A stretch of 64,000 nt of DNA, from assembly GCF_010692725.1 (NCBI RefSeq), contig NZ_JAAFZB010000096.1:372001-436000 (forward strand). Direction: 5' to 3'. This document shows positions 1 to 64,000 of this stretch, one piece after another. The first letter of the stretch is position 1; every line of letters starts with the position of its first letter. The stretch comes from Flavihumibacter soli. GTDB taxonomy: Bacteria > Bacteroidota > Bacteroidia > Sphingobacteriales > Sphingobacteriaceae. A program made the translations under genes and the position numbers. The notes beneath the pieces are model-generated. The model searched no databases, was not told the origin of the DNA, and was given only the letters and a program-made list of their open reading frames with translations.

Positions 1-2
1 GC

Positions 3-644
3 AAGGACGCCGGCCGCATGCTGAGCATTGGCTACCGTCTCCATTTCGAACCGCACAACATGGAAATGATGCATCTCGGACAGCAGAAGATCTACGGTAA
101 GGTGTTGCGCATTGATACGGTTAACGGCTACAGTTGGGGAGGTGATCCCAATGCGTGGCGGCTGAAGAAAGCCATGGGTGGCGGCCCGCTGATGGACATG
201 GGCGTTTATTCCATTCAAGGATCCAGGTATACCATTGGCGAAGAACCAACCTTCGTGACCGCAAAAGAGGTTAAAACCGGCAACCCGCTTTTTAAGGAAG
301 TAGAAGAAACCATCAGCTGGGAGCTGGAATTCCCGGGCGGAACAAAGGCCAAAGGCGAAACCAGCTTCAGTAAGAACTACAGCTACCTGCGGGCAGAGGC
401 CGAAAAGGGCAGTTTTGAGATCAAACCGGCATACGGCTACGGCGGCCAGAACGGCAAGACACCCAAAGGCCCGATGAACCTGCCGCAGGTGAACGAGCAG
501 GCCCTGCAGATGGATGACTTTGCCGAATGTGTTATGCAGAAGAAGCCTACCCGTGTGCCCGGTGAGATGGGTATGCTGGATATGAAGGTGATCGACGCGA
601 TCTTCCGGAGCGTGAGATCAGGAAAGCGGGAGGCGATTCAATGA
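3..644 (+). CDS. Gfo/Idh/MocA-family oxidoreductase, C-terminal part
   Basis: The frame is open to the left edge, so the Rossmann NAD(P)-binding half and the true start lie outside the window. The remaining ~213 codons are the C-terminal alpha/beta substrate domain. It is recognised by the segment GGGPLMDMGVYSIQ, the family's glycine-rich 'GG-L-D-G' region, followed by a sheet-rich part with many Glu/Gly residues and a C-terminal helix ending in a typical '-D-IF-S--SGK' tail. Family members oxidise or isomerise sugars and polyols, and Bacteroidota carry many secreted or cytoplasmic paralogs. The substrate cannot be told from this part. The gene stops with TGA, and short repeats follow at once. 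Confidence 0.85.
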   Translation, partial: KDAGRMLSIGYRLHFEPHNMEMMHLGQQKIYGKVLRIDTVNGYSWGGDPNAWRLKKAMGGGPLMDMGVYSIQGSRYTIGEEPTFVTAKEVKTGNPLFKEVEETISWELEFPGGTKAKGETSFSKNYSYLRAEAEKGSFEIKPAYGYGGQNGKTPKGPMNLPQVNEQALQMDDFAECVMQKKPTRVPGEMGMLDMKVIDAIFRSVRSGKREAIQ

Positions 645-683
645 GTTAATTTGCTGATTTGCTGATTTGCTAATTTGCTAATG
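645..683. repeat. Tandem ATTTGCT short repeat
   Basis: Directly after the oxidoreductase stop, the units ATTTGCTG and ATTTGCTA are repeated about four times. The same word occurs on the opposite strand around 4141-4185 (TTAGCAAAT). It looks like a dispersed spacer repeat and has no coding content. Confidence 0.6.
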
Positions 684-848
684 ATGCGCTATCACTCTGA
701 GCAGTGCATTCCCACTTGCTAATTCAAACGAATGGAGCGGAAATAGTGCTTGGGCGCAGCTCCAGGGTTATTATAGCCTGATTAGCGATCCAACTCTGCT
801 TACCTGGAATATCTGTAAGGCACAGATCGTCGAACTGCCTGGCTTTTG

Positions 849-887
849 TCCTCCGCTGGCGGAGGTGCCCGAAGGGCGGAGGTGGTC
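849..887 (+). repeat. REP-like double hairpin (single copy)
   Basis: CCTCCGC-TG-GCGGAGG (850-865) forms one hairpin. It is followed by GCCC-GAA-GGGC and GGAGGTGG. The same module occurs in both orientations at about 3627-3664, 3779-3830, 3869-3909, 4022-4076, 11313-11352 and 11467-11515. This copy stands alone; the others come in opposed pairs. Confidence 0.8.
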
Positions 888-934
888 CTCGTAATTGCTG
901 ACAAAGGGAATTTGTCAATTTGCTAATGATGGGA

Positions 935-1136
935 ATGTCACTCTGAATGCATTGGAATTGTCACTCTGAGCAGCCTGTCCCGATCCATCGGGAGAGTCGA
1001 AGAGCGACCGCTGGGAAGTTCAGTAAACTGATAACAAGAACCTGCCCAGGCAAATGTCACTCTGAGCGAAGTCGAAGAGCGACTGCTGGCAATCTTTTGA
1101 CAATTTCCCGGGGCTGCCCATCCTTCGACTCCGCTC
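935..1136. repeat. Dispersed TGTCACTCTGAGC...GTCGAAGAGCG repeats
   Basis: Several copies of a short dispersed repeat lie here: about 938-950, 958-1009 (with an inserted GATCCATCGGGA hairpin) and 1056-1084. An opposite-strand copy at 1121-1136 is cut by the IS110 element and continues at 2329. The word TCACTCTGAGCAG also appears near 690. A frame open across 947-1225 only translates these repeats and is not a gene. Confidence 0.75.
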
Positions 1137-1305
1137 CTTTAGATTTGTTATTGGCTAAATTTAAAATGAGAAAGGAAGCAAAAGTGAACTATGACAGCCG
1201 CTCCGAGTTTAGACTCAGCTCCTGATGAAGACTTTTGCCTCCCTTTTCATCATGAACTCAAATAGAAATTCGGGTTAGAGACCCATTATCAAGGAGTTGA
1301 GTTAA
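1137..1305 (+). ncRNA. Predicted bridge RNA of the IS110 element
   Basis: The left end folds into three parts. A 5' hairpin pairs TTTAG (1138-1142) with CTAAA (1155-1159). The target-binding loop is closed by GCAAAAGT (1178-1185) with ACTTTTGC (1231-1238). It holds CCGCTC (1198-1203), hairpin GAGT-TTAG-ACTC (1205-1216) and TCCTGA (1220-1225). CCGCTC equals the left target half (1131-1136), and TCCTGA is the reverse complement of the right half TCAGGA (2327-2332). The donor-binding loop is closed by AACTCAA (1255-1261) with TTGAGTT (1297-1303). It holds ATAGAAAT (1262-1269), hairpin GGGT-TAGAG-ACCC (1272-1284) and AAGGA (1291-1295). ATAGAAAT equals the element's right end at 2320-2327, and AAGGA is complementary to the core plus left end (TC+CTT). 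The layout follows the published IS621 bridge RNA; exact transcript ends are inferred. Confidence 0.8.
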
Positions 1306-1345
1306 ATGATGAATTTCTCATTTCGTTTTCCCTAATAACAAATTT

Positions 1346-2323
1346 ATGAAAAATGTGATTATTGGTATCGACATCAGTAGCAGGACTTTGGACATCTGTA
1401 TTCACAATTATCCTGCTATCGAACATCAGGTTATTGAAAATGATATTAAAGCGATTCGGTCATTCTTTAGGAAGTACGCCAAAGATGATCTGGTAGTCGC
1501 TATGGAAAACACAGGCCGCTATAATTGGAATTTGTTTGAAGTGTTGCCCAGCTTTAATTTCAAAGTATATGTAATCTCTCCTCTCCACTTGAAAAAGAGT
1601 TTAGGGCTGATACGAGGAAAGAATGACCAAATTGATGCCTCACGTATTTGCTCATTCATTGAAAGAAATCAGGCAGACATTAGTCCGTGGAAACCCACTC
1701 CAGTTGAGATAAAAAAGCTAAAAGTATTACTGACAGAGCGGAATTCGAGGATAAAAATGCAAAGACAATTGCTTCGGCAGCAACAGGACTATAAGCTGAT
1801 GAAGTCTATTTCTTTCCAAAAGGAACTTAGTAAACTGAATAAAAAGTTATTAGAAACCGTTGATCTCCAGGTTAAAAACGTAGAAGCTCAAATTGAAAAA
1901 ACCATTCAAGCCGATGAGTCGCTTACAGACCAAGCCCGATTAATCAGGTCCGTTCCCGGTGTAGGTAAAGTAGTTTCCTGGATGATGATTGCCAAAACAG
2001 AAGGCTTTACGATGATCAATAACCCCCGGAAAATGGCTTGTTACTGTGGGGTGGTGCCCTTTGATCATCAATCAGGCACATCTATCAGACAGAGACCAAG
2101 GGTCTCCATATACGCCGACAAAACCATGAAGAGCACACTCCATTTAGCTGCCATGAGCGCCATCCGATTGGACAATGACTTAAGAATGTACTACCGAAGA
2201 AAAATTGAAGAGGGAAAAAATAAAATGAGTGTCTTAAATGCCGTCAGAAACAAAATCATTCACCGAATATTTGCGGTCATTAAAAACCAGACCTTGTATA
2301 AAACGGACTTGGCTTTGTCATAG
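1346..2323 (+). CDS. IS110-family transposase (DEDD recombinase)
   Basis: This 325-residue protein has the two IS110 domains: an N-terminal RuvC-like DEDD domain (about 1-160) and a C-terminal Transposase_20 domain with the catalytic serine (about 195-285). Visible motifs are GIDISSRTLD with the first Asp, AMENTGRYNW with the Glu, KNDQIDASRI with the DxxD pair, a coiled linker at 130-190, then SVPGVGKV and YCGVVPFDHQSGTS. The length is normal and nothing is broken, so the element may be active. The start ATG at 1346 lies just after the bridge-RNA region. The stop codon TAG (2321-2323) falls inside the left donor sequence at the element's right end. In this family the enzyme uses the bridge RNA to join donor and target. 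Confidence 0.93.
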   Translation: MKNVIIGIDISSRTLDICIHNYPAIEHQVIENDIKAIRSFFRKYAKDDLVVAMENTGRYNWNLFEVLPSFNFKVYVISPLHLKKSLGLIRGKNDQIDASRICSFIERNQADISPWKPTPVEIKKLKVLLTERNSRIKMQRQLLRQQQDYKLMKSISFQKELSKLNKKLLETVDLQVKNVEAQIEKTIQADESLTDQARLIRSVPGVGKVVSWMMIAKTEGFTMINNPRKMACYCGVVPFDHQSGTSIRQRPRVSIYADKTMKSTLHLAAMSAIRLDNDLRMYYRRKIEEGKNKMSVLNAVRNKIIHRIFAVIKNQTLYKTDLALS

Positions 2324-2343
2324 AAATCAGGATGACAGACACT

Positions 2344-2435
2344 CACACCTGATACCTGATACCTGTTACCTGATACCTGATACCTGATACCTCACACCTG
2401 ATACCTAACCCCTGACACCTAACCCCTGATACCTA
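2344..2435. repeat. Tandem ACCTGAT / CCCCTGA repeat
   Basis: About ten loosely conserved units of TACCTGA or its variant AACCCCTGA follow the IS110 element, with no unique spacers. The same word recurs at about 39362-39392, upstream of the DAHP synthase gene. It reads like a genome-wide simple spacer repeat. Confidence 0.7.
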
Positions 2436-2489
2436 ATAAACTTTTATCTTTAAAAAAAGTGTCGCCACACGCATCATTAACTTCCCGAA

Positions 2490-3584
2490 ATGAAAAACCA
2501 GAATATCCAGACGGAAATAGACGCCAGCTTCCTATACCAGAAACTGGCGGAAAATGAAAGTGATGAGACTATTGCCGGCATTTTCCGCGAAATGAGCGCT
2601 ATTGAGAAAAATCATGCAAGAGCCTTCGCGGCAAAAGAAAATCGCACATTAGCGGATCCGCTGCAGCCCTCCTGGAGGGCAAGAACCCTCAACCTGCTCG
2701 GTAAACTATTCGGTTATGATTATGTCCTGGGTGCCCTGATGGACACTGAGAAAAGTATTGCCAATGCTGTGATCAGTACCAAGCAAAAGCACAAGCTTCC
2801 CGTCACCGGGACCGAAACAAATCATGTGAAGATCCTGCGCTCCATCCTTTCGCGGGAAGAGCAGCTGACGGGTGCGCAGGTATCCAGGTTTGAATCCCGG
2901 CATCGCTCGATCGGCGGCAACGCGATCCGGGCAGCCGTACTGGGCGGCAATGACGGACTGGTATCCAACTTCAGCCTGGTAATGGGCGTGGCGGGAGCTA
3001 CTTCAGGTCAGCAGGGAGTGCTGATCGCCGGCATAGCCGGTCTGCTGGCCGGGGCCCTATCGATGTCGCTCGGTGAATGGATCTCCGTGAAAAGTTCGCA
3101 GGAGCTGCATGAAAACCAGATGCAGATCGAGATGGACGAGCTGGAAACCAGTCCGGAGGATGAAATGAAGGAGATCATCCTCATCTGCATCGCTAAAGGG
3201 ATTCCCCGGGAGCAGGCTCATGAGATGGCGACGGAGATCATGAAAGATAAAGTTACCGCACACCAGTTCCTGGTACGGGAAGAATTAGGCATTAATCCCG
3301 ATGAATTAAAAGGCTCAGCCATTGAGGCAGCGGTATATTCATTTATTTTCTTCGCCTTTGGTGCGATCATCCCGGTGCTACCCTTCTTTTTCACCTCCGG
3401 GATGAAGGCTATCCTGATCAGTGTGGTATGCTCAGCCGTTGGGCTGTTCCTGATCGGCGCGGCAATAACCCTGTTTACAGGCAGGAGTGCCTGGTACTCG
3501 GGCTTCCGCCAGGTACTGTTCGGACTGGTAGCCGCAGCTATTACTTTCGGGATTGGGAGGCTCATCGGGGTGTCGCTTACCTAA
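2490..3584 (+). CDS. Ferritin-like/VIT1 fusion membrane protein (MbfA-type iron exporter)
   Basis: At 364 residues, the protein joins an N-terminal rubrerythrin/ferritin-like helical domain (about 1-135; Glu residues in FLYQKLAENES and AIEKNHARAF suit a di-iron site) to a VIT1/CCC1 transporter domain (about 138-362). The transporter part has the typical AAVLGGNDGLVSNFSLVMGV, GLLAGALSMSLGEWISV and C-terminal hydrophobic segments near 282-304, 309-330 and 338-360, plus a charged cytoplasmic loop rich in Glu and Met (ELHENQMQIEMDELE). Known relatives (MbfA of alphaproteobacteria) export iron from the cytoplasm under iron and peroxide stress; Mn is an alternative cargo. The gene stands alone between repeat arrays. 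Confidence 0.85.
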   Translation: MKNQNIQTEIDASFLYQKLAENESDETIAGIFREMSAIEKNHARAFAAKENRTLADPLQPSWRARTLNLLGKLFGYDYVLGALMDTEKSIANAVISTKQKHKLPVTGTETNHVKILRSILSREEQLTGAQVSRFESRHRSIGGNAIRAAVLGGNDGLVSNFSLVMGVAGATSGQQGVLIAGIAGLLAGALSMSLGEWISVKSSQELHENQMQIEMDELETSPEDEMKEIILICIAKGIPREQAHEMATEIMKDKVTAHQFLVREELGINPDELKGSAIEAAVYSFIFFAFGAIIPVLPFFFTSGMKAILISVVCSAVGLFLIGAAITLFTGRSAWYSGFRQVLFGLVAAAITFGIGRLIGVSLT

Positions 3585-3604
3585 ACACCACGGATTACAC
3601 AGAT
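3583..3604. repeat. Dispersed CACCACGGATTACACAGATT repeat
   Basis: The word ACCACGGATTACACAGATT overlaps the end of the VIT1 gene. Variants occur at 4094-4124 (TGCCACAGACTTCACAGATT) and, reversed, at 26038-26065 (AATCTGTGGCATCCGTGGTG). This is a short intergenic repeat family. Confidence 0.55.
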
Positions 3605-3623
3605 TGTAGTGACTCAGGTAATC

Positions 3624-3832
3624 CTTGACCACCTCCGCCCTTCGGGCACCTCCGCCAGCGGAGGACAAAAAGCCCCTTGTCCCGCAAACGGCGTTTCCAT
3701 AAGAAATGTAATTAAGAAGCAACCTTCACGGTAGCCCGGCAAACAACCTTTGATATCCTCACAAACGTCCGAAGCATTGTCCTCCGCTGGCGGAGGTGGC
3801 TGCCCCTATCGGCAGACGGAGGTGGTTGAGAT
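3624..3832. repeat. Composite REP unit 1 (opposed hairpin pair)
   Basis: A left hairpin module CCACCTCCGCCCTTCGGGC / CACCTCCGCCAGCGGAGG (about 3627-3664) faces a right module CCTCCGCTGGCGGAGG (3781-3796) with an added hairpin TGCC-CCTATC-GGCA (about 3801-3814) and GGAGGTGG. Between them lies ~115 bp with conserved words GTTTCCATAA, CAACCTT and CCGAAGCA. These words return in units 2 and 3, so the whole ~205 bp behaves as one repeat. Confidence 0.75.
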
Positions 3833-3865
3833 GAGCCTTATCACGATACTCTAACCAAACAAATT

Positions 3866-4078
3866 CCTTGACCACCTCCGCCCTTCGGGCACCTCCGCCA
3901 GCGGAGGAAAAAAGCCTATCAATCAGGAAAAGTCGTTTCCATAATAACTAAACATGAAACGCAAACTTTCATAGTGCCCTGTCAATCAACTTTCATATCC
4001 CTGCTGCCGCACCGAAGCACTATCCTCCGCTGGCGGAGGTGGCTCCCGATTCTTCATCGGGAGACGGAGGTGGTCCCA
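3866..4078. repeat. Composite REP unit 2
   Basis: It has the same plan as unit 1: left module at about 3869-3909, right module at 4024-4075, and internal words GTTTCCATAATAA, CTTTCATA and CCGAAGCACTA. The extra hairpin in the right module is here CTCCCGAT...ATCGGGAG (about 4043-4064). This differs in sequence from unit 1 but is still self-complementary. Confidence 0.75.
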
Positions 4079-4206
4079 TTATCAAATTATCGAATGCCAC
4101 AGACTTCACAGATTAACACAAAGTATACTGAGGCAGGCACTCCCATTAGCAAATTAGCAAATTGCCACATTAGCAAATTGCCGAGGACTTGTATAGACCA
4201 TCTAGT

Positions 4207-4235
4207 GGTTAGTCCACTAAATTAGCGGACTAACC
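4207..4235. repeat. Hairpin GGTTAGTCC...GGACTAACC, copy 1
   Basis: A perfect 9-bp stem, with CTAA/TTAG pairing again inside the loop, is followed by TTAACATGACC. A second hairpin of related sequence and the same trailing words lies at 47762-47801, so the pair appears to be a small repeat family. Confidence 0.6.
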
Positions 4236-4474
4236 TTAACATGACCTAAAGGAAAATACCAGAAGGACAGCAGGAATGCGCCTCCTACATCCGGCTTAGA
4301 AATGCACGATCAGAAACAATCCGGGTGGTTTATTTATTTAATGTCAGGCTTCTGCCCGCGGGTACCTGGTAAAAGCGGCCGGCAAACGGGCAGGCTTTGA
4401 AATGAGAGCGGCTAAAATGCTTATATTTTTAACATATTGCCGGAGCTAAAATAATCACTAACAGGGGCAGGTTA
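4236..4474. other. Non-coding leader region before corA
   Basis: I see no gene or known riboswitch class here. The GC-rich inverted words CCTGCCCG/CGGGCAGG occur near 4350-4395, and an AT-rich TATATTTTTAA lies at 4422-4432 as a possible promoter region. Confidence 0.35.
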
Positions 4475-5371
4475 ATGAAAAAAATACTTTGCGAGAAAGC
4501 CGAAAATTCATTTCACTGGATCGATCTCACCGATCCGACGAAGGAGGAGTTATCAGAAATAACAGAAAAATATAAGCTGCATGCCGAACTGGTGATCGAC
4601 TGTCTACAGCCGGATCATCTTCCCAAGTTCGAAAGTCTCGAAGACTATAATTTCTTTATTTTCAGGATCCATTCCAATGATGGCGGGAAGGAACCGGATA
4701 CGGTGCAGGAACTGACACACAAGATCGCGGTATTTTACTCGAAGGATTTCGTCATCACCATCCACCGCAAACCGCAGCAGTTTATTGAAGACCTTGTTAA
4801 AACTTCTGCTTTAAAAAGCTGCGACAGTACTCTTTATTTCATCAGCGCCCTGATCAGGGCCTGTCTCGATACCTATAATGTAGAGTATGCCGCCCTGACC
4901 AAAGATGTCGATTTTTACGAACACAATATCTTTCTACGGGAGCGGAAGTTCTCGCTCCTGAAAGGTCTGTACCTGTTGAAACGTAAGGTGGACCTGCTCC
5001 GGCGAATGCTGATGTTATCCTATGACATTATTGATAACGTGGATACGGAGGATGGAAACGTAGACACCCGCGATACCCGCGATCTTTATATTAAGCTGCA
5101 GAATATCTACGATACCCTGTCAGACAATATTAACCAGCTCGTGAACATCTACTTTTCCGTCTCGGCTCAGCGGACGAATGATACCATGCGGATCCTCACG
5201 ATCTTCAGCGTTTTCTTCATGCCGCTGACCTTCATTGTGGGGATCTACGGCATGAACTTCGATTTTATGCCGGAGCTTAAATCTAAGTGGGGTTATCCGG
5301 TCACGCTCATGGTGATGGCCGTCGTTACGATGGTGATCTACCAGTGGTTCAAGCGAAAAAAGTGGCTGTAG
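4475..5371 (+). CDS. corA: CorA-family Mg2+/Co2+ transporter
   Basis: The 298-residue protein has the CorA plan: a large N-terminal cytoplasmic alpha/beta domain, a long charged helix (about 150-235) and two C-terminal membrane helices. The signature GMN motif is present at the end of the first membrane helix (IYGMNFDFMPEL), and the second helix is followed by the basic tail FKRKKWL. CorA forms pentameric channels in the inner membrane that admit Mg2+ and sometimes Co2+ or Ni2+; some relatives export metal. The ATG at 4475 is preceded by AGGGGCAGG. The gene is convergent with the DUF1543 gene, with only 7 bp between the stops. Confidence 0.93.
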   Translation: MKKILCEKAENSFHWIDLTDPTKEELSEITEKYKLHAELVIDCLQPDHLPKFESLEDYNFFIFRIHSNDGGKEPDTVQELTHKIAVFYSKDFVITIHRKPQQFIEDLVKTSALKSCDSTLYFISALIRACLDTYNVEYAALTKDVDFYEHNIFLRERKFSLLKGLYLLKRKVDLLRRMLMLSYDIIDNVDTEDGNVDTRDTRDLYIKLQNIYDTLSDNINQLVNIYFSVSAQRTNDTMRILTIFSVFFMPLTFIVGIYGMNFDFMPELKSKWGYPVTLMVMAVVTMVIYQWFKRKKWL

Positions 5372-5378
5372 ATGAAGC

Positions 5379-5987
5379 TTAGATTGTGCTTTTAGCGAGT
5401 TTATCCATCGTCAGGTAGCCCAGGTGCACAAGGTCTTCGGGTAAATTCTCTGCGAGTGTGATCTCGAGAGTAAACTGATCTTTTTGCTCCGGTGTAAGTA
5501 TCTCCTCTATCATGTAAATATCGTCCACATCGACACCGTATTTTTCATCGATATGTGAGTTCGCGCCCTTTTCCCCGGCAACGGAATGCGTTCTGAAAAA
5601 GACCGTCTTCTTCGCTGATTGAATGGCTGCCAGACGGTCATCCTGCACGGTGAGTACGGTATAGTGCTGTTCTTCCAGCTTACCCGGCTGGTAGCCGCCG
5701 AGGTTGATAAAGAAAAGTTTCTTGGCGGGCACTTCGTTCGCCTCCGATTTCAGAACCACCCGCACACGATGCCCATCAACGGACGTAATCTCCCGCCAGC
5801 CGTCGATATGGATACTCCTCCCCGCTTCCGGCCAGAAGGCTTTGATGCGGGGAATCAGCTCCTGGAGGCTTTTGCCGATAGCAAAAAAATAGTCATGCTG
5901 CTCCACATTCCTTCCCGGTGCCTTCGAACCAAGCAGCAGTAAATAAAGCTTAAGTCCTGTGCTGTCCCGTTGATCTTCTGTTTCCAT
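5379..5987 (-). CDS. DUF1543 domain protein
   Basis: The ~202-residue soluble protein has two copies of the DUF1543 fold. The motifs KLYLLLLGSKAPGRNVEQHD and FFAIGKSLQELIP, with IHIDGWREI, mark the first half, and KLFFINLGGYQPG with ELEEQH-like words marks the second. Its biochemical role is unknown. The frame stays open upstream to 6065, but that stretch only translates an AATTCTTA repeat. The ATG at 5987 (METEDQ) is therefore chosen as start. It lies downstream of the FAD/NAD-binding gene on the same strand and may be cotranscribed with it. Confidence 0.8.
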   Translation of the reverse strand: METEDQRDSTGLKLYLLLLGSKAPGRNVEQHDYFFAIGKSLQELIPRIKAFWPEAGRSIHIDGWREITSVDGHRVRVVLKSEANEVPAKKLFFINLGGYQPGKLEEQHYTVLTVQDDRLAAIQSAKKTVFFRTHSVAGEKGANSHIDEKYGVDVDDIYMIEEILTPEQKDQFTLEITLAENLPEDLVHLGYLTMDKLAKSTI

Positions 5988-6011
5988 TTTTATTCCCCCG
6001 CTTCCTCGTAA

Positions 6012-6091
6012 ATCGTAATTCGTAATTCTTAAATTCTTAATTCTTAATTCCCAATTCCCACCCAATCCCTAATTCTTAATTCTTAATTCCC
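6012..6091. repeat. AATTCTTA / AATTCCCA simple repeat
   Basis: About eight imperfect units of TTAATTCTTAATTC and variants fill the gap between the DUF1543 and FAD/NAD genes. The stop codon of the FAD/NAD gene (6083-6085) lies within it, so the repeat has reached the very end of the coding frame. Confidence 0.7.
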
Positions 6092-7798
6092 CGTGAGGCT
6101 TTCCCCAATCGCCCCTGACGCCTTCTCACAAAAGTCCAATCCCGAATAATCCGGGTTGTAACCCCCGATATAGGGTACTGCCATAATATAGATCCGCTCG
6201 TTCAGGGCGCCGTAAGCGTCAACCACCTGGAAATGGTCGTTGATCGTGATCCCCGGAACGTCGAGGTAATAGTTGTTTTTCCCGTTGGATGTTACCTTTT
6301 CATTGCCGCTCTCCAGTTCCTTCTGCGCTTTAGCGGGATCGCGGAACTTCAGCTTCGCCGGGCTGATCGTCTTGTTTTCCAGTAGGTTCTTAAACGGAAA
6401 ATCTTCAAAGGATAAATGCGGCTGCCCGATACTGTCGACAAAGGTTTGGAAAGGTTCGGACTGCGCTTCGCCTTTGTCATTGGTGAAATGGTAAATGACT
6501 CCGCCCTTGCTGTTGGGCTCCACCTTGCTTTTCTCGTCTACGTCTACCAGGTCGAGCACCCCGGCGGCATGCAGCGCCAGGATCTCTTCGGCAGAGCCCT
6601 GCGGCACGAAGGCGATAACGATGGCTATGAGCGGCATCAGGTGCTTTTCCAGGCGCTGCCGGTCCTCTGCCGAGAAATACTTGGCCGGGTAGTTCATTGC
6701 GAAGCTGAGCACAGCCAGCATCTCCTGCCAGTAGACGGACTCCCGCTGTTCGATGGACTCCTCCGCCTGCTCGTACTCCGCTTTGAACAATTCAAAGGGA
6801 TCGCGCCGTTCCCGCCGGGTCATGACGGCGGCAACGAACTCTTCCATCCGCATGTCTTTGATCTGTTCATAGAGCTCTGGCTCTTTCTCCCGGAACATAT
6901 CCTTAAAATTCTTTTCAAATACGTAATCCAGGGAAAGGAAGCCCTCGTTCTCTGCGCGGTTCTCATCCACCTCTTCCTTGCTGAGCACCGCATCCTTCTG
7001 CAGGTGCGAGTCCTCGAGGTGAAAACGAATAGCCGGCAGCAGTCCGCCTTTGGAGAACATGACAAGCCTGAACTCCGGGCTTTCGGCGTCTTTGGTGAAG
7101 ACCAGCCTCTCGCCTTCCCGGCTGAAAGCCCCGTTATTCCGGGACAGCGTGCGGATCGTGTCGATGGCGGTAAGCGATGAACCGCGGATCGCGACAGCAT
7201 GGTTCAGCTTTAAAGCCAGTTTGCTCGGCGGGTAGGGCGAGTCGAAGTAGCCGGGGACTTTACCCTCGTTTTTAATCGGCCAGTTATGACCGGTACAGAT
7301 GATCACATGCTCATACTCTAATTGGGCCCCGTTTTCCGGGACCACGATCACTTTCTCCTGTTGCGGGAAATCGATAACATCCAGGACTTCCGTTCCCGAA
7401 AAGACCTCCACATCCAGACCAGCCTCTTTCGCCTGATCCAGCAGCAGGTCGAATTGTTCAGCCAGGTATTGCCCGAATAAGAGCCGGGGCAGCACCTTGT
7501 AATCGTTAAAGTTTTCAGGATCTATCTTATAATGCCGCAGCCTGTCTTCAGGTACTCGCTCGATCCATTCGGCCACGGGTTCCACCAGGTCCGGGATCTC
7601 GTTGCCCGAGACATTGGTGATATGCTCCTGGTTCGCGCCCTCCCTGCTGTAGGGCATCCCCGCCCCCAGCTGCTGCTTTCTTTCAAATATATGGATAGTC
7701 AGGTCCGTCCTTCCGGATTCCACCAGCCGTTTCAGCATGAATAGTCCCGATGGACCGCCCCCTAATATCGCGATGCGTTTCGTGTTTTGGATCGTCAT
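6083..7798 (-). CDS. FAD/NAD(P)-binding protein (NAD_binding_9 family)
   Basis: The 571-residue protein begins with a dinucleotide-binding Rossmann motif, IAILGGGPSGLFMLKRL (9-25), followed by an acidic strand end IHIFERK and GAGMPYS. This is the layout of the FAD-NAD(P)-binding PF13454 family. A second nucleotide region appears near 164-215 (VIICTGHNWP, AIRGSSLTAIDTIR). The C-terminus has a glycine-rich flavin-contact segment (YIGGYNPDYSGLDFCEKA). No signal peptide or membrane segment is seen, so it is probably cytoplasmic. Members are annotated only as FAD-dependent; the substrate is unknown. Confidence 0.8.
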   Translation of the reverse strand: MTIQNTKRIAILGGGPSGLFMLKRLVESGRTDLTIHIFERKQQLGAGMPYSREGANQEHITNVSGNEIPDLVEPVAEWIERVPEDRLRHYKIDPENFNDYKVLPRLLFGQYLAEQFDLLLDQAKEAGLDVEVFSGTEVLDVIDFPQQEKVIVVPENGAQLEYEHVIICTGHNWPIKNEGKVPGYFDSPYPPSKLALKLNHAVAIRGSSLTAIDTIRTLSRNNGAFSREGERLVFTKDAESPEFRLVMFSKGGLLPAIRFHLEDSHLQKDAVLSKEEVDENRAENEGFLSLDYVFEKNFKDMFREKEPELYEQIKDMRMEEFVAAVMTRRERRDPFELFKAEYEQAEESIEQRESVYWQEMLAVLSFAMNYPAKYFSAEDRQRLEKHLMPLIAIVIAFVPQGSAEEILALHAAGVLDLVDVDEKSKVEPNSKGGVIYHFTNDKGEAQSEPFQTFVDSIGQPHLSFEDFPFKNLLENKTISPAKLKFRDPAKAQKELESGNEKVTSNGKNNYYLDVPGITINDHFQVVDAYGALNERIYIMAVPYIGGYNPDYSGLDFCEKASGAIGESLTGN

Positions 7799-8102
7799 TT
7801 ATGTTGCCTGCGGCGGGTGTTGTTTTATGTACAACCGCCAGGAGGTATAAATGGTTGGGGAGGGGTAAATGTTTGAGGGGGGTGGGATGATTCAAAATCT
7901 CCATCAGCATAAACAGCTTATCAGTCTGGAGTTCGCGGAATAAGAGGTTATTGAACGAGTTGTTTATATTTCGATTCACAATTCATTTTTATCCAATAAA
8001 TAGTGCGGCTAAAAGGCCATATTGCCAGCGTTTTGGTTGACCGAAATTAATTCACTTTCACCTACTAAAAAAGGCATCTGTGAAGAATTAAACTATATAA
8101 AT
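7799..8102. other. Gap without gene
   Basis: I find no gene, repeat or clear regulatory structure here. Frames that cross it are the antisense of the neighbouring start region. Confidence 0.4.
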
Positions 8103-8666
8103 TTATCTGCAATATTGACTATACAAATCACTATGATACTGTTTTGCTTTAGGCGTGAGATGTGAATAAATTTTACAAAATTGTTCTTTTTGCTTACCTA
8201 TTATAAAATCAGCATCTTCAGACCATCCTTCTGCATATTCGCCATCAACTAAAGTGGCTAACTCCAAATATAACCTGAAAATATCGAGTGTATTAGAAGC
8301 AGCTTTTTGACCAATTAAAATATCTAATTTGCCAAATGCCTTGTTAAAACTCTTGCTTTTCTGGGGTGTATTATAGGAATAATACTCTAAGAACTCCGTG
8401 TCGGTGCGAGGTATGGATTCTTGTATTAATTTATCAGCCAAAGTACCTTGAGATATAAGCCTACTTAAATTCTCTTTAATGATTTTAGAATAGCTTCTTA
8501 CTTTAACTTGATTTCCATTCTTCTCAAGATTGCTTCTATTCTTAATACTGGTATCAGGTTTCATTATTTTTGAATCGGCCTCTTGGTTGAAGCAACCTAA
8601 TGTTAAAATTGCAAACAACAACAACAACAATATGCATACATTTTCTAGTCGCATACGCAATCTCAT
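8103..8666 (-). CDS. Putative lipoprotein, hypothetical
   Basis: This 187-residue protein has a basic start (MRLRMRLEN), a hydrophobic stretch LLLLLFAILTLG and a Cys at the end of it (LTLGC, a good lipobox), so it is probably a lipidated envelope protein. The mature part is charged, with a segment rich in Ser and Lys, and has no domain I recognise. Its AT-rich base composition differs from the neighbouring cyd genes and may point to separate acquisition. Starts at Met1, Met5 or later are all possible. Confidence 0.6.
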   Translation of the reverse strand: MRLRMRLENVCILLLLLFAILTLGCFNQEADSKIMKPDTSIKNRSNLEKNGNQVKVRSYSKIIKENLSRLISQGTLADKLIQESIPRTDTEFLEYYSYNTPQKSKSFNKAFGKLDILIGQKAASNTLDIFRLYLELATLVDGEYAEGWSEDADFIIGKQKEQFCKIYSHLTPKAKQYHSDLYSQYCR

Positions 8667-8791
8667 ATATTATTTTTCATCCAATATAAGTCATTAGATA
8701 CTGTTTCCCAACTAATGGAATTCTGCTTACAACTTAGGATGAATTGACATTGAAGAAGAAGAAACTCAAAAGAAAGAAGAATTAGATGCTA

Positions 8792-9814
8792 TCAAGCGTC
8801 ATACGAATCATGCGGCATAGCGCTCCTCTGAAAACTCCACATCAAATAAAACAGCGCCGGCAAGATAAACACACTACCGATCAGTAAGGCCATCGCCAGT
8901 GCCTCAATGGTTTTCTCATGACCCGCATGATCCATTAAAGATAGCGTGCCTTGCTTCAGGATTACGATATTGGGGAAGTGGCTAAAGGTTACGGCCAGCA
9001 GGATCATACTCACCTGAAAGCCCGCTAGTACGCGCAGGATCATGGTCCGGCCCTGATACATCAGGTACCATAGGATGATCAGGGAGGCGGTGGCGGCAAT
9101 GACCGCAGCAATGCCGGTCGCGTTGCCGAAGGTCCATTCCCATAAAGGGATGTTCTGCCTGTAGGCAGCCAGGAAAACGAGTCCCCCGCTGGCTACGGCG
9201 GCAATATTCATGACAAAGGCTTTCTTGCGGAAACGGGCCCTTTCCTGCGGGTTTTCCGCTTCGCCGATCAGGTATACGGCAGCGAGGAAGCCGCAGATGG
9301 CTACGGTGAACAGGCCGATGGCCACGGTAAACCAGCTTAGCCAGCTGTAGATATAGGAAGTTAAGAAGTCACGGGCTTCCGTATCGATCTGCCCGGAGAC
9401 GGAGCTCCCGGCAATGATCCCCAGGAAGAAAGGGGTGATAAAGCTCGACCAGGCAAAGATCCGGTTATATACTTCCTGCATGTCATCCACTACCGCGTCA
9501 TAATGCCGGAAGGCAAAGGCTGTTCCCCGGGCTATGATTCCCAGCAGCATGATGGCTAAGGGAATATGCAGGTAGGTCGACATGGTCGAATAGATCTCCG
9601 GGAAGCCCACTAACAGGATGACAATGGCGATGATCAGCCACATATGATTGGCTTCCCAGATGGGACCGATAGCTTTGTAAAGGGTTTGACGAACCTGGGG
9701 ACGGTTCTTCGGCGATGTAAAGAGCTCGGTGATGCCTGCGCCAAAGTCGGCGCCGCCAAGCAGGAGATACAGGAGGATGGATACCCAGAGGAAGATGATC
9801 ACTACGTACAGCAT
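8792..9814 (-). CDS. cydB: Cytochrome bd ubiquinol oxidase subunit II
   Basis: The 340-residue protein has eight or nine membrane helices. It begins with the CydB pattern LYLLLGGADFGAGI and WEANHMWLI. It is the partner of CydA in the inner-membrane bd-type quinol oxidase, which reduces O2 to water with high affinity. The gene is immediately downstream of cydA with 3 bp between them, so they form an operon. No separate small subunit (CydX/CydS-like) is obvious in the 125 bp downstream. Length and motifs are normal. Confidence 0.95.
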   Translation of the reverse strand: MLYVVIIFLWVSILLYLLLGGADFGAGITELFTSPKNRPQVRQTLYKAIGPIWEANHMWLIIAIVILLVGFPEIYSTMSTYLHIPLAIMLLGIIARGTAFAFRHYDAVVDDMQEVYNRIFAWSSFITPFFLGIIAGSSVSGQIDTEARDFLTSYIYSWLSWFTVAIGLFTVAICGFLAAVYLIGEAENPQERARFRKKAFVMNIAAVASGGLVFLAAYRQNIPLWEWTFGNATGIAAVIAATASLIILWYLMYQGRTMILRVLAGFQVSMILLAVTFSHFPNIVILKQGTLSLMDHAGHEKTIEALAMALLIGSVFILPALFYLMWSFQRSAMPHDSYDA

Positions 9815-9817
9815 AGC

Positions 9818-11149
9818 CTAATGTGTTTTTTCATTATTATCCGCGACATCATAGACCTTACCCACCATCCGGATCTGCCGGTAGAGCATAAAGCTGACGA
9901 TAAAAGCGAGTGAGATATAAACGGCGGTGAAAATGTAAAATGAATAAGCTATGCCGGGCATCGGCGTGACCGCATCGGCCGTCCGCATGACCCCGTGAAT
10001 GATCCAGGGCTGCCGCCCTACTTCCGTTACGGTCCAGCCCGCTTCGACGGCAATAAAGCCCATAGGCGTGGCAATAACGAAAAGCTTCAGCAGCCACTTC
10101 GTATTCAGCCATTCTTTCTTCTTCCAGATTGCGGTAAAATAGATGAATGCGATCAGCATCATGGCCACCCCCAGTCCGATCATGATCTGGAAGGCGTAGT
10201 GAACGATTGCCACCGGTGGTTGATCCTCCTTGGGGATCTTGTCCAGCCCGGTCACTTCCGAATGGAAATCGCCGTTCGCCAGGAAACTCAGCAGATAAGG
10301 GATCCGGATGGCATAGTCGACCGTTTTATTCTTTTCGTCCGGGATACCGCCCAGCGTGAAAGCTGCGGGCTTCTCGGTATGGAAATGTGCTTCCATCGCG
10401 GCAAACTTGGCCGGCTGCCGCTTCGCTACGTCCTTGGCGGAGATATCCCCGCTTAAGGGCTGCAATACGGCGGCGACAGTGCCGAATATGGCCGCGATCC
10501 GGAAAGCCTTCCTATGAAACTCCACATTCTGACCTCTCAGGATCATCAGGGCATGTACGCCGGCAACGGCAAAGCCGGTAGCGACGAACGCGGCAATCGA
10601 CATATGCAGCGCCTGTGAGAACCAGGCATCATTGAACATGGCTTTGATGGGATCAACATTCAGGTACTGCCCGTTCACATAATCGAAGCCTGCGGGACTG
10701 TTCATCCAGGCGTTGGCGGCTACGACCAGGATGCCGGATGCCAGTCCGCTGATACCAACCACCACCCCGGTGAACCAATGGAACCAGGGATTGAAGCGGT
10801 TCCAGCCGTACAGGAAAAAGCCAAGTGCTATGGCTTCGATAAAGAAAGCGGTCCCCTCCAGGGAGAAGGGCATACCGAAGATGGGTCCTGCATGTTTCAT
10901 GAATTCCGGCCAGAGCAGTCCGAGTTCAAAGCTTAGTACAGTACCGGATACAGCGCCGGTTGCAAAGAAGATAGCCACCCCCTTGCTCCATGCTTTGGTG
11001 ACGTTCCGGTAAACGATATTTTTAGTCTTCAGCCATTTGTAATGGGCGACAGCCATGAAGAACGGCATCACCATCCCGATACAGGAGAATACGATATGAA
11101 AGCCCAGGGACAGGGCCATCTGCGACCTTGCCGCTATAAAATCATCCAT
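9818..11149 (-). CDS. cydA: Cytochrome bd ubiquinol oxidase subunit I
   Basis: The 443-residue protein has about nine membrane helices. His18 (SLGFHIVFSCIGM) suits the heme b595 ligand, QALHMSIAAF carries the second conserved His, and GRQPWIIHGVMRT is the signature near the quinol site and the Met ligand region. The periplasmic Q loop is short (protein 443 versus about 520 in Escherichia coli), as in the short-loop bd subfamily common in Bacteroidota. It is the first gene of cydAB. The upstream 160 bp to 11310 contains no other gene, so the promoter should lie there. Confidence 0.95.
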   Translation of the reverse strand: MDDFIAARSQMALSLGFHIVFSCIGMVMPFFMAVAHYKWLKTKNIVYRNVTKAWSKGVAIFFATGAVSGTVLSFELGLLWPEFMKHAGPIFGMPFSLEGTAFFIEAIALGFFLYGWNRFNPWFHWFTGVVVGISGLASGILVVAANAWMNSPAGFDYVNGQYLNVDPIKAMFNDAWFSQALHMSIAAFVATGFAVAGVHALMILRGQNVEFHRKAFRIAAIFGTVAAVLQPLSGDISAKDVAKRQPAKFAAMEAHFHTEKPAAFTLGGIPDEKNKTVDYAIRIPYLLSFLANGDFHSEVTGLDKIPKEDQPPVAIVHYAFQIMIGLGVAMMLIAFIYFTAIWKKKEWLNTKWLLKLFVIATPMGFIAVEAGWTVTEVGRQPWIIHGVMRTADAVTPMPGIAYSFYIFTAVYISLAFIVSFMLYRQIRMVGKVYDVADNNEKTH

Positions 11150-11308
11150 CAGGTAATAATTTTAGGTACAAGCTTTTCCGCCTGGAATTGGTGTTCCAGC
11201 TATGCAAACATAGAGTAAAATTTAGTTTAGGGGGTATGAGTTTAGGGTTTAAGTAAATGAAGTGGAGCTACCATTGAGAATTCGACAAATCACCTTCATC
11301 AACAAATT

Positions 11309-11516
11309 GCCGTGACCTCCTCCGCCTTTCAGGCACCTCCTCCAGAGGAGGATAGATGGCTGTGTTATTTCCATGTTTTCTTTGTTAATGGAATGATATA
11401 TAGCAGAACCTTCAGTCAATCCCGGGAACACAAACTTTCATCAAATCACAAACGGTCCGAAGCACTGTCCTCCGCCGGCGGAGGTGGTCCCTTCTATCAG
11501 GGACCGGAGGTGGTTG
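11309..11516. repeat. Composite REP unit 3
   Basis: The left module (11313-11352, CTCCTCCGCC-TTTCAGG-CACCTCCTCCAGAGGAGG) and right module (11467-11515, CCTCCGCCGGCGGAGG) enclose ~115 bp. Internal words TTTCCATG, AACCTTCA, CTTTCATCA and GTCCGAAGCACTG match units 1 and 2 at 3.6-4.1 kb. The added hairpin is GTCCCT...AGGGAC (about 11487-11502). Nothing else is seen in the 11150-11591 gap. Confidence 0.75.
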
Positions 11517-11591
11517 ATTTAGTTTAGTGGGGTTATAGATTTAGAATGCAGGTAGAATATGCGGCCGTGACCTTCACAGTTTTCGTTCTCA

Positions 11592-12245
11592 TTATTTAGC
11601 TTCCGCAGCAGCCCATATTTCTTGGCCTTGCAGTGCATGGACGCCGCTTTCTTCTCTTTTCGCAGAATTTATCATGGCTTGAGCGAGTACCTCCGTTGGC
11701 AAGGGGGTTTGCGACTTAAGAAGTCCCAGTTTATTAAGGAACCGGATCACTTTCAAGCCCATCATTTCCGCTCCTCTGTCGCTGTTCTTCCGTACCAATA
11801 TGGGCGGGTTGAAGATGATAAGCCTGGGGAACCTCAGTGCTTTCACTGCTTCTTCCAACTGTCCCTTCATCTTTGAATAGAAGATAAAGGAGTTTGCCGA
11901 AGCATTGCTCGCAGACACCAATATATAAGCCGGCACATTGTTCTCTCTGGCTGCCCTGGCGAACTCATATTGATAATCGTAATCGATTTTCCATTGGGCC
12001 TGCTTACTGCCTGCCGCTTTCAGGATCGTGCCCAGGCAGGAAAACAGGACATCGCCTTTCACCAGGTGTTTCCAATCGTCCGGTTTGTCAAAATCAATGA
12101 CATGGATGTTTAGCTTTTCGTGCTGTAGACCTAAGTCCCGCCTGACAAATACATCGACCCTTTGAAAGGCATCATCCTTCAACAACAGATCCAGCAGATC
12201 TTTGCCGGTAGCTCCGGTTGCGCCTATGATTAAAGCGTGTTTCAT
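11592..12245 (-). CDS. NAD(P)H-binding protein (atypical SDR, PF13460)
   Basis: The ~217-residue Rossmann protein has the nucleotide motif ALIIGATGATGKDLL at its N-terminus, the usual G-x-x-G-x-x-G of atypical short-chain dehydrogenases. Further features are VDVFVRRD, LFSCLGTILKAAGSK, and YILVSASNASANSFIFYSKMKG with the Tyr-x-x-x-Lys pair. It is close to the HTATIP2/YwnB-like group; the substrate is unknown. The frame can be extended to a TTG at 12260, but the ATG at 12245 (MKHALIIG) fits the domain start better. It is a single gene flanked by repeat regions. Confidence 0.8.
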   Translation of the reverse strand: MKHALIIGATGATGKDLLDLLLKDDAFQRVDVFVRRDLGLQHEKLNIHVIDFDKPDDWKHLVKGDVLFSCLGTILKAAGSKQAQWKIDYDYQYEFARAARENNVPAYILVSASNASANSFIFYSKMKGQLEEAVKALRFPRLIIFNPPILVRKNSDRGAEMMGLKVIRFLNKLGLLKSQTPLPTEVLAQAMINSAKREESGVHALQGQEIWAAAEAK

Positions 12246-12327
12246 AAAGTTATCCCGCAATTTACGAATTACTTGCTACCCAATAAGGGGCAGAAGGTTG
12301 GAGAAAGAATTGAAGTATTATTCCATT

Positions 12328-12481
12328 GCCCTATGGGGGCAAAACAATATTGCTTTCCTTAAAAACATAGGTGTCTTAATATTCTGCGTGCTGGTAACCG
12401 GAATGCAAAGGGGTCATGCCCCTACGGGGCATTGAACTATTTTCTCGCCCATTTTCTACCAACCTTCTGCCCCTACGGGGC
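12328..12481. repeat. RAYT-associated palindrome block 1
   Basis: Three palindromes occur at 12328-12340 (GCCCTATGGGGGC), 12418-12430 and 12469-12481 (both GCCCCTACGGGGC). Between the first and second lies CCTTAAAAACATAGGTGTC, which matches the 3' end of the transposase gene in block 2. This makes the block look like an internally deleted derivative. Confidence 0.75.
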
Positions 12482-12624
12482 AACTGTCTACGAATTACGC
12501 ATTCGTTGTATCACGGCACTAACATCCAAAAGGTGAAAGTATTCTTTATGACCCCGTGTAAATCTCTTCCTTGTTGTTGCTTGTTCTAAGCCCACTTTTG
12601 TAAGCAGGCAGATTGCAGATTCAT

Positions 12625-13310
12625 GCCCCGTAGGGGCTAAAGGTCGGTAGAAAGGAATCGATGTTTTAATCCATTGCCCTGTAGGGGCAAAACATTATTG
12701 CAGTTCTTTAAAAACATAGGTGTCGTCATATTTAACCTGAAAGTTTTCGAGGAAATCTTTGTACTCTTCTCTGAATGTCTTCCGGGAATGATGCGCCTGC
12801 TGTTGAACAATGTATTTTGTTACCGCGGGGATCTGGGATCTCGAATAGGAGAAAGCACCATATCCCTCCTGCCATCTGAATGTCGATGGACTTAATTTTT
12901 GCGTGTTAATCCATACGGATGAATCTCCCTTAATCATTCTCATCAGGTCAGACAGCGACTGATGAGGACGGAAACCAAAGAAACAATGCAGATGATCAGG
13001 CATGCTATTAATTGCAATCATTTTGTGGCCATTGTTTTGGACGATGCTCGTAATATATTGATGAAGACGTTCCTGCCACTCTTGTGTGATAAGAGCATTG
13101 CGAAATTTAACAGCGAAGATGGTGTGGATATGAATCTGGGTATAGGTATTGGCCATATTCAATAATTACATCATGTCATTAAATGGTATTAACAATATAA
13201 TAATTTTCTCCATGACGAGATCAGGGTCTTTTCGGAAATGCAAGGTTATGCCCCTACAGGGCATTGGACTCTTGCTGCTTATTTCTACCAACCTTCTGCC
13301 CCTACGGAGC
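12625..13310 (-). mobile_element. REP/RAYT module: IS200-like transposase with flanking palindromes (block 2)
   Basis: The transposase gene is bounded by palindromes at 12625-12637 and 12676-12688 on its 3' side and at 13250-13262 and 13298-13310 on its 5' side. Blocks 1 and 3 have the same order of palindromes without the gene. All palindromes are the 13-bp GCCCC-TAC-GGGGC type with small changes. This is the typical setting of a REP-associated tyrosine transposase. Confidence 0.75.
12695..13162 (-). CDS. REP-associated tyrosine transposase (IS200/IS605 TnpA-like)
   Basis: The 155-residue Y1 HUH transposase has the HUH motif in NSMPDHLHCFFGF and the catalytic Tyr in VTKYIVQQQAHHS, with WQEGYGAFSYS between them. 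The length is normal and the frame is intact. These enzymes cut and rejoin single-stranded DNA at hairpins. The palindromes on both sides are the likely substrates. Start can be Met1 or Met3 (MANTYTQ). The last codons (YDDTYVFKELQ) are repeated as remnants in blocks 1 and 3. Confidence 0.9.
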   Translation of the reverse strand: MNMANTYTQIHIHTIFAVKFRNALITQEWQERLHQYITSIVQNNGHKMIAINSMPDHLHCFFGFRPHQSLSDLMRMIKGDSSVWINTQKLSPSTFRWQEGYGAFSYSRSQIPAVTKYIVQQQAHHSRKTFREEYKDFLENFQVKYDDTYVFKELQ

Positions 13311-13426
13311 AGTTTGGAAGCAGAATTAATGTAATCAAGCATCATGCGGACTAACAATAAAAATATCTTCCCTTTGTTGCCAGTTCTAAAACCACCTTTC
13401 TGAAAACATGCAGATCGCTCCTTCAT

Positions 13427-13630
13427 GCCCCGTAGGGGCTAAAGCTTGGTAGCATAAAGAATCGAAGTTTTATTCCATTGCCCTGTAGGGGCAAAACATT
13501 ATTGCTTTCCTTAAAAACATAAGCGTCGTCATATTCATCTGAGACGTTAACCAGAAACGCAAGGGTCATGCCCCAACAGGGCATTGAATTATTTTCGCCT
13601 ATTTCTATCAACCTTCTGCCTCTACGGGGC
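13427..13630. repeat. RAYT-associated palindrome block 3
   Basis: Four palindromes lie at 13427-13439, 13480-13492, 13570-13582 and 13618-13630. Read on the minus strand, the stretch after the second encodes DEYDDAYVFKES, close to the C-terminus of the transposase in block 2. The rest of that gene is missing. The block ends ~75 bp before the SMP-30 gene. Confidence 0.75.
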
Positions 13631-13706
13631 CGTTAGTTTCTCTGTCATGCGTATATTTATCATACCGATCATTTCAAAATTGCGGTATAGAAATACTGAT
13701 CTAAGT

Positions 13707-14690
13707 ATGAAAAATTTCCTGATCCTGTTTTTTATCGCTACCACTTCGTGTACTGCCCAAACAAGCATTGGAACGATCGAACGCTATGACAGCTCTGTGA
13801 ATGCCATCGTTTCCCCTGAGGCGAAAGCTGTCATTATCGCTTCGGGCTACGAATGGAGTGAGGGACCGGTATGGATCGAAAAAGATAAGATGCTCTTATT
13901 TTCTGACATACCCGGAAATACGATCTATAAGTGGACTGTCGCTAAAGGGGCAGAGATCTATCTGACACCTTCCGGCTATACCGGGACTGCTGAACGAGGC
14001 GGTGAAACAGGCAGTAACGGCCTGACACTGGATAAAAACGGCGCGCTTGTTCTTTGCCAGCATGGCGACAGGCGAATGGCAAGAATGGCTGCGCCAGTCA
14101 GCATGCCCTCGGCAAAATTTATAACCCTTGCCGGGAACTACCAGGGCAAAAAATTCAATAGTCCGAACGATGCGGTATTCAACAGCAAAGGAGAATTATT
14201 CTTTACTGATCCGCCTTATGGACTTGAAAATGGCATGGAAGACCCTGGCAAAGAACTTCCATTCCAGGGAGTGTACAAAGTAAATAGTTCGGGCGAAGTT
14301 GTATTGCTGGTCGATACATTGACACGGCCCAATGGAATAGCTTTCTTTCCGGGAGAAAAGACGTTTATCGTCGCTAATTCCGACGGCGAGAAACCAAACT
14401 GGTATGCATTCGATATAGATGAGAACAATTCGGTATACAACGCACGGATCTTTTACAGTGCAAAAGGGTCAGACAGATCATTGAAAGGCGGGCCTGACGG
14501 ATTAAAAATTGATAAGAACGGAAATGTATTCGCTACTGGTCCCGGAGGGATATGGATATTTAACCGCAGCGGCAAACTGCTGGGAAAACTCCGGTTGGAT
14601 GAAGCGGCTTCTAATTGCGCGTTGTCTCCCGATGAGAAGACTTTGTATATCACGAATGATATGTATGTTGTGGAGTTTAAAATGAGGTAA
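13707..14690 (+). CDS. SMP-30/gluconolactonase-family lipoprotein
   Basis: The ~327-residue beta-propeller protein belongs to the SMP-30/gluconolactonase/LRE family. Motifs seen are SEGPVWIEKDKMLLFSDIP, with the metal-binding Glu, SNGLTLDKNGALVLCQHGDR, FNSPNDAVFNSKGELFFTDPPYG, TLTRPNGIAF and GGPDGLKIDKNGNVFATG. These supply the Glu/Asn/Asp metal ligands. The start MKNFLILFFIATTSC gives a signal peptide ending in a lipobox-like Cys15, so it is probably a periplasmic lipoprotein hydrolysing a sugar lactone. The frame is open upstream to 13584, but that part translates RAYT repeats; ATG 13707 is preferred. Confidence 0.85.
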   Translation: MKNFLILFFIATTSCTAQTSIGTIERYDSSVNAIVSPEAKAVIIASGYEWSEGPVWIEKDKMLLFSDIPGNTIYKWTVAKGAEIYLTPSGYTGTAERGGETGSNGLTLDKNGALVLCQHGDRRMARMAAPVSMPSAKFITLAGNYQGKKFNSPNDAVFNSKGELFFTDPPYGLENGMEDPGKELPFQGVYKVNSSGEVVLLVDTLTRPNGIAFFPGEKTFIVANSDGEKPNWYAFDIDENNSVYNARIFYSAKGSDRSLKGGPDGLKIDKNGNVFATGPGGIWIFNRSGKLLGKLRLDEAASNCALSPDEKTLYITNDMYVVEFKMR

Positions 14691-14714
14691 GGAATCAGCA
14701 ATTGAGAATGATGA

Positions 14715-14780
14715 AGGCAGTGAGCCGGATTGACTTTTGTCTGCTCATAGCCGCAGAACTTAGTCTTTTTTCTTGAAGAT
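14715..14780 (-). repeat. Structured intergenic repeat, end fragment
   Basis: GGCAGTGAGCC...TTGACTTTTGTCTGCTCAT and TAGTCTTTTTTCTTG are a short copy of the gene-proximal end of the repeat that occurs complete at 14821. It breaks off after the hairpin's first arm. Confidence 0.65.
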
Positions 14781-14820
14781 GCTAATTCTTTCGGCAGTCA
14801 TTAAATATCACTGAAGTATT

Positions 14821-15182
14821 AATGGCAGTGAGCCGAATTGACTTTTGTCTGCTCATGGCCGCAGGGGCTTAGTCCTTTTTCTTGACAAAAAGGACCAATG
14901 CCGAGCGAAGCGAGACCATTTATACCATTAAAAAACAATAAACAAAACATAAATAACTCAAGAGCCTTCCCAAGGTGCCATTTCGCACATGGCAACGCTC
15001 AATTTTCCCATCAGCGCACAAGGCTGTGCCTTGCTCCCCCTAGCGCTTTAACCCGAACCTTCAGGAAGCAAGCCAATGCCCTTTCCCATCGCTCCGAGGC
15101 CTGCTGATGGAAAAATTTATTCCGGCACTGAGGGAAGGCTCAGCCAGCATCGCTACGGTTATGCTTTTTGAAAGTTTGCTTT
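14821..15182 (-). repeat. Structured intergenic repeat copy A
   Basis: Read on the minus strand, the order is: outer helix GAGCCTTCCC / GGGAAGGCTC with GTGCC / GGCAC; inner helix AAATTTTTCCATCAGC / GCTGATGGGAAAATT; an A/T-rich linker with GGTCTCGCTTCGCTCGGCAT; then hairpin GTCCTTTTT-GTCAAG-AAAAAGGAC and GGCCATGAGCAG. The copy lies tail to tail with copy B. No protein of any length is credible here. Confidence 0.75.
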
Positions 15183-15235
15183 AGACATCGGCCTATTGAG
15201 AGTCATCGATAGTGATAGCGACTGAACCTTGGGAA

Positions 15236-15540
15236 AAGGCGCACTGCGGGGTGAGACACCTTTCAACTTTTCAACGAGACTAATTCTGAACCGGAGGGAC
15301 GCGGGCTTCCCCCAGTGCCAGGATAATTTTGATGTCAGCATGCCATGTGGGGTGATAAGTGCCTCGGCTGGTTTTCTGAAGCGTTGGGTAAGGCAGGGGG
15401 AAAAGCAGGCGCAGCACTGCGCGCTGACATCAAAATGCGGGTTGACTTGATGCAAAGGCACCTCGGGGAAGTCTTGAACTTTTGGTTCTTTTCTTTCAAG
15501 AGAAAAGAACTAGGCCACTGCGGCCATGAGCAGGAAAGTA
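15236..15540 (+). repeat. Structured intergenic repeat copy B
   Basis: The outer helix is GGCTTCCCC / GGGGAAGTC, the inner helix ATTTTGATGTCAGC / GCTGACATCAAAAT, and the final hairpin GTTCTTTTCT / AGAAAAGAAC, then CTAGG and GGCCATGAGCAGG. Relative to copies E and F, both arms of each helix have changed together. It has a short linker and no GAGCGAAGCGAG insert. Confidence 0.75.
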
Positions 15541-15736
15541 TCAAAATAGCAATAATATTCAACCCTTGGTGGGATCATCAAAATCACATTCAAGAATCGT
15601 TTAGCAATATCGTCTGCATAAGCCATCCTTATTAATTTGCCGTTATGTTTTGTGTAAATTTGGTTTCACCACCTCTACATCCCTGTTGATTTTCAATCAG
15701 GATCAAAAAAGCGCCTTTTAACAAAAGCACTCTTTA

Positions 15737-16174
15737 ATGACAACAAGACTAGATATCATGTCTTATTTAGTTAGAGTATTATTTCTTTCTGTGATAACGA
15801 TTTGCTACGCCGGTTGCGTTAAGGGTACTTCTTCATCAGTACCACCCGAATTTAATGATGGAGGGAAGGCTGTTGAAAACATAAAAATTGCTTATCAATG
15901 TGAAAGTATTGAATTTGAAAACTGGGAAGATGATGATGCAGCCGATTCTGTTTTGACTATTTGTTTAATCAACAGCCAAATGCTTGCTTGTGTAAAAAGT
16001 GCTGAGGAAAAGTTCGAACATTTGGTAGCGGTCGCATCACAAATAAAACCATCTCTGAAATACCCGGAGAAATACAAATCATATCACGTGGTTTTTGTTG
16101 AACAAAAAGGATTTTCACTGTCAGGAAGGAGCGTAAACTCGGTCAGCGGAGATATTCCAGCGCAATCATTATAA
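15737..16174 (+). CDS. Small putative lipoprotein, hypothetical
   Basis: The 145-residue protein has a hydrophobic leader (LVRVLFLSVITICYAGC) ending in a Cys that could be lipidated. The mature part has an acidic patch NWEDDDAAD and no domain I recognise. The start may be ATG 15737 or the internal Met8 (15758). It sits between structured repeats B and C, AT-rich compared with the metalloprotease gene that follows. Confidence 0.55.
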   Translation: MTTRLDIMSYLVRVLFLSVITICYAGCVKGTSSSVPPEFNDGGKAVENIKIAYQCESIEFENWEDDDAADSVLTICLINSQMLACVKSAEEKFEHLVAVASQIKPSLKYPEKYKSYHVVFVEQKGFSLSGRSVNSVSGDIPAQSL

Positions 16175-16220
16175 GATCCCCCGGTGTCGGCTCTCAGGAA
16201 ATATATGCCCGAGCGGCATA

Positions 16221-16580
16221 GAAACGCACTGCGTGGTTAAACAGCTTTCAACTTTTCAACGACACGAATTCTGAACCGGAGGGGCGCGGGACTTCCCCAA
16301 TGCCGGGAGAATTTTGATGTCAGCAGGCAACGCGGGCGGATAAGTGCCTCGGCTGGTTTTCTGAAGCGTAGGCAAAACGGAGGGGGGAAAGCAGGCGCAG
16401 CACTGGGCTCACATCAAAATGCGGGTTGCTTGCGCGAAAAGGGCATCTAGGGGAAGTCCTTGACTTATTTATGTTCTGTTTATTGTTTTTAATGGCATAA
16501 ATGGTCTCGCTTCGCTCGGCATTGGTCCTTTTTGTCAAGAAAAAGGACTAGCCCCCTGCGGCCATGAGCAGGAAAATATC
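16221..16580 (+). repeat. Structured intergenic repeat copy C
   Basis: The outer helix is GGACTTCCCC / GGGGAAGTCC with ATGCC / GGCAT, and the inner helix ATTTTGATGTCAGC / (G)CTCACATCAAAAT. A long linker with GGTCTCGCTTCGCTCGGCAT is followed by hairpin GTCCTTTTT / AAAAAGGAC. The copy ends at GGCCATGAGCAGG, ~145 bp before the metalloprotease start. Confidence 0.75.
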
Positions 16581-16723
16581 AACATGGTAATATTTGAAAT
16601 ATTGATGCGCATTAGGAAGTCCGGAATAACTGACACCTCGCCCGATCAATTACACCCTTCAATATATTCATTTGCAAATTCTTAAAGCAAACCGTTTCTT
16701 TATTAAATTATACTTAAAAAATT

Positions 16724-19183
16724 ATGCGAATATTTCAAGTCCTGTTCATCAGCCTGTTTTTTGCCGGGCCGCTCTTTGCGCAAACGAAAAGTGCAGAGCC
16801 AGTTGCAAAAACAAGCCCCGTTTCAATAGAAAGCAAAGTAGCCGGAATGCAGAAATTCCCCGGGTACTTCGATTTTTATTATGATGCGAAACAAGACAAG
16901 ATCTTTCTGTTGATCACGAAATTTGATGAAGAGTTTTTATATGTCAACTCCCTGCCTGCCGGGATCGGTTCCAATGATATCGGCCTCGACCGCGGGCAGC
17001 TGGGCGATAGCCGGGTAGTGAAGTTTGAAAAGCGCGGACCCAAGGTTCTGATGGTAGAGCCCAATTACCGCTACCGGGCGATCACCGATAATGCGAACGA
17101 GCGGCGCGCTGTTGAAGAAGCCTTCGCCCAATCGGTGTTATGGGGTTTTAAGGCGGAAGCCGAGGCTGATGGAGCCGTGCTGGTTGATGCCACGGATTTC
17201 TACCTGCAGGATGTGCATGATGTGACAGGTACACTGAAGTCGGCGCAGCAGGGAACTTATACCCTGGATAAGACCCGTTCGGCTTTTTACCTTCCCCGCA
17301 CAAAGAACTTCCCGCAAAACTCCGAAGTAGAAGTAACACTCACCTATACTGGCACTGCAACGGGAGGCTTCATCCGCAGCGTTACCCCCACTCCTTCCGC
17401 CGTTACCGTGCGTCAGCATCATTCCTTTGTGAAACTTCCGGATGCGGGTTATAAGCCGCGCAAGTTCGATCCGCGGGCCGGCTATTTCTCGACTGCTTAC
17501 TATGATTACTCGACACCGATCGATGAACCGATAGAAAAACGATTTATTACCCGTCACCGCCTGCAGAAAAAGGATCCTTCCGCAGCCATGTCAGAAGCGG
17601 TAAAGCCGATCATTTATTATCTGGATAACGGCACGCCGGAACCAATAAGGAGCGCCTTGCTGGATGGTGCACGCTGGTGGAACCAGGCATTTGAAGCCGC
17701 AGGCTATAAGGATGCATTCCGGGTTGAGATCTTACCCGAGGGCGCGGACCCGATGGATGTACGCTATAACCTGATCCAGTGGGTACACCGCTCAACCAGG
17801 GGCTGGTCCTACGGTGCCAGTGTGAGCGATCCGCGGACAGGCGAGATCATCAAAGGTCATGTTAGTTTAGGTTCCCTGCGGGTACGCCAGGATTACCTGA
17901 TCGCTGAAGGCTTACTGTCTCCTTATGCCGAAGGGCAGGCGGTTTCGCCGGAGATGAAAGCAATGGCGCTTGCCCGGCTTCGCCAGCTGTCGGCTCATGA
18001 AGTGGGTCATACGATCGGACTGGCGCATGCCTACTCCTCCAGCTCGGAAGAACTGGCTTCCGTCATGGATTACCCGCACCCGGGCATCTCGATGGAAAAC
18101 GGGAAGATCTCACTGGCGAATGCCTACGATGCGAAGATTGGCGCATGGGATAAGGTAGCAGTGAACTACGGCTATCGTGAGTTTGCCAAAGGCGAGAACG
18201 AAGACCAGGCATTGAATGCCATCCTCCAGAATTCTCTTAAGGAAGGCCTGACCTTCCTCTCCGACCAGGATGCAAGGCCTTTAGGAAGCGCTCATCCCTA
18301 CACACATCTATGGGATAACGGCAAGGATGCCGCTGATGAGCTTAATCGTATAATGGGAATCAGGAAGGTCGTGCTGGATAATTTTTCAGAGAACATGATC
18401 AAACCGGGAATGCCCATGGCTACCCTGGAAGAAGCTTTAGTCCCGATGTACTTTCTGCATCGCTACCAGACGGAAGCAGCTTCGAAAATAATAGGCGGTC
18501 TGAACTATCGCTACGCCCTTCGTGGCGACGGCCAGGCGGCTACCGAACTGATCGATCCTGCCTGGCAGAAAAAGGCTCTTGATGCGGTATTAAGTACGCT
18601 GAATTCCAAATCGCTGATGATCCCGGAAAAGGTACTTCAGCTGATCCCCCCGCGGCCACTGGGATATTCCCGTCACCGTGAATTGTTCAACAGCAGGACT
18701 GGTCTTACATTTGACGCGATGGCTGCCGTTGAAGCCGCAGCTGATATGAGCGTATCGCTATTGCTGCAGCCTGAACGTGCCGCCAGGTTAATAGAGCACA
18801 ACGCCCGTGATTCGAAGCAACCGTCATTTTATTATGTGCTTGACAAATTGCTTGGTGCCACCATCTATAATTCGTCCCGGGATGACTACCAGGCTGCTGT
18901 GCAGATGACCATTAATGATGTAGTATTATTGAATCTTTTCCGCTTAAGTTTAAATAAGCAGGCGCCGGGCAGTGTTAAGGCTGCGACTAATTATAAACTT
19001 GAGTTAATTAAAAATGAGCTTGCTGACCGTTTGAAGAGTACTACGACAGATAATTGGCGTGCGCATTATTCTTACCTGGTTCAGCAGATCAACACTTTCA
19101 GGGATAAGCCGGAAGAGTTTACCCTTCCTGTAGTATTGGCTCCGCCGCCAGGGCAGCCGATTGGGATGATGGGGTGTGATTAG
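16724..19183 (+). CDS. Secreted zinc metalloprotease (Met-zincin, DUF5117/DUF4953)
   Basis: The 819-residue protein begins with signal peptide MRIFQVLFISLFFAGPLFAQ. It has an N-terminal DUF5117-like region (about 35-250) and a Met-zincin catalytic domain. The zinc motif HEVGHTIGLAH starts at His425, and the Met-turn follows (SVMDYPHP). This is the family's HExxHxxGxxH layout. The C-terminal ~300 residues are helical (DUF4953). The protein is probably periplasmic or outer-membrane facing; substrates are unknown. Related genes are often annotated as hypothetical in Bacteroidota. Structured repeats lie on both sides. Confidence 0.9.
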   Translation: MRIFQVLFISLFFAGPLFAQTKSAEPVAKTSPVSIESKVAGMQKFPGYFDFYYDAKQDKIFLLITKFDEEFLYVNSLPAGIGSNDIGLDRGQLGDSRVVKFEKRGPKVLMVEPNYRYRAITDNANERRAVEEAFAQSVLWGFKAEAEADGAVLVDATDFYLQDVHDVTGTLKSAQQGTYTLDKTRSAFYLPRTKNFPQNSEVEVTLTYTGTATGGFIRSVTPTPSAVTVRQHHSFVKLPDAGYKPRKFDPRAGYFSTAYYDYSTPIDEPIEKRFITRHRLQKKDPSAAMSEAVKPIIYYLDNGTPEPIRSALLDGARWWNQAFEAAGYKDAFRVEILPEGADPMDVRYNLIQWVHRSTRGWSYGASVSDPRTGEIIKGHVSLGSLRVRQDYLIAEGLLSPYAEGQAVSPEMKAMALARLRQLSAHEVGHTIGLAHAYSSSSEELASVMDYPHPGISMENGKISLANAYDAKIGAWDKVAVNYGYREFAKGENEDQALNAILQNSLKEGLTFLSDQDARPLGSAHPYTHLWDNGKDAADELNRIMGIRKVVLDNFSENMIKPGMPMATLEEALVPMYFLHRYQTEAASKIIGGLNYRYALRGDGQAATELIDPAWQKKALDAVLSTLNSKSLMIPEKVLQLIPPRPLGYSRHRELFNSRTGLTFDAMAAVEAAADMSVSLLLQPERAARLIEHNARDSKQPSFYYVLDKLLGATIYNSSRDDYQAAVQMTINDVVLLNLFRLSLNKQAPGSVKAATNYKLELIKNELADRLKSTTTDNWRAHYSYLVQQINTFRDKPEEFTLPVVLAPPPGQPIGMMGCD

Positions 19184-19240
19184 GGAAGTGTGAGGCTTAG
19201 TTATCGTAGGGACCTAATATATTGAATAATCAAATATTAA

Positions 19241-19600
19241 CGGCAGTGAGCCTGATTGACTTTTGTCTGCTCATGGCCGCAGGGGCCTAGTTCTTTTCTC
19301 TTGAAAGAAAAGAACCAATGCCGAGCGAAGCGAGACCTTTTATGCCATTTAAAAAACAATAAACTAAACATAAAAAACTCAAGGACTTCCCCTAGGTGCC
19401 TTTTCGCACATTTCGACCCGCATTTTGATGTCAGCCCACAGTGCTGCGCCTGCTTTTCCCCTGACTCTCCCAAGGCTTCAGAAAACCAGCCGATGCACTT
19501 ATCTGCCCTCATGGCCTGCTGACATCAAAATCCCCCGGCACTTGGGGAAGTCCCGGCCCTCCGGTTCGGAATCCGTATTCGTTGAAAATCTGGAGACCAT
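19241..19600 (-). repeat. Structured intergenic repeat copy D
   Basis: The copy is in minus orientation. Its gene-proximal end (CTGCTCATGGCCGCAGGGGCC) starts ~60 bp after the metalloprotease stop. It includes hairpin GTTCTTTTCT / AGAAAAGAAC, the long linker with GAGCGAAGCGAG, inner helix ATTTTGATGTCAGC / GCTGACATCAAAAT and outer helix GGACTTCCCC / GGGGAAGTCC. Confidence 0.75.
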
Positions 19601-19669
19601 ATTATCCCACAAGCCTTTGACAAATTTAATGTCCAAAGTTATTTGAGTTTCTGACTCTGAATTTCAATG

Positions 19670-19962
19670 GGCGATGCCTTAGCAAACTTTCAACAAGCAC
19701 TACCGTAGCTATGATCGCCGAGCCTTCCCTCAGTGCCGGAAAGAATTTTCCCATCAGCAGGCATGGGAGATGGCAAATGGGCCTTGGCTTGCTCCCTGAG
19801 CGATCGGTTAGAGGGCCAGGGGAGCAAGGCACAGCCCTGCGCGCTGATGGGAAAATTGCGCGTTGACAGTGCGGCAAAGGCACCTTGGGAAGGCTCTTGA
19901 CTTTTGGTCCTTTTTGTCAAGAAAAAGGACTAGGCCCTGCGGCCATGAGCAGAAAAATATCC
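19670..19962 (+). repeat. Structured intergenic repeat copy E
   Basis: The outer helix is GAGCCTTCCC / GGGAAGGCTC with GTGCC / GGCAC. The inner helix AATTTTCCCATCAGC / GCTGATGGGAAAATT is 15 bp and perfect. An apical TTGCTCCC / GGGAGCAA helix and the final hairpin GTCCTTTTT / AAAAAGGAC follow. It sits back to back with copy D and ends ~150 bp before imuA. Confidence 0.8.
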
Positions 19963-20075
19963 AAATAGAGATAATAGTCAAATCTTGGAAAGATCACCTA
20001 ACTCTCTCTATGAAACCACGGTTACAGCCCTCACTTTTATTTTCAATATCCTATAAATACTAATATTTTTAGCAT

Positions 20076-20108
20076 TAATTTTGTAGACTCTACACAAGGA
20101 ATCTACAA
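20076..20108 (+). promoter_or_regulatory. imuA promoter with candidate SOS-type operator
   Basis: TAATTTTG (20076-20083) fits the Bacteroidota -7 element TAnnTTTG. Overlapping it is TGTAGA-C-TCTACA (20082-20094), a perfect palindrome. A further TCTACAA half-site (20102-20108) mirrors TTGTAGA at 20081, three bases before the imuA ATG. A repressor bound here would block the promoter. LexA-type control of imuAB-dnaE2 is known in other phyla; the identity of the protein here is an inference. Confidence 0.55.
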
Positions 20109-20110
20109 TT

Positions 20111-20848
20111 ATGCTTGCCAGCAAGAAAGATATCATCACAGAACTGCAGAAGAATATTCTGCACTGGCAGGGCTTTAAAGTGCCTTTGGCGGGCACAACG
20201 CGCTTTGCGGGACTGGAGCAGGTAGAGTCGGCTTTCCCGAACGCGGTATTTCCTACGGGTGCAATACATGAATTTTTGACGGAAGAACCGGAGCATGCTG
20301 CTGCATGTGGCGGCTTCCTTGGCGGGCTGCTGCAGGTGCTGATGGAGCGGGGCGGAATCTGCCTTTGGATAAGCACCGCGCGTTCGCTGTTTCCACCGGC
20401 ACTGAAGACCTTCGGTGTCAATCCCGACAGGATCATCTTCATCGACCTGAAGCGGGAAAAGGAACTGCTCTGGGCTATGGAAGAGGCACTGAAATGCAGT
20501 TCACTGGCGGCGGTAGTGGCAGAGGTCGGCGAGATCAGCTTTACGGAGTCACGACGGTTGCAGCTGGTGGTGGAGAAGAGCCGGGTGACGGGCTTTATCC
20601 TGCGGGGCAGTACAAAGAAACTGAGTACGACAGCCTGCGTGGCGCGCTGGAAGATCACGCCCCTGCCCAGTGAACTAAAGGACGGAATGCCGGGAGTGGG
20701 CTTCCCGAGGTGGAACGTTGAGTTGCTGAAGGTGCGGAATGGTAATCCCGGTTCCTGGAAGCTGGAATGGCATGCCGGCAGCTTCAGGCCGCTGATGCCT
20801 GAGAAAGCAAATTACCTGCATAGGGAGAAATTGCTTAAAGTTGGTTAG
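20111..20848 (+). CDS. imuA: ImuA-type RecA-like mutasome protein
   Basis: This is a 245-residue RecA-fold protein without a normal Walker A motif. Its segments TTRFAGLEQVESAFPNAVFP, GAIHEFLTEEPEHAAACGG and RIIFIDLKREKELLWAMEEAL are typical of the ImuA / SulA-like group. In other bacteria ImuA works with ImuB and DnaE2 in translesion synthesis and damage-induced mutagenesis. It is followed by imuB after 9 bp (operon). The ATG at 20111 lies immediately after the palindromic operator. Confidence 0.85.
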   Translation: MLASKKDIITELQKNILHWQGFKVPLAGTTRFAGLEQVESAFPNAVFPTGAIHEFLTEEPEHAAACGGFLGGLLQVLMERGGICLWISTARSLFPPALKTFGVNPDRIIFIDLKREKELLWAMEEALKCSSLAAVVAEVGEISFTESRRLQLVVEKSRVTGFILRGSTKKLSTTACVARWKITPLPSELKDGMPGVGFPRWNVELLKVRNGNPGSWKLEWHAGSFRPLMPEKANYLHREKLLKVG

Positions 20849-20857
20849 GAGAATGAG

Positions 20858-22360
20858 ATGCAGAAGCGCTTTATTACGATATGGTTCCGTCATTTAACGA
20901 CAGACTGGCTGACGCTCCGACGGCCTGAACTGAAGAATACGCCTTTTGTCTTCGCCATACCGCAGCACGGGCGCAAGGTCATCACTGCGGCGAATGTAAT
21001 AGCGGAAGCCCAGGGTATCATGCCCGGCATGCCGGTAGCCGATGCGAAGGCCATGGTTCCGAACATTGAAGTATTTGATGAGAAAGTGGAACGGGCTGAA
21101 AAATTGCTTCGTGCGCTCGGGGAATGGTGCATCCGCTATACTCCTCTCGTTGCTTTAGATCTTCCCGACGGACTGATCCTCGACATCAGCGGCTGCGCGC
21201 ACCTCTGGGGTGGTGAAAGGGCTTACCTCAAAGAGGTCGTGACACGTCTGCGGGGTTCGGGTTATGATGTGCGTGCGGCAGTAGCCGATACCATCGGCAC
21301 AGCATGGGCCATCGCCCGTTTCGGGCAGGTAACTCCCATCATCGAAAGCAGTGCACAAACCACTGCCCTGCTGCCTTTGCCAGCTGCCGCCCTTCGACTG
21401 GAACCGGTTGTCCTGTTGAGGCTCCAAAAACTAGGACTTTACACGATCGGCAGCTTTATCAGTATGCAGCGTTCCGCCTTACGCAGGCGCTTTGGTGAAG
21501 GGCTGCTGCTGCGCCTGGCACAGGCACTCGGCCAGGCGGAGGAATATATTCAGCCGCTTCAGGTGCCGGAGCCTTTCCAGGAACGCCTGCCCTGTATGGA
21601 TCCTATCCGGACAGCCCCGGGAATTGAGATCGCTATCCAGAGACTGTTGGAAACACTGTGCCTGCGCCTGCAGCAGGATGGCAAAGGTATTCGTACGGCT
21701 GTGCTGAAGTGCTATCGCCTTGACGGTAATATCCAGCATGTGGAGATTGGCACAAACCGGGCAACGCATCATACCCGGCATCTTTTCAAGCTCTTCCAGC
21801 TGAAGATCGCTTCTATTACACCGGCGCTTGGAATTGAACTGTTCGTACTGGAAGCGATGAAGGTGGAGGATGTAGAACCTTCGCAGGAAGTCTTATGGGC
21901 GGAAGATCCGGGACTGGATGATAAAGGGGTCGCTGAACTTCTGGACCGTATATCGGCCAAGGTCGGCGCCGGCACGATCCACCGATACCTTCCGGCAGAG
22001 CATTACTGGCCGGAGCGATCGATCAGGGCTGCTCCTACTTTGCAGGAACCGGCAACTACCGCCTGGCGCAGCGACCGCCCCAGGCCTGTCAGGCTGTTAT
22101 CACGACCGGAAGCGGTGGAAGTGACGGCACCCATTCCGGATTACCCGCCGCTGATGTTCCGCTATAAAGGCAGGGCACATTATGTCCGCAAAGCTGACGG
22201 TCCGGAGCGCATAGAAAGGGAGTGGTGGCTGGAAGGCGGAGAGCACCGGGATTATTATAATGTGGAAGATGAGGAAGGGCAAAGGTATTGGTTGTTTCGG
22301 TCAGGGCATTATAGTGGTGGTGAGACTAAGCAATGGTTTATTCACGGTTTTTTCGCCTGA
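20858..22360 (+). CDS. imuB: ImuB, catalytically inactive Y-family polymerase homolog
   Basis: The 500-residue protein has the Y-family palm, fingers and little-finger order (about 5-350) and a C-terminal extension of ~150 residues. The metal-binding acidic residues of active Y-family polymerases appear to be lost: the N-terminal Asp box reads FITIWFRHLTTDWL, and the usual S-x-DE box reads LILDISGCAHLWGG. This fits ImuB, which acts as an adaptor between the beta clamp, ImuA and DnaE2. I did not find a clear clamp-binding pentapeptide by eye. It forms an operon with imuA. Confidence 0.88.
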   Translation: MQKRFITIWFRHLTTDWLTLRRPELKNTPFVFAIPQHGRKVITAANVIAEAQGIMPGMPVADAKAMVPNIEVFDEKVERAEKLLRALGEWCIRYTPLVALDLPDGLILDISGCAHLWGGERAYLKEVVTRLRGSGYDVRAAVADTIGTAWAIARFGQVTPIIESSAQTTALLPLPAAALRLEPVVLLRLQKLGLYTIGSFISMQRSALRRRFGEGLLLRLAQALGQAEEYIQPLQVPEPFQERLPCMDPIRTAPGIEIAIQRLLETLCLRLQQDGKGIRTAVLKCYRLDGNIQHVEIGTNRATHHTRHLFKLFQLKIASITPALGIELFVLEAMKVEDVEPSQEVLWAEDPGLDDKGVAELLDRISAKVGAGTIHRYLPAEHYWPERSIRAAPTLQEPATTAWRSDRPRPVRLLSRPEAVEVTAPIPDYPPLMFRYKGRAHYVRKADGPERIEREWWLEGGEHRDYYNVEDEEGQRYWLFRSGHYSGGETKQWFIHGFFA

Positions 22361-22399
22361 CGAACGTTGTAAGGTCAGTAAATTATTGAAGAATAATTT

Positions 22400-22704
22400 T
22401 CAATGGGCTGAAGCTATACAACCGTTCAAAAAAGAAATATCGTTGCTAAGAACGTCAGGCCTTCCCTTAGTGCCGTAATGAATTTTCTCATCAGCAGGCC
22501 TCAGAGCAGAGTCGAAGGGCCTTGGCTTGCTTCCTGAAGCGACGGACAAAAGCGTTGGCGGAAGTAAGGCGCAGCCCTGCGCGCTGATGGGAAAATTGAG
22601 CGTTGCCCGTGCGGCAAAGGCACCTTGGGAAGGCTCTTGAACTTTTGGTTCTTTTCTTTCAAGAGAAAAGAACTAGGCCCCTGCGGCCATGAGCAGAAAA
22701 ATAT
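22400..22704 (+). repeat. Structured intergenic repeat copy F
   Basis: The outer helix is GGCCTTCCC / GGGAAGGC with GTGCC / GGCAC. The inner helix AATTTTCTCATCAGC / GCTGATGGGAAAATT has one U-G type pair. The final hairpin is GTTCTTTTCT / AGAAAAGAAC. The copy separates imuB from dnaE2 and ends ~55 bp before the dnaE2 start, so it must be either transcribed in the operon or upstream of a dnaE2 promoter. Confidence 0.78.
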
Positions 22705-22759
22705 CATTAAGGGCAATACATTAAATATTGACCCAATTGTGAGATAAAGCAAAAGGAAT

Positions 22760-25700
22760 ATGGGCTATACAGAACTTCAAGTCACAAGTAACTTCAGTTT
22801 CCTTCGCGGAGCCTCTCACCCTGAGGAATTGGTTGAGCAGGCAGCAGAACTGGGTTACAGCAAGATCGCCATTACCGACAGGAATACCCTTGCCGGGATC
22901 GTCCGGGCGCATGTGGCTGCGAAAGCAAAAGGCGTTACCCTGATCCCGGGTTGCCGGCTCGACCTTGCGGATGGTCCTTCCCTGCTGGCTTATCCGAAAG
23001 ATCGTGATGCCTACTGCCGGCTCTCCGCCCTGCTCAGCAAGGGCAATCTGCGTGCGGAAAAAGGAGATTGTATCCTCTATAAAAAGGACGTTTATGAACA
23101 TTCGGAAGGGATCATCTTCATAGCCATCCCGCCTTCCGAACTGACGGAAACCTTCAGCTTCGAACCTTCCTTTGAGGAGCAGTTGAAAGAGTACCGGCAG
23201 GCTTTTGGCAGCAGCCTCTATATAGCCGCTACCCGCACATACCAGGGTGATGACAGTAAAAAGCTTTACCGCCTGTCACAATTATCGGAACGACTGAACA
23301 TTCCATTGGTAGCTACTAACGACGTGCATTACCATAACTTCCAACGGCGGGAACTGCAGGACGTCCTGACCTGCATAAGGGAGAAATGCACTATTCAGAA
23401 TGCGGGCTTCCGCCTGCATCAGAATTCGGAAAGATTCCTGAAGCCTGTCGATGAAATGCTGCGACTTTTCCGGCAGTACCCCGACGCGACAGACCGCACT
23501 CTGGAGATCGCGGAAGCCTGTCAATTCTCTCTCGACAGCCTGAAATATGTTTACCCGGAGGAGATCACTTCGGAAGGACGCACACCGCAGGAAGAACTTG
23601 TCTTCCTTACCTGGCAGGGCGCCAGGGAACAGTACGGCGAGGAGATCCCGGAGAAGATCATTTCCAACATCAACCATGAAATGCAATTCATCGAGAAGAT
23701 GAATTATGCGCCTTATTTTCTTACTGTTTATGATATTGTTCACTTTGCACGGAGCAGAGGCATCTTATGCCAGGGCCGCGGTTCGGCGGCAAACTCAACG
23801 GTCTGCTATTGCCTCGGCATTACCTCGGTAGATCCTACGAAGTTCGACCTCCTTTTCGAACGCTTTATCTCTTCGGCCCGTAATGAGCCTCCTGATATTG
23901 ACGTAGATTTTGAACACGAGCGCCGCGAAGAAGTGATTCAGTATATCTACAACAAGTACGGGCGTGACCGCGCGGCTATTGTCGCCACCGTGACACAGCT
24001 GCACCAGAAAGGCGCAATTCGTGACGTTGGGAAAGCGATGGGCCTGTCGGTAGATACAGTCAACCGCCTGTCGGGTGCTATCTGGGAGTTCACTGATGAA
24101 TGGTTCGACGAAGCCCGCCTGCTGGAGCAAGGCCTGAATGCCCGGGACCCGTATCTGCGAAAAGTACTGGAACTGACAGGTCAGCTGATGGGCTTTCCGC
24201 GACAACTCGGGCAACATACGGGCGGCTTTGTCATCACACAGGGCAAGCTTACAGACCTCTGCCCTATCCTGAACGCCCGCATGGAGGACCGCACGAATAT
24301 CGAATGGAATAAGGATGATATAGACGCACTGGGTTTCCTGAAAATCGACGTGCTCGGCCTGGGCATGCTGACCTGTATCCGCAAGGCCTTCGACCTGGCG
24401 AAGCAGCATTACAACCTGAACCTCACGCTGGCGAATATTCCGCAGGATGATCCGGAGGTTTATGAAATGATCAGTCATGCCGACACGATCGGGGTCTTCC
24501 AGATCGAGAGCCGTGCCCAGCAGACCATGCTGCCGAGATTAAGGCCCAGGTGCTTTTATGACCTGGTGATCGAGGTAGCGATCGTACGGCCCGGGCCGAT
24601 ACAGGGAGATATGGTCCACCCCTACCTGCGGCGCCGTAACAAGGAAGAGGATGTGGAATACCCCTCTAAAGAACTGGAAGAGATCCTGAACCGGACCCTG
24701 GGGGTACCGCTGTTCCAGGAACAGGCGATGAAGATCGCCATCGTGGCCGCCGGTTTCAGTCCTGCGGAGGCTGACGAGCTGCGCCGCAGCATGGCTACTT
24801 TTAAGTTCAAGGGTATGGTTAACCAGTTCCAGAAAAAGCTGGTGGACGGTATGACGTCCCGCGGTTACACGGAAGAATTCGCGCAGCGGATCTTTAAGCA
24901 GCTGGAGGGTTTCGGAAGCTACGGTTTCCCGGAAAGCCATGCCGCCAGCTTTGCCCTGCTGGTCTATGTGTCATGCTGGCTGAAGCATTATTACCCGGAT
25001 GTCTTTGCCGGTGCTATCCTGAACAGTATGCCCATGGGTTTCTACCAGCCCGCCCAGCTGGTAATAGACGCCCGGAAACACGGCGTCGAAGTGCGGGAAG
25101 CGGATATCAACTATTCGCAATGGGACAACCTGCTGGAAGAAAAAGCGGGTAAGTATCATGCCCTGCGGCTAGGCTTCAGGCAGATCAAGGGTCTGCGCGA
25201 GGAAGATATCGCGGTGCTGGTCGCCGGCAGGGGCCACGGTTACAGCAGTATCCCAGTTCTGCGGGATGCGGGTGTGGCGCAGGCAGCACTGGAAAGGCTG
25301 GCAGATGCGGATGCCTTCCGCTCACTGGGACTGGATCGCCGGCAGGCGCTATGGGAAGTAGCGGCACTGAACGACAGGCCCATCGCCCTTTTCGAAGGTC
25401 AGCCTTCGGAAAGCGCTCTGGAGAAACAGATCGAACTGCCTTTTATGACAACAGCCGAACATGTGGTACAGGATTATGCCACTACCGCTTTATCACTGAA
25501 GGCGCACCCGGTCAGTTTTGTCCGTGAGAAACTCAAGCTGCTGCATATCCTCTCCTCCGAAGAGATCCGTAACGCCAAAGACGGTATGCAGGTAAAGGCT
25601 GCCGGCCTCGTACTTGTACGTCAGCGACCGGGAACAGCAGGTGGTGTCTGCTTCATCACGATAGAAGACGAACACGGCTTCGCCAACCTGGTGGTCTTCC

Positions 25701-25984
25701 AGGGACTCTTCGACAAATACCGCAAAGAGATCCTGGGCGCCAAACTCCTGATGGTGGAAGGCAAGCTTCAGAGGGAAGGGGAAGTGGTCCACGTGATCGT
25801 GCGTCGCTGCTTTGATCTTTCAAAACTCCTTCGCGGACTAACAGCCGCTGAAAGTGAGAACCTGCCTTTATTGACACTGTCGCGGGCGGATGAAAAGACA
25901 CCATTTCCTGCGGAAGATAAGAGGACACAGGTTAGGGAGAACGTGGAAGAGGGGGTGTTTGGTAAGGGGAGGAATTTTAAATAA
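22760..25984 (+). CDS. dnaE2: Error-prone DNA polymerase III alpha subunit DnaE2
   Basis: The 1074-residue C-family polymerase has a PHP domain first (YTELQVTSNFSFLRGASHPEEL, then DxH-type segments) and the polymerase palm. The palm has GRGSAANSTVCYCLGIT and PPDIDVDFEHERREEV, with the catalytic Asp pair, and VPLFQEQAMKIA. Fingers and tandem HhH region follow (to about 880), then an OB domain (about 930-1030, GVCFITIEDEHGFANLVVF). The length (1074 versus ~1160 for DnaE1) and lack of an extended tau-binding C-terminus indicate DnaE2. It extends past lesions with ImuA and ImuB. It lies ~400 bp after imuB, with repeat F between. Confidence 0.93.
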   Translation: MGYTELQVTSNFSFLRGASHPEELVEQAAELGYSKIAITDRNTLAGIVRAHVAAKAKGVTLIPGCRLDLADGPSLLAYPKDRDAYCRLSALLSKGNLRAEKGDCILYKKDVYEHSEGIIFIAIPPSELTETFSFEPSFEEQLKEYRQAFGSSLYIAATRTYQGDDSKKLYRLSQLSERLNIPLVATNDVHYHNFQRRELQDVLTCIREKCTIQNAGFRLHQNSERFLKPVDEMLRLFRQYPDATDRTLEIAEACQFSLDSLKYVYPEEITSEGRTPQEELVFLTWQGAREQYGEEIPEKIISNINHEMQFIEKMNYAPYFLTVYDIVHFARSRGILCQGRGSAANSTVCYCLGITSVDPTKFDLLFERFISSARNEPPDIDVDFEHERREEVIQYIYNKYGRDRAAIVATVTQLHQKGAIRDVGKAMGLSVDTVNRLSGAIWEFTDEWFDEARLLEQGLNARDPYLRKVLELTGQLMGFPRQLGQHTGGFVITQGKLTDLCPILNARMEDRTNIEWNKDDIDALGFLKIDVLGLGMLTCIRKAFDLAKQHYNLNLTLANIPQDDPEVYEMISHADTIGVFQIESRAQQTMLPRLRPRCFYDLVIEVAIVRPGPIQGDMVHPYLRRRNKEEDVEYPSKELEEILNRTLGVPLFQEQAMKIAIVAAGFSPAEADELRRSMATFKFKGMVNQFQKKLVDGMTSRGYTEEFAQRIFKQLEGFGSYGFPESHAASFALLVYVSCWLKHYYPDVFAGAILNSMPMGFYQPAQLVIDARKHGVEVREADINYSQWDNLLEEKAGKYHALRLGFRQIKGLREEDIAVLVAGRGHGYSSIPVLRDAGVAQAALERLADADAFRSLGLDRRQALWEVAALNDRPIALFEGQPSESALEKQIELPFMTTAEHVVQDYATTALSLKAHPVSFVREKLKLLHILSSEEIRNAKDGMQVKAAGLVLVRQRPGTAGGVCFITIEDEHGFANLVVFQGLFDKYRKEILGAKLLMVEGKLQREGEVVHVIVRRCFDLSKLLRGLTAAESENLPLLTLSRADEKTPFPAEDKRTQVRENVEEGVFGKGRNFK

Positions 25985-26021
25985 GGCAACAGAAATTATA
26001 CTTTTCAACCTGAACTTTGTC

Positions 26022-26065
26022 AATAACTCTGTAAACATCTTTGTTAATCTGTGGCATCCGTGGTG
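26022..26065. repeat. Dispersed GTTAATCTGTGGCATCCGTGG repeat
   Basis: This is the reverse complement of the CCACGGATNCCACAGATTAAC word seen at 3583 and 4094. It fills most of the gap between dnaE2 and the acetyltransferase gene. Confidence 0.5.
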
Positions 26066-26106
26066 AATTTCGATATTTGCCTGACGCTGCATCCAGAGAT
26101 CTTACC

Positions 26107-26601
26107 ATGAATATTAATGACATATCGATCCGTTCAGACATCAGACCCGGAGACCTCGGCTATGTGATATACCGTCACGGCAGGCTCTACGCCGAGGAAT
26201 ATAATTATGGCGTTGCATTCGAAATGTACGTCGCTGCAAGCATGGCGGAATTCTACAGGAGCTACGATCCTGAACTCGACAGGGTATGGATCTGCGAGCA
26301 CGGCGACCAGATGGTCGGCTTCATCCTGCTGATGCACCGGGAAAATAAAACGGCGCAGGTCCGTTACTTCTACCTGGAGCCCGCTTACAGGGGCATCGGT
26401 CTCGGCAAAAAACTGATGGGATTACTGATGGATTTTCTGAAGGACAGGGATTATACATCTGCCTTTTTGCTCACCACGGATGAACTGCACGGTGCGGCAT
26501 CTATCTACCGCAAGTTTGGTTTTGTATTAACTGAGGAAACCGAATCCACAACCTTTGGGAAGCAGCTTAAGGAGCAACGGTATGAATATGTGCCGGCTTA
26601 A
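26107..26601 (+). CDS. GNAT-family N-acetyltransferase
   Basis: The ~164-residue protein has a GNAT fold. It has an acetyl-CoA-binding loop YLEPAYRGIGLGKKLMGLLM (R/Q-x-x-G-x-G/A type), an upstream strand VWICEHGDQMVGFILLM and the final strand/helix GAASIYRKFGFVLTEE. The family moves acetyl groups from acetyl-CoA to amines; the acceptor is unknown. The frame is open upstream to 26041 through a dispersed repeat. ATG 26107 (MNINDISI) is the likelier start. Confidence 0.85.
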   Translation: MNINDISIRSDIRPGDLGYVIYRHGRLYAEEYNYGVAFEMYVAASMAEFYRSYDPELDRVWICEHGDQMVGFILLMHRENKTAQVRYFYLEPAYRGIGLGKKLMGLLMDFLKDRDYTSAFLLTTDELHGAASIYRKFGFVLTEETESTTFGKQLKEQRYEYVPA

Positions 26602-26782
26602 CAAAGCTCTGCCTAGCTGGCCATCCGCGGAATAATGTACAACCCATCCTTTAACCAGTGTTCACCAAGCATGGGTTAATACTGCTTTTTCGGCAGTGCA
26701 ATAAATTGCACCGCGAGTTGTTACCCGATTCTGATCTCAATTTATTAAATTGTTTCTTCATTTTTCGGAACCCCATTGGCAC

Positions 26783-29398
26783 ATGAAAACTACGCTGATC
26801 ATACTCACGTTATTATTTTTGCCACCGGCACTACTCGCACAAAAGAAAGAGCAGGCCAGAGCAGATTCCCTGCGACAGGTACTTCAAAGCACTCAACAAG
26901 ATACTACACGGGTAAAGACCCTAAATGCGATCGCCATCGATCAGTTAAAGCTTGGTAAAGCTGACAGTGCCATTGAACTGTCTTCCGCTGCGCTTAGCCT
27001 TTCTAGAAAGATAAATTTCACCCGTGGTGAAGCCGACTCCTATTTTTTCTTAGGGCAGGCATATGCAGGCAAAGCCAAATCAAATGATGCACTGTCAAAC
27101 TATTTGTCTGCTCAGAAACTCTACGAGCAGATAAAGCGTCCCGAAGAACTGGCCGAAACTTACTATGCAATGGGTTCCGTTCACCAGCGTACTAACTATG
27201 CCGAGGCCCTACATTTTTTTAAAAAGGGATTGGAAACAGCACAGCAGACAAGCAATAAAAATTTGGCAGGCAAAATTGCCTATATAACGGCCGTTGTACT
27301 CATACGGAAAAGTGAATACAACAATGCCGCCGTGTACAAGGACATGGCTATAAAGTATTATACAGAGTCAGGAAATGAAGCAGGTCTCGCCAATTGCTAT
27401 GTCGTTAGTGCCAGGCTTAATAATCAAAAGGGAAACATTCAACAGTCCTTAAAGGATAATTATACGGCCCTGCGGCTTTTCGAAAGAACAGGTAATAAAG
27501 TCGGAATATATAATGTGCATACCGGTCTCGGACTGATGTATGAAGATCAAAAGAACTGGAAGGAAGCTTTAAATAGTTATCTCCTGGCAAAAAAAGCTGC
27601 GGAAGAGCAGGCTAATAAAATGGTATTGGCGGGTGCCTATAATAATCTCGGGAATGCATACAGGGAGTTGGGGAAGACGGCCGAAGCCCTGAAAGCATTT
27701 GAAGAAGCGCTGAGGCTATCTGAGCTTACAGGTGACAAGAAAGGGATCGCCTCTTCCCAGGGTAATTTAGGAACTATATATAGCTTAATGGGTAAGCCTG
27801 AAGAAGCTTTGAAAAGCTTTGATGAGGCCAGGAAACGATTTGAAGAGATCGGTTCGAAAGAGTCAGCTGCTATATCATACCTGGAAAGCGGAAGTGTTTA
27901 TTTCGACATGAGAAAACTGGATGAAAGCCAAACTTCACTGGAAAAAGCATTAAGCATCTCGAAACAGGTTGGATACAAAGACGTAATCAGTAAATCATAT
28001 AAGCTGCTTTCACAAATTGACACGGCAAGAGGTAACTATATTTCTGCGCTTAAGAACTATCAATCGTTTATAGATTATCGTGATAGTATTTCTAATGCAG
28101 AATCGGCAAAACTGCTACTTGAACAAAGAATGCAATATGCATTTTCAAAGAAAGAAGACTCATTAAGGCTTGAGCAGGCGCTGATCGCAGAACAACTAGA
28201 GAAACAAACGCTTCTTTCGAAAAAGCAGCAGCAGGATCTGAAACTAAAGCAGGCGGCTCTTGAACTGACAAAAAGAGAAAAAGATGTGCAGATGTTGACC
28301 TTCTTGAAGGCAAAAGCAGAACTACAGCTCAGCAATGCCCAAAAGGAAAGAAAGCTAGGACTTGCAGAGCAGGAAAAGGCGTTGAAGCAGTCGCAGCTTG
28401 AAAAACAGACATTAGTTTCGAAACAAAAGGAACAGGCACTGTTACTTAAAGATAAGGAATTAACGGTTAAGCGATCACAGCGTAACATCTACCTCATCGG
28501 CGCAATAGCTTTTCTTGTGCTTTCCTTGTTCATTCTGCGCAACAACCGCCAAAAGCAAAGAGCCAATATCGAGCTGCGGCAGCAAAAGAACGAAACCGAG
28601 AAGGCACTGATCGAACTGAAGAACACGCAGGCCCAGTTGATACAGCGGGAGAAGATGGCGTCACTGGGCGAACTAACAGCCGGCATTGCTCATGAATTAC
28701 AAAACCCTTTAAACTTTGTGAATAACTTCTCAGGTCTTAATAAAGAGTTAGTAGCTGAGATGAAAGCGGAACTGGTGAAGGGCAACTATGAAGAGGTGGG
28801 AGCTCTCGCAGAAGACATTGAAGAAAACGGGGAAAAAATAATCAATCACGGCCAAAGGGCTGCTGATATTATAAAAAGTATGCTGGAGCACAGTCACGGT
28901 ACCACCGGCGAAAAACAACTAACCGACATTAACAGGCTGGCAGAAGAATACCTGTGGCTGGCTTATCATGGTTCAAAGGCCAGGGACAAAAACTTTACTG
29001 CCGAAATACAAACTCACTACGATAGTAATGTAGGGGCAGTCAACGTCGTACCACAGGAAATAGGAAGGGTCTTTCTGAATCTCTATAACAATGCATTTTA
29101 TGCCGTCAGCCAGAAAAAGAAAAAGCTGGGTGGAAGGTTTGAACCGGAAGTTACAATGAATACCAAAAGAGTAAACGGTCATGTTGAAATACATGTGAAA
29201 GATAACGGCACTGGCATCTCACAGAAGTCACTCCACAAGATCTTTCAGCCTTTCTACACCACCAAACCCGCAGGCGAAGGCACGGGTCTGGGATTGTCCC
29301 TTAGTTATGATATAATCACCAAGGGTCATGGTGGTGATATAGCAGTAGATACAAAAGAAGGAGAATACTCGGAGTTTATCATTCAACTGCCGGCATAA
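26783..29398 (+). CDS. TPR-domain sensor histidine kinase
   Basis: The 871-residue protein starts with signal peptide MKTTLIILTLLFLPPALLAQ. About eight TPR repeats follow (about 40-430; for example AYNNLGNAYRELGKTAEALK and SSQGNLGTIYSLMGKPEEAL), then a long coiled coil. There is one membrane helix near 569-588 (YLIGAIAFLVLSLFIL) and a second coiled coil. The HisKA phospho-acceptor is His637 (TAGIAHELQNPLNF), and the HATPase domain carries N box NNAFYAV, G1 DNGTGIS near 807 and G2 GEGTGLGLS. The periplasmic TPR part is the sensor. No response regulator is adjacent; 61587 encodes an orphan one. Met12 of the longer frame is chosen as start. Confidence 0.9.
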   Translation: MKTTLIILTLLFLPPALLAQKKEQARADSLRQVLQSTQQDTTRVKTLNAIAIDQLKLGKADSAIELSSAALSLSRKINFTRGEADSYFFLGQAYAGKAKSNDALSNYLSAQKLYEQIKRPEELAETYYAMGSVHQRTNYAEALHFFKKGLETAQQTSNKNLAGKIAYITAVVLIRKSEYNNAAVYKDMAIKYYTESGNEAGLANCYVVSARLNNQKGNIQQSLKDNYTALRLFERTGNKVGIYNVHTGLGLMYEDQKNWKEALNSYLLAKKAAEEQANKMVLAGAYNNLGNAYRELGKTAEALKAFEEALRLSELTGDKKGIASSQGNLGTIYSLMGKPEEALKSFDEARKRFEEIGSKESAAISYLESGSVYFDMRKLDESQTSLEKALSISKQVGYKDVISKSYKLLSQIDTARGNYISALKNYQSFIDYRDSISNAESAKLLLEQRMQYAFSKKEDSLRLEQALIAEQLEKQTLLSKKQQQDLKLKQAALELTKREKDVQMLTFLKAKAELQLSNAQKERKLGLAEQEKALKQSQLEKQTLVSKQKEQALLLKDKELTVKRSQRNIYLIGAIAFLVLSLFILRNNRQKQRANIELRQQKNETEKALIELKNTQAQLIQREKMASLGELTAGIAHELQNPLNFVNNFSGLNKELVAEMKAELVKGNYEEVGALAEDIEENGEKIINHGQRAADIIKSMLEHSHGTTGEKQLTDINRLAEEYLWLAYHGSKARDKNFTAEIQTHYDSNVGAVNVVPQEIGRVFLNLYNNAFYAVSQKKKKLGGRFEPEVTMNTKRVNGHVEIHVKDNGTGISQKSLHKIFQPFYTTKPAGEGTGLGLSLSYDIITKGHGGDIAVDTKEGEYSEFIIQLPA

Positions 29399-29453
29399 GG
29401 GAAAAACAAGGACTGGCTTTGCCTGATAAAACTACTTTAACTGGAAGTCCTGG

Positions 29454-32400
29454 CTATTGCGGTTTCTTATCACCGGAAAGACCACCTGAATAAATCTTAG
29501 GAAGAAAAGTAACCATACTGCTTATGCCAGCTAAGAGCGCAATTATTTTCTGAAAAGCCACTTCCTGTGTAAAAAATATAAAAGCCGCTATGGCTAATAA
29601 CAATACCATCAATGGGATTTTAAAGGCTGCCCAGCTGGAATTCTTTAAAAATTTTTTACGCAAAACAGCAAGTTCATCTTCATTCTTCCTGGTCATCAGG
29701 TATGCGCGAAAACCCCGGCTAAACAATTTAATATAATTATTATCAACCAAAAAAACTCCTTTCCGAAGAAGTGAGTAAATCTCCCAGGGATTTTTATGAT
29801 TCATCAGTTCATCCTGGGCAAAATCAACCAGCAAGTATTTTTCCTTGTCGGAACAATTTTCCCATATGAAGTCGTAAAGCTGTTGATACTTCCTGCTTTT
29901 TTCAAAAATCCTTCTTTCGGCTGGAAGTCGGTCGTCGTAATCGATTTTCTTTTCATCATCATCCGTCACTGTGTTTAAGGAAAATCCGATATCCGCATTT
30001 GAAGCAAAAAATTGTTCTATTAAATTATCTTCCGGGTTAACCGTTTCTGCGTTCACATATTTTCTCAAAAACAAAAGTTCACCATTTGCTGCTATCCATC
30101 TGTTAAGCAACCAAATTGAAAAGGCGGAAAATAAAAACAGCCATGCCAGATGCAGCGATCTTCCCTTGTCACTGAAATCTAACAGGTGGTAATTCGGGAT
30201 GGCCGAGGTGATATGGGTGTAAGGGTAGCCACGATCAGGGTATCTACGATAAATTTCCTTGTACCAAAAATGGCTGGAGTCTCTGTTTACCTTTGAGTAC
30301 CAGCTGCCATCTGAAGCGCTGTCGGCGATCGCCGGGTAGTACTGGGCGTCATAGTATGAATTGGCGATTTGATCTGCCACCGTATAATAAAATTTACCAT
30401 TCACATCCCACTCTGCACTGTCCCTGAAACAGTCATTATCGCCCCGAATAGAGTCCTTATAAACTTCATAAATGCCCAGCCGCACTCTTGCAGGTCTTTT
30501 GGACGGATCGGAGTTTTGCCTAAAAGCTGTAGTGCTTAATGAAGAAGCATCATTCCTGTTTCTGGATGTCCAGCCTATACTTTTTCTTCTTTCATTGATG
30601 GCTCCGGGAAGGTAAATCTGGTGTTTTTTAACCGATTGAACTGTTTCCTGCTTATGGGCGTACCAGGAATATACGATGGCGGGTAAGCCCGACAGGCAAA
30701 AAATTAAAGCTGTAAGCAACCCGCTATAATGACGGAAATAATTTTTTTGAGCCGTATCATTAAAATCCACGACAAAGCTTTTATTGAATAATGTATATAA
30801 TGCCATTAGAATTATCAGCCCTCCCTGAAACAGCAGGAAATGATAGCTGACGGGAAACGCTATCAGCGACATATAATAGTAAAAAAGAAGACTCATGCAA
30901 AGATCAACTGCCAGCAGCTGCCATATTCTCTTTCGACTCCGGACCTTTTTCCGATGCTGCGTATTTAGTGTACGCCATAAGCATGAGCGAATAATGTACA
31001 AGCCTGCCAGCACGTTCAGCGGAGTGAATATGACGAGACTAAATATGACGTAGCTTATTTCGGGAAACAGGAAAAGAAGCAATAGAATGGCCACTGCGTA
31101 GCCGGCGAGAAATAAAAGCCCGCGATGGTAAAACTGCGACTCCCTGGCCTGGGGTATTATCCATTTCAGACAGTCTTTAAAAGTATATAATAATGGATAA
31201 TTTAAGAACCCTTTCGGCATGATGGCAATTGCAAGGCCTGATGTGAGAAGAAAAGAGATAAAGCAAAAAACTAAGGAGAAAATAAAAACCCGCATATTAA
31301 TGGGAACAATGTATCCCTTATCATAAAAGGTAACAAGATAGAATGGTTCGTTAGCGATCGGCATAATATGTACCAGGTGCTGCCTGCCATAGAAATTAAC
31401 CTCATTAAAATATTTTTCCTGGTTAGCTGCCACCGCTTCCTGAACATTCCTGTATGATTCCATTTTTTTGAACAGATTTTCCCTCAGATTCCGGTTTCTG
31501 TCAGAGTGGATCTGCACCTCCCCTTTGCGATCGATAATACAAAAACTGTAGCCTGCCGGAAGTAGTGGATAAACAATGGGCAGCATCTTAGCCCCCATTG
31601 CCGCCATAATAAGCGAATCCCCTTTAGCAAATTTCCAAATGCTGGGCTTCGCTACGACGACGGTAAATTCGCTGTTCGACTGACTGTAAACGGCTTCCCA
31701 GGTGAATTTTCTTCCGGAACTATCGGGCAGCCAAAACATCTCCTTATTTTTGACATCCTTGAAGAATTGCCTATTATCCACATGAACCTTGACTGGGCTT
31801 GAGTCCGAAGGTGAGACCTTTATCTTTTGCATTCCGGACTTGTCTATCCAGCTCAAATTGTAAAAAGGAGTTACCCGGTATGAGTGTTCTTTACTTACGG
31901 TTTTAAAGCACATATTAATATCTTCCTGATCTGCTGGTCCTAATGGGCCGTATGCATTCGCAAAAGATATATCATATGTGGTTAATTGATTGTAACTCCT
32001 GATTAATTGATTCTTAAAATTTTGTCCTATCTGATCTGACAAGTCCTTCAGATTCTCCTTTACCTGCCGCTCCGCTCCTTTCCATAAAAGGAATTGAATA
32101 GCAATTAAGGTTATCACACAGGCGCCGATAAAAACAGACAGAACGTACAGGAAAAAATCTGTCAGTCCCACCACTTCATTCGAATCCATTATATAGAATT
32201 TAAATACCGGGAGCAGGATAATAACCAGGAGAAAAACGGTGGCTACAATAAAGACAAAATAAAAAGGCAGATGGTCTAAGGTTGCATTATACTTGTTTTC
32301 GTTCACAAGACCGCACAAGACCAGGTGGTGGGAACCGGCGTAGAACGGATAAAAGAACAGTTTGTAAGCCATTCCTTCCACCTGGATCTCGCGAATGCCG

Positions 32401-33017
32401 GCCGTAAAAGATTGAGTCGTCTTTGGCAACAGACTGTCGACCATGAGACTCGACAGGCTGCTTACTTCCGGATCTTCATAAAGAGCTTTTGCAGTTTTGC
32501 CCTCTAATTTTAAAAGCATGTAGGAGCTGAACAGTTCTTCCTTTTGAGAACTAAGCAGCGGCATCAAAAAAGTCAGGAGCGATTCCGAAATCACTAAGGT
32601 ATCCTTATCAGGATTTCTCGACACATTATCAAGGTATTCTCTGTTAATTGCAGCCAGATAAAATGCTGTATCTGCAACGGCCGAATCAATTACCCGGCCA
32701 GACGCTGTATCCCTGGGACTGCGGAAATTAACCGTCCCGGTGATGTTATTTAACTCTAATAGGCCTTTTATTGAACCATAGTCTTTATTTTTTCCGCCAC
32801 CATAAAAGTTTTTAAACAGTTTCAGATGGTTATCTACTTTCCCTTGAATATTGCTAGCAATATTATGTAAGATTATAAATCCATTCCTGTTTGTCGCCAC
32901 CCTGTTAATGGGTATGAAATAATAAAAGTATAGGGAAATAAACACCGCTGCTATCAGCAATATAATGATCGACCAGGTTATGTTGCGCCAGCGTCGGGAT
33001 AAGAATGAGACATTCAT
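29454..33017 (-). CDS. Very large Cache-containing membrane protein, unknown
   Basis: The 1187-residue protein has about eleven hydrophobic segments. TM1 is at 14-34, followed by an extracytoplasmic region (35-250). TM2 and TM3 lie at 252-274 and 286-311. A second extracytoplasmic domain (about 315-570) is Cache-like: DNRQFFKDVKNK, EAVYSQSNSEFTVVVAKPS and FCIIDRKGEVQIHSDRNR. A cluster of helices spans about 575-790. A third periplasmic stretch, another TM, a cytoplasmic part and two C-terminal helices follow. The cytoplasmic part has SRKYQQLYDFIWENCSDKEK and MNHKNPWEIYSLLRKGVFLV, which look like a winged-helix pattern. There is no kinase, cyclase or methyl-accepting domain, so its output is unknown. 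It is convergent with the histidine kinase gene. Confidence 0.65.
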   Translation of the reverse strand: MNVSFLSRRWRNITWSIIILLIAAVFISLYFYYFIPINRVATNRNGFIILHNIASNIQGKVDNHLKLFKNFYGGGKNKDYGSIKGLLELNNITGTVNFRSPRDTASGRVIDSAVADTAFYLAAINREYLDNVSRNPDKDTLVISESLLTFLMPLLSSQKEELFSSYMLLKLEGKTAKALYEDPEVSSLSSLMVDSLLPKTTQSFTAGIREIQVEGMAYKLFFYPFYAGSHHLVLCGLVNENKYNATLDHLPFYFVFIVATVFLLVIILLPVFKFYIMDSNEVVGLTDFFLYVLSVFIGACVITLIAIQFLLWKGAERQVKENLKDLSDQIGQNFKNQLIRSYNQLTTYDISFANAYGPLGPADQEDINMCFKTVSKEHSYRVTPFYNLSWIDKSGMQKIKVSPSDSSPVKVHVDNRQFFKDVKNKEMFWLPDSSGRKFTWEAVYSQSNSEFTVVVAKPSIWKFAKGDSLIMAAMGAKMLPIVYPLLPAGYSFCIIDRKGEVQIHSDRNRNLRENLFKKMESYRNVQEAVAANQEKYFNEVNFYGRQHLVHIMPIANEPFYLVTFYDKGYIVPINMRVFIFSLVFCFISFLLTSGLAIAIMPKGFLNYPLLYTFKDCLKWIIPQARESQFYHRGLLFLAGYAVAILLLLFLFPEISYVIFSLVIFTPLNVLAGLYIIRSCLWRTLNTQHRKKVRSRKRIWQLLAVDLCMSLLFYYYMSLIAFPVSYHFLLFQGGLIILMALYTLFNKSFVVDFNDTAQKNYFRHYSGLLTALIFCLSGLPAIVYSWYAHKQETVQSVKKHQIYLPGAINERRKSIGWTSRNRNDASSLSTTAFRQNSDPSKRPARVRLGIYEVYKDSIRGDNDCFRDSAEWDVNGKFYYTVADQIANSYYDAQYYPAIADSASDGSWYSKVNRDSSHFWYKEIYRRYPDRGYPYTHITSAIPNYHLLDFSDKGRSLHLAWLFLFSAFSIWLLNRWIAANGELLFLRKYVNAETVNPEDNLIEQFFASNADIGFSLNTVTDDDEKKIDYDDRLPAERRIFEKSRKYQQLYDFIWENCSDKEKYLLVDFAQDELMNHKNPWEIYSLLRKGVFLVDNNYIKLFSRGFRAYLMTRKNEDELAVLRKKFLKNSSWAAFKIPLMVLLLAIAAFIFFTQEVAFQKIIALLAGISSMVTFLPKIYSGGLSGDKKPQ

Positions 33018-33598
33018 AACGAAGCGATTAAATTTGCAGCCTAATAAGGAGCGGTATTAATTCTGTTCCGTTGCACACTAGTTAAGTAATTAAGCTATAA
33101 GTAGCCATTCCACTAACCAGAAAGGCTTTTTCAACAGAGCTTAAGGATTACAAATCAGACCTATAATTTGAAGCTACTTTCAATACTAACCCTTACCAGC
33201 CCCGGTTCAATACATACAGAGATTTCCATCCGGTCCATAAACAATCGCCGTAGGGTGGAGAAATCCATTGTGATAGTCCCCGACCGTAAAGCCTCCTTTA
33301 CATGAAAAGTTCCTACGGTGGAAACGGCAGCAATTTAAAAGGGATTGTCACTGCATCAAAAGAATCAGCTTAAAAGTGATGGTCCATTATCTACGATAGG
33401 GTACCGTATCTATGGTTGCGAGAGTCCTAAAAATAACCTGAAGTAAGTATCCGAACGATGAGAATCTATTATCAGGACAATAGCTAGTGTGCAGCTTCAG
33501 AGAAGAAATCGTAGAATATTTAACAAAAATAGTTAAATATTTAAATAGAATAAAAAACTTTAAATCATTATTTAAAGATAACACCTTCGTACCCAAAC
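33018..33598. other. Gap without gene
   Basis: I find no credible coding region. The minus strand around 33170-33310 has a ~55-codon open frame without a proper start that ends SIESSFKL; this may be a worn gene remnant. The rest is AT-rich. Confidence 0.35.
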
Positions 33599-33625
33599 AA
33601 AAAAAGCCTTCCTTCCGGAAAGCTT
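33599..33625 (-). terminator. Rho-independent terminator of the tRNA
   Basis: On the minus strand AAGCTTTCC-GGAA-GGAAGGCTT forms a stem of eight pairs with one mismatch, followed by seven T residues. It lies 7 bp after the tRNA 3' end. Confidence 0.7.
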
Positions 33626-33632
33626 TTCTCAG

Positions 33633-33706
33633 TGCGCCCACCTGGGCTCGAACCAGGGACCAAAAGATTATGAGTCTTCTACTCTAACCAACTGAGCTAT
33701 GGGCGC
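33633..33706 (-). tRNA. tRNA-Met (anticodon CAT)
   Basis: The 74-nt cloverleaf has acceptor GCGCCCA / TGGGCGC and discriminator A, D arm GCTC-AGTTGGTTA-GAGT, and anticodon stem GAAGA / TCTTT with loop CTCATAA. The T arm is CCTGG-TTCGAGC-CCAGG. CCA is not encoded. The CAT anticodon could also be tRNA-Ile2 after lysidine modification; the stem sequence favours elongator Met. Confidence 0.92.
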
Positions 33707-33962
33707 GGCTAAAACCTGCGTTTTTTGCGAATGCAATTTTAAGGAATTGCATCGGATATAAAAAATCTAAAGGCAAAAAAACGAATCTGTTTGGTTAGCA
33801 GCGGTTTTCGTTCTTAAACTTATATTTTTTGTTGAAATATTTTACAGAAAAAGCTTTGAATTTTAAATAAAAACGTAAATTTCATTACAGAAAGTTTTCG
33901 TAGCCCTGCCCGTTCTTGCCTTAGCTAAACCGCCATCAGCCCGCGCTTTGGATCGCAAAAGA

Positions 33963-34226
33963 ATGAATGAATTCGACATCATTTTAAATAACGCCCGGGG
34001 CCGAACCTTATCAGCCCACGTGAAATACGTGCATCCAGACCATTTCCTTGTTGAGATAGATCATCTTAAGCTTAAATTGAAGGTTTCAAAAAATACACAG
34101 GGAAAATTAGAATGCGAGGAAGGAGAGGAATTGCATTCTAACCTGGTTAGCGATATCTGCGATCAGATCAACGCCCGCCTTTATTCACATGACGATCTGA
34201 GTCCCGACAACCGGCCTCCGGATTAA
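33963..34226 (+). CDS. Conserved hypothetical small protein
   Basis: The ~87-residue soluble protein begins MNEFDIILNNARGRTLSAHV and has a beta-rich segment YVHPDHFLVEIDHLKLKLKV, then an acidic stretch and a helix. I do not recognise the family. The frame could start at TTG 33948, but ATG 33963 is the first ordinary start. It lies 51 bp upstream of the HAD gene on the same strand and may share its transcript. Confidence 0.6.
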   Translation: MNEFDIILNNARGRTLSAHVKYVHPDHFLVEIDHLKLKLKVSKNTQGKLECEEGEELHSNLVSDICDQINARLYSHDDLSPDNRPPD

Positions 34227-34277
34227 CGGCCTTCATATCCCCGCAATTTTCGATATTGCGGCAGATTTCTCTCTGCC

Positions 34278-34934
34278 ATGACGAATATTAAGAATATCAT
34301 TTTTGATTACGGGAACGTTATCTTCCTCATCGACTTCAAACGCACACAACACACTTTCACTGAATTGGGTATTGAGAACGTGGAACGTTTTTTCGCACAT
34401 ACCGGTCATGATCCGCTTTTTGATGAATTTGAAAAAGGATTGATCACTGCCCACGAATTCCGAGATGGCATTCGCCGGATCACCGGCAGACCCGATCTGA
34501 CCGACGCACAGATCGATAATGCCTGGAATACTCTGCTGATCGGCGTTCCACCGGTTAATCATCAGATCCTCCTGAAGGCAAAAGAACGCTACCGAACCTT
34601 TTTACTGAGCAACAATAACGAGATCCATTATAACTGGATAATAGATTACCTTAAGTCAGAGTATCATATTGAATCAAATGCGGTCTTTTTTGAAAAGGAT
34701 TATTACTCACACCTGATGAAAATGCGAAAGCCTGACACCAATATCTTTGAATTTGCCCTTCGCGAAAACAACCTGAACGTGGAAGAAACCCTGTTTATTG
34801 ATGACAGTCCGCAGCATATCAAAACTGCGCAGAGCCTGGGCCTGCATACCCACCTTTTGACCGCACCGGAAACACTTGAGAGTTTTATGTACAGCTCAGG
34901 TCTCCTGGAGAAGGAGGAAGTAAAAATCTCTTAA
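34278..34934 (+). CDS. HAD-superfamily hydrolase (HAD-IA)
   Basis: The 218-residue protein has the HAD motifs: motif I IIFDYGNVIFLIDF at the start (the second Asp of the usual DxD is replaced by Gly-Asn, as in the YihX-like DYGNV group), motif II FLLSNNNEIH, motif III Lys (FFEKDYYSHLMKMRKPD) and motif IV LFIDDSPQHIK. Relatives dephosphorylate sugar phosphates such as alpha-glucose-1-phosphate. It is followed after 9 bp by the DUF962 gene. Confidence 0.88.
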   Translation: MTNIKNIIFDYGNVIFLIDFKRTQHTFTELGIENVERFFAHTGHDPLFDEFEKGLITAHEFRDGIRRITGRPDLTDAQIDNAWNTLLIGVPPVNHQILLKAKERYRTFLLSNNNEIHYNWIIDYLKSEYHIESNAVFFEKDYYSHLMKMRKPDTNIFEFALRENNLNVEETLFIDDSPQHIKTAQSLGLHTHLLTAPETLESFMYSSGLLEKEEVKIS

Positions 34935-34943
34935 ATTTAAGGT

Positions 34944-35258
34944 ATGGAAGAAAAACGATTCGGATCGCTCAAAGAGTTCTATCCTTTCTACCTTACAGAA
35001 CATCGTAACACGACAAGCCGGGTGCTGCATTTCATTGGTACGGGCTTCGTCCTTCTTCTTATTCCTGTCGCCATTCTGTTCAGAGATGCCCGCCTGCTTA
35101 TTCTGATCCCCTTTGTAGGCTATGGCTTTGCATGGATGGGACATTATTTCTTTGAAAAGAACCGGCCTGCTACCTTTAAATACCCGGGCTACAGTCTCGC
35201 AAGTGATTTTATACTGTTCTGGCACCTGCTGACGGGAAAGCAAAAATTCAGGGAATAG
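34944..35258 (+). CDS. DUF962 / Mpo1-like membrane protein
   Basis: This 104-residue protein has the DUF962 signature: FYPFYLTEHRNTTSRVLHFIG, then two membrane helices (VLLLIPVAILF and LLILIPFVGYGFAWMGHYFFEKNRPATF). The conserved HR...HF-G and H-F-E-NRPA blocks match the Mpo1 family; yeast Mpo1 is an Fe-dependent dioxygenase for 2-hydroxy fatty acids. The bacterial role is not established. It is probably in an operon with the upstream HAD gene. Confidence 0.85.
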   Translation: MEEKRFGSLKEFYPFYLTEHRNTTSRVLHFIGTGFVLLLIPVAILFRDARLLILIPFVGYGFAWMGHYFFEKNRPATFKYPGYSLASDFILFWHLLTGKQKFRE

Positions 35259-35305
35259 CAGCCGGCCGGCTAAACAAAAGACTTCCAGCGCTTGTTATTT
35301 GATTT

Positions 35306-35629
35306 ATGAGCGCAAACGAATTTGAATACGAAAGCCTTGTTGAGGCACTGAATGCCCTGAAGGAAAAGGGCTTTACGCACGACTTCAATATCCACAATAG
35401 TGCATTGCACAGCAGTGAAGGAAATATCACCCTGAGTCCGAAGGACTTTGAGATCGTTAAGGTTTACCGTTTCGAAGGCATGAGTGATCCGGGAGACAAT
35501 TCCATCCTGTATGCAATTGATTGCCCGAAACACAATGTTAAAGGCACATTTATAAACGCCTACGGTGTCTACTCTGACGAGATCTCCGAAGAACTCCTGA
35601 AAAAACTCAATACGCCGGTACCGAATTAA
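35306..35629 (+). CDS. Conserved Bacteroidota small protein
   Basis: The 107-residue cytoplasmic protein has the pattern SLVEALNALKEKGFTHDFNI, LSPKDFEIVKVYRFEGMSDPGD, and KGTFINAYGVYSDEIS. Homologs are common in Bacteroidota; some carry a doubtful 'phosphoribosylpyrophosphate synthetase' label, although the protein is far too short for that enzyme. The function is unknown. Its last codons overlap the convergent proline dehydrogenase gene by 4 bp. Confidence 0.75.
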   Translation: MSANEFEYESLVEALNALKEKGFTHDFNIHNSALHSSEGNITLSPKDFEIVKVYRFEGMSDPGDNSILYAIDCPKHNVKGTFINAYGVYSDEISEELLKKLNTPVPN

Positions 35630-36834
35630 TGAAGCTTACGGCGTTTTCTTTCAGCAACGATCAGGCTCAACTCACGACCCATCATACCTGAAATAGAAGT
35701 GTTTTCCTGTGCCCTGCGAAACAGGTAGGGAAGCACCGCTTTGACAGGTCCGTAGGGTACATATTTGGCTACATTATAACCGGCATCTGCCAGGTTGAAG
35801 CTCAGGTTGTCACTCATGCCCAGAAGCTGGGAGAAGTAGACGTTCTGGTGCGTAGCCTGTATCCCCCGCTCCTCCATCAGGTCGACTAGCAGGCGGCAGC
35901 TATCTTCATTATGCGTACCTGCCACAAAGCCGATATGTGCGATATTATCAGAGCAGAATTCGACGGCCGTATTATACTCGATATCGGTGGCCTGCTTGGT
36001 TGCGTTGATCGGCGAAGGATAACCCACCTCAGCGGCTCTTTTACGTTCCTTTTCCATATAAGCACCGCGGACCAGCTTAGCGCCGAGAATGAACCCTTCT
36101 GCCTTAGCCAGCGCAGCATCTTCTTTAAGCGCTTTCACCTTATCATTCCGGTAAAGCTGGTAGGTATTATATACGATCAGCTTTTCGCGGTTGTATTTTT
36201 TCATCATCTCCAGTGCCAGCCTGTCAATTGCATCCTGGATCCAGCTTTCTTCAGCATCGACCATTACAGGAACACCCTTATCGAATGCTGCATGGCAGAT
36301 AGCTTCCACCCTGGCCTTTACTTTAGCAAATTCCCCTACCTCGGCGTCGGATAAATTAATGCCTGCGTTTACCTTTTCCAGCAGGGCGAAGCGGCCTATG
36401 CCGGTAACCTTAAATACTGAAAGCGGGATTCGCTTATCGCCGTCCGCATTTTCGATGGTCATGATGATCTCTGAACAGGTATGATCGAAGACGGTTTCCT
36501 CTTCTGCTCCCTCAACCGAATAATCGAGTATGGAGCCGACATTTCCCTTATGTAAGGCTTCAACAGTCGCTTCACATTCTCCGATGGTCTCGCCACCGCA
36601 GAAATGCTTAAAGATGGTCGCTTTCACAATAGATTTGATCGGGAGACCGATCTTAAATGCGAACTCGGTAATCGGGGGGCCTATACTTGTCAGGAAATTG
36701 CTGCTGATCATTTTAAACAACCAGTAAGCCCGGTTAATGTCGGTATTGCTTTTTCCGCGGAAGGAGATTTCAGTATTATCAAACGACAGGGCCTTATTAT
36801 TGGTAACCTGCCCTGCAGGGGGTAAAATGGACAT
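35626..36834 (-). CDS. Proline dehydrogenase
   Basis: The 402-residue monofunctional PRODH is a TIM-barrel flavoenzyme that oxidises L-proline to pyrroline-5-carboxylate and passes electrons to quinone. Motifs seen are VPVMVDAEESWIQDAID, KLVRGAYMEKERKRA, VAGTHNEDS and QLLGMSDNLSFNLADAGYNV, with the C-terminal RRAQENTS. These supply FAD and substrate contacts. It lacks the aldehyde dehydrogenase half found in PutA, and that partner gene is not next to it. Confidence 0.93.
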   Translation of the reverse strand: MSILPPAGQVTNNKALSFDNTEISFRGKSNTDINRAYWLFKMISSNFLTSIGPPITEFAFKIGLPIKSIVKATIFKHFCGGETIGECEATVEALHKGNVGSILDYSVEGAEEETVFDHTCSEIIMTIENADGDKRIPLSVFKVTGIGRFALLEKVNAGINLSDAEVGEFAKVKARVEAICHAAFDKGVPVMVDAEESWIQDAIDRLALEMMKKYNREKLIVYNTYQLYRNDKVKALKEDAALAKAEGFILGAKLVRGAYMEKERKRAAEVGYPSPINATKQATDIEYNTAVEFCSDNIAHIGFVAGTHNEDSCRLLVDLMEERGIQATHQNVYFSQLLGMSDNLSFNLADAGYNVAKYVPYGPVKAVLPYLFRRAQENTSISGMMGRELSLIVAERKRRKLH

Positions 36835-36900
36835 GCCGGCAAAGTTATAAATTAGCTGCCGATAATCATTGCCGACGGGTAATTTTTGTAGTTTTGACGC

Positions 36901-37107
36901 ATGCTAAAATTTACATTGACCGGCGAGTTTATACCGCTGATCCAGCTTTTAAAGGCGACGAACCTTGTACAGACCGGCGGTGAGGCTCAAATAGTTGTCA
37001 GCGAAGGCGAAGTGAAATACAACGGGGAGGTTGATTACCGCAAACGCCTGAAGGTGAGACGGGGCGACATCGTTGAATTTAATGGCCAGAAGATCGAGGT
37101 AATATGA
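36901..37107 (+). CDS. S4-domain RNA-binding protein (YbcJ-like)
   Basis: The 68-residue protein is a single S4 RNA-binding domain: LIQLLKATNLVQTGGEAQIVV, then EVKYNGEVDYRKRLKVRRGDIVEF. This is the YbcJ/YaaA-type small S4 protein linked to ribosome or RNA binding. The stop overlaps the aroB start (ATGA at 37104-37107), so the two genes are translationally coupled. Confidence 0.9.
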   Translation: MLKFTLTGEFIPLIQLLKATNLVQTGGEAQIVVSEGEVKYNGEVDYRKRLKVRRGDIVEFNGQKIEVI

Positions 37108-38162
37108 GGATAATACAAAGTAACACCTACCCCATCCATTTCGAGAACAGCCTCCAGCAGTTGGGCAGGTTTATAACAGAGAATCATTATTCTAAAATAT
37201 TATTCCTTGTAGATACCCTTACTGAAAAACACTGCCTGCCAGTTGTCAAAGCAGCACTTCCGGAACTGAAGGACTTTGACATCATCGAGGTTGATCCCGG
37301 CGAGGAGAACAAGAACATTGACTTCTGCATCGGGATCTGGAAGATGATGCTGGACTTTAAGGCAGACCGAAACAGCTTACTGATCAACCTTGGCGGCGGT
37401 GTCATTACGGACATGGGCGGTTTTGCGGCATCTACCTTTAAACGTGGGATTGATTTCGTGCATGTGCCCACTACCCTGCTTTCGCAGGTGGATGCTTCCG
37501 TTGGCGGCAAAACCGGCATAGACATGGACCAGGTCAAGAACATCATTGGCACGTTCACCCAACCCAGGGCCGTATTTATTGAACCGGGTTTCCTTAAAAC
37601 GCTGGACAAACGTCAGATCTACTCCGGTTTCGCTGAAATAATCAAGCATGGACTTATATACGATGCAGACTTGTTTAACAGCATCCGGGATATACAACCT
37701 GAGCTGACCGCCCCAGAGTACATCTACCGCTCTGTGGAGATCAAAAATGAGGTCGTGACACAGGATCCCCTGGAAAAGGGCTTAAGAAAGATCCTCAATT
37801 TCGGACATACCATCGGGCATGCTGTTGAAAGTCACTCACTAATGAACGACCGTGACCCGCTGCTTCATGGGGAGGCTATAGCTATAGGCTTTATTTGTGA
37901 GGCATATTTATCCGTTCGGTATAGTACCTTATCCGAAGCAGAACTGGCAAAGATCGTCTCTGTGGTACTTCATTATTATCCAAAATATCAGTTGAACCAG
38001 GCTTCGTTCGGCGCTTTAACAGAGCTGATGCTGAACGACAAGAAAAATGCAGATGGCAGGATAAACTTTTCCTTACTCAGCAGGATCGGTGAGTGCAGCA
38101 CGGATAAGTTCTGCGAAGAAACCGAGATTGAAGAGAGTCTTAATTACTACAGGTCACTTTAG
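37104..38162 (+). CDS. aroB: 3-dehydroquinate synthase
   Basis: The 352-residue enzyme converts DAHP to 3-dehydroquinate, the second step of the shikimate pathway. It is a NAD- and Zn/Co-dependent enzyme. Visible signatures are NLGGGVITDMGGFAASTFKRG, PTTLLSQVDASVGGKTGID, GFAEIIKHGLI, ILNFGHTIGHAVE and LLHGEAIAIG, which provide the NAD-binding and metal-binding (Glu/His/His) residues. It is coupled to the S4 gene. The rest of the pathway lies ~360 bp downstream, behind a separate promoter and attenuator. Confidence 0.96.
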   Translation: MRIIQSNTYPIHFENSLQQLGRFITENHYSKILFLVDTLTEKHCLPVVKAALPELKDFDIIEVDPGEENKNIDFCIGIWKMMLDFKADRNSLLINLGGGVITDMGGFAASTFKRGIDFVHVPTTLLSQVDASVGGKTGIDMDQVKNIIGTFTQPRAVFIEPGFLKTLDKRQIYSGFAEIIKHGLIYDADLFNSIRDIQPELTAPEYIYRSVEIKNEVVTQDPLEKGLRKILNFGHTIGHAVESHSLMNDRDPLLHGEAIAIGFICEAYLSVRYSTLSEAELAKIVSVVLHYYPKYQLNQASFGALTELMLNDKKNADGRINFSLLSRIGECSTDKFCEETEIEESLNYYRSL

Positions 38163-38337
38163 TAAAAAATATTCAGTCATTGCCTTGTCCGGTATTTTAA
38201 GAATTTCTGACAAGGAACTCCTGAAAAAAGGTTCATATCCTGAATCTTCCCATGGGTCCAAATAAAATATAATTTGGATTTACAAATGCACTGAGGTTCA
38301 AAAACTTATACCTGATGGAAATAATTTATGATTTTTA

Positions 38338-38368
38338 TTTGGATGAGAAATTTAAGTGTGTAGATTTG
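38338..38368 (+). promoter_or_regulatory. Promoter of the pheA-aroA-aroC operon
   Basis: TTTG (38338-38341), a 19-bp spacer and TAGATTTG (38361-38368) match the Bacteroidota consensus TTTG-N19-TAnnTTTG exactly. Transcription would start near 38375, ~15 nt before the leader peptide ATG. Confidence 0.75.
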
Positions 38369-38388
38369 ACAATAACAACAGCAAAGAA

Positions 38389-38451
38389 ATGATTTTATCA
38401 AACGCATATTGGAACGGTTACTTTTACTTTTATAGTGAGAGCCGGGATTAA
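38389..38451 (+). CDS. Aromatic-rich leader peptide of the phe/aro attenuator
   Basis: This 20-codon frame begins ATG ATT TTA and encodes MILSNAYWNGYFYFYSESRD, ending in TAA. It has one Trp, four Tyr and two Phe; the run YFYFY (codons 11-15, 38419-38433) is the regulatory heart. It is too short to be a working protein. Its last codons overlap the antiterminator arm. The placement between a promoter and a terminator ahead of pheA marks it as an attenuation leader. Confidence 0.85.
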   Translation: MILSNAYWNGYFYFYSESRD

Positions 38452-38495
38452 TATGCGATAAACGATATACAAGATTTATAGCAGAAAGTCCCGGC
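38440..38495 (+). promoter_or_regulatory. Antiterminator of the phe/aro attenuator
   Basis: GCCGGGA (38441-38447) can pair with TCCCGGC (38489-38495). The second of these is also the 5' arm of the terminator, so the two structures exclude each other. A ribosome stalled in the YFYFY run leaves 38441-38447 free; one that reaches the stop at 38449 covers it. Confidence 0.8.
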
Positions 38496-38516
38496 CAAAC
38501 AGCCGGGACTTTTTTT
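38485..38516 (+). terminator. Attenuator terminator before pheA
   Basis: AAAGTCCCGGC (38485-38495) and GCCGGGACTTT (38502-38512) form an 11-bp stem with a 6-nt loop. A run of seven T residues (38510-38516) follows. It ends 11 bp before the pheA ATG. Confidence 0.92.
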
Positions 38517-38527
38517 ATTTCAATAAA

Positions 38528-39355
38528 ATGCAGAAAAAAAGAGTAGCCATTCAGGGTATACGGGCTTCATTTCACGAGGAAGCTGCCTTTAAGTTTTTCG
38601 GAGAAGACATCGAAACGGTGGAATGCAATTCCTTTAAGCAGACCTGTGAGGAGATGAAGCATAAGAATGCCGATTATGTAGTGATGGCTATCGAGAATTC
38701 AATAGCAGGAAGCCTTCTTCCTAACTACAGTCTTTTGCGGGAATACAACTTCCCTATCGTGGGTGAAGTCTACCTGCCTATACAGCTCCACCTGCTGGCA
38801 CTGCCGGGAGTGAAGTTTGAAGACATCAGGTATGTAACCTCCCATCCTATCGCTATCAGGCAATGTATCGACTTCTTTGACGAGTTTCCGCACCTGCAGG
38901 TAATAGAAAGCAATGATACCGCTGCCTGCGCTAAAAAGATCCGGGAAGAGAATCTGACGGATACAGTTGCTATAGCAAATAACCTGGCTGCAAAGCTGTA
39001 CAACCTCGAGATCATGGAACGGCGTATCGAGTCGAACAAGAAGAATTACACGCGATTCCTTATCCTGGCTGCGAAAAGTGCTGATGAAGCGCCGATCAAT
39101 AAGGCGTCACTATGCTTCCAGGTGGGCAATTCTGCCGGCTCACTGGCCAGGGTGCTCAACATCTTTGCGGAGCACAATATCAACCTGACTAAGATCCAGT
39201 CTATGCCGGTGCTCGGTAAACGGAACGAGTATAACTTTTACGTGGATATTGACTGGAAAGACCAGGCTAATTATGACATTTCGATACGGAAGGTTCTCAA
39301 GCACACCGTAAATTTTACCATCATGGGCGAATATCTGAGGAACGATACCGTTTAA
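38528..39355 (+). CDS. pheA: Prephenate dehydratase
   Basis: The 275-residue enzyme converts prephenate to phenylpyruvate. It has the periplasmic-binding-like PDT domain (1-180, RVAIQGIRASFHEEAAFKFF and the catalytic Thr region ESNDTAACAKKI). A C-terminal ACT domain (about 195-270, GSLARVLNIFAEHNINLTKI) gives phenylalanine feedback inhibition in relatives. There is no fused chorismate mutase; that activity is in the next gene. It is the first structural gene after the attenuator. Confidence 0.95.
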   Translation: MQKKRVAIQGIRASFHEEAAFKFFGEDIETVECNSFKQTCEEMKHKNADYVVMAIENSIAGSLLPNYSLLREYNFPIVGEVYLPIQLHLLALPGVKFEDIRYVTSHPIAIRQCIDFFDEFPHLQVIESNDTAACAKKIREENLTDTVAIANNLAAKLYNLEIMERRIESNKKNYTRFLILAAKSADEAPINKASLCFQVGNSAGSLARVLNIFAEHNINLTKIQSMPVLGKRNEYNFYVDIDWKDQANYDISIRKVLKHTVNFTIMGEYLRNDTV

Positions 39356-39420
39356 TAACTAACCCTACCTGATACCTTATACCTGATACCTACAAACACA
39401 CTCACCTAAAACTAAATAAC

Positions 39421-40530
39421 ATGAAACTAAATCTTAACATACAGCCATTAAGCAGCTGGTTAAAAGTGAGCAGCGAACCTCTTCTGATCTCGGGTCCGTG
39501 CAGCGCAGAAACGGAAGATCAACTGGTCGCTACAGCGCATTTACTGGCTAATACAGGCAGGGTTTCCGTGCTGAGAGCGGGAATCTGGAAACCGCGTACC
39601 CGTCCGGGCGAATTTGAGGGAATCGGAAGCATCGGCCTCGAATGGCTTAAACGTGCCAAGGAAGAGACCGGCCTGCCGACCGCTGTAGAGGTGGCTACCG
39701 CAAAACATGTCGAGGAAGCACTTGCAGCAGGAGTCGATATCCTGTGGATAGGTGCCCGTTCAACGGCAAACCCTTTCACTGTGCAGGAGATAGCTGATGC
39801 GCTGCGCGGCGTCGACATCCCGGTGATGGTTAAGAATCCGGTGAATCCCGATATCTCCTTATGGTGCGGAGCTTTGGAGAGGTTAAATAATGCAGGTATC
39901 ACCAAACTCGCTGCCATACACCGTGGGTTTTCTTCCTACGAGAAAACTGCGTTCCGCAATGAGCCCATGTGGGAACTGGCGATACAACTGAAAACAATTT
40001 GCCCTGAACTGCCGATCATCAATGATCCGAGTCATATTTGCGGTAACAGGGAGCTTATCCAGTACATTTCTCAAAAGGCTCTCGACCTGGACATGCAGGG
40101 CCTGATGATTGAATCCCATATTGATCCTTCTTCGGCCTGGACCGACGCCAAGCAGCAGCTGACGCCACAGGCGGTCTCAGACCTGATGGACATCCTCACT
40201 TTGCGGAAGCCTGAGTCAAAAGACAAAGAATTCTCGGACAAGCTGGCTGAACTGCGCACGCAGATCGATAAGCTGGATGACCAGATCATCCAGAAGATGG
40301 CAGAGCGAATGCAGATCGTCGAAAAGATCGGTGAATTCAAGCGGGATAACGGCGTTACAATCCTGCAGGTGAGCCGCTGGGATGAGATCATGCATAAACG
40401 CAGTTCTTTTGCACAAGCATTGAAACTGGATCTTAACTTCACAGGCAAGCTCCTGGAACTGATACACAGCGAATCTATACGCAAGCAAACACTGATCATG
40501 AATGTAAAACCTGTTGTCGAAGAACAATGA
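39421..40530 (+). CDS. Bifunctional DAHP synthase / chorismate mutase
   Basis: The 369-residue fusion has an N-terminal type I-beta DAHP synthase (about 10-260; SGPCSAETEDQL, KPRTRPGEFEGIG, VKNPVNPDISLWCGALERL, HRGFSSYEK, NDPSHICG). This condenses PEP and erythrose-4-phosphate at the start of the shikimate pathway. The C-terminal AroQ chorismate mutase (about 273-360; LRTQIDKLDDQIIQKMAERM) turns chorismate into prephenate. The fusion is typical of Bacteroidota. It lies ~65 bp after pheA, across a short ACCTGATA repeat, and overlaps aroA by 4 bp. Confidence 0.94.
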   Translation: MKLNLNIQPLSSWLKVSSEPLLISGPCSAETEDQLVATAHLLANTGRVSVLRAGIWKPRTRPGEFEGIGSIGLEWLKRAKEETGLPTAVEVATAKHVEEALAAGVDILWIGARSTANPFTVQEIADALRGVDIPVMVKNPVNPDISLWCGALERLNNAGITKLAAIHRGFSSYEKTAFRNEPMWELAIQLKTICPELPIINDPSHICGNRELIQYISQKALDLDMQGLMIESHIDPSSAWTDAKQQLTPQAVSDLMDILTLRKPESKDKEFSDKLAELRTQIDKLDDQIIQKMAERMQIVEKIGEFKRDNGVTILQVSRWDEIMHKRSSFAQALKLDLNFTGKLLELIHSESIRKQTLIMNVKPVVEEQ

Positions 40531-41783
40531 GCAGCAGTATAAGCAGTAAAGAGCATATTTCTGTCTCGGCTCCCGGCAGGTCACTGAAAGCGACCATTCA
40601 ACTTACGGGATCCAAAAGTGAAAGCAACAGGGCGCTGATCATGCAGGCCCTTAGTGAAGGAAGAGTAAAAGTCAATAACCTGTCGAAAGCAGCTGATACG
40701 GTTACCCTGGAAAAAATTCTCGAAGGCAGGCAACCCGAAGGCATCCAGGTACTGGATGTTGGGCCGGCAGGCACGGCTATGCGTTTCCTGACTGCCTATG
40801 CAGCTATGCAGCCTGAGGAGATCATCCTTACGGGATCAGAGAGAATGCAGCAGCGGCCCGTTGGTATCCTTGTTGATGCCTTAAGAGATCTTGGCGCTGA
40901 TATTAGATACCAGGCACATGAAGGCTATCCCCCCCTGAAGATCAAAGGCCCCTTACAGCAAAAAGCACACCGCATCCGCATTAAAGGGAACATCAGCAGC
41001 CAGTATATTTCGGCGCTGCTGCTCATCGGACCGCGGCTTCCACTTGGACTGGAACTGCAGATCGAAGGCGAACTGACATCGACTCCCTATGTAGAAATGA
41101 CGCTGGCTATGCTGGAGCAGGCCGGGATCATGCATCAATGGGATTCGGATACGATCGTCATCGAACCGCAGGAATTCAGGGAATCAGTGATCAGCATAGA
41201 GCCGGACTGGAGCGCAGCCTCATACTGGTATGCGATCGCTGCCTTGTCGGAAGAAGCCAGTTTCTTCCTGCCGGGATTAAACGCCTATAGCCTGCAGGGC
41301 GACAGTCGCATCACCGAGATCATGGCCAACTTCGGTATTACTTCTCAATTCAAAGACGGTGGTGTCTACCTGGAAAAGGAACCCAAACAGGTCTTGCGTA
41401 AGATCTTTGATTTTAAGGACTGCCCGGACCTTGCCCAGACCGTGATCGTCTGCTGTGCAGCTCTTGGTCACGACGCGACTTTCACGGGTCTTGAAACTCT
41501 TAAGATCAAGGAAACCGACCGGATCAAAGCCCTGCAACAGGAACTGGAAAAGATCGGCGTGAAACTGATCGAAAAGAACCTGACTTGTAAACTTGATTGT
41601 TCAGGCCTGCACTTCCCGGAGTCGGTGAGCATCAGTACCTATGAGGATCATCGGATGGCAATGGCTTTTGCCCCGCTGGCCTTAAAGATCAGGCGGGTCG
41701 AAATTCAAGATCCCGGAGTTGTTGAAAAGTCATACCCGCATTTCTGGGAAGATTTGAAAAAGGCCGGAATTATCGTTAACTAA
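40527..41783 (+). CDS. aroA: 3-phosphoshikimate 1-carboxyvinyltransferase (EPSP synthase)
   Basis: The 418-residue enzyme adds the enolpyruvyl group of PEP to shikimate-3-phosphate. It has LTGSKSESNRALIMQAL (PEP/S3P-binding Lys-Ser), DVGPAGTAMRFLTAY, ERMQQRPVGILVDALRDLGA, GNISSQYISALLLIGP, DWSAASYWY and LKIKETDRIKAL. The usual NAGTA motif reads VGPAGTAMRF here. It starts within the stop of the DAHP synthase gene (ATGA), so the two are translationally coupled. Confidence 0.95.
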   Translation: MSSSISSKEHISVSAPGRSLKATIQLTGSKSESNRALIMQALSEGRVKVNNLSKAADTVTLEKILEGRQPEGIQVLDVGPAGTAMRFLTAYAAMQPEEIILTGSERMQQRPVGILVDALRDLGADIRYQAHEGYPPLKIKGPLQQKAHRIRIKGNISSQYISALLLIGPRLPLGLELQIEGELTSTPYVEMTLAMLEQAGIMHQWDSDTIVIEPQEFRESVISIEPDWSAASYWYAIAALSEEASFFLPGLNAYSLQGDSRITEIMANFGITSQFKDGGVYLEKEPKQVLRKIFDFKDCPDLAQTVIVCCAALGHDATFTGLETLKIKETDRIKALQQELEKIGVKLIEKNLTCKLDCSGLHFPESVSISTYEDHRMAMAFAPLALKIRRVEIQDPGVVEKSYPHFWEDLKKAGIIVN

Positions 41784-41835
41784 TATCTTTAACTTCGTTA
41801 TTTCATAAACAGCACACAGCTTTTAATATCCCCAC

Positions 41836-42939
41836 ATGGCAGGAAACTCTTTCGGACAATTATTTCGGATCACCACCTTCGGCGAGTCTCATGGCCCGGC
41901 GATAGGGGTCATCATTGATGGCTGCCCTTCCAATCTCGAAGTCAACGAGAATTTCATCCAGGCTGAACTGGATAAGCGTAAACCCGGGCAGTCGAAAATA
42001 ACGACGCAAAGAAAGGAAAGCGATACGGTTCAGTTCTTATCCGGGGTCTTTGAAGGAAAAACTACCGGCACTCCGCTGACCCTGCTGATCCCGAACGAAG
42101 ACCAGCGATCGAAGGATTATGCCCATGTGAAAGATACCTACCGGCCTTCTCATGCCGACTACACCTATCAAACCAAATACGGCAACCGCGACTACCGCGG
42201 CGGCGGGCGCTCCTCTGCACGCGAGACCGCAGCGAGGGTTGCCGCAGGAGCAATTGCCAAGCTTTTATTAAAGACCGCGGGTATTGAGATCTTCGCTCAT
42301 GTTTCTGCCGTTGGGAAGATAGAAGCCCCGAACCTCGAACATCTGCCCGTTGACGAGCTGGTGAGCATGCGCGAAAGCAATATTGTGCGATGTCCCGATC
42401 CGGCGACAGCAACCCAGATGATCGACCTGATCGACGGCATCCGCAAGGAAGGGGATACGGTAGGCGGTAAGGTCTCCTGCGTTATCCGAAACTGCCCGGT
42501 GGGATTAGGCGACCCCGTTTTCGACAAGCTGCATGCAGACCTCGGGAAAGCGATGTTAAGCATCAACGCCGTACACGGCTTTGAATACGGTTCCGGGTTT
42601 GCAGGATCTGAGATGCGGGGGTCCGAACACAACGATATTATCGTTCCGGCACCATCAAAACCCGGCAACGAGCCTTTAAAAACACTGACGAACTTCTCAG
42701 GCGGCATACAGGGTGGTATTTCGAACGGTATGGAGATCTTTTTCCGAGTTGCCTTCAAGCCCGTGGCTACTATCATGCAAAACCAGGCCACCGTAAACAC
42801 GGCCGGCGAAGCTGCCGAAGTTCAGGGGAAAGGCCGCCACGATCCCTGCGTTGTTCCAAGAGCCGTCGCCATCGTTGAAGCCATGGCCGCCCTCGTACTT
42901 GCCGATCATCTTCTCCGGGACAAGGGCGTAAGATTGTAA
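41836..42939 (+). CDS. aroC: Chorismate synthase
   Basis: The 367-residue FMN-dependent enzyme makes chorismate from EPSP. It shows [20 protein letters not shown], the [20 protein letters not shown] segment, [44 protein letters not shown] and [19 protein letters not shown]. All the expected signature blocks are present. It is the last gene of the attenuated operon, 52 bp after aroA. Confidence 0.96.
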
Positions 42940-43106
42940 AAGACACACCTGTTTCGGCATCCGCTGTTCTGCGTTACTGCCCGGGAATTTCAATTATTTG
43001 GCTATATTAAGGTACAGGAATATCGGGGAATGCTATTGCCCCGAATAGGCTTCCTCCGGGAACTACCATTCTATAATTAAGATAGGTTTCATTTAATTCC
43101 GGCCCG

Positions 43107-45233
43107 ATGAAAAGTACCCTGCTTTTTCTATGTGCATGCTTTTGTACCTTGCAGCTCAATGCACAATTTATGAAGGCCAAACCCCCGATTGCCGAAAAGA
43201 AAGAACACTGGCGCACGATCCATGGCGACAGCGTAGCGGATAACTATTACTGGATGTACGATTATTTCGGAAAAGGGCCTGACAGTACGAAAGTCGTCGA
43301 CTACCTGAAGGCCGAAAATGCCTACCTGGAAAGTGTGATGGGCGGCACAAAGAAATTGCAGGCCGACCTGTTCAATGAAATGAAGGCCCGGATCAAGGAA
43401 GAGGATGAAACCGTACCGGTTCTCAAAAATGGCTACTACTATTATACCCGCACCGAAAAGGGTAAACAATACTTTAAATATTGCCGGAAAAAGGGCACAC
43501 TGAAAGCGAAGGAGGAGATCCTCCTCGATGTTGATAAAATGGCCGAAGGCCAGTCCTACTATTCAGCGACCGGGTTCAGCGTCAGCGAAGACAATAAGCT
43601 GCTGGCTTTCGGTGTCGACAAAGTTTCGAGGCGGCAGTACACGATTTACGTCAAGGACCTGGAGACCGGCGAACTGCTGAAGGATGTGGTTAAGAACACA
43701 CAGGGCGATCCCTGCTGGGCCAATGACAATCAAACCTTCTTTTATACGGAGAAGCACCCGGTGACCCTCCTCTCGGAGAAGATCAGGCGTCATACCCTGG
43801 GTACGGATGCTTCCAAAGACGAGGTTGTATACACCGAGATAGATAAAAGCAATTATATCGGGGTCGGCAAGAGCAAGAATGACCGGTATATATACATCTA
43901 TTCCGGAGGAACCCTTTCGTCGGAAGTATTCACCATTGATGCCGCCAGCCCGAAATCACAGTTCCGGTCATTTCAACCGAGGATGAAGGACGTCCTTTAT
44001 GAAGTGATCCCCCTGGCAGATAAGTTCCTGATCCTGACTAATATGGACGCAAAGAACTTCAAGCTGATGGAATGCCCGCCAGGTAAGACCGGGGTCGAGA
44101 ACTGGAAGGACGTTATCCCCCACCGCAGCGATGTCCTGCTTCAGGGTGTCGAGGAATTTAAGGACTTTATCGTGGTTAATGAACGCAAGAACGGCCTGGT
44201 GCAGTTCCGGGTACGCCAGCTCAGCGCCGGCAAAGAGCATTATATCGCTTTCGATGAAGGAGCATACGCGGCCTATCCGGGTTCTAATCCTGAATATGAC
44301 AGCCAAACATTCCGCTATAACTATACCTCCTTGACCACGCCCAATTCAACCTATGACCATGATCTGCAAACCAGGGAAAATAAGCTGATGAAGCAGCAGG
44401 AAATTCCTGGTGGGTATAACAAAGAGGATTATAAAACAGAAAGGATCTATGCAACTGCCGGCGATGGCACCAAGATCCCGATCTCGCTGGTCTTTAAGAA
44501 AGCCTTTGTAAAAAACGGAAAGGCTCCCCTGCTCCTGTATGCTTACGGCAGTTACGGAGCGAGCATGGATGCTGCCTTTCAGCGAACGATCCTGAGTATA
44601 CTTGACCGGGGCTTTGTATATGCCATCGCTCATATCCGGGGCGGCCAGGAAATGGGTCGCGAATGGTACGAGTCGGGCAAGATGTTCAATAAGAAGAACA
44701 CGTTCACCGACTTCATCGACTGCGGTAAGTTCCTTATCAGCGAAAAATATACCAGCAAGGAACACCTCTATGCCAAGGGCGGCAGTGCCGGCGGCCTGCT
44801 CATGGGCGCCGTCAGTAATATGGCTCCCGACATGTGGAACGGCATCGTCGCGGACGTTCCCTTTGTGGATGTGGTCAATACCATGCTTGATGAGAAGATC
44901 CCGCTGACAACCAACGAATTCGACGAGTGGGGCAATCCGGTCAATAAGGAAGCATACCTCTACATGAAGAGTTACAGCCCTTATGAAAATGTCGAAAAGA
45001 AGGCTTACCCGAACATGCTCGTGACTACGGGCCTGCACGACAGCCAGGTACAGTACTTTGAGCCTGCCAAGTGGGTTGCAAAACTAAGGGCTATGAAAAC
45101 CGATGATAATGTTCTGCTGTTGCATACCAACATGGAGTTCGGTCACGGGGGAGCCAGCGGCCGCTTCGATTACCTGAAAGATGTGGCCTTAGTCTATGCT
45201 TTCCTTTTTACGCTGGAGGGAATAACGAAGTAG
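43107..45233 (+). CDS. S9-family peptidase (oligopeptidase B-like), secreted
   Basis: The 708-residue protein has signal peptide MKSTLLFLCACFCTLQLNAQ. An N-terminal seven-bladed propeller (about 75-420, with VPVLKNGYYYYTRTEKGKQY) guards a C-terminal alpha/beta hydrolase domain. The catalytic Ser560 is in GGSAGGLLMGA, and His680 is in EFGHGG. The motifs GGQEMGREWYESGK and ATAGDGTKIPISLVF are those of oligopeptidase B, which cuts short peptides after basic residues. Prolyl oligopeptidase specificity is less likely. The signal peptide puts it in the periplasm. Confidence 0.9.
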   Translation: MKSTLLFLCACFCTLQLNAQFMKAKPPIAEKKEHWRTIHGDSVADNYYWMYDYFGKGPDSTKVVDYLKAENAYLESVMGGTKKLQADLFNEMKARIKEEDETVPVLKNGYYYYTRTEKGKQYFKYCRKKGTLKAKEEILLDVDKMAEGQSYYSATGFSVSEDNKLLAFGVDKVSRRQYTIYVKDLETGELLKDVVKNTQGDPCWANDNQTFFYTEKHPVTLLSEKIRRHTLGTDASKDEVVYTEIDKSNYIGVGKSKNDRYIYIYSGGTLSSEVFTIDAASPKSQFRSFQPRMKDVLYEVIPLADKFLILTNMDAKNFKLMECPPGKTGVENWKDVIPHRSDVLLQGVEEFKDFIVVNERKNGLVQFRVRQLSAGKEHYIAFDEGAYAAYPGSNPEYDSQTFRYNYTSLTTPNSTYDHDLQTRENKLMKQQEIPGGYNKEDYKTERIYATAGDGTKIPISLVFKKAFVKNGKAPLLLYAYGSYGASMDAAFQRTILSILDRGFVYAIAHIRGGQEMGREWYESGKMFNKKNTFTDFIDCGKFLISEKYTSKEHLYAKGGSAGGLLMGAVSNMAPDMWNGIVADVPFVDVVNTMLDEKIPLTTNEFDEWGNPVNKEAYLYMKSYSPYENVEKKAYPNMLVTTGLHDSQVQYFEPAKWVAKLRAMKTDDNVLLLHTNMEFGHGGASGRFDYLKDVALVYAFLFTLEGITK

Positions 45234-45293
45234 ACAGCGACCCATACAAAAACTAAAAGCATTGGAACGCCGGCCTTGCAGGCGTCGTTATTT

Positions 45294-46079
45294 ATGAGAA
45301 AATTTCTAAGTATTGCTAATACAGCCGCGTTCAGCATCACAATTATTTTCAACTATCTTTCCAATACAGGGTTCTTTAACGGGAACACCATGAGCACCGT
45401 GTCCGACCGGTATCAGAACCTGTTCACCCCTGCCGGATATGCATTTTCTATCTGGGGCCTGATCTATCTGGGCTTGCTCGGTTTCGTCGTCTACCAGGCC
45501 CGAAGCATAGCGAAGAAAACAAAGTCCGATGATGTTGTTTCGCAGGTCGGCTGGTGGTTTGTTATATCCTGTGCTGCCAATTCCCTCTGGATCCTGGCCT
45601 GGCTCTACGATCTGACTGGCATCTCGGTCGTCCTCATGTTCATCCTCCTTTTTTGCCTGGTAAAAATCATCCTGCGAACCCGTATGGAACTGGATGAAGT
45701 TCCGGTAAGTAAGCTGGCTTTCCTGTGGTGGCCCTTCGCCTTTTACTCAGGCTGGATAACCGTCGCAGCGATCGCAAACGTTGCCGCTTACCTGACTAAA
45801 GTTGGGTGGGATGGTTTTGGATTATCAGGCGTAACCTGGGCCCTTATCATGATCCTGGTTGCCGGAGTGGTAAATGTCTATATTACCTGGAAAAGAAACC
45901 TCCGCGAGTTTGCCCTGGTCGGCGTATGGGGACTGACCGCGGTTGCAGCCGCCAACTGGCATAAAGAGCAAATCGTTGGTCATACTGCCATTGCAGTTTC
46001 CGTCATAGTATTACTGAGCATTGGCATGCACGCGTATAAGAACAGGAAAAGCATTTTCAATATGCTGAATCCGAATTGA
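45294..46079 (+). CDS. TspO/MBR-like tryptophan-rich membrane protein
   Basis: The ~261-residue membrane protein has about seven hydrophobic helices, more than the five of TspO. It is rich in Trp and has the family-like segments FTPAGYAFSIWGLIYLGLL, WFVISCAANSLWILAWLYD and WPFAFYSGWITVAAIANVA. Homologs are labelled tryptophan-rich sensory protein. TspO proteins bind porphyrins; a role here is unknown. ATG 45294 (MRKFLSI) gives a sensible start. The photolyase gene follows after 5 bp. Confidence 0.78.
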   Translation: MRKFLSIANTAAFSITIIFNYLSNTGFFNGNTMSTVSDRYQNLFTPAGYAFSIWGLIYLGLLGFVVYQARSIAKKTKSDDVVSQVGWWFVISCAANSLWILAWLYDLTGISVVLMFILLFCLVKIILRTRMELDEVPVSKLAFLWWPFAFYSGWITVAAIANVAAYLTKVGWDGFGLSGVTWALIMILVAGVVNVYITWKRNLREFALVGVWGLTAVAAANWHKEQIVGHTAIAVSVIVLLSIGMHAYKNRKSIFNMLNPN

Positions 46080-46084
46080 GAGCT

Positions 46085-47389
46085 ATGAAGGAGCAGGTAA
46101 GTGTTTGCTGGTTACGGCGCGATCTGCGTTTGTTTGATAATGCAGCATTGTACCATGCATTAATGAGTGGTCATCCCGTACTGCTTATCTTCATTTTCGA
46201 CACGCTGATACTGGAAAAGCTTCCCGATAAAAATGACCGGCGCGTCAGCTTTATCCATCAATCGCTGCGCAACCTGCAGGAGGCGCTGCGCGAGCGGGGA
46301 TCATCACTGTTAATCCTGCACGGCGAGCCGCCCGCGTGTTTTGAAAAGCTTTGCAGCCGCTTCGATGTGAAAAATGTCTTCACGAATCATGACTATGAGC
46401 CCTATGCGATTGATCGCGATGCGAAGATCGGCAGCATGCTGGCCGGGCAGGCAATACCCTTCCGGACCTTCAAGGACCAGGTGATCTTCGAAAGGTCGGA
46501 GGTGATGAAACCGGATGGCTCACCATACACCGTCTTCACACCCTATTCCAGAATCTGGAAACAGAAATACCGGTCGGAACCCACACCTGAATTCCCGAGC
46601 GAAGAACACCTGGATGCCCTCCTGAAGACGGCCCTCTTTCCATTTCCTTCCCTGGCCGAACTGGGCTTTGAAAAAGCCGAAGTGCATACCGGCAGCCCGG
46701 AGATCAATGAGGAGATCCTCCGGCATTACCATGATACCCGCAATATCCCTTCCGTCGACGGGACCAGTAAGCTGAGTGTGCATCTGCGCTTCGGAACCGT
46801 GAGCGTTCGCCGCCTCGTGCGACTGGCTGCTGAACTCAACGAGCAATGGCTGAACGAACTCATCTGGCGGGATTTCTTTATGATGATCCTCTTTCAGTTT
46901 CCGGAGGTAGTGGCTGGCTGTTTTAAAAAGAAATATGAGCAGATCCGGTGGCGCAATAACGAGCATGAATTCGAATTATGGTGCAAAGGCGAAACAGGCT
47001 ACCCCATTGTCGACGCCGGCATGCGGCAGCTGAATGAGACCGGCTGGATGCATAACCGCGTGCGTATGATCGTCGCCAGCTTCCTGGTGAAGCACCTGCT
47101 GATCGACTGGCGCTGGGGGGAAGCATACTTCGCAGAAAAGCTGCTCGACTACGAGCTTGCCTCCAACAACGGGAACTGGCAATGGGCGGCAGGCTGCGGC
47201 TGCGATGCGGCACCCTACTTTCGGATCTTTAACCCCCATGAACAGACCCGCAAATTTGACCCGGAACTAAAGTATATCAAGACCTGGATTAAAGGATTCC
47301 CGGATTACTATCCGGAGCCCATCGTGGAACATGATGCGGCAAGAAAGCGGGCCTTGCAGGTTTATAAGGAATCACTTGGAGCTCTCTGA
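46085..47389 (+). CDS. phrB: Deoxyribodipyrimidine photolyase
   Basis: The ~434-residue class I CPD photolyase has an N-terminal antenna domain (VCWLRRDLRLFDNAALYHAL, LIFIFDTLIL) and a C-terminal FAD domain (WRDFFMMILFQFP, GYPIVDAGMRQLNETGWMHNR, LASNNGNWQWAAGCGCDAAPYFRIFNP). The Trp electron-transfer residues of the FAD domain are visible. It uses blue light to repair cyclobutane pyrimidine dimers. It is close behind the TspO-like gene, so the two may be cotranscribed. ATG 46085 (MKEQVSV) is preferred. Its 3' end overlaps the truncated PfpI remnant. Confidence 0.94.
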   Translation: MKEQVSVCWLRRDLRLFDNAALYHALMSGHPVLLIFIFDTLILEKLPDKNDRRVSFIHQSLRNLQEALRERGSSLLILHGEPPACFEKLCSRFDVKNVFTNHDYEPYAIDRDAKIGSMLAGQAIPFRTFKDQVIFERSEVMKPDGSPYTVFTPYSRIWKQKYRSEPTPEFPSEEHLDALLKTALFPFPSLAELGFEKAEVHTGSPEINEEILRHYHDTRNIPSVDGTSKLSVHLRFGTVSVRRLVRLAAELNEQWLNELIWRDFFMMILFQFPEVVAGCFKKKYEQIRWRNNEHEFELWCKGETGYPIVDAGMRQLNETGWMHNRVRMIVASFLVKHLLIDWRWGEAYFAEKLLDYELASNNGNWQWAAGCGCDAAPYFRIFNPHEQTRKFDPELKYIKTWIKGFPDYYPEPIVEHDAARKRALQVYKESLGAL

Positions 47390-47589
47390 ACATCAGCGAT
47401 ATTCCGGTCGACGGTGCATTCAACAGACCACTCATGATGATTCATCCCACGAACTTTATCCTTTTGCGGAGAAACAATATGCACTGTAGCACCTGCTTCT
47501 TCCAATGCCTTCTTCGGACTCAGCAGTTCTGATTCTTCAAAACCGTTTTCTGTCAGAATAGCGATCTTTCTGTTTTTTAGCATTTCCAT
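47362..47589 (-). pseudogene. Truncated DJ-1/PfpI-family protein
   Basis: Only the first 75 codons of a DJ-1/PfpI gene remain: RKIAILTENGFEESELLSPKKALEEAGATVHIVSPQ, where the Glu and the following strand are typical, then HHEWSVECTVDRNIADV. Full-length members are ~170-190 residues; the nucleophile-elbow Cys, which follows a later strand, is missing. The frame runs into the 3' end of phrB on the other strand, with a 28-bp overlap. A deletion appears to have joined the two here. Confidence 0.75.
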
Positions 47590-47761
47590 AGCGGTTTATT
47601 TAAAGGTCATTTCACTAAGATTTACATATCCCGCAGGAAATTGTTTAGTTAATTACTTCATTTTAAATTAATGAACTTCTCATGCCCTCACTGTAAGCAT
47701 TTATGTGTAGGATAGCAGAAGCAACTTCACAATGATCAACGGTATTTCATGCGGTACTCAA

Positions 47762-47801
47762 GTTAAGGTCAAGTCCATGAATTTATGGACTTGACCTTAA
47801 C
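47762..47801. repeat. Hairpin GGTCAAGTCC...GGACTTGACC, copy 2
   Basis: GTTAAGGTCAAGTCCAT (47762-47778) pairs perfectly with ATGGACTTGACCTTAAC (47785-47801) around a 6-nt loop. Without a T-run it is not a standard terminator. The trailing CCTTAACAAGACC matches the sequence after the hairpin at 4207. The rest of the 47590-47860 gap holds nothing else recognisable. Confidence 0.7.
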
Positions 47802-47860
47802 AAGACCTCTGCCTTTCGGCCATATGGCTTAACGAAAAATTAGTGAGATGGTGACGGAAA

Positions 47861-48658
47861 TCAGGAACCAATCACGGTAAAAGAAGCTACCATATTGATG
47901 AGCGCGTTCCGATCCTCGGCGGATGTTATCATGTTGTTATAATTGGCGGTGGGGGCATAAAGCATCCCGTTTTGGAGAATGATCTTTTGATAACTCACAC
48001 CTCCGGTTTGCTGGTTATTATAAGTCAGAATTGCGGTGGTGTAATTATTATCGTACTTGATATCAGGCATTTCACTTATCAGGCCCATGTACAGAAACAT
48101 TTCCATGGTGAGCCGCACCTGATCCTGGAAAGGTAAGCCCGGCTGCATCGGCGACCTTGTGATCCGAAGATCACCTCCCTGTCCGCTGATGATGTTGATC
48201 GGTGTCATGGGATCGTTTAAGCCCGCAGGATTATACTGAACAGTCCATTGCTCCGGATTTTCGACTGTTAGCACATAACCCGCTTCTTTATTGATTAAGT
48301 TCTTACCGGCAAACTGGTTAGGAGATATCCGGATATTTTCCTGCTGCAGTTTATCGATCACTCTAGGGTCTATGGATCCCGTTGTAAAGTCAATCTCTTC
48401 GCCCCTGAGGGTGGTGGTTTGAGTTTCTTGTTTTACCTGCTCGACGATAGGCCTGTCGACTTTGAAGTGGAATTTAGCATTCTTAAGATCGATTTCGGCC
48501 TCACCCTTTCCCGCTACACCTCTAAATACAAGAATCAATCCGACGATGGAAATAGCTCCCATCAGTAAGAGCACCATCATCTGGCGCTTTGTTCTCTGCC
48601 TTTCGCGTTCGATCTTGACGAAATCAGATTCGGGAGCCTGGGGCGATTTGCCAAACAT
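47861..48658 (-). CDS. Membrane-anchored hypothetical protein
   Basis: The 265-residue protein has a charged cytoplasmic N-terminus (DFVKIERERQRTKRQ), one membrane helix at 31-46 (MVLLLMGAISIVGLILV) and a ~215-residue extracytoplasmic part with no domain I recognise. It has IDLKNAKFHFKVDRPIVEQV, NKEAGYVLTVENPEQWTVQY and a conserved-looking GGDLRITRSP. It stands alone, divergent from purN with ~135 bp between the starts. Confidence 0.55.
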   Translation of the reverse strand: MFGKSPQAPESDFVKIERERQRTKRQMMVLLLMGAISIVGLILVFRGVAGKGEAEIDLKNAKFHFKVDRPIVEQVKQETQTTTLRGEEIDFTTGSIDPRVIDKLQQENIRISPNQFAGKNLINKEAGYVLTVENPEQWTVQYNPAGLNDPMTPINIISGQGGDLRITRSPMQPGLPFQDQVRLTMEMFLYMGLISEMPDIKYDNNYTTAILTYNNQQTGGVSYQKIILQNGMLYAPTANYNNMITSAEDRNALINMVASFTVIGS

Positions 48659-48741
48659 ATTTAAGCGTTTAGGGCTTATTTACTTAAATTTAATAAAAAT
48701 TACTAAAAAGCATATGAAAGTGGAGGTATAAAACATTTCGT

Positions 48742-48771
48742 TTTGAAGAAACCTTCAAACTAATATCTTTG
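48742..48771 (+). promoter_or_regulatory. purN promoter
   Basis: TTTG (48742-48745), 18 bp, then TATCTTTG (48764-48771) fits TTTG-N18/19-TAnnTTTG. It lies 24 bp before the purN start. Confidence 0.6.
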
Positions 48772-48794
48772 AATGAAATTATATCAAAAAGGAT

Positions 48795-49376
48795 TTGAAG
48801 AAACGTATCGCTATTTTCGCTTCTGGCTCCGGCTCAAATGCCCAGAAAATAATGGAGCATTTCAAGAAACACAACGAGGCGGAGGTGGCCATCGTTCTCA
48901 CGAATAACCCCGAAGCGTACGTATTGCAGCGAGCTGATAATTTCGAAGTGCCCTCGCACATCTTCACCCGACATGAATTCTATCAGACTGACGATATCAT
49001 TCAACTATTAAAAAACCTCCAGATTGATATTATCGTTCTGGCAGGCTTTCTGTGGCTTATCCCAGGGAATCTCCTTAAGGCCTTTCCCAACAGGATCATC
49101 AACCTCCATCCTGCGCTTCTCCCTAAATACGGCGGCAAAGGCATGTATGGCGACAACGTTCATAAAGCGATAATGGAAGCCGGGGATCCCGAGTCGGGAA
49201 TAACCATTCATTTTGTCAATGAAAACTTCGACGAAGGTGAGATTATACATCAAAGCCGTTTTCATATCGACAAAGATGACGATCTGGAAATGATCAAATT
49301 CAAAGGTCAGCAACTCGAACACCTCCACTACCCCAAAGTAATTGAACTCCTGCTTAAGAAAATGCGCGAGATCTGA
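48795..49376 (+). CDS. purN: Phosphoribosylglycinamide formyltransferase
   Basis: The 193-residue PurN transfers a formyl group from 10-formyl-THF to GAR in purine synthesis. Seen are FASGSGSNAQKIMEHF (phosphate loop), DIIVLAGFLWLIP, INLHPALLPKYGGKGMYG (catalytic Asn/His region) and AGDPESGITIHFVNENFDEG with the catalytic Asp. The only start that fits the domain is TTG at 48795 (LKKRIAIF); no in-frame ATG lies just upstream. It is followed by purH. Confidence 0.93.
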   Translation: MKKRIAIFASGSGSNAQKIMEHFKKHNEAEVAIVLTNNPEAYVLQRADNFEVPSHIFTRHEFYQTDDIIQLLKNLQIDIIVLAGFLWLIPGNLLKAFPNRIINLHPALLPKYGGKGMYGDNVHKAIMEAGDPESGITIHFVNENFDEGEIIHQSRFHIDKDDDLEMIKFKGQQLEHLHYPKVIELLLKKMREI

Positions 49377-49433
49377 ACGCCTGATTATTTAGCTATAAAG
49401 GGAATTAACCCTGCAAAATAATTTCAAAAAACC

Positions 49434-49441
49434 TATCTTTG
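49434..49441 (+). promoter_or_regulatory. purH -7 promoter element
   Basis: TATCTTTG matches the Bacteroidota -7 element and lies 21 bp before the purH ATG. No convincing TTTG was seen at -33. Confidence 0.45.
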
Positions 49442-49462
49442 CGGCTCTAAAACACAATCGTA

Positions 49463-50989
49463 ATGAGTCATCCGGTAAAGATCAAAAATGCCTTAATTTC
49501 AGTCTACTATAAAGATAACCTGGAGCCCCTACTTCGTCAGCTGAACAGTCAGGGCGTTGTATTTTATTCTACCGGGGGGACTGAACAATTTATTCGTGAT
49601 CTTGGCATGGATGTAATTGCAGTGGAAGACCTGACCGGATACCCTTCCATATTAGGCGGTCGCGTTAAAACACTTCACCCCAAAGTTTTTGGTGGAATTC
49701 TAAACCGGAGGGCATTGCCGGAAGATAAGGCTCAGATCAGCGAATACGAGATACCTGAGATTGACCTGGTGATCGTTGATCTTTATCCGTTTGAAGAGAC
49801 GGTAAGATCGGGCGCGAAGGAAGAAGATATTATTGAGAAAATAGACATCGGCGGCATTTCCCTGATCCGCGCAGCTGCGAAGAATTTCAACGATGTGGTT
49901 ATCATCGCATCAAAAAATGACTATCAGCAATTAACGGATATTTTGATCGAGAATGCTGGTTATACCACCCTGGCACAGCGGAGGAACTTTGCACGTACTG
50001 CGTTTAATATTTCCTCACATTATGACACCGCGATCTTCAACTACTTTAACCAGGAAGATCCGCTGCCGGTATTCAAGTCTAGCGAACAGCAGGTAAGTGT
50101 ATTGAGGTATGGCGAGAACCCTCATCAGAATGGCTTCTTTTATGGCAACCTGGATGAGATGTTTGACAAGCTGAACGGTAAAGAACTTTCCTATAACAAT
50201 CTGGTGGATGTAGATGCGGCTGTAGCGCTGATTGATGAGTTCAGCGAGCCGACTTTTGCCATCTTAAAACATACGAATGCCTGCGGGGTTGCATCGCGTG
50301 ACAACATTCTTACTGCATGGCAGGATGCCCTTGCCTGTGATCCGGTCTCAGCCTTTGGAGGTGTACTGATCTGTAACAGGGAGATTAATGAGAGTACAGC
50401 TCTGGAAATTAATAAGCTGTTTTTTGAGGTGCTTATCGCTCCTTCTTTTTCTCCGGAAGCACTAGCTGTTTTAACCGGCAAAAAAAACCGAATCTTATTG
50501 AAGCGAAATGACGTAAAACTGCCAGTTAAGCAATTTAAGACCTTACTGAACGGAATAATCGAACAGGATAAGGATCTTACAATTGAGACAGCTGAACAGA
50601 TGACTTCGGTGACGGACCGTAAGCCTACGGAAGCCGAGTTGAAGGACCTGGAATTTGCAAACAAATTGGTAAAACACACGAAGTCTAACACAATTGTTAT
50701 TGCCCGGAAGGGAGCACTGGTTGCCAGCGGCGTCGGTCAGACTTCACGCGTGGATGCGTTGCAGCAGGCAATTGTCAAAGCTAAAGCTTTCAAGTTCGAA
50801 CTGGAGGGAAGTGTAATGGCTTCGGATGCTTTTTTCCCATTTCCTGACTGTGTTGAAATTGCTGCAGGCGCAGGTATCGTTGCTGTTCTGCAACCCGGGG
50901 GATCGATTAAAGACCAGGATTCAATTGATATGGCCAATGAAAAGGGCATTGCTATGGTAACTACGGGGGTCAGACATTTCAAACATTAA
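49463..50989 (+). CDS. purH: Bifunctional AICAR formyltransferase / IMP cyclohydrolase
   Basis: The 508-residue enzyme performs the last two steps to IMP. The N-terminal MGS-like cyclohydrolase domain (1-~195) has YSTGGTEQFIRDLG, VEDLTGYPSILGGRVKTLHP and the KIDIGGISLIRAAAKN segment. The C-terminal AICAR transformylase has LRYGENPHQNG, AILKHTNACGVAS, DPVSAFGG and ASDAFFPFPDCVEIAAGAGI. Full length. It lies downstream of purN with its own -7 element. Confidence 0.96.
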   Translation: MSHPVKIKNALISVYYKDNLEPLLRQLNSQGVVFYSTGGTEQFIRDLGMDVIAVEDLTGYPSILGGRVKTLHPKVFGGILNRRALPEDKAQISEYEIPEIDLVIVDLYPFEETVRSGAKEEDIIEKIDIGGISLIRAAAKNFNDVVIIASKNDYQQLTDILIENAGYTTLAQRRNFARTAFNISSHYDTAIFNYFNQEDPLPVFKSSEQQVSVLRYGENPHQNGFFYGNLDEMFDKLNGKELSYNNLVDVDAAVALIDEFSEPTFAILKHTNACGVASRDNILTAWQDALACDPVSAFGGVLICNREINESTALEINKLFFEVLIAPSFSPEALAVLTGKKNRILLKRNDVKLPVKQFKTLLNGIIEQDKDLTIETAEQMTSVTDRKPTEAELKDLEFANKLVKHTKSNTIVIARKGALVASGVGQTSRVDALQQAIVKAKAFKFELEGSVMASDAFFPFPDCVEIAAGAGIVAVLQPGGSIKDQDSIDMANEKGIAMVTTGVRHFKH

Positions 50990-51036
50990 TTTTAGGCGCT
51001 AAACGGCGGGTTACAATAATCAATACCGAAAACAGT

Positions 51037-51044
51037 TAATTTTG
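51037..51044 (+). promoter_or_regulatory. mreB -7 promoter element
   Basis: TAATTTTG lies 30 bp before the mreB ATG and fits TAnnTTTG. The upstream -33 element is unclear. Confidence 0.4.
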
Positions 51045-51074
51045 CGTACTTTTCAATAAAAACAATATATAAGA

Positions 51075-52097
51075 ATGGGGTTATTCAACTGGTTCACACA
51101 AGAAATCGCAATTGACCTGGGTACGGCAAATACCCTAATAATACATAATGATAAAGTTGTAGTTGATGAACCTTCAATTGTTGCTTTTGACCGCACTACC
51201 AATAAAATTATTGCCATCGGCCGCCAGGCTATGCAGATGGAGGGTAAGACCCACGACAATATCCGCACCGTACGTCCCCTAAAGGATGGAGTAATTGCGG
51301 ACTTCAACGCTGCCGAGCATATGATCCGGGGTATGATCAAGATGATCAACAATGGAAAAGGCTGGTTTTTCCCTTCCTTAAGAATGGTTATCTGTATCCC
51401 TTCGGGCATTACCGAGGTAGAAAAACGTGCGGTCAGGGATTCGGCAGAGATAGCCGGTGCGAAAGAGGTTTATCTCATCCACGAGCCTATGGCTGCAGCG
51501 GTAGGGATTGGCATTGATGTGGAAGAACCGATGGGAAACATGATCATTGATATCGGCGGAGGTACTACGGAGATTGCCGTTATTGCTCTCTCAGGTATCG
51601 TATGTGATCAGTCAATCCGTGTTGCGGGAGATAATTTTGACAGTGACATCGTTCAGTATATTCGTCGCCAGCATAACATTATGATCGGCGATCGCACAGC
51701 TGAGAAAATAAAGATTGAAGTAGGTTCCGCTCTTCCTGAGCTTTCTGATCCTCCTGCTGATTTCGCCGTACAGGGTCGCGATCTGATGACCGGGGTTCCA
51801 AAGCAGATCACCGTATCTTATACAGAGATCGCACATTGTCTTGACAAGTCGATTTCTAAAATTGAGGAAGCCATCCTGAAGGCATTGGAGATCACTCCGC
51901 CTGAACTGTCTGCAGATATCTACCAGACTGGTATTTACCTTACAGGAGGCGGTGCCTTGTTGCGCGGCCTGGATAAGCGTGTAGCTTCCAAAACCAAGCT
52001 GCCGGTTCACGTGGCGGAAGACCCCTTACGTGCGGTTGTTCGCGGTACAGGAATCGCATTGAAAAACATCGGGAATTTTAAATTTTTAATGCAATAA
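51075..52097 (+). CDS. mreB: Rod shape-determining protein MreB
   Basis: The 340-residue actin-fold protein shows an N-terminal amphipathic start (MGLFNWFTQEIAIDLGTANT) with the phosphate-1 loop DLGTANT, VCIPSGITEVEKRAVRDSAE, IDIGGGTTEIAVIALSG (phosphate 2) and YLTGGGALLRGLD (adenosine). Filaments of MreB guide the elongasome that makes lateral cell wall. It is the first gene of mreBCD-mrdA-rodA. The family length is normal. Confidence 0.97.
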   Translation: MGLFNWFTQEIAIDLGTANTLIIHNDKVVVDEPSIVAFDRTTNKIIAIGRQAMQMEGKTHDNIRTVRPLKDGVIADFNAAEHMIRGMIKMINNGKGWFFPSLRMVICIPSGITEVEKRAVRDSAEIAGAKEVYLIHEPMAAAVGIGIDVEEPMGNMIIDIGGGTTEIAVIALSGIVCDQSIRVAGDNFDSDIVQYIRRQHNIMIGDRTAEKIKIEVGSALPELSDPPADFAVQGRDLMTGVPKQITVSYTEIAHCLDKSISKIEEAILKALEITPPELSADIYQTGIYLTGGGALLRGLDKRVASKTKLPVHVAEDPLRAVVRGTGIALKNIGNFKFLMQ

Positions 52098-52099
52098 TT

Positions 52100-52220
52100 A
52101 GATATGAGATATTAGATGTTAGATTTTAGAATTTAGATTTTAGACTGGAAAACTTCCAAAGTCTCATATCTCATATCTCAAATCTCATGTCTTATATCTC
52201 AAATCTCACATCTAAAACAC
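52100..52220. repeat. Two-armed simple repeat inside the mre operon
   Basis: A stretch of TTAGAT/TTTAGA words (52112-52145) is followed by TCTCATATC/TCTCAAATC words (52163-52218). The first arm begins ATATGAGATATTAGAT and the second carries TCTCATATCTCATATC, so parts are complementary and could form a long hairpin between the mreB and mreC messages. Confidence 0.6.
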
Positions 52221-53048
52221 ATGCGTAATCTCTGGATCTTTATCAGTAAATACAACGCATTCTTTTTCCTGATCATTTTCCTGTTGATATCACTCATTTT
52301 GCTGGTGAATAACAATTCATACCAGAGGGCCAGCGTATGGAATTCATCACACCAGCTTATCGGCGAGGCCTACGAACGGGTAAATGCGTTCACTAGTTAC
52401 CTGAGCCTAGGCCGTACCAATGACAGCCTTGCGGCAGAAAATGCCCGACTGAATAATCAGTTAAAAACATCATTTTTTGACGACAGCGTGGAGCAGCATT
52501 CGGTGAATGACACCCTCACCCAGCAGCAATACAGTTATATCGTTGCTAAGGTTGTTAACAACTCTGTGCATCAAAAGAATAATTATATCACTATTAATCG
52601 CGGCCTTAAACATGGTATCAAAAAAGGATGGGGTGTGATTAGTGCGAAAGGCGTCGTGGGAATTGTCCTGAATGTTTCTGAGCATTTTGCAACTATACAG
52701 TCAGTGCTGCACAGCGATACCCGCATAAGTGCGAGTGTTAACGGGAATATAGGTTCCCTTGTCTGGGGAGAAGACAGCAGTGATCCGCGATTGGCAATTC
52801 TGCGGGATATTCCCAATCATGTCATTGTTAAAAAGGGTAATCGCGTGGTCACCTCAGGTTACTCGCTTTTTCCATCGGGTATCGAGATCGGTCGTGTAAC
52901 CCGCACCGGACTTAAGGGGGGCGATAGCTTCCTCGATATCGAAATTTATCTAAGCACTGATTTTTCAAAACTCCAGTATGTGTATGTAATCAATAACCTG
53001 CTTGCACAGGAACAAAAGGAACTGGAGGCTCCTAATAAACCGCAATAA
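52221..53048 (+). CDS. mreC: Rod shape-determining protein MreC
   Basis: The 275-residue protein has a short cytoplasmic start, one membrane helix (FFLIIFLLISLILLV, 15-29), a coiled coil (about 60-95, NDSLAAENARLNNQL) and two beta-barrel domains (KGWGVISAKGVVGIVLNVSEH, GNRVVTSGYSLFPSGIEIG). It is the periplasmic elongasome scaffold that binds PBP2 and MreD. Its stop TAA shares one base with the mreD ATG. Confidence 0.94.
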   Translation: MRNLWIFISKYNAFFFLIIFLLISLILLVNNNSYQRASVWNSSHQLIGEAYERVNAFTSYLSLGRTNDSLAAENARLNNQLKTSFFDDSVEQHSVNDTLTQQQYSYIVAKVVNNSVHQKNNYITINRGLKHGIKKGWGVISAKGVVGIVLNVSEHFATIQSVLHSDTRISASVNGNIGSLVWGEDSSDPRLAILRDIPNHVIVKKGNRVVTSGYSLFPSGIEIGRVTRTGLKGGDSFLDIEIYLSTDFSKLQYVYVINNLLAQEQKELEAPNKPQ

Positions 53049-53563
53049 TGGGACGCGTCATTCTGATTAATACTTTCCGCTTCATCCTGCTGATCTGCCT
53101 GCAGGTTTTCCTGCTGAAAAACATCGGCTACTATAACCTTGCAATCCCTTTTCTCTATATACTGTTTATCTTGCTTCTGCCATTTAAAATACCAAACGGG
53201 TTACTGTTCCTTCTGTCATTCCTGACAGGACTTACTGTAGACGTTTTTTATGATACACTGGGGCTGAATGCTGCCGCATGTACGGTTCTGGCATTTGTAA
53301 GAATCGTATTTATTAGTGTTACGGTACAGCGCGAGGGGTTTGACAATGAACCAGACCCCAGCCTTGGAATAATGGGTTTAAGATGGTTTATATTTTATGC
53401 AATCATCCTCACGTTTTTCCATCATTTGGTATTGTTCAGCTTCGAGACTTTTCGGTTTACCGAGTTCGGTTACATACTAATCCGCAGTATTTTAAGTTCA
53501 TTATTTACTGTACTTTTAATGATTTTAGCCGAGTTCATGTTTTTCCGTAAAAAAGTGCGTTAA
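53048..53563 (+). CDS. mreD: Rod shape-determining protein MreD
   Basis: The 171-residue protein is almost wholly membrane helices (about five to six), with a conserved-looking GLTVDVFYDTLGLNAAACTVL. It belongs to the MreD family by order, size and hydrophobicity; sequence motifs are weak, as is usual. It overlaps mreC by one base and mrdA by one base. Confidence 0.88.
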   Translation: MGRVILINTFRFILLICLQVFLLKNIGYYNLAIPFLYILFILLLPFKIPNGLLFLLSFLTGLTVDVFYDTLGLNAAACTVLAFVRIVFISVTVQREGFDNEPDPSLGIMGLRWFIFYAIILTFFHHLVLFSFETFRFTEFGYILIRSILSSLFTVLLMILAEFMFFRKKVR

Positions 53564-55488
53564 TGAATAGTTTTTTTGCCCGTAAGTTTGTCATCCAGGG
53601 AATATTTATAGTTGTTGCACTTATATTATTAACCCGGATATTTTACATCCAGGTTATCAGTGATAAGTATCTTCTATCAGCCAATAATAACGTCCTGCGT
53701 AAGATCCTGATCTATCCGGCGAGGGGAATTATCCTTGACCGCAATGAAAAGATACTGGTGCAGAATGAGCCTGTCTACGACCTGATGGTCATCCCGAGAG
53801 AAGTTAAACCGTTCGACACCCTTCAATTCTGCAAACTCATCGGCATAGACAAAGAAGGTTTTGACAAGCGTTTTAAAAAGGCTAAAAATTACTCGCCCTA
53901 TAAGGCCTCTATTTTTGAAAAACAGCTTTCCGCACAAACATTCGCTACGTTCCAGGAAAGGTTATTTGAATTCACCGGTTTTTTCGTTCAAAACAGAACG
54001 GTCCGCCGGTATCCAGACAGCACGGCAGCGGCATTTCTTGGGTATATAGGGGAAGTTTCAGAAAAGGCCATCGAGAAGTCAAATGGTTTTTATCGGCAGG
54101 GAGATTATATCGGGATAAGCGGCGTGGAAAAATCTTACGAAGAGCTGCTGCGAGGCCAACGCGGCGTTCAGAACTTGATGGTTGATGCATTGAATAGACC
54201 GAAAGGCCATTTTGCAGACGGGAAATATGATACTCTTGCGGTATCGGGGGAAAGACTTATCTCATCGATGGACAAGGATCTGCAGAAATTCGGAGAACAG
54301 CTGATGAACAATAAGATCGGAAGCATTGTCGCAATTGAGCCATCAACCGGCGAAATTCTCTCGCTTGTCAGCAGTCCCGGTTACGATCCTAACCTGATGG
54401 TTGGCAGGCAGCGCGGCAACAACTACATGAAGCTCCTTAATGACCCGACCAAGCCGATGTTTATCCGGCCTATCCAGGCAGAATATCCACCTGGGTCCAT
54501 ATTCAAAGTGATCAATGCCCTTGTAGCCCAGCAGCTTGGCCTGATCAGTCCTCAGACAACCTACTATTGCCCCGGGGGCTACCGCTACGGAAAAAGGGGA
54601 TTTATGGGCTGTACCCACGTTCACGGGTCGGTCGATCTTTCCAAATCTATTGCAGAGTCCTGCAATACCTATTATGGTTATACGTATAGCCTTATGATTG
54701 ACCGCGCAGGCATGCGACCGGTGAATGCATTTAACAGGTGGCGCGGAGCGGTAGCAAAGTTTGGGGTTGGAGACCGGTTGAATATAGACCTTCCAAATGA
54801 ACGCAAAGGCTTACTACCGACATCGGATTTGTATACCAAACGCTGGGGGAGTGACAAATGGAGATCAAGTTTCAACATCTCTCTTTCTATCGGTCAGGGT
54901 GAGCTTGGCATAACTCCTTTACAGATGGCTAACGTAATGGCTATTGTGGCGAACCGGGGATACTATTTTAAGCCCCATTTAATCCAGGCGATTGGTGAAA
55001 AAAAGGTCATCAAAGCTGAATATACCAAACGGAATGACGCGGGAATTGACCCTAAATATTTTGATGTTGTTATCCAGGGTATGAGCGAGGTGGTAAACTC
55101 GCCGAGCGGAACAGCTATTTACTCCAGGATCGATGGAATCGAGATGTGTGGAAAGACCGGAACCGTTCAAAACCCACATGGGGCCGACCACTCCGTGTTT
55201 GTTGCATTTGCCCCACGTGATAATCCCAAGATTGCCATTGCGGTGGTGGTTGAAAATGCTGGCTTTGGATCCACATGGTCGGCGCCCATTGCCAGTTTAA
55301 TGGTTGAGAAGTATATTACCCGTAATATTTCAAGGCCTAAAGCTTATGTTGACCGTTTGCTGGACGCCAATTTGCTCCCTGGGTCAGTGAAGCCTAAGCC
55401 GGCCAACAAGCAAAAAACAGATACAAATAAAGTAAAGACGCCGGTTAAACTTGTACCGGCAACAACCACTCAGGTCTCCACAGAATGA
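53563..55488 (+). CDS. mrdA: Penicillin-binding protein 2 (peptidoglycan transpeptidase)
   Basis: The 641-residue class B PBP has one N-terminal membrane helix (FVIQGIFIVVALILLTRIF), a pedestal domain, and a C-terminal transpeptidase. The active Ser312 is in PPGSIFKV (SxxK). SCN is in AESCNTYYGYT, and KTG is in MCGKTGTVQNPHG. The C-terminus adds a basic, Lys/Thr/Pro-rich tail. It crosslinks lateral wall peptidoglycan together with RodA, the next gene (4-bp overlap). Confidence 0.95.
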   Translation: MNSFFARKFVIQGIFIVVALILLTRIFYIQVISDKYLLSANNNVLRKILIYPARGIILDRNEKILVQNEPVYDLMVIPREVKPFDTLQFCKLIGIDKEGFDKRFKKAKNYSPYKASIFEKQLSAQTFATFQERLFEFTGFFVQNRTVRRYPDSTAAAFLGYIGEVSEKAIEKSNGFYRQGDYIGISGVEKSYEELLRGQRGVQNLMVDALNRPKGHFADGKYDTLAVSGERLISSMDKDLQKFGEQLMNNKIGSIVAIEPSTGEILSLVSSPGYDPNLMVGRQRGNNYMKLLNDPTKPMFIRPIQAEYPPGSIFKVINALVAQQLGLISPQTTYYCPGGYRYGKRGFMGCTHVHGSVDLSKSIAESCNTYYGYTYSLMIDRAGMRPVNAFNRWRGAVAKFGVGDRLNIDLPNERKGLLPTSDLYTKRWGSDKWRSSFNISLSIGQGELGITPLQMANVMAIVANRGYYFKPHLIQAIGEKKVIKAEYTKRNDAGIDPKYFDVVIQGMSEVVNSPSGTAIYSRIDGIEMCGKTGTVQNPHGADHSVFVAFAPRDNPKIAIAVVVENAGFGSTWSAPIASLMVEKYITRNISRPKAYVDRLLDANLLPGSVKPKPANKQKTDTNKVKTPVKLVPATTTQVSTE

Positions 55489-56744
55489 ACAATCAGAGAA
55501 GCCTTTTTTTTAATGTCGACTGGATAGTAATCCTAACTTTCCTGGCACTCTGCATCATCGGCTGGTTCAACATTCATGCTGCCGTTTATAATCCAGAAAA
55601 ACCCAGCATTTTCAATCTGGATACTAATTACGGAAAGCAGCTGATTTTTATCATATCTGCACTTATTCTGGGCTTTGTTATCCTCCTGTTAGACAGTAAG
55701 TTCTTTAATACTTTTTCGCCTGTATTTTATGGCATCACCCTCCTCCTCCTTGTGCTGGTACTTGTTGTCGGCAGAAATGTGGGCGGTAACCAGGCCTGGA
55801 TTCCGATCGGTAGCTTCCGGCTACAGCCATCCGAGTTCGCCAAATTCTCTACCTGTTTATTGTTGGCAAGGTATCTGAGTGCTATTAACACAAAAGTTCA
55901 GGACCTACGGACACAAAGCGTCTGTGCAATTATCCTGTTAATTCCGATGGGTTTAATTATGCTGCAACCTGATACAGGTTCTGCACTAACTTTTGGATCA
56001 TTAATATTTGTGCTTTACAGGGAGGGTTTGTCAGGTTATTTTCTCGTGATCGGAGCAATTCTAATCGCGCTCTTCGTTCTAACGCTCCTCCTCAGCAAAC
56101 TTTATCTGATCGCAGCGCTGATCCTGATTTGCGCCTTACTGATCTATAACTATAAAAAGAACAGGGCATTTATCACCACTGTCATCTATGGATTTATCAT
56201 TTCAGTGGTCTTTATCTTCTGTGTAGATTTTGCCTATAACAATGTTCTTCAATCGCATCAGCGGAACCGTATCGATGTTCTGTTGGGTACAGTAAAGGAC
56301 CTCAAGGGTGAAGGCTACAACGTTAACCAGTCAAAGATCGCAATTGGTTCGGGTGGAATGTGGGGCCGTGGTTATTTGCAGGGAACGCAAACCAAGTATG
56401 ATTTCGTTCCGGAACAAAGTACAGATTTTATTTTCTGCACTATCGGTGAGGAATGGGGATTTGCAGGAAGCTTCGTCGTGATCGGACTTTACCTTTTCCT
56501 GCTGCTCAGGATAGTTAATATTGCCGAACGGCAGCGATCTTCCTTTTCGCGAATTTACGGTTATGGAGTGGCGTCAATAATCTTTTTTCACTTTTTCATC
56601 AATATTGGAATGACGGTGGGTCTTGTACCCGTTATAGGTATCCCGCTTCCGTTTATCAGCTATGGAGGATCGTCACTTTGGAGTTTCACTATTTTGTTGT
56701 TTATCCTCTTAAAGCTGGATTCAAATAGAATGGGTATAATCTAA
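55485..56744 (+). CDS. rodA: Rod shape-determining glycosyltransferase RodA
   Basis: The 419-residue SEDS protein has about ten membrane helices. SEDS markers are GGNQAWIPIGSFRLQPSEFAK, MLQPDTGSALTFGSL (catalytic-region Asp), FVPEQSTDFIFCTIGEEWGF and VIGIPLPFISYGGSSLW. It polymerises lipid II and works with PBP2. It overlaps mrdA by 4 bp and ends the elongasome operon. Confidence 0.95.
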   Translation: MNNQRSLFFNVDWIVILTFLALCIIGWFNIHAAVYNPEKPSIFNLDTNYGKQLIFIISALILGFVILLLDSKFFNTFSPVFYGITLLLLVLVLVVGRNVGGNQAWIPIGSFRLQPSEFAKFSTCLLLARYLSAINTKVQDLRTQSVCAIILLIPMGLIMLQPDTGSALTFGSLIFVLYREGLSGYFLVIGAILIALFVLTLLLSKLYLIAALILICALLIYNYKKNRAFITTVIYGFIISVVFIFCVDFAYNNVLQSHQRNRIDVLLGTVKDLKGEGYNVNQSKIAIGSGGMWGRGYLQGTQTKYDFVPEQSTDFIFCTIGEEWGFAGSFVVIGLYLFLLLRIVNIAERQRSSFSRIYGYGVASIIFFHFFINIGMTVGLVPVIGIPLPFISYGGSSLWSFTILLFILLKLDSNRMGII

Positions 56745-56794
56745 TCCTGTTGTGTAGCAGGTTAACTCACACATTCGAGCGATTGCTGCAATAC

Positions 56795-57700
56795 CTAGGA
56801 AAATCGCCTGTTTAGGATCTCGTAAAACTGGTCAACCGTGGCTTGTTTTTCTGACCACTTATTTTTAACCGCGTAATTCTGTTTTAGAAAATTCTCTGCA
56901 GCTAAGAAACTGTCGAACCGGTTTACCAGCTCTATAGCTTCGCTGTAAGCCAGGTTGTAGCCTCCAAAAAGATCACGAACAAACATAAGCTTATCATTCA
57001 GTTTGATCATACTTTTTAAATCCTTCTCTTCCTGCGAAATAATTTTTGCAGCCATATTTTCCTTATTCATGCCTGCCGAGAGAATCTCATTTAGAGTTGG
57101 AACCTTTCCGTCCGCCTCAGTGGGTCCGGATGGATCTTCCTTAACTAAGAGGTCGGGCACCAGGTCTTTTGCCGATTCATCAGGAAGATTCTCCGATGAA
57201 AAAGAACTGCTATTAATCGGAAGCTTATAGCTTTCCTCTAACGGATCGGGTACTTGCGGGGTATTAACGATTCTCACTTCCGCCGCTCCGGCACCTTCCG
57301 GTAAGGTGTGTGACTCTTCATCGCTAACGGTTAAGTCTTGTGGCGGTTCTGGTCTAAACCATTCGCCCTCCTTAACTGCTGCAGGATGAGGGCGCGTTTC
57401 TTCCGGGAGCGGAATTGCTTCATTTACTGGAAACTCAATATGGACTTCAGGAACGGGCTTAGCGGTTGTCGTTTCGATCCGTACTGGCTGTGCAGGAGGA
57501 TTATTCTGGTTCAGCAGTTCAGGGCTACCTTCGAGTTTTTTCAGGATTGCCAGATGCTCTGCGAGAAAGTGTGAATTCGCAATGAATAGTTCTAGTTCCA
57601 GCGGGTTAATATTTTCAGGATTTTCAGCGAGGTACTGATATTGTTCAGTTAACTCAGATATAATACCGCCGATCTTCCGGAAAATAAGTGTCTTGTTCAT
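56795..57700 (-). CDS. Hypothetical protein with helical ends and low-complexity middle
   Basis: The 301-residue cytoplasmic protein has an N-terminal helical part (1-65, LTEQYQYLAENPENINPLELEL) and a Pro/Glu/Ser-rich middle (about 70-215, for example EETRPHPAAVKEGEW). A conserved-looking helical C-terminus follows (about 232-301, NDKLMFVRDLFGGYNLAYSE). The C-terminal block recurs in Bacteroidota proteins of unknown role, from memory. It is convergent with rodA, and the two stops are ~50 bp apart. Confidence 0.6.
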   Translation of the reverse strand: MNKTLIFRKIGGIISELTEQYQYLAENPENINPLELELFIANSHFLAEHLAILKKLEGSPELLNQNNPPAQPVRIETTTAKPVPEVHIEFPVNEAIPLPEETRPHPAAVKEGEWFRPEPPQDLTVSDEESHTLPEGAGAAEVRIVNTPQVPDPLEESYKLPINSSSFSSENLPDESAKDLVPDLLVKEDPSGPTEADGKVPTLNEILSAGMNKENMAAKIISQEEKDLKSMIKLNDKLMFVRDLFGGYNLAYSEAIELVNRFDSFLAAENFLKQNYAVKNKWSEKQATVDQFYEILNRRFS

Positions 57701-57893
57701 ACGATTGAGTTTACTTTTTTAAAACGCTCAAAGGGGCTGATTTAGCATTACGTCAGTACCGCTGAGACCGATAAATATAAGGACAATTATAACTACCATG
57801 CCTCAGAATGTTGACACTTTGCTGTCGAAAATCAATTTAATTAAACTGAAATTCCAGATATTAGCCGCCGGAAATCAGAACATATTAAGGCAG

Positions 57894-58469
57894 ATGTTGT
57901 TTAGCGAGCATAATTTTAAAAGAAGAAAAGAACTGGGAGGCAGCATCGAGGTTATTTGCGGATCTATGTTTTCAGGCAAAACCGAGGAATTGATTCGCAG
58001 ATTGAGGCGGGCCCAGATAGCAAAGCTGAATGTTGAGATCTTCAAACCCAAAACAGATGTTCGGTATGATGAAACAGCTGTGGTTTCGCATGATTTAAAT
58101 TCAATTCAATCCACTCCTGTGGAGAACTCGGCAGCGATCCTGCTCCTGGGAGCAAATACAGAGGTTGTTGGGATCGATGAAGCTCAATTTTTCGATGAAG
58201 GATTACCTGAAGTCTGCAATAAACTCGCGAACCGGGGCATCCGGGTGGTTATAGCCGGTTTGGATATGGACTTCCAGGGTCAGCCATTCGGACCGATGCC
58301 CGCGTTAATGTCTATTGCTGAACTGGTTACAAAAGTGCATGCTGTCTGCGTACAGTGCGGCGGTCCGGCTACATATTCATACCGTACCGTAGCCAGCGAG
58401 AGTAAGATCTTGCTTGGCGAGAAAGAAAGCTATGAACCGCGCTGCCGTATTTGCTATAATTCTTTATAA
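57894..58469 (+). CDS. tdk: Thymidine kinase
   Basis: The ~191-residue type II thymidine kinase has P-loop GSMFSGKT (residues 23-30), the [11 protein letters not shown] Asp/Glu block, [15 protein letters not shown] and zinc-binding Cys pairs CVQCGG and CRIC. It phosphorylates thymidine with ATP in the salvage pathway. The frame is open back to ATG 57798, but family members start at the equivalent of [11 protein letters not shown] (57894), and the extra 32 residues have no homology I can see. Confidence 0.93.
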
Positions 58470-58482
58470 TTGCTCTTAACGA

Positions 58483-61332
58483 CTATTTAACTACCAGCAT
58501 TTTTATCGATAGCTGTTGATTATCATAATTCATGCGACAAAAGTACATTCCGCTTGTGAGCGTACTGACATCAACATCCAGCCTGTAAGAACCTTCACGC
58601 AGACTTTCGCTTAGGATCGTCTTAACATGTTTTCCCATACTATTAAACAAGCTGAGACTGGTAGCACCTGCCTTGGGTACACTGAATTCGATGGTGGTCC
58701 TTTGATTCGCAGGGTTAGGATAATTTTGCTTTAGCGAAAATCCGCCGTCCGGTAAAGGTCCCGGGTTTAAAATGGAATTATATTTACTTTCAGCAGCCGT
58801 AGCACTGGTTTGAAGATCCTGTAAATTATCACCGCCTATTATCGCAAAGGCAACTTTAACAGAGCCATTCGCAGGAATGTCGTAAGGCCCGGAACCCATA
58901 ACAAACATGACATCATAACCGTTTGCAGGACTGCCGCCAAGGCCCGACGATTTAATTCCACTGGATAAGGTTTCATATTTTTCAGCCAAACTAAACCCAC
59001 CACCGGTTTCAAGCGGATCACCGGTCACCTGGTATGACATAGGATAATAAGCGGCCGGCGCAACGCTCTTAAGAAGTTTCACGCCGGCATATTTAGTGCC
59101 TGCAGCTTTGCCGTATACATAACCCATTCGGTTTATTTCATCATAGTGCGTGATATCCCGGCTATTCTCATCTATATCCCAATCAGAAAATAAGCCAATA
59201 TAAACCCCCGTCAGCGGGGTGGCATTTTCATTGAACACTTCATATTCGGCAATAATATATTTATCATCTGGAACTTCAGTATAGGCAAGCTGCCTGTGTT
59301 TGACATAAATGTTCAGGAACCCGGGATTCATTGAATCATCGAATTCCGATCTGCCTTCAAATGCAGCTTCAGAATTGTTAACTCGGCCGACCCGTACGCG
59401 CTTCACAAAGTGCTCATCACTTTGACCGACATCATTGCGGGCGTTATTGGAAACCCGGGCAGGCGAGTTACCGATCATCAATGAAGCTTCATATAGCATG
59501 GGCTGGCCTTTATAAGCGAATCCAATACCATTCACTGCCTCCGGCGAACTATATCCGATCCTGCCATTACTGGTAACCGTGGAAGACACATTATTAACTT
59601 CAATATTCAAATAATCCAATGAAACGATCACGTTGAATATTTCAAAATCATTATAATTTCCCCCATTCGAAGTGTAACTAAGTTTAAACTGCACTTCCTC
59701 ATTATCCGACGCGTTAGACCTGACAAATACCCTGAAAGGCCCTATCGAGGTTTTAGTTTCCAAAGTGCCTAGTGATCCAATATTTATTTGGCTATCAATT
59801 ATTTGAACATGCGTATTAGTAGTTGATAGATTTACAACCAGACCTGATGCAGGTGCAAGAAAGTTTTTGATATCGAAATATATTTTTATTGTATCTCCCG
59901 CCGGTATCGCCCCGTTACCTTTATCAACAACCGTTAGATTTTGGTTCCTGATAGAAGGCGATGCCTCGTTTACAGCCCGTAAAACGTTAAGTCTGCCTTT
60001 ACCTAATTGTCCGGCATAACTCGGATTATTATCGTCAATTCTATCCGAGGTGATCCGGAGCTGTTCACCTACCTGCAACATCGTCAGATCAGGGAATTTA
60101 GCTTTTACAAGGGCAGCTGCACTGGCGAGCATCGGAGCCGACATAGAAGTACCCGAGCGTGAACCATAAGCGCCATTGTTCCGGGTATTGTAGATTGCCG
60201 ATCCGGGAGCAGAAATATCCACAGTTGATCCATAATTCGAAAAAGAACTTTTGAGATCATTACTTCCTACGCTTGCAACCGATACCACTGCCGGGTATGA
60301 GGCAGGATAATCAGGTACGCTGGTATTGTCATTCCCGGCTGCTGCCACGATCAGGCAACCTTTTGCGATGGCGTAATTCACTACATCCTGGCCGAAAGCG
60401 CCTCCGCCCGGTCCGCCCCATGAGCAGTTGATGATCTGTGCACCATGATCTGCGGCATACTTTATACCCTCATAACCACGGTAAATAGCCCGCGAATTAT
60501 CATCAGCACCTACCTTAACGATCAGTAGCTTAGCGTTGAACGATATACTGGAAACACCTGTCGCATTATCGGAGACTGCGGCAGCGATGCCACTAACATG
60601 AACCCCGTGATCGGTGGAATCGCTCGTAACACTGGGGTCATTATCTTCCTTAATACTACTGGCTGACATCCCAATAAGATCCCACCCGCGATTGTTGTCA
60701 ATATAACCATCGCGATCATCATCAATTCCATTAACCGGATCAGCCGAATTAATAAAAATGTTTGCGGTCAGGTCGGGATGATCCAAGTCTGATCCTGAAT
60801 CGACTATACCTATAACAACATTTGAAGAATTTCTTATCATGTCCCAGGCCTGAGTGGCTTTTACCTGATTCAGATAACTTTGACGGGAAACAAAAAAAGC
60901 ATCGTTTGGAGTATACTGGGTGTAATAAATGTAACTGGGTTCAGCATACTCAATGCTCTCATTTTTTAGAAGTTCGTTAATAACATCATCGATTGGCCGC
61001 TTACCCTCAAAGGTGAACTCATAAATTCTGTCAAGGCCGCTATCATCCTTCAACTTCTTTTTATAAACGGAGGTCTCCTCCGAAACCGGGCTGCTAAATA
61101 TCTTCTTCATGCCCGTTATTTGAACTGACCGTATGCTGACTCCGTTTAAGCGGCCTTTTGCCACTGATGGGAGAGTACTGTCAGCCTTGTACTTAATGAT
61201 CAACTTATTGGGCAAATAATCGCGGGAGTTTACACCTGCAGGAAGCTTGAATATTTTTTGTACCCGCGGATCGTCAGAGGCAAAAACTCCAGAAGTAACG
61301 AGTATTAAAAATAAGGGGAGAAATAATTTCAT
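58483..61332 (-). CDS. Secreted S8 subtilase with T9SS type A sorting domain
   Basis: The 949-residue protein has a signal peptide (MKLFLPLFLILVTSGVFA), an I9-like prodomain (about 40-140), and a subtilisin catalytic domain with Asp178 (IVDSGSDLDHP), His242 (DHGVHVSG), Asn334 (AAGNDN) and Ser396 (SGTSMSAP). A beta-rich region (about 460-860) follows. The C-terminal ~85 residues are a T9SS sorting domain: GFSLKQNYPNPANQRTTIEF, LFNSMGKHVKTI and GMYFCRMNYDNQQ...KMLVVK. The type IX machinery exports such proteins and cleaves or anchors them at the cell surface. Predicted role: extracellular proteolysis. The Ser/Asp/His triad is complete. Confidence 0.93.
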   Translation of the reverse strand: MKLFLPLFLILVTSGVFASDDPRVQKIFKLPAGVNSRDYLPNKLIIKYKADSTLPSVAKGRLNGVSIRSVQITGMKKIFSSPVSEETSVYKKKLKDDSGLDRIYEFTFEGKRPIDDVINELLKNESIEYAEPSYIYYTQYTPNDAFFVSRQSYLNQVKATQAWDMIRNSSNVVIGIVDSGSDLDHPDLTANIFINSADPVNGIDDDRDGYIDNNRGWDLIGMSASSIKEDNDPSVTSDSTDHGVHVSGIAAAVSDNATGVSSISFNAKLLIVKVGADDNSRAIYRGYEGIKYAADHGAQIINCSWGGPGGGAFGQDVVNYAIAKGCLIVAAAGNDNTSVPDYPASYPAVVSVASVGSNDLKSSFSNYGSTVDISAPGSAIYNTRNNGAYGSRSGTSMSAPMLASAAALVKAKFPDLTMLQVGEQLRITSDRIDDNNPSYAGQLGKGRLNVLRAVNEASPSIRNQNLTVVDKGNGAIPAGDTIKIYFDIKNFLAPASGLVVNLSTTNTHVQIIDSQINIGSLGTLETKTSIGPFRVFVRSNASDNEEVQFKLSYTSNGGNYNDFEIFNVIVSLDYLNIEVNNVSSTVTSNGRIGYSSPEAVNGIGFAYKGQPMLYEASLMIGNSPARVSNNARNDVGQSDEHFVKRVRVGRVNNSEAAFEGRSEFDDSMNPGFLNIYVKHRQLAYTEVPDDKYIIAEYEVFNENATPLTGVYIGLFSDWDIDENSRDITHYDEINRMGYVYGKAAGTKYAGVKLLKSVAPAAYYPMSYQVTGDPLETGGGFSLAEKYETLSSGIKSSGLGGSPANGYDVMFVMGSGPYDIPANGSVKVAFAIIGGDNLQDLQTSATAAESKYNSILNPGPLPDGGFSLKQNYPNPANQRTTIEFSVPKAGATSLSLFNSMGKHVKTILSESLREGSYRLDVDVSTLTSGMYFCRMNYDNQQLSIKMLVVK

Positions 61333-61586
61333 ACGATGAGAGCCAATGTAAATATACGAATTACAAGCACCTATAAATATTGGCTTTCAACAGTATTTTC
61401 GTTAACTTAGATAGCATTAACAGCCAAAACACTTAAACTATGGCTTTAATTTCTTCTCAGCAAGATTAAACATTTAAAACTTATTATGTGTTCTCTTGTA
61501 TATTGATTGGAAATTGCCATCCTATTTTCTAAACTTCTAACTTACTAAAACAATTTCTGGCATGTAACTTGAAAAACAGTTTTAAA

Positions 61587-61985
61587 ATGGACATTAAGCA
61601 AAAAATTCTTATCATAGACGACAGCCAGATAGATCTCCCTGTAAGTGCTTTGTTGCTCAAAAACAAATTTCAAAACGCCGAAATTCATATGGCAAGCAGT
61701 GCTGCCAGTGGCCTGGAATGGTTATTAAAACACCAGCACCAGCTCGGACAAGGTCTGGTCATTCTTCTGGATGTGCGAATGCCTGACATGGATGGCTTTG
61801 AATTCTTAAATGCCTACGAACTCTTACCGGAGGAAATAAAATCCAATACGCGGATTATTATGTTATCATCTACATTAGACCCTTTTGATATTCAAAAAGC
61901 GCACAATAACAAATATGTCAAAACGGTCCTAAATAAGCCCTTGCCGGTTTCTGACCTTGCAAACCTGCTTAGCGATATGCAGTGA
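61587..61985 (+). CDS. Single-domain response regulator (CheY-like)
   Basis: The ~132-residue receiver domain has the acidic pair in IIDDSQIDL, the phospho-acceptor Asp in VILLDVRMPDMDGFEF, the Thr/Ser in IIMLSST and the Lys in VLNKPL. There is no output domain. The frame is open from TTG 61569, but ATG 61587 (MDIKQKILIID) is more usual. No kinase lies beside it; the TPR kinase at 26.8 kb is a possible but unproven partner. Confidence 0.88.
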   Translation: MDIKQKILIIDDSQIDLPVSALLLKNKFQNAEIHMASSAASGLEWLLKHQHQLGQGLVILLDVRMPDMDGFEFLNAYELLPEEIKSNTRIIMLSSTLDPFDIQKAHNNKYVKTVLNKPLPVSDLANLLSDMQ

Positions 61986-62020
61986 TCGCTTCGAATCCTT
62001 CACCAATAAAAGCGTGTATA

Positions 62021-63109
62021 TTACCGGATGACCACTCCCCTGGCAACCGGATGTTCTGCCTTAAATTCGAGACCCAGTAAACCGGCTACGGTTTGAGCAA
62101 GTTGCTCCTGGTAGAGTTGCATGTCTTTTCTTATCTCACCCTTTGCGGTAATTCCAGGACCCAATAAAGCAAACCACGTCTCACTTGCGCCAGGAACACT
62201 TTGCCCGTGCTCTACCCACAAATTTTTATTCTGATCACCCCGGCCATGATCCACTGTGATCAATAATGCCGTCTTATCTTTGTAGGCCGGATCGTTTTGT
62301 ACAAACTTCCATATGTCCCCTACCCACTTATCTACCTGCCTGGCGGCATCAAGATAAGAGCGGTATTGACCAGAATGAGCCCATTCGTCAGTTTCTCCGT
62401 AACCGATGTACAATATCTTAGGCTTTCTGGTCTTAAGGTGCTCCATAGCCGCGTAATGAGTAAATACATCCAGGCATTCTCCGCTGCCCCAGGGCCTGAA
62501 GCTATCTGCAAGCATCTGGTTGAGCAGAACTTCCCTTTCAGTCGGGTTATTCCCCCCGGTAGGATTAAAAGCTGACACCACGGGAAAACCTGCACGCTCC
62601 TCATTCAGTATTCTATCAAATGCGCCCCATGCGCCGAAAGCTGCAACCCTGTCCTTATACTTTGCTTGCTTGTTTAAAAATTCCAATATGGTTGTATGAG
62701 GATTTGGAGGATAGTTGTTGGAGTTGATAGCCGAATCCGCGAACCCTGTAAAAAGCTCACTATACCCGGGGTAGGAAAACCAGTGCGGATTCGCATTGTT
62801 TACCTTATTTCCGAGTGTCCGGTTACCGTATAGCTGGCCATGCCTGGCCAAGGTCTCCCAAAAGAATGGCAAAAGCCTTTTTCGCCTTTCCAGATGATTG
62901 CCGGCTCCGTACTTATCATATATATAACTGCTGTCCCCCTGGTTAAATCTTTCTTTGTTCGCTAACACGGTATCCATGCCTTTAAAGACTTCCTGCCAGC
63001 GCAAGCCATCCGAAGTGATGATGATCAGGTTCTCAATTTTTGTTTGCGCCTGCATCAGGCCACTGGAAAATAAAAAAAACATTAAAAGCAGAACTACCTT
63101 TCTCATCAT
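62021..63109 (-). CDS. Alkaline phosphatase superfamily protein, secreted
   Basis: The 362-residue protein has signal peptide MMRKVVLLLMFFLFSSGLMQAQ. The metal-site features of the type I phosphodiesterase/alkaline phosphatase superfamily are present: IIITSDGLRWQEVF (Asp), nucleophile region WFSYPGYSELFTGFAD, YIGYGETDEWAH and LLITVDHGRGDQ. It is predicted to hydrolyse a phosphate or sulfate ester in the periplasm; the substrate is unknown. It is convergent with the response regulator gene. Confidence 0.82.
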   Translation of the reverse strand: MMRKVVLLLMFFLFSSGLMQAQTKIENLIIITSDGLRWQEVFKGMDTVLANKERFNQGDSSYIYDKYGAGNHLERRKRLLPFFWETLARHGQLYGNRTLGNKVNNANPHWFSYPGYSELFTGFADSAINSNNYPPNPHTTILEFLNKQAKYKDRVAAFGAWGAFDRILNEERAGFPVVSAFNPTGGNNPTEREVLLNQMLADSFRPWGSGECLDVFTHYAAMEHLKTRKPKILYIGYGETDEWAHSGQYRSYLDAARQVDKWVGDIWKFVQNDPAYKDKTALLITVDHGRGDQNKNLWVEHGQSVPGASETWFALLGPGITAKGEIRKDMQLYQEQLAQTVAGLLGLEFKAEHPVARGVVIR

Positions 63110-63388
63110 CGCGTTATTTGGGGGCCAGGCTTACTTCCTGTCCATTCGCCAAATCTATTTATCTTAAGGGGCTAATCAAATTCTTAAGGAGAAATGATTC
63201 AAATTTGTCGCTGTACCCAGGGGAAACGCATTAGAGTCACCACCTGCAATTTGTTTTATCAAAAAAAGAGATAGCTTTAAAAATATCGTTTTGACTGCGG
63301 ATTCTATATTCATTTAATTTCAATTACCTGAATACCAGAATGAAACTCGCAATAAATACTCTATAAGGAATTTTAGAATAACAAATTC

Positions 63389-64000
63389 ATGAAAGCACTT
63401 CTTACGGTTCTATTCTTTTTTAGTATACAATCCGTTTTCGCCCAAACCAAAATAATCAATAGCCAATATGAAAACGGGACTTTAAAAAAAGGATATAAGG
63501 ATAGTATCTGGCGATATTATGATAAGCCGGGAGAACTTGCATTAGAGATTAACTACAGTACCGCCAAACTTTTGTACCTGAAACCCGATACTTCTGAATT
63601 TGTCATAAAAATCAATGATCAATGGGCAAAGTCTAAATTAGACGCTCAGCCTCGATACCTTGGAAGTATGACTGTTTTCATGGGTTCACTTCAACGAAGT
63701 GTAAGATATCCGGCACGGGCTCGAAGCAATGAAACTGCCGGTAAGTTTTATGTGACTTTTGAAATAGATACGATAGGGAGGGCGGGCAATTATCAGGTTA
63801 TTAATGATATCGGTGATGACTGTGGCAAAGAGGCGATTAATGCACTCAAGCAAATCCCCAATTATTGGCTGCCTGCACAGAGGAATGGAAAAGCTTATGC
63901 TTCTAAATTCATTTTACCCCTTAAATTTGAAATGATTGTGGGTAACCGGGAAATTGTTCCCCAGAAAAGTAAATCCACAGAACTTCCCCTTGCAAAGGCG
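63389..64000 (+). CDS. TonB C-terminal-like protein (partial)
   Basis: The frame starts at ATG 63389 with signal peptide MKALLTVLFFFSIQSVFAQ and runs off the right edge after 204 codons. The segment SLQRSVRYPARARSNETAGK, then FYVTFEIDTIGRAG and EAINALKQIPNYWLPAQRNG, is the TonB C-terminal domain pattern (YP-A----G-V-V-F-I---G). It lacks the N-terminal membrane helix of a real TonB, so it is probably a periplasmic protein with a TonB-like fold. Confidence 0.72.
   Translation, partial: MKALLTVLFFFSIQSVFAQTKIINSQYENGTLKKGYKDSIWRYYDKPGELALEINYSTAKLLYLKPDTSEFVIKINDQWAKSKLDAQPRYLGSMTVFMGSLQRSVRYPARARSNETAGKFYVTFEIDTIGRAGNYQVINDIGDDCGKEAINALKQIPNYWLPAQRNGKAYASKFILPLKFEMIVGNREIVPQKSKSTELPLAKA

Follow-up and report, generated by a model that had tools for sequence, protein, structure and literature searches.

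An insertion sequence of the IS110 group, located on the + strand of the window (the entire 64,000-nucleotide stretch of Flavihumibacter soli DNA under analysis), retains its gene and both ends intact and very probably inserts by bridge-RNA guidance, its expression and activity being presumed from sequence. The circle assigned to it spans 1137-2328, and the core dinucleotide TC is found at both 1135-1136 and 2327-2328. The IS110/IS621 bridge-RNA system was published in 2024; the element is thus of a known kind and provides another example of it. The bridge-RNA interpretation offered in an earlier note on this DNA is well supported, and the RNA itself would presumably be made and active.

The anatomy of the element is clear. 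The left end (1137-1345, +, 209 nt) begins with CTTTAGATTTG, a terminus conserved in close relatives, and is followed by the intact frame of a 325-residue recombinase (1346-2323, +). The right end, which also constitutes the left donor, reads ATAGAAA plus core TC (2320-2328, +) and overlaps the stop codon at 2321-2323, such that only 5 nt remain after the stop within the element. The left target flank CCGCTC (1131-1136, +) ends in core TC and belongs to CTTCGACTCCGCTC, an arm of a dispersed repeat. On the other side, core and right target together read TCAGGAT by direct sequence reading (2327-2333, +), and the target of the element would be CTCCGCTCAGGAT. The element is present once in its genome, so there is no second insertion of it for comparison. 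The neighboring VIT1-family gene occurs in 8 genomes of the genus, counting the window's, out of 20 examined. Starting 19 bp past the right end, positions 2347-2438 consist of a tandem repeat with the 7-bp unit ACCTGAT (13.1 copies, 80% matches).

The recombinase harbors a DEDD RuvC-like domain (PF01548) and a Tnp domain with the conserved serine (PF02371) according to Pfam, and it scores 176.2 bits against the NCBIfam model NF033542, "IS110 family RNA-guided transposase" (cut-off 140). Residues 6-315 align to the solved IS621 (8wt6) and ISCro4 (9t56) proteins. IS621 employs D11, E60, D102, D105, and S241 in its active site (PMC11208158); on the basis of the alignment and a 2-residue numbering offset, these would correspond to D9, E54, D94, D97, and S243, which are invariant in six aligned sequences (the window's and those of five relatives). 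A long left end, a short right end, and an RNA upstream of the gene are all features of the IS110 group, and all three are found here. The characteristic of the IS1111 group, an RNA downstream of the gene, is not found, as the RNA covariance-model match (1163-1326) lies upstream and 5 nt follow the stop codon. At the Rfam gathering threshold the window yields tRNA only and no bridge-RNA family. Residues 133-289, encoded within 1346-2320, also give a below-cut-off match to a TIGR-Tas endonuclease model (33.6 bits, cut-off 100); a TIGR-Tas paper mentions IS110 41 times (PMC12045711).

Four guide segments had been proposed in the left end, and direct sequence reading confirms each at the position claimed. 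The left target guide (1196-1203, +) contains CCGCTC at 1198-1203, identical to the flank 1131-1136, and is mismatched at its positions 7 and 8, for a total of 6/8. The right target guide (1219-1225, +) contains TCCTGA at 1220-1225, the reverse complement of TCAGGA at 2327-2332; C1219 is mismatched with T2333, leaving 6/7. The left donor guide ATAGAAAT (1262-1269, +) is identical to the right end at 2320-2327, and the right donor guide AAGGA (1291-1295, +) is the reverse complement of TCCTT, that is, core TC plus CTT of the left end (1137-1139). The next base, G1296 (+), is complementary to C1134 of the target and would act as the donor-loop handshake base. AAGGA by itself is unremarkable and occurs again at 1172. 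When 1148-1345 (198 nt) was shuffled 20,000 times with dinucleotides preserved, no shuffle contained all four guide words in any order; 10,619 contained none of them, 8,304 one, 1,054 two, and 23 three.

The guides are presented by two stem-loops (all features on the + strand). Both closing stems described in the earlier note exist and are longer than claimed. In the target-binding loop, 1174-1185 pairs with 1231-1242, with 11 of 12 pairs standard; in the donor-binding loop, the arms within 1247-1261 and 1297-1312 pair as 1247-1252/1307-1312 and 1255-1261/1297-1303, with 13 of 13 standard. Apical hairpins are placed by the model-fitted RNA alignment at 1205-1216 in the target loop and, as GGG/CCC, at 1272-1284 in the donor loop. 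In the minimum-energy structure a terminal helix, P1 (1164-1173 with 1314-1323), encloses both loops to form a three-way junction. The fold of 1155-1335 has an energy of -47.9 kcal/mol versus a shuffled mean of -34.28 (z = -3.26), a value equaled by 1 of 200 shuffles. A stable 5′ hairpin before the target stem is absent in the window's RNA (0.0 kcal/mol), and weak ones occur in relatives L054 (-4.4 kcal/mol) and L053 (-2.8 kcal/mol).

Conserved helices, the absence of which in relatives' left ends was to count against the proposal, were found. When 73 left-end RNAs (49 distinct) are fitted to the model, standard pairs fill 90.0% of pair cells versus 60.0% after shuffling, in an alignment that is fitted to the structure and composed of related sequences, both of which favor a high pairing score. 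Two-sided changes occur in 40 of 42 pairs (shuffled mean 35.3; 40 reached by 4 of 500 shuffles), and the covariation score is 0.753 versus 0.220 for shuffled columns and at most 0.179 for columns slid by 1 to 3. From an unfitted alignment of 11 sequences, RNAalifold recovers the stems of both loops, in which 13 of 26 pairs are two-sided in at least one sequence, but not the terminal helix. This helix is out of register in several rows of the plain alignment and was therefore retested by comparing the energies of own and swapped arms, which were placed with the model but without use of its pairs. Own arms pair more stably than swapped arms overall (-7.08 versus -3.28 kcal/mol, n = 47), in the close group (-9.34 versus -7.25 kcal/mol, n = 13), and in the other relatives (-6.22 versus -3.27 kcal/mol, n = 34), in each case with 0 of 20,000 permutations reaching the observed value; the own pairing ranks first in only 17 of 47 rows.

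Relatives were gathered by protein search, and an RNA covariance model, R1, was then built from 11 left ends. The close relatives comprise 21 loci including the window's copy, at ~48-68% identity to the window's protein, some of which are copies within one genome. Each of their left ends starts with CTTTAGAYTTG, and 20 of 20 right ends finish with CATAGAAAT. When first run on 57 loci plus the window, R1 left 14 loci unmatched at E 0.01 (L007, L012, L016, L018, and L020-L029), whose transposases all have an identity of about 30-37%. Six weak matches (28-34 bits) lay on the strand opposite to the true RNAs, so weak matches are not taken as proof. A later run was given the window and 74 of 109 loci and made 73 hits; the 35 left out are duplicate records of the same places, R1-unmatched loci, the weak match L030, and the partial match L076. 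R1 has matches in 11 of 248 and 15 of 299 genomes (searched with different limits and including known elements), and some elements, for example those of G1087, G1119, G1154, and G160, were chosen by RNA alone. Scanning viral contigs with the transposase gave no confirmed relative; phage records contain 4 transposase matches at 25-27% identity, and 8 plasmid records have matches at 33-38% identity.

In L089 (genome G118), a whole bridge RNA (1476-1750, 156.8 bits) lies in a truncated left end that continues, by eye, into about seven transposase codons and then into other sequence; no transposase match was found across the 3,165-bp locus, and its left flank, CTTTCGACTCCGCTC, falls in the repeat class to which the window's site belongs. 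Lutibacter contigs carry pairs of bridge RNAs in the same orientation, 1,422 bp apart (L032, 1743-1907 and 3165-3329; L033, 2816-2980 and 4238-4402). The two contigs have right-flank sequence in common and may therefore be one place seen twice.

The central expectation of guidance is that insertion sites follow changes in the target guides, and among the relatives they do so on both sides (0 of 100,000 permutations), as the earlier note had anticipated. From the 73 RNA-model hits, 11 with no recognized left terminus were excluded from the flank tests, and the remaining 62 gave 34 distinct guide pairs, with a left flank for 33 and a right flank for 26. Flanks were delimited by the element's own ends, independently of the target guides. 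Acceptance of a right end required at least 7 of 8 bases matching the element's own donor guide, a C after them, and a distance of more than 1,150 bp to the left end; the "right core TC" is thus partly set by this rule. L013 stays in the counts, its left terminus by eye probably being misplaced.

With elements taken as independent although they are related, the left guide matches its own flank at 5.57/8 versus 2.91/8 for swapped flanks (n = 33) and the right guide at 6.56/7 versus 3.55/7 (n = 26), each with 0 of 100,000 permutations. Within the close group and with core positions omitted, the values are 3.82/6 versus 2.08/6 on the left (n = 13) and 4.35/5 versus 2.49/5 on the right (n = 12), again with 0 of 100,000. 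The right match is 1.0, 1.0, 0.98, 0.98, 0.86, 0.94, and 0.81 over positions 1-7 and drops to 0.12 at position 8; the left match is 0.76-0.91 at positions 1-5, 0.44-0.50 at 6-8, and 0.36 at 9, reaching background by 10. The shift controls are flat on the right at offsets 1-5 and on the left at 2 and 4; left offsets 1, 3, and 5 were reached by 112, 4,793, and 8,761 of 100,000 permutations, respectively. The left guide covaries with the bottom strand and the right guide with the top strand. Weak left matches (0-4/8) are those of L009, L095, L006, L087, L046/L047, L039, L013, and L054; in L009, L039, and L013 the guide or end was, by eye, likely set at least one base off. Weak right matches are those of Lutibacter (4/7) and L004 (5/7). 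Distant elements at other sites also match, with L019 at 10/10 on the left and 8/8 on the right and L040 and L067 at 8/8 on the left. Different guides thus fit different insertion sites in other Bacteroidota relatives, in keeping with the idea put forward for this element.

Covariation extends to the donor side. Near the right end, 24 of 30 elements contain a complete copy of their own donor guide plus the core C, and partial copies occur in L005 (8/9), in L089, L103, and L087 (7), and in L095 and L100 (6). Among the 8 elements with a guide other than ATAGAAAT, the right end has changed along with the guide in 6, namely as ATAGTAAT (L067, L068), ATAACAAT (L010, L014), ATAGATAT (L040), and TTAGAATT (L019); L087 and L100, which have non-standard donor guides, show no correspondingly changed right end.

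In the handshake test, which covers the donor-loop side, 23 of 33 elements have a Watson-Crick pair between the base that follows the right donor guide and the one that precedes the target core, against 8.2 after shuffling (0 of 20,000). At core position 1, the base of the right donor guide pairs with that of the left core in 27 of 33 elements, against 17.6 after shuffling (0 of 20,000), and the next handshake base gives a weak signal (10 of 33 versus 7.0 shuffled, p = 0.017). Across the wider group, the left core takes the forms TC, AC, GC, and CC, and accepted right ends have C after the guide-matched T. L004, L005, L040, L046, L047, and L068 combine a left core base other than T (AC, GC, or CC) with a right end TC, so that C alone seems common to donor and target in these elements, among others. 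In the published mechanism, the DNA is cut past the core and the right guides form new pairs with the incoming strand (PMC11208158); the core and handshake pairing pattern observed here fits this mechanism.

The predicted circle junction resembles a Bacteroidota promoter, for which the consensus is TTTG at -33 and TAnnTTTG at -7 (PMC2483708), with the -7 box likewise given in PMC9723704. In the joined circle, a -33-like CTTG (2308-2311, +) would have its TTG end 20 nt before the -7 box TAGATTTG (TAnnTTTG; 1140-1147, +). The TTG lies 20 nt ahead of the left-terminus TAG in 30 of 30 distinct but non-independent junctions. The left part of this spacing is set by the pattern used to find termini and the junctions are related, so the evidence lies in TTG keeping a fixed position within the right end. 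Over the 30 junctions, the -33 box reads TTTG in 15, CTTG in 13 (the window's included), and GTTG in 2. The -7 box is exactly TAnnTTTG in 21, and both boxes are exact in 13, the window's junction, with CTTG, not being among these.

The site of insertion belongs to a family of host repeats. A partner copy of the target repeat, CGACTTCGCTCAGAGTGACA, stands inverted at 1055-1074 (-), 51 bp ahead of CGACT at the insertion site. Searching the genome for the site class CGACTNCGCTCAGNNTGACA gave 8 matches with no more than 1 mismatch (7 exact), including the inverted copy at 1055-1074 and excluding the interrupted site, versus 0 for a reversed-pattern control. Corresponding repeats number 92 in genome G1087 and 34 in G591 (control 0) and are often, by eye, inverted pairs ~83-118 bp apart. 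IS621 also inserts at REP elements (PMC11208160). A Y1_Tnp gene for a transposase of the REP-associated type is found at 12800-13144 (-), surrounded by several palindromic repeats of the TGCCCCGTAGGGGC type. This transposase was considered as the driver of the IS110 target repeat and set aside, as the repeat around its gene is different.

The elements of G591 and G1087 are related and use partly different sites. They are 85.2% identical overall, and their left ends differ at 10 of ~225 places, three adjacent ones of which fall in the right target guide. In G591, the guide ATTTCGA is found in five copies, at TCGAAAT (3) and TCGGAAT (2, one G-U pair). In G1087, the guide ATCCTGA is likewise found in five copies, at TCAGGAT (3) and TCGGAAT (2, one G-U pair and one mismatch). 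In a comparison of this small size, five copies per genome, 3 of 5 sites in each agree with the element's right guide at every one of the 7 positions. One left flank in G1087, TTCCTTCGTC, fits its own guide at just 6/8. Both kinds of site are available in both genomes: by hand-copied counts, the repeats CGTTCCTCNNNATGACA carry AGG in 30 of 92 (G1087) and 6 of 34 (G591), GAA in 13 of 92 and 9 of 34, and GGA in 26 of 92 and 12 of 34.

On the preferred reading, excision would join the right end to the left end as a circle of 1137-2328, and the junction would form a Bacteroidota-like promoter (CTTG ... TAGATTTG, TTG-N20) driving an RNA of ~170 nt from the left end. This RNA would adopt a three-way junction in which the terminal helix holds the target loop and the donor loop. 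The target loop would pair with the dispersed host repeat (...CTCCGC-TC-AGGAT...) and the donor loop with the joined ends (ATAGAAA-TC-CTTT), and the DEDD/Ser recombinase would cut after the core and swap strands with the help of the handshake bases.

It is very improbable that the recombinase instead reads the conserved host repeat itself and that the left end matches the flanks only as a relic of target capture or of common descent. The sites of most close relatives do share TGAC at right-flank positions 7-10, and part of each match is common to all elements, as the swapped means of 2.91/8 and 3.55/7 indicate for related elements under statistics that use no tree. Yet the own matches beat all permutations, in the close group as well, and they extend over positions 1 to ~9 on the left and 1-7 on the right but no farther, which leaves the shared GACA outside. 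Moreover, distant members at other sites (L019, L040, and L067) match too, and a single covarying loop matches one strand with one of its sides and the other strand with the other. Just as improbable is a left end without a guide role whose RNA controls transposase expression as a leader or antisense RNA, as in ISPpu9. Small RNAs regulating the ISPpu9 transposase have been published, and an RNA directly upstream of the gene could additionally regulate it, but regulation alone does not predict that two internal loops covary with the flanks and the right end.

A different matter is the present state of this copy, which is possibly, though rather doubtfully, dead or fading while the RNA logic holds for the family; such a state is compatible with guidance as the explanation of the family. 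Its single copy in the genome, the mismatched bases of its target guides (position 7 of the right one, 7-8 of the left), a -33 box of CTTG rather than TTTG, and the G118 relative in which a whole RNA sits in a truncated left end all point in this direction. Against it stand the intact reading frame, the active-site residues, both ends, and all guides, and bridge-RNA guidance by an element that may still be active is retained as the preferred reading.

Among known systems, IS621 (IS110 group, Escherichia coli) is similar in recombinase domains, active-site residues, left-end RNA, the order of target loop before donor loop, guide strand polarity, handshake bases, and insertion at REP-type repeats, and it has a promoter at the circle junction, where one is predicted here (PMC11208160, PMC11208158). 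There are several differences. The core is TC here and CT in IS621, and the right target guide covaries over 7 nt here versus 4. IS621 has a 5′ stem-loop where the window's RNA has the terminal helix and no stable 5′ hairpin. The predicted junction promoter is Bacteroidota-like rather than sigma-70, and, unlike in IS621, the stop codon lies 5 bp from the right end and is overlapped by the donor. Likeness to ISCro4 (structure 9t56), known here by its database name, consists in protein sequence similarity over residues 6-315. The seekRNA of IS1111/IS110 elements (ISEc21 and others) is likewise non-coding and names the target, and it lies upstream in the IS110 type; IS1111 members usually have the RNA downstream and identifiable subterminal inverted repeats, whereas the RNA is upstream in the window's element (PMC11187229). 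A bridge RNA is predicted in 85.7% of IS110s (PMC11208160), and such an RNA is therefore expected here.

The terminal helix, handshake base 1296, the possible junction promoter, and the dispersed repeat at the site extend the earlier note. The terminal helix, the 7-nt right guide, the Bacteroidota-like junction promoter, and the tracking of host repeats may mark a variant. Among the papers listed in literature searches, covered by title and opening of the abstract, there was no description of this Bacteroidota group and no match for bridge RNA, Flavobacterium, and IS110 together. The balance tips slightly toward a separate Bacteroidota bridge-RNA lineage, characterized by a closed three-way junction lacking the 5′ stem-loop, a right guide of 7 nt, a junction promoter of Bacteroidota type, a core in which C alone is fixed, and a right donor guide that follows the left core base. 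In such a lineage, dispersed inverted repeats of the host would be tracked by point changes in the guide loop, so that guides would be reprogrammed in nature.

Among the RNA-guided enzymes that rearrange DNA, bridge recombinases form a recent class, and the Bacteroidota group provides natural cases in which guide, site, and handshake base change together. The group suggests a compact, closed-end RNA with a longer right guide, which is of interest for tool building, as well as a promoter suited to Bacteroidota.
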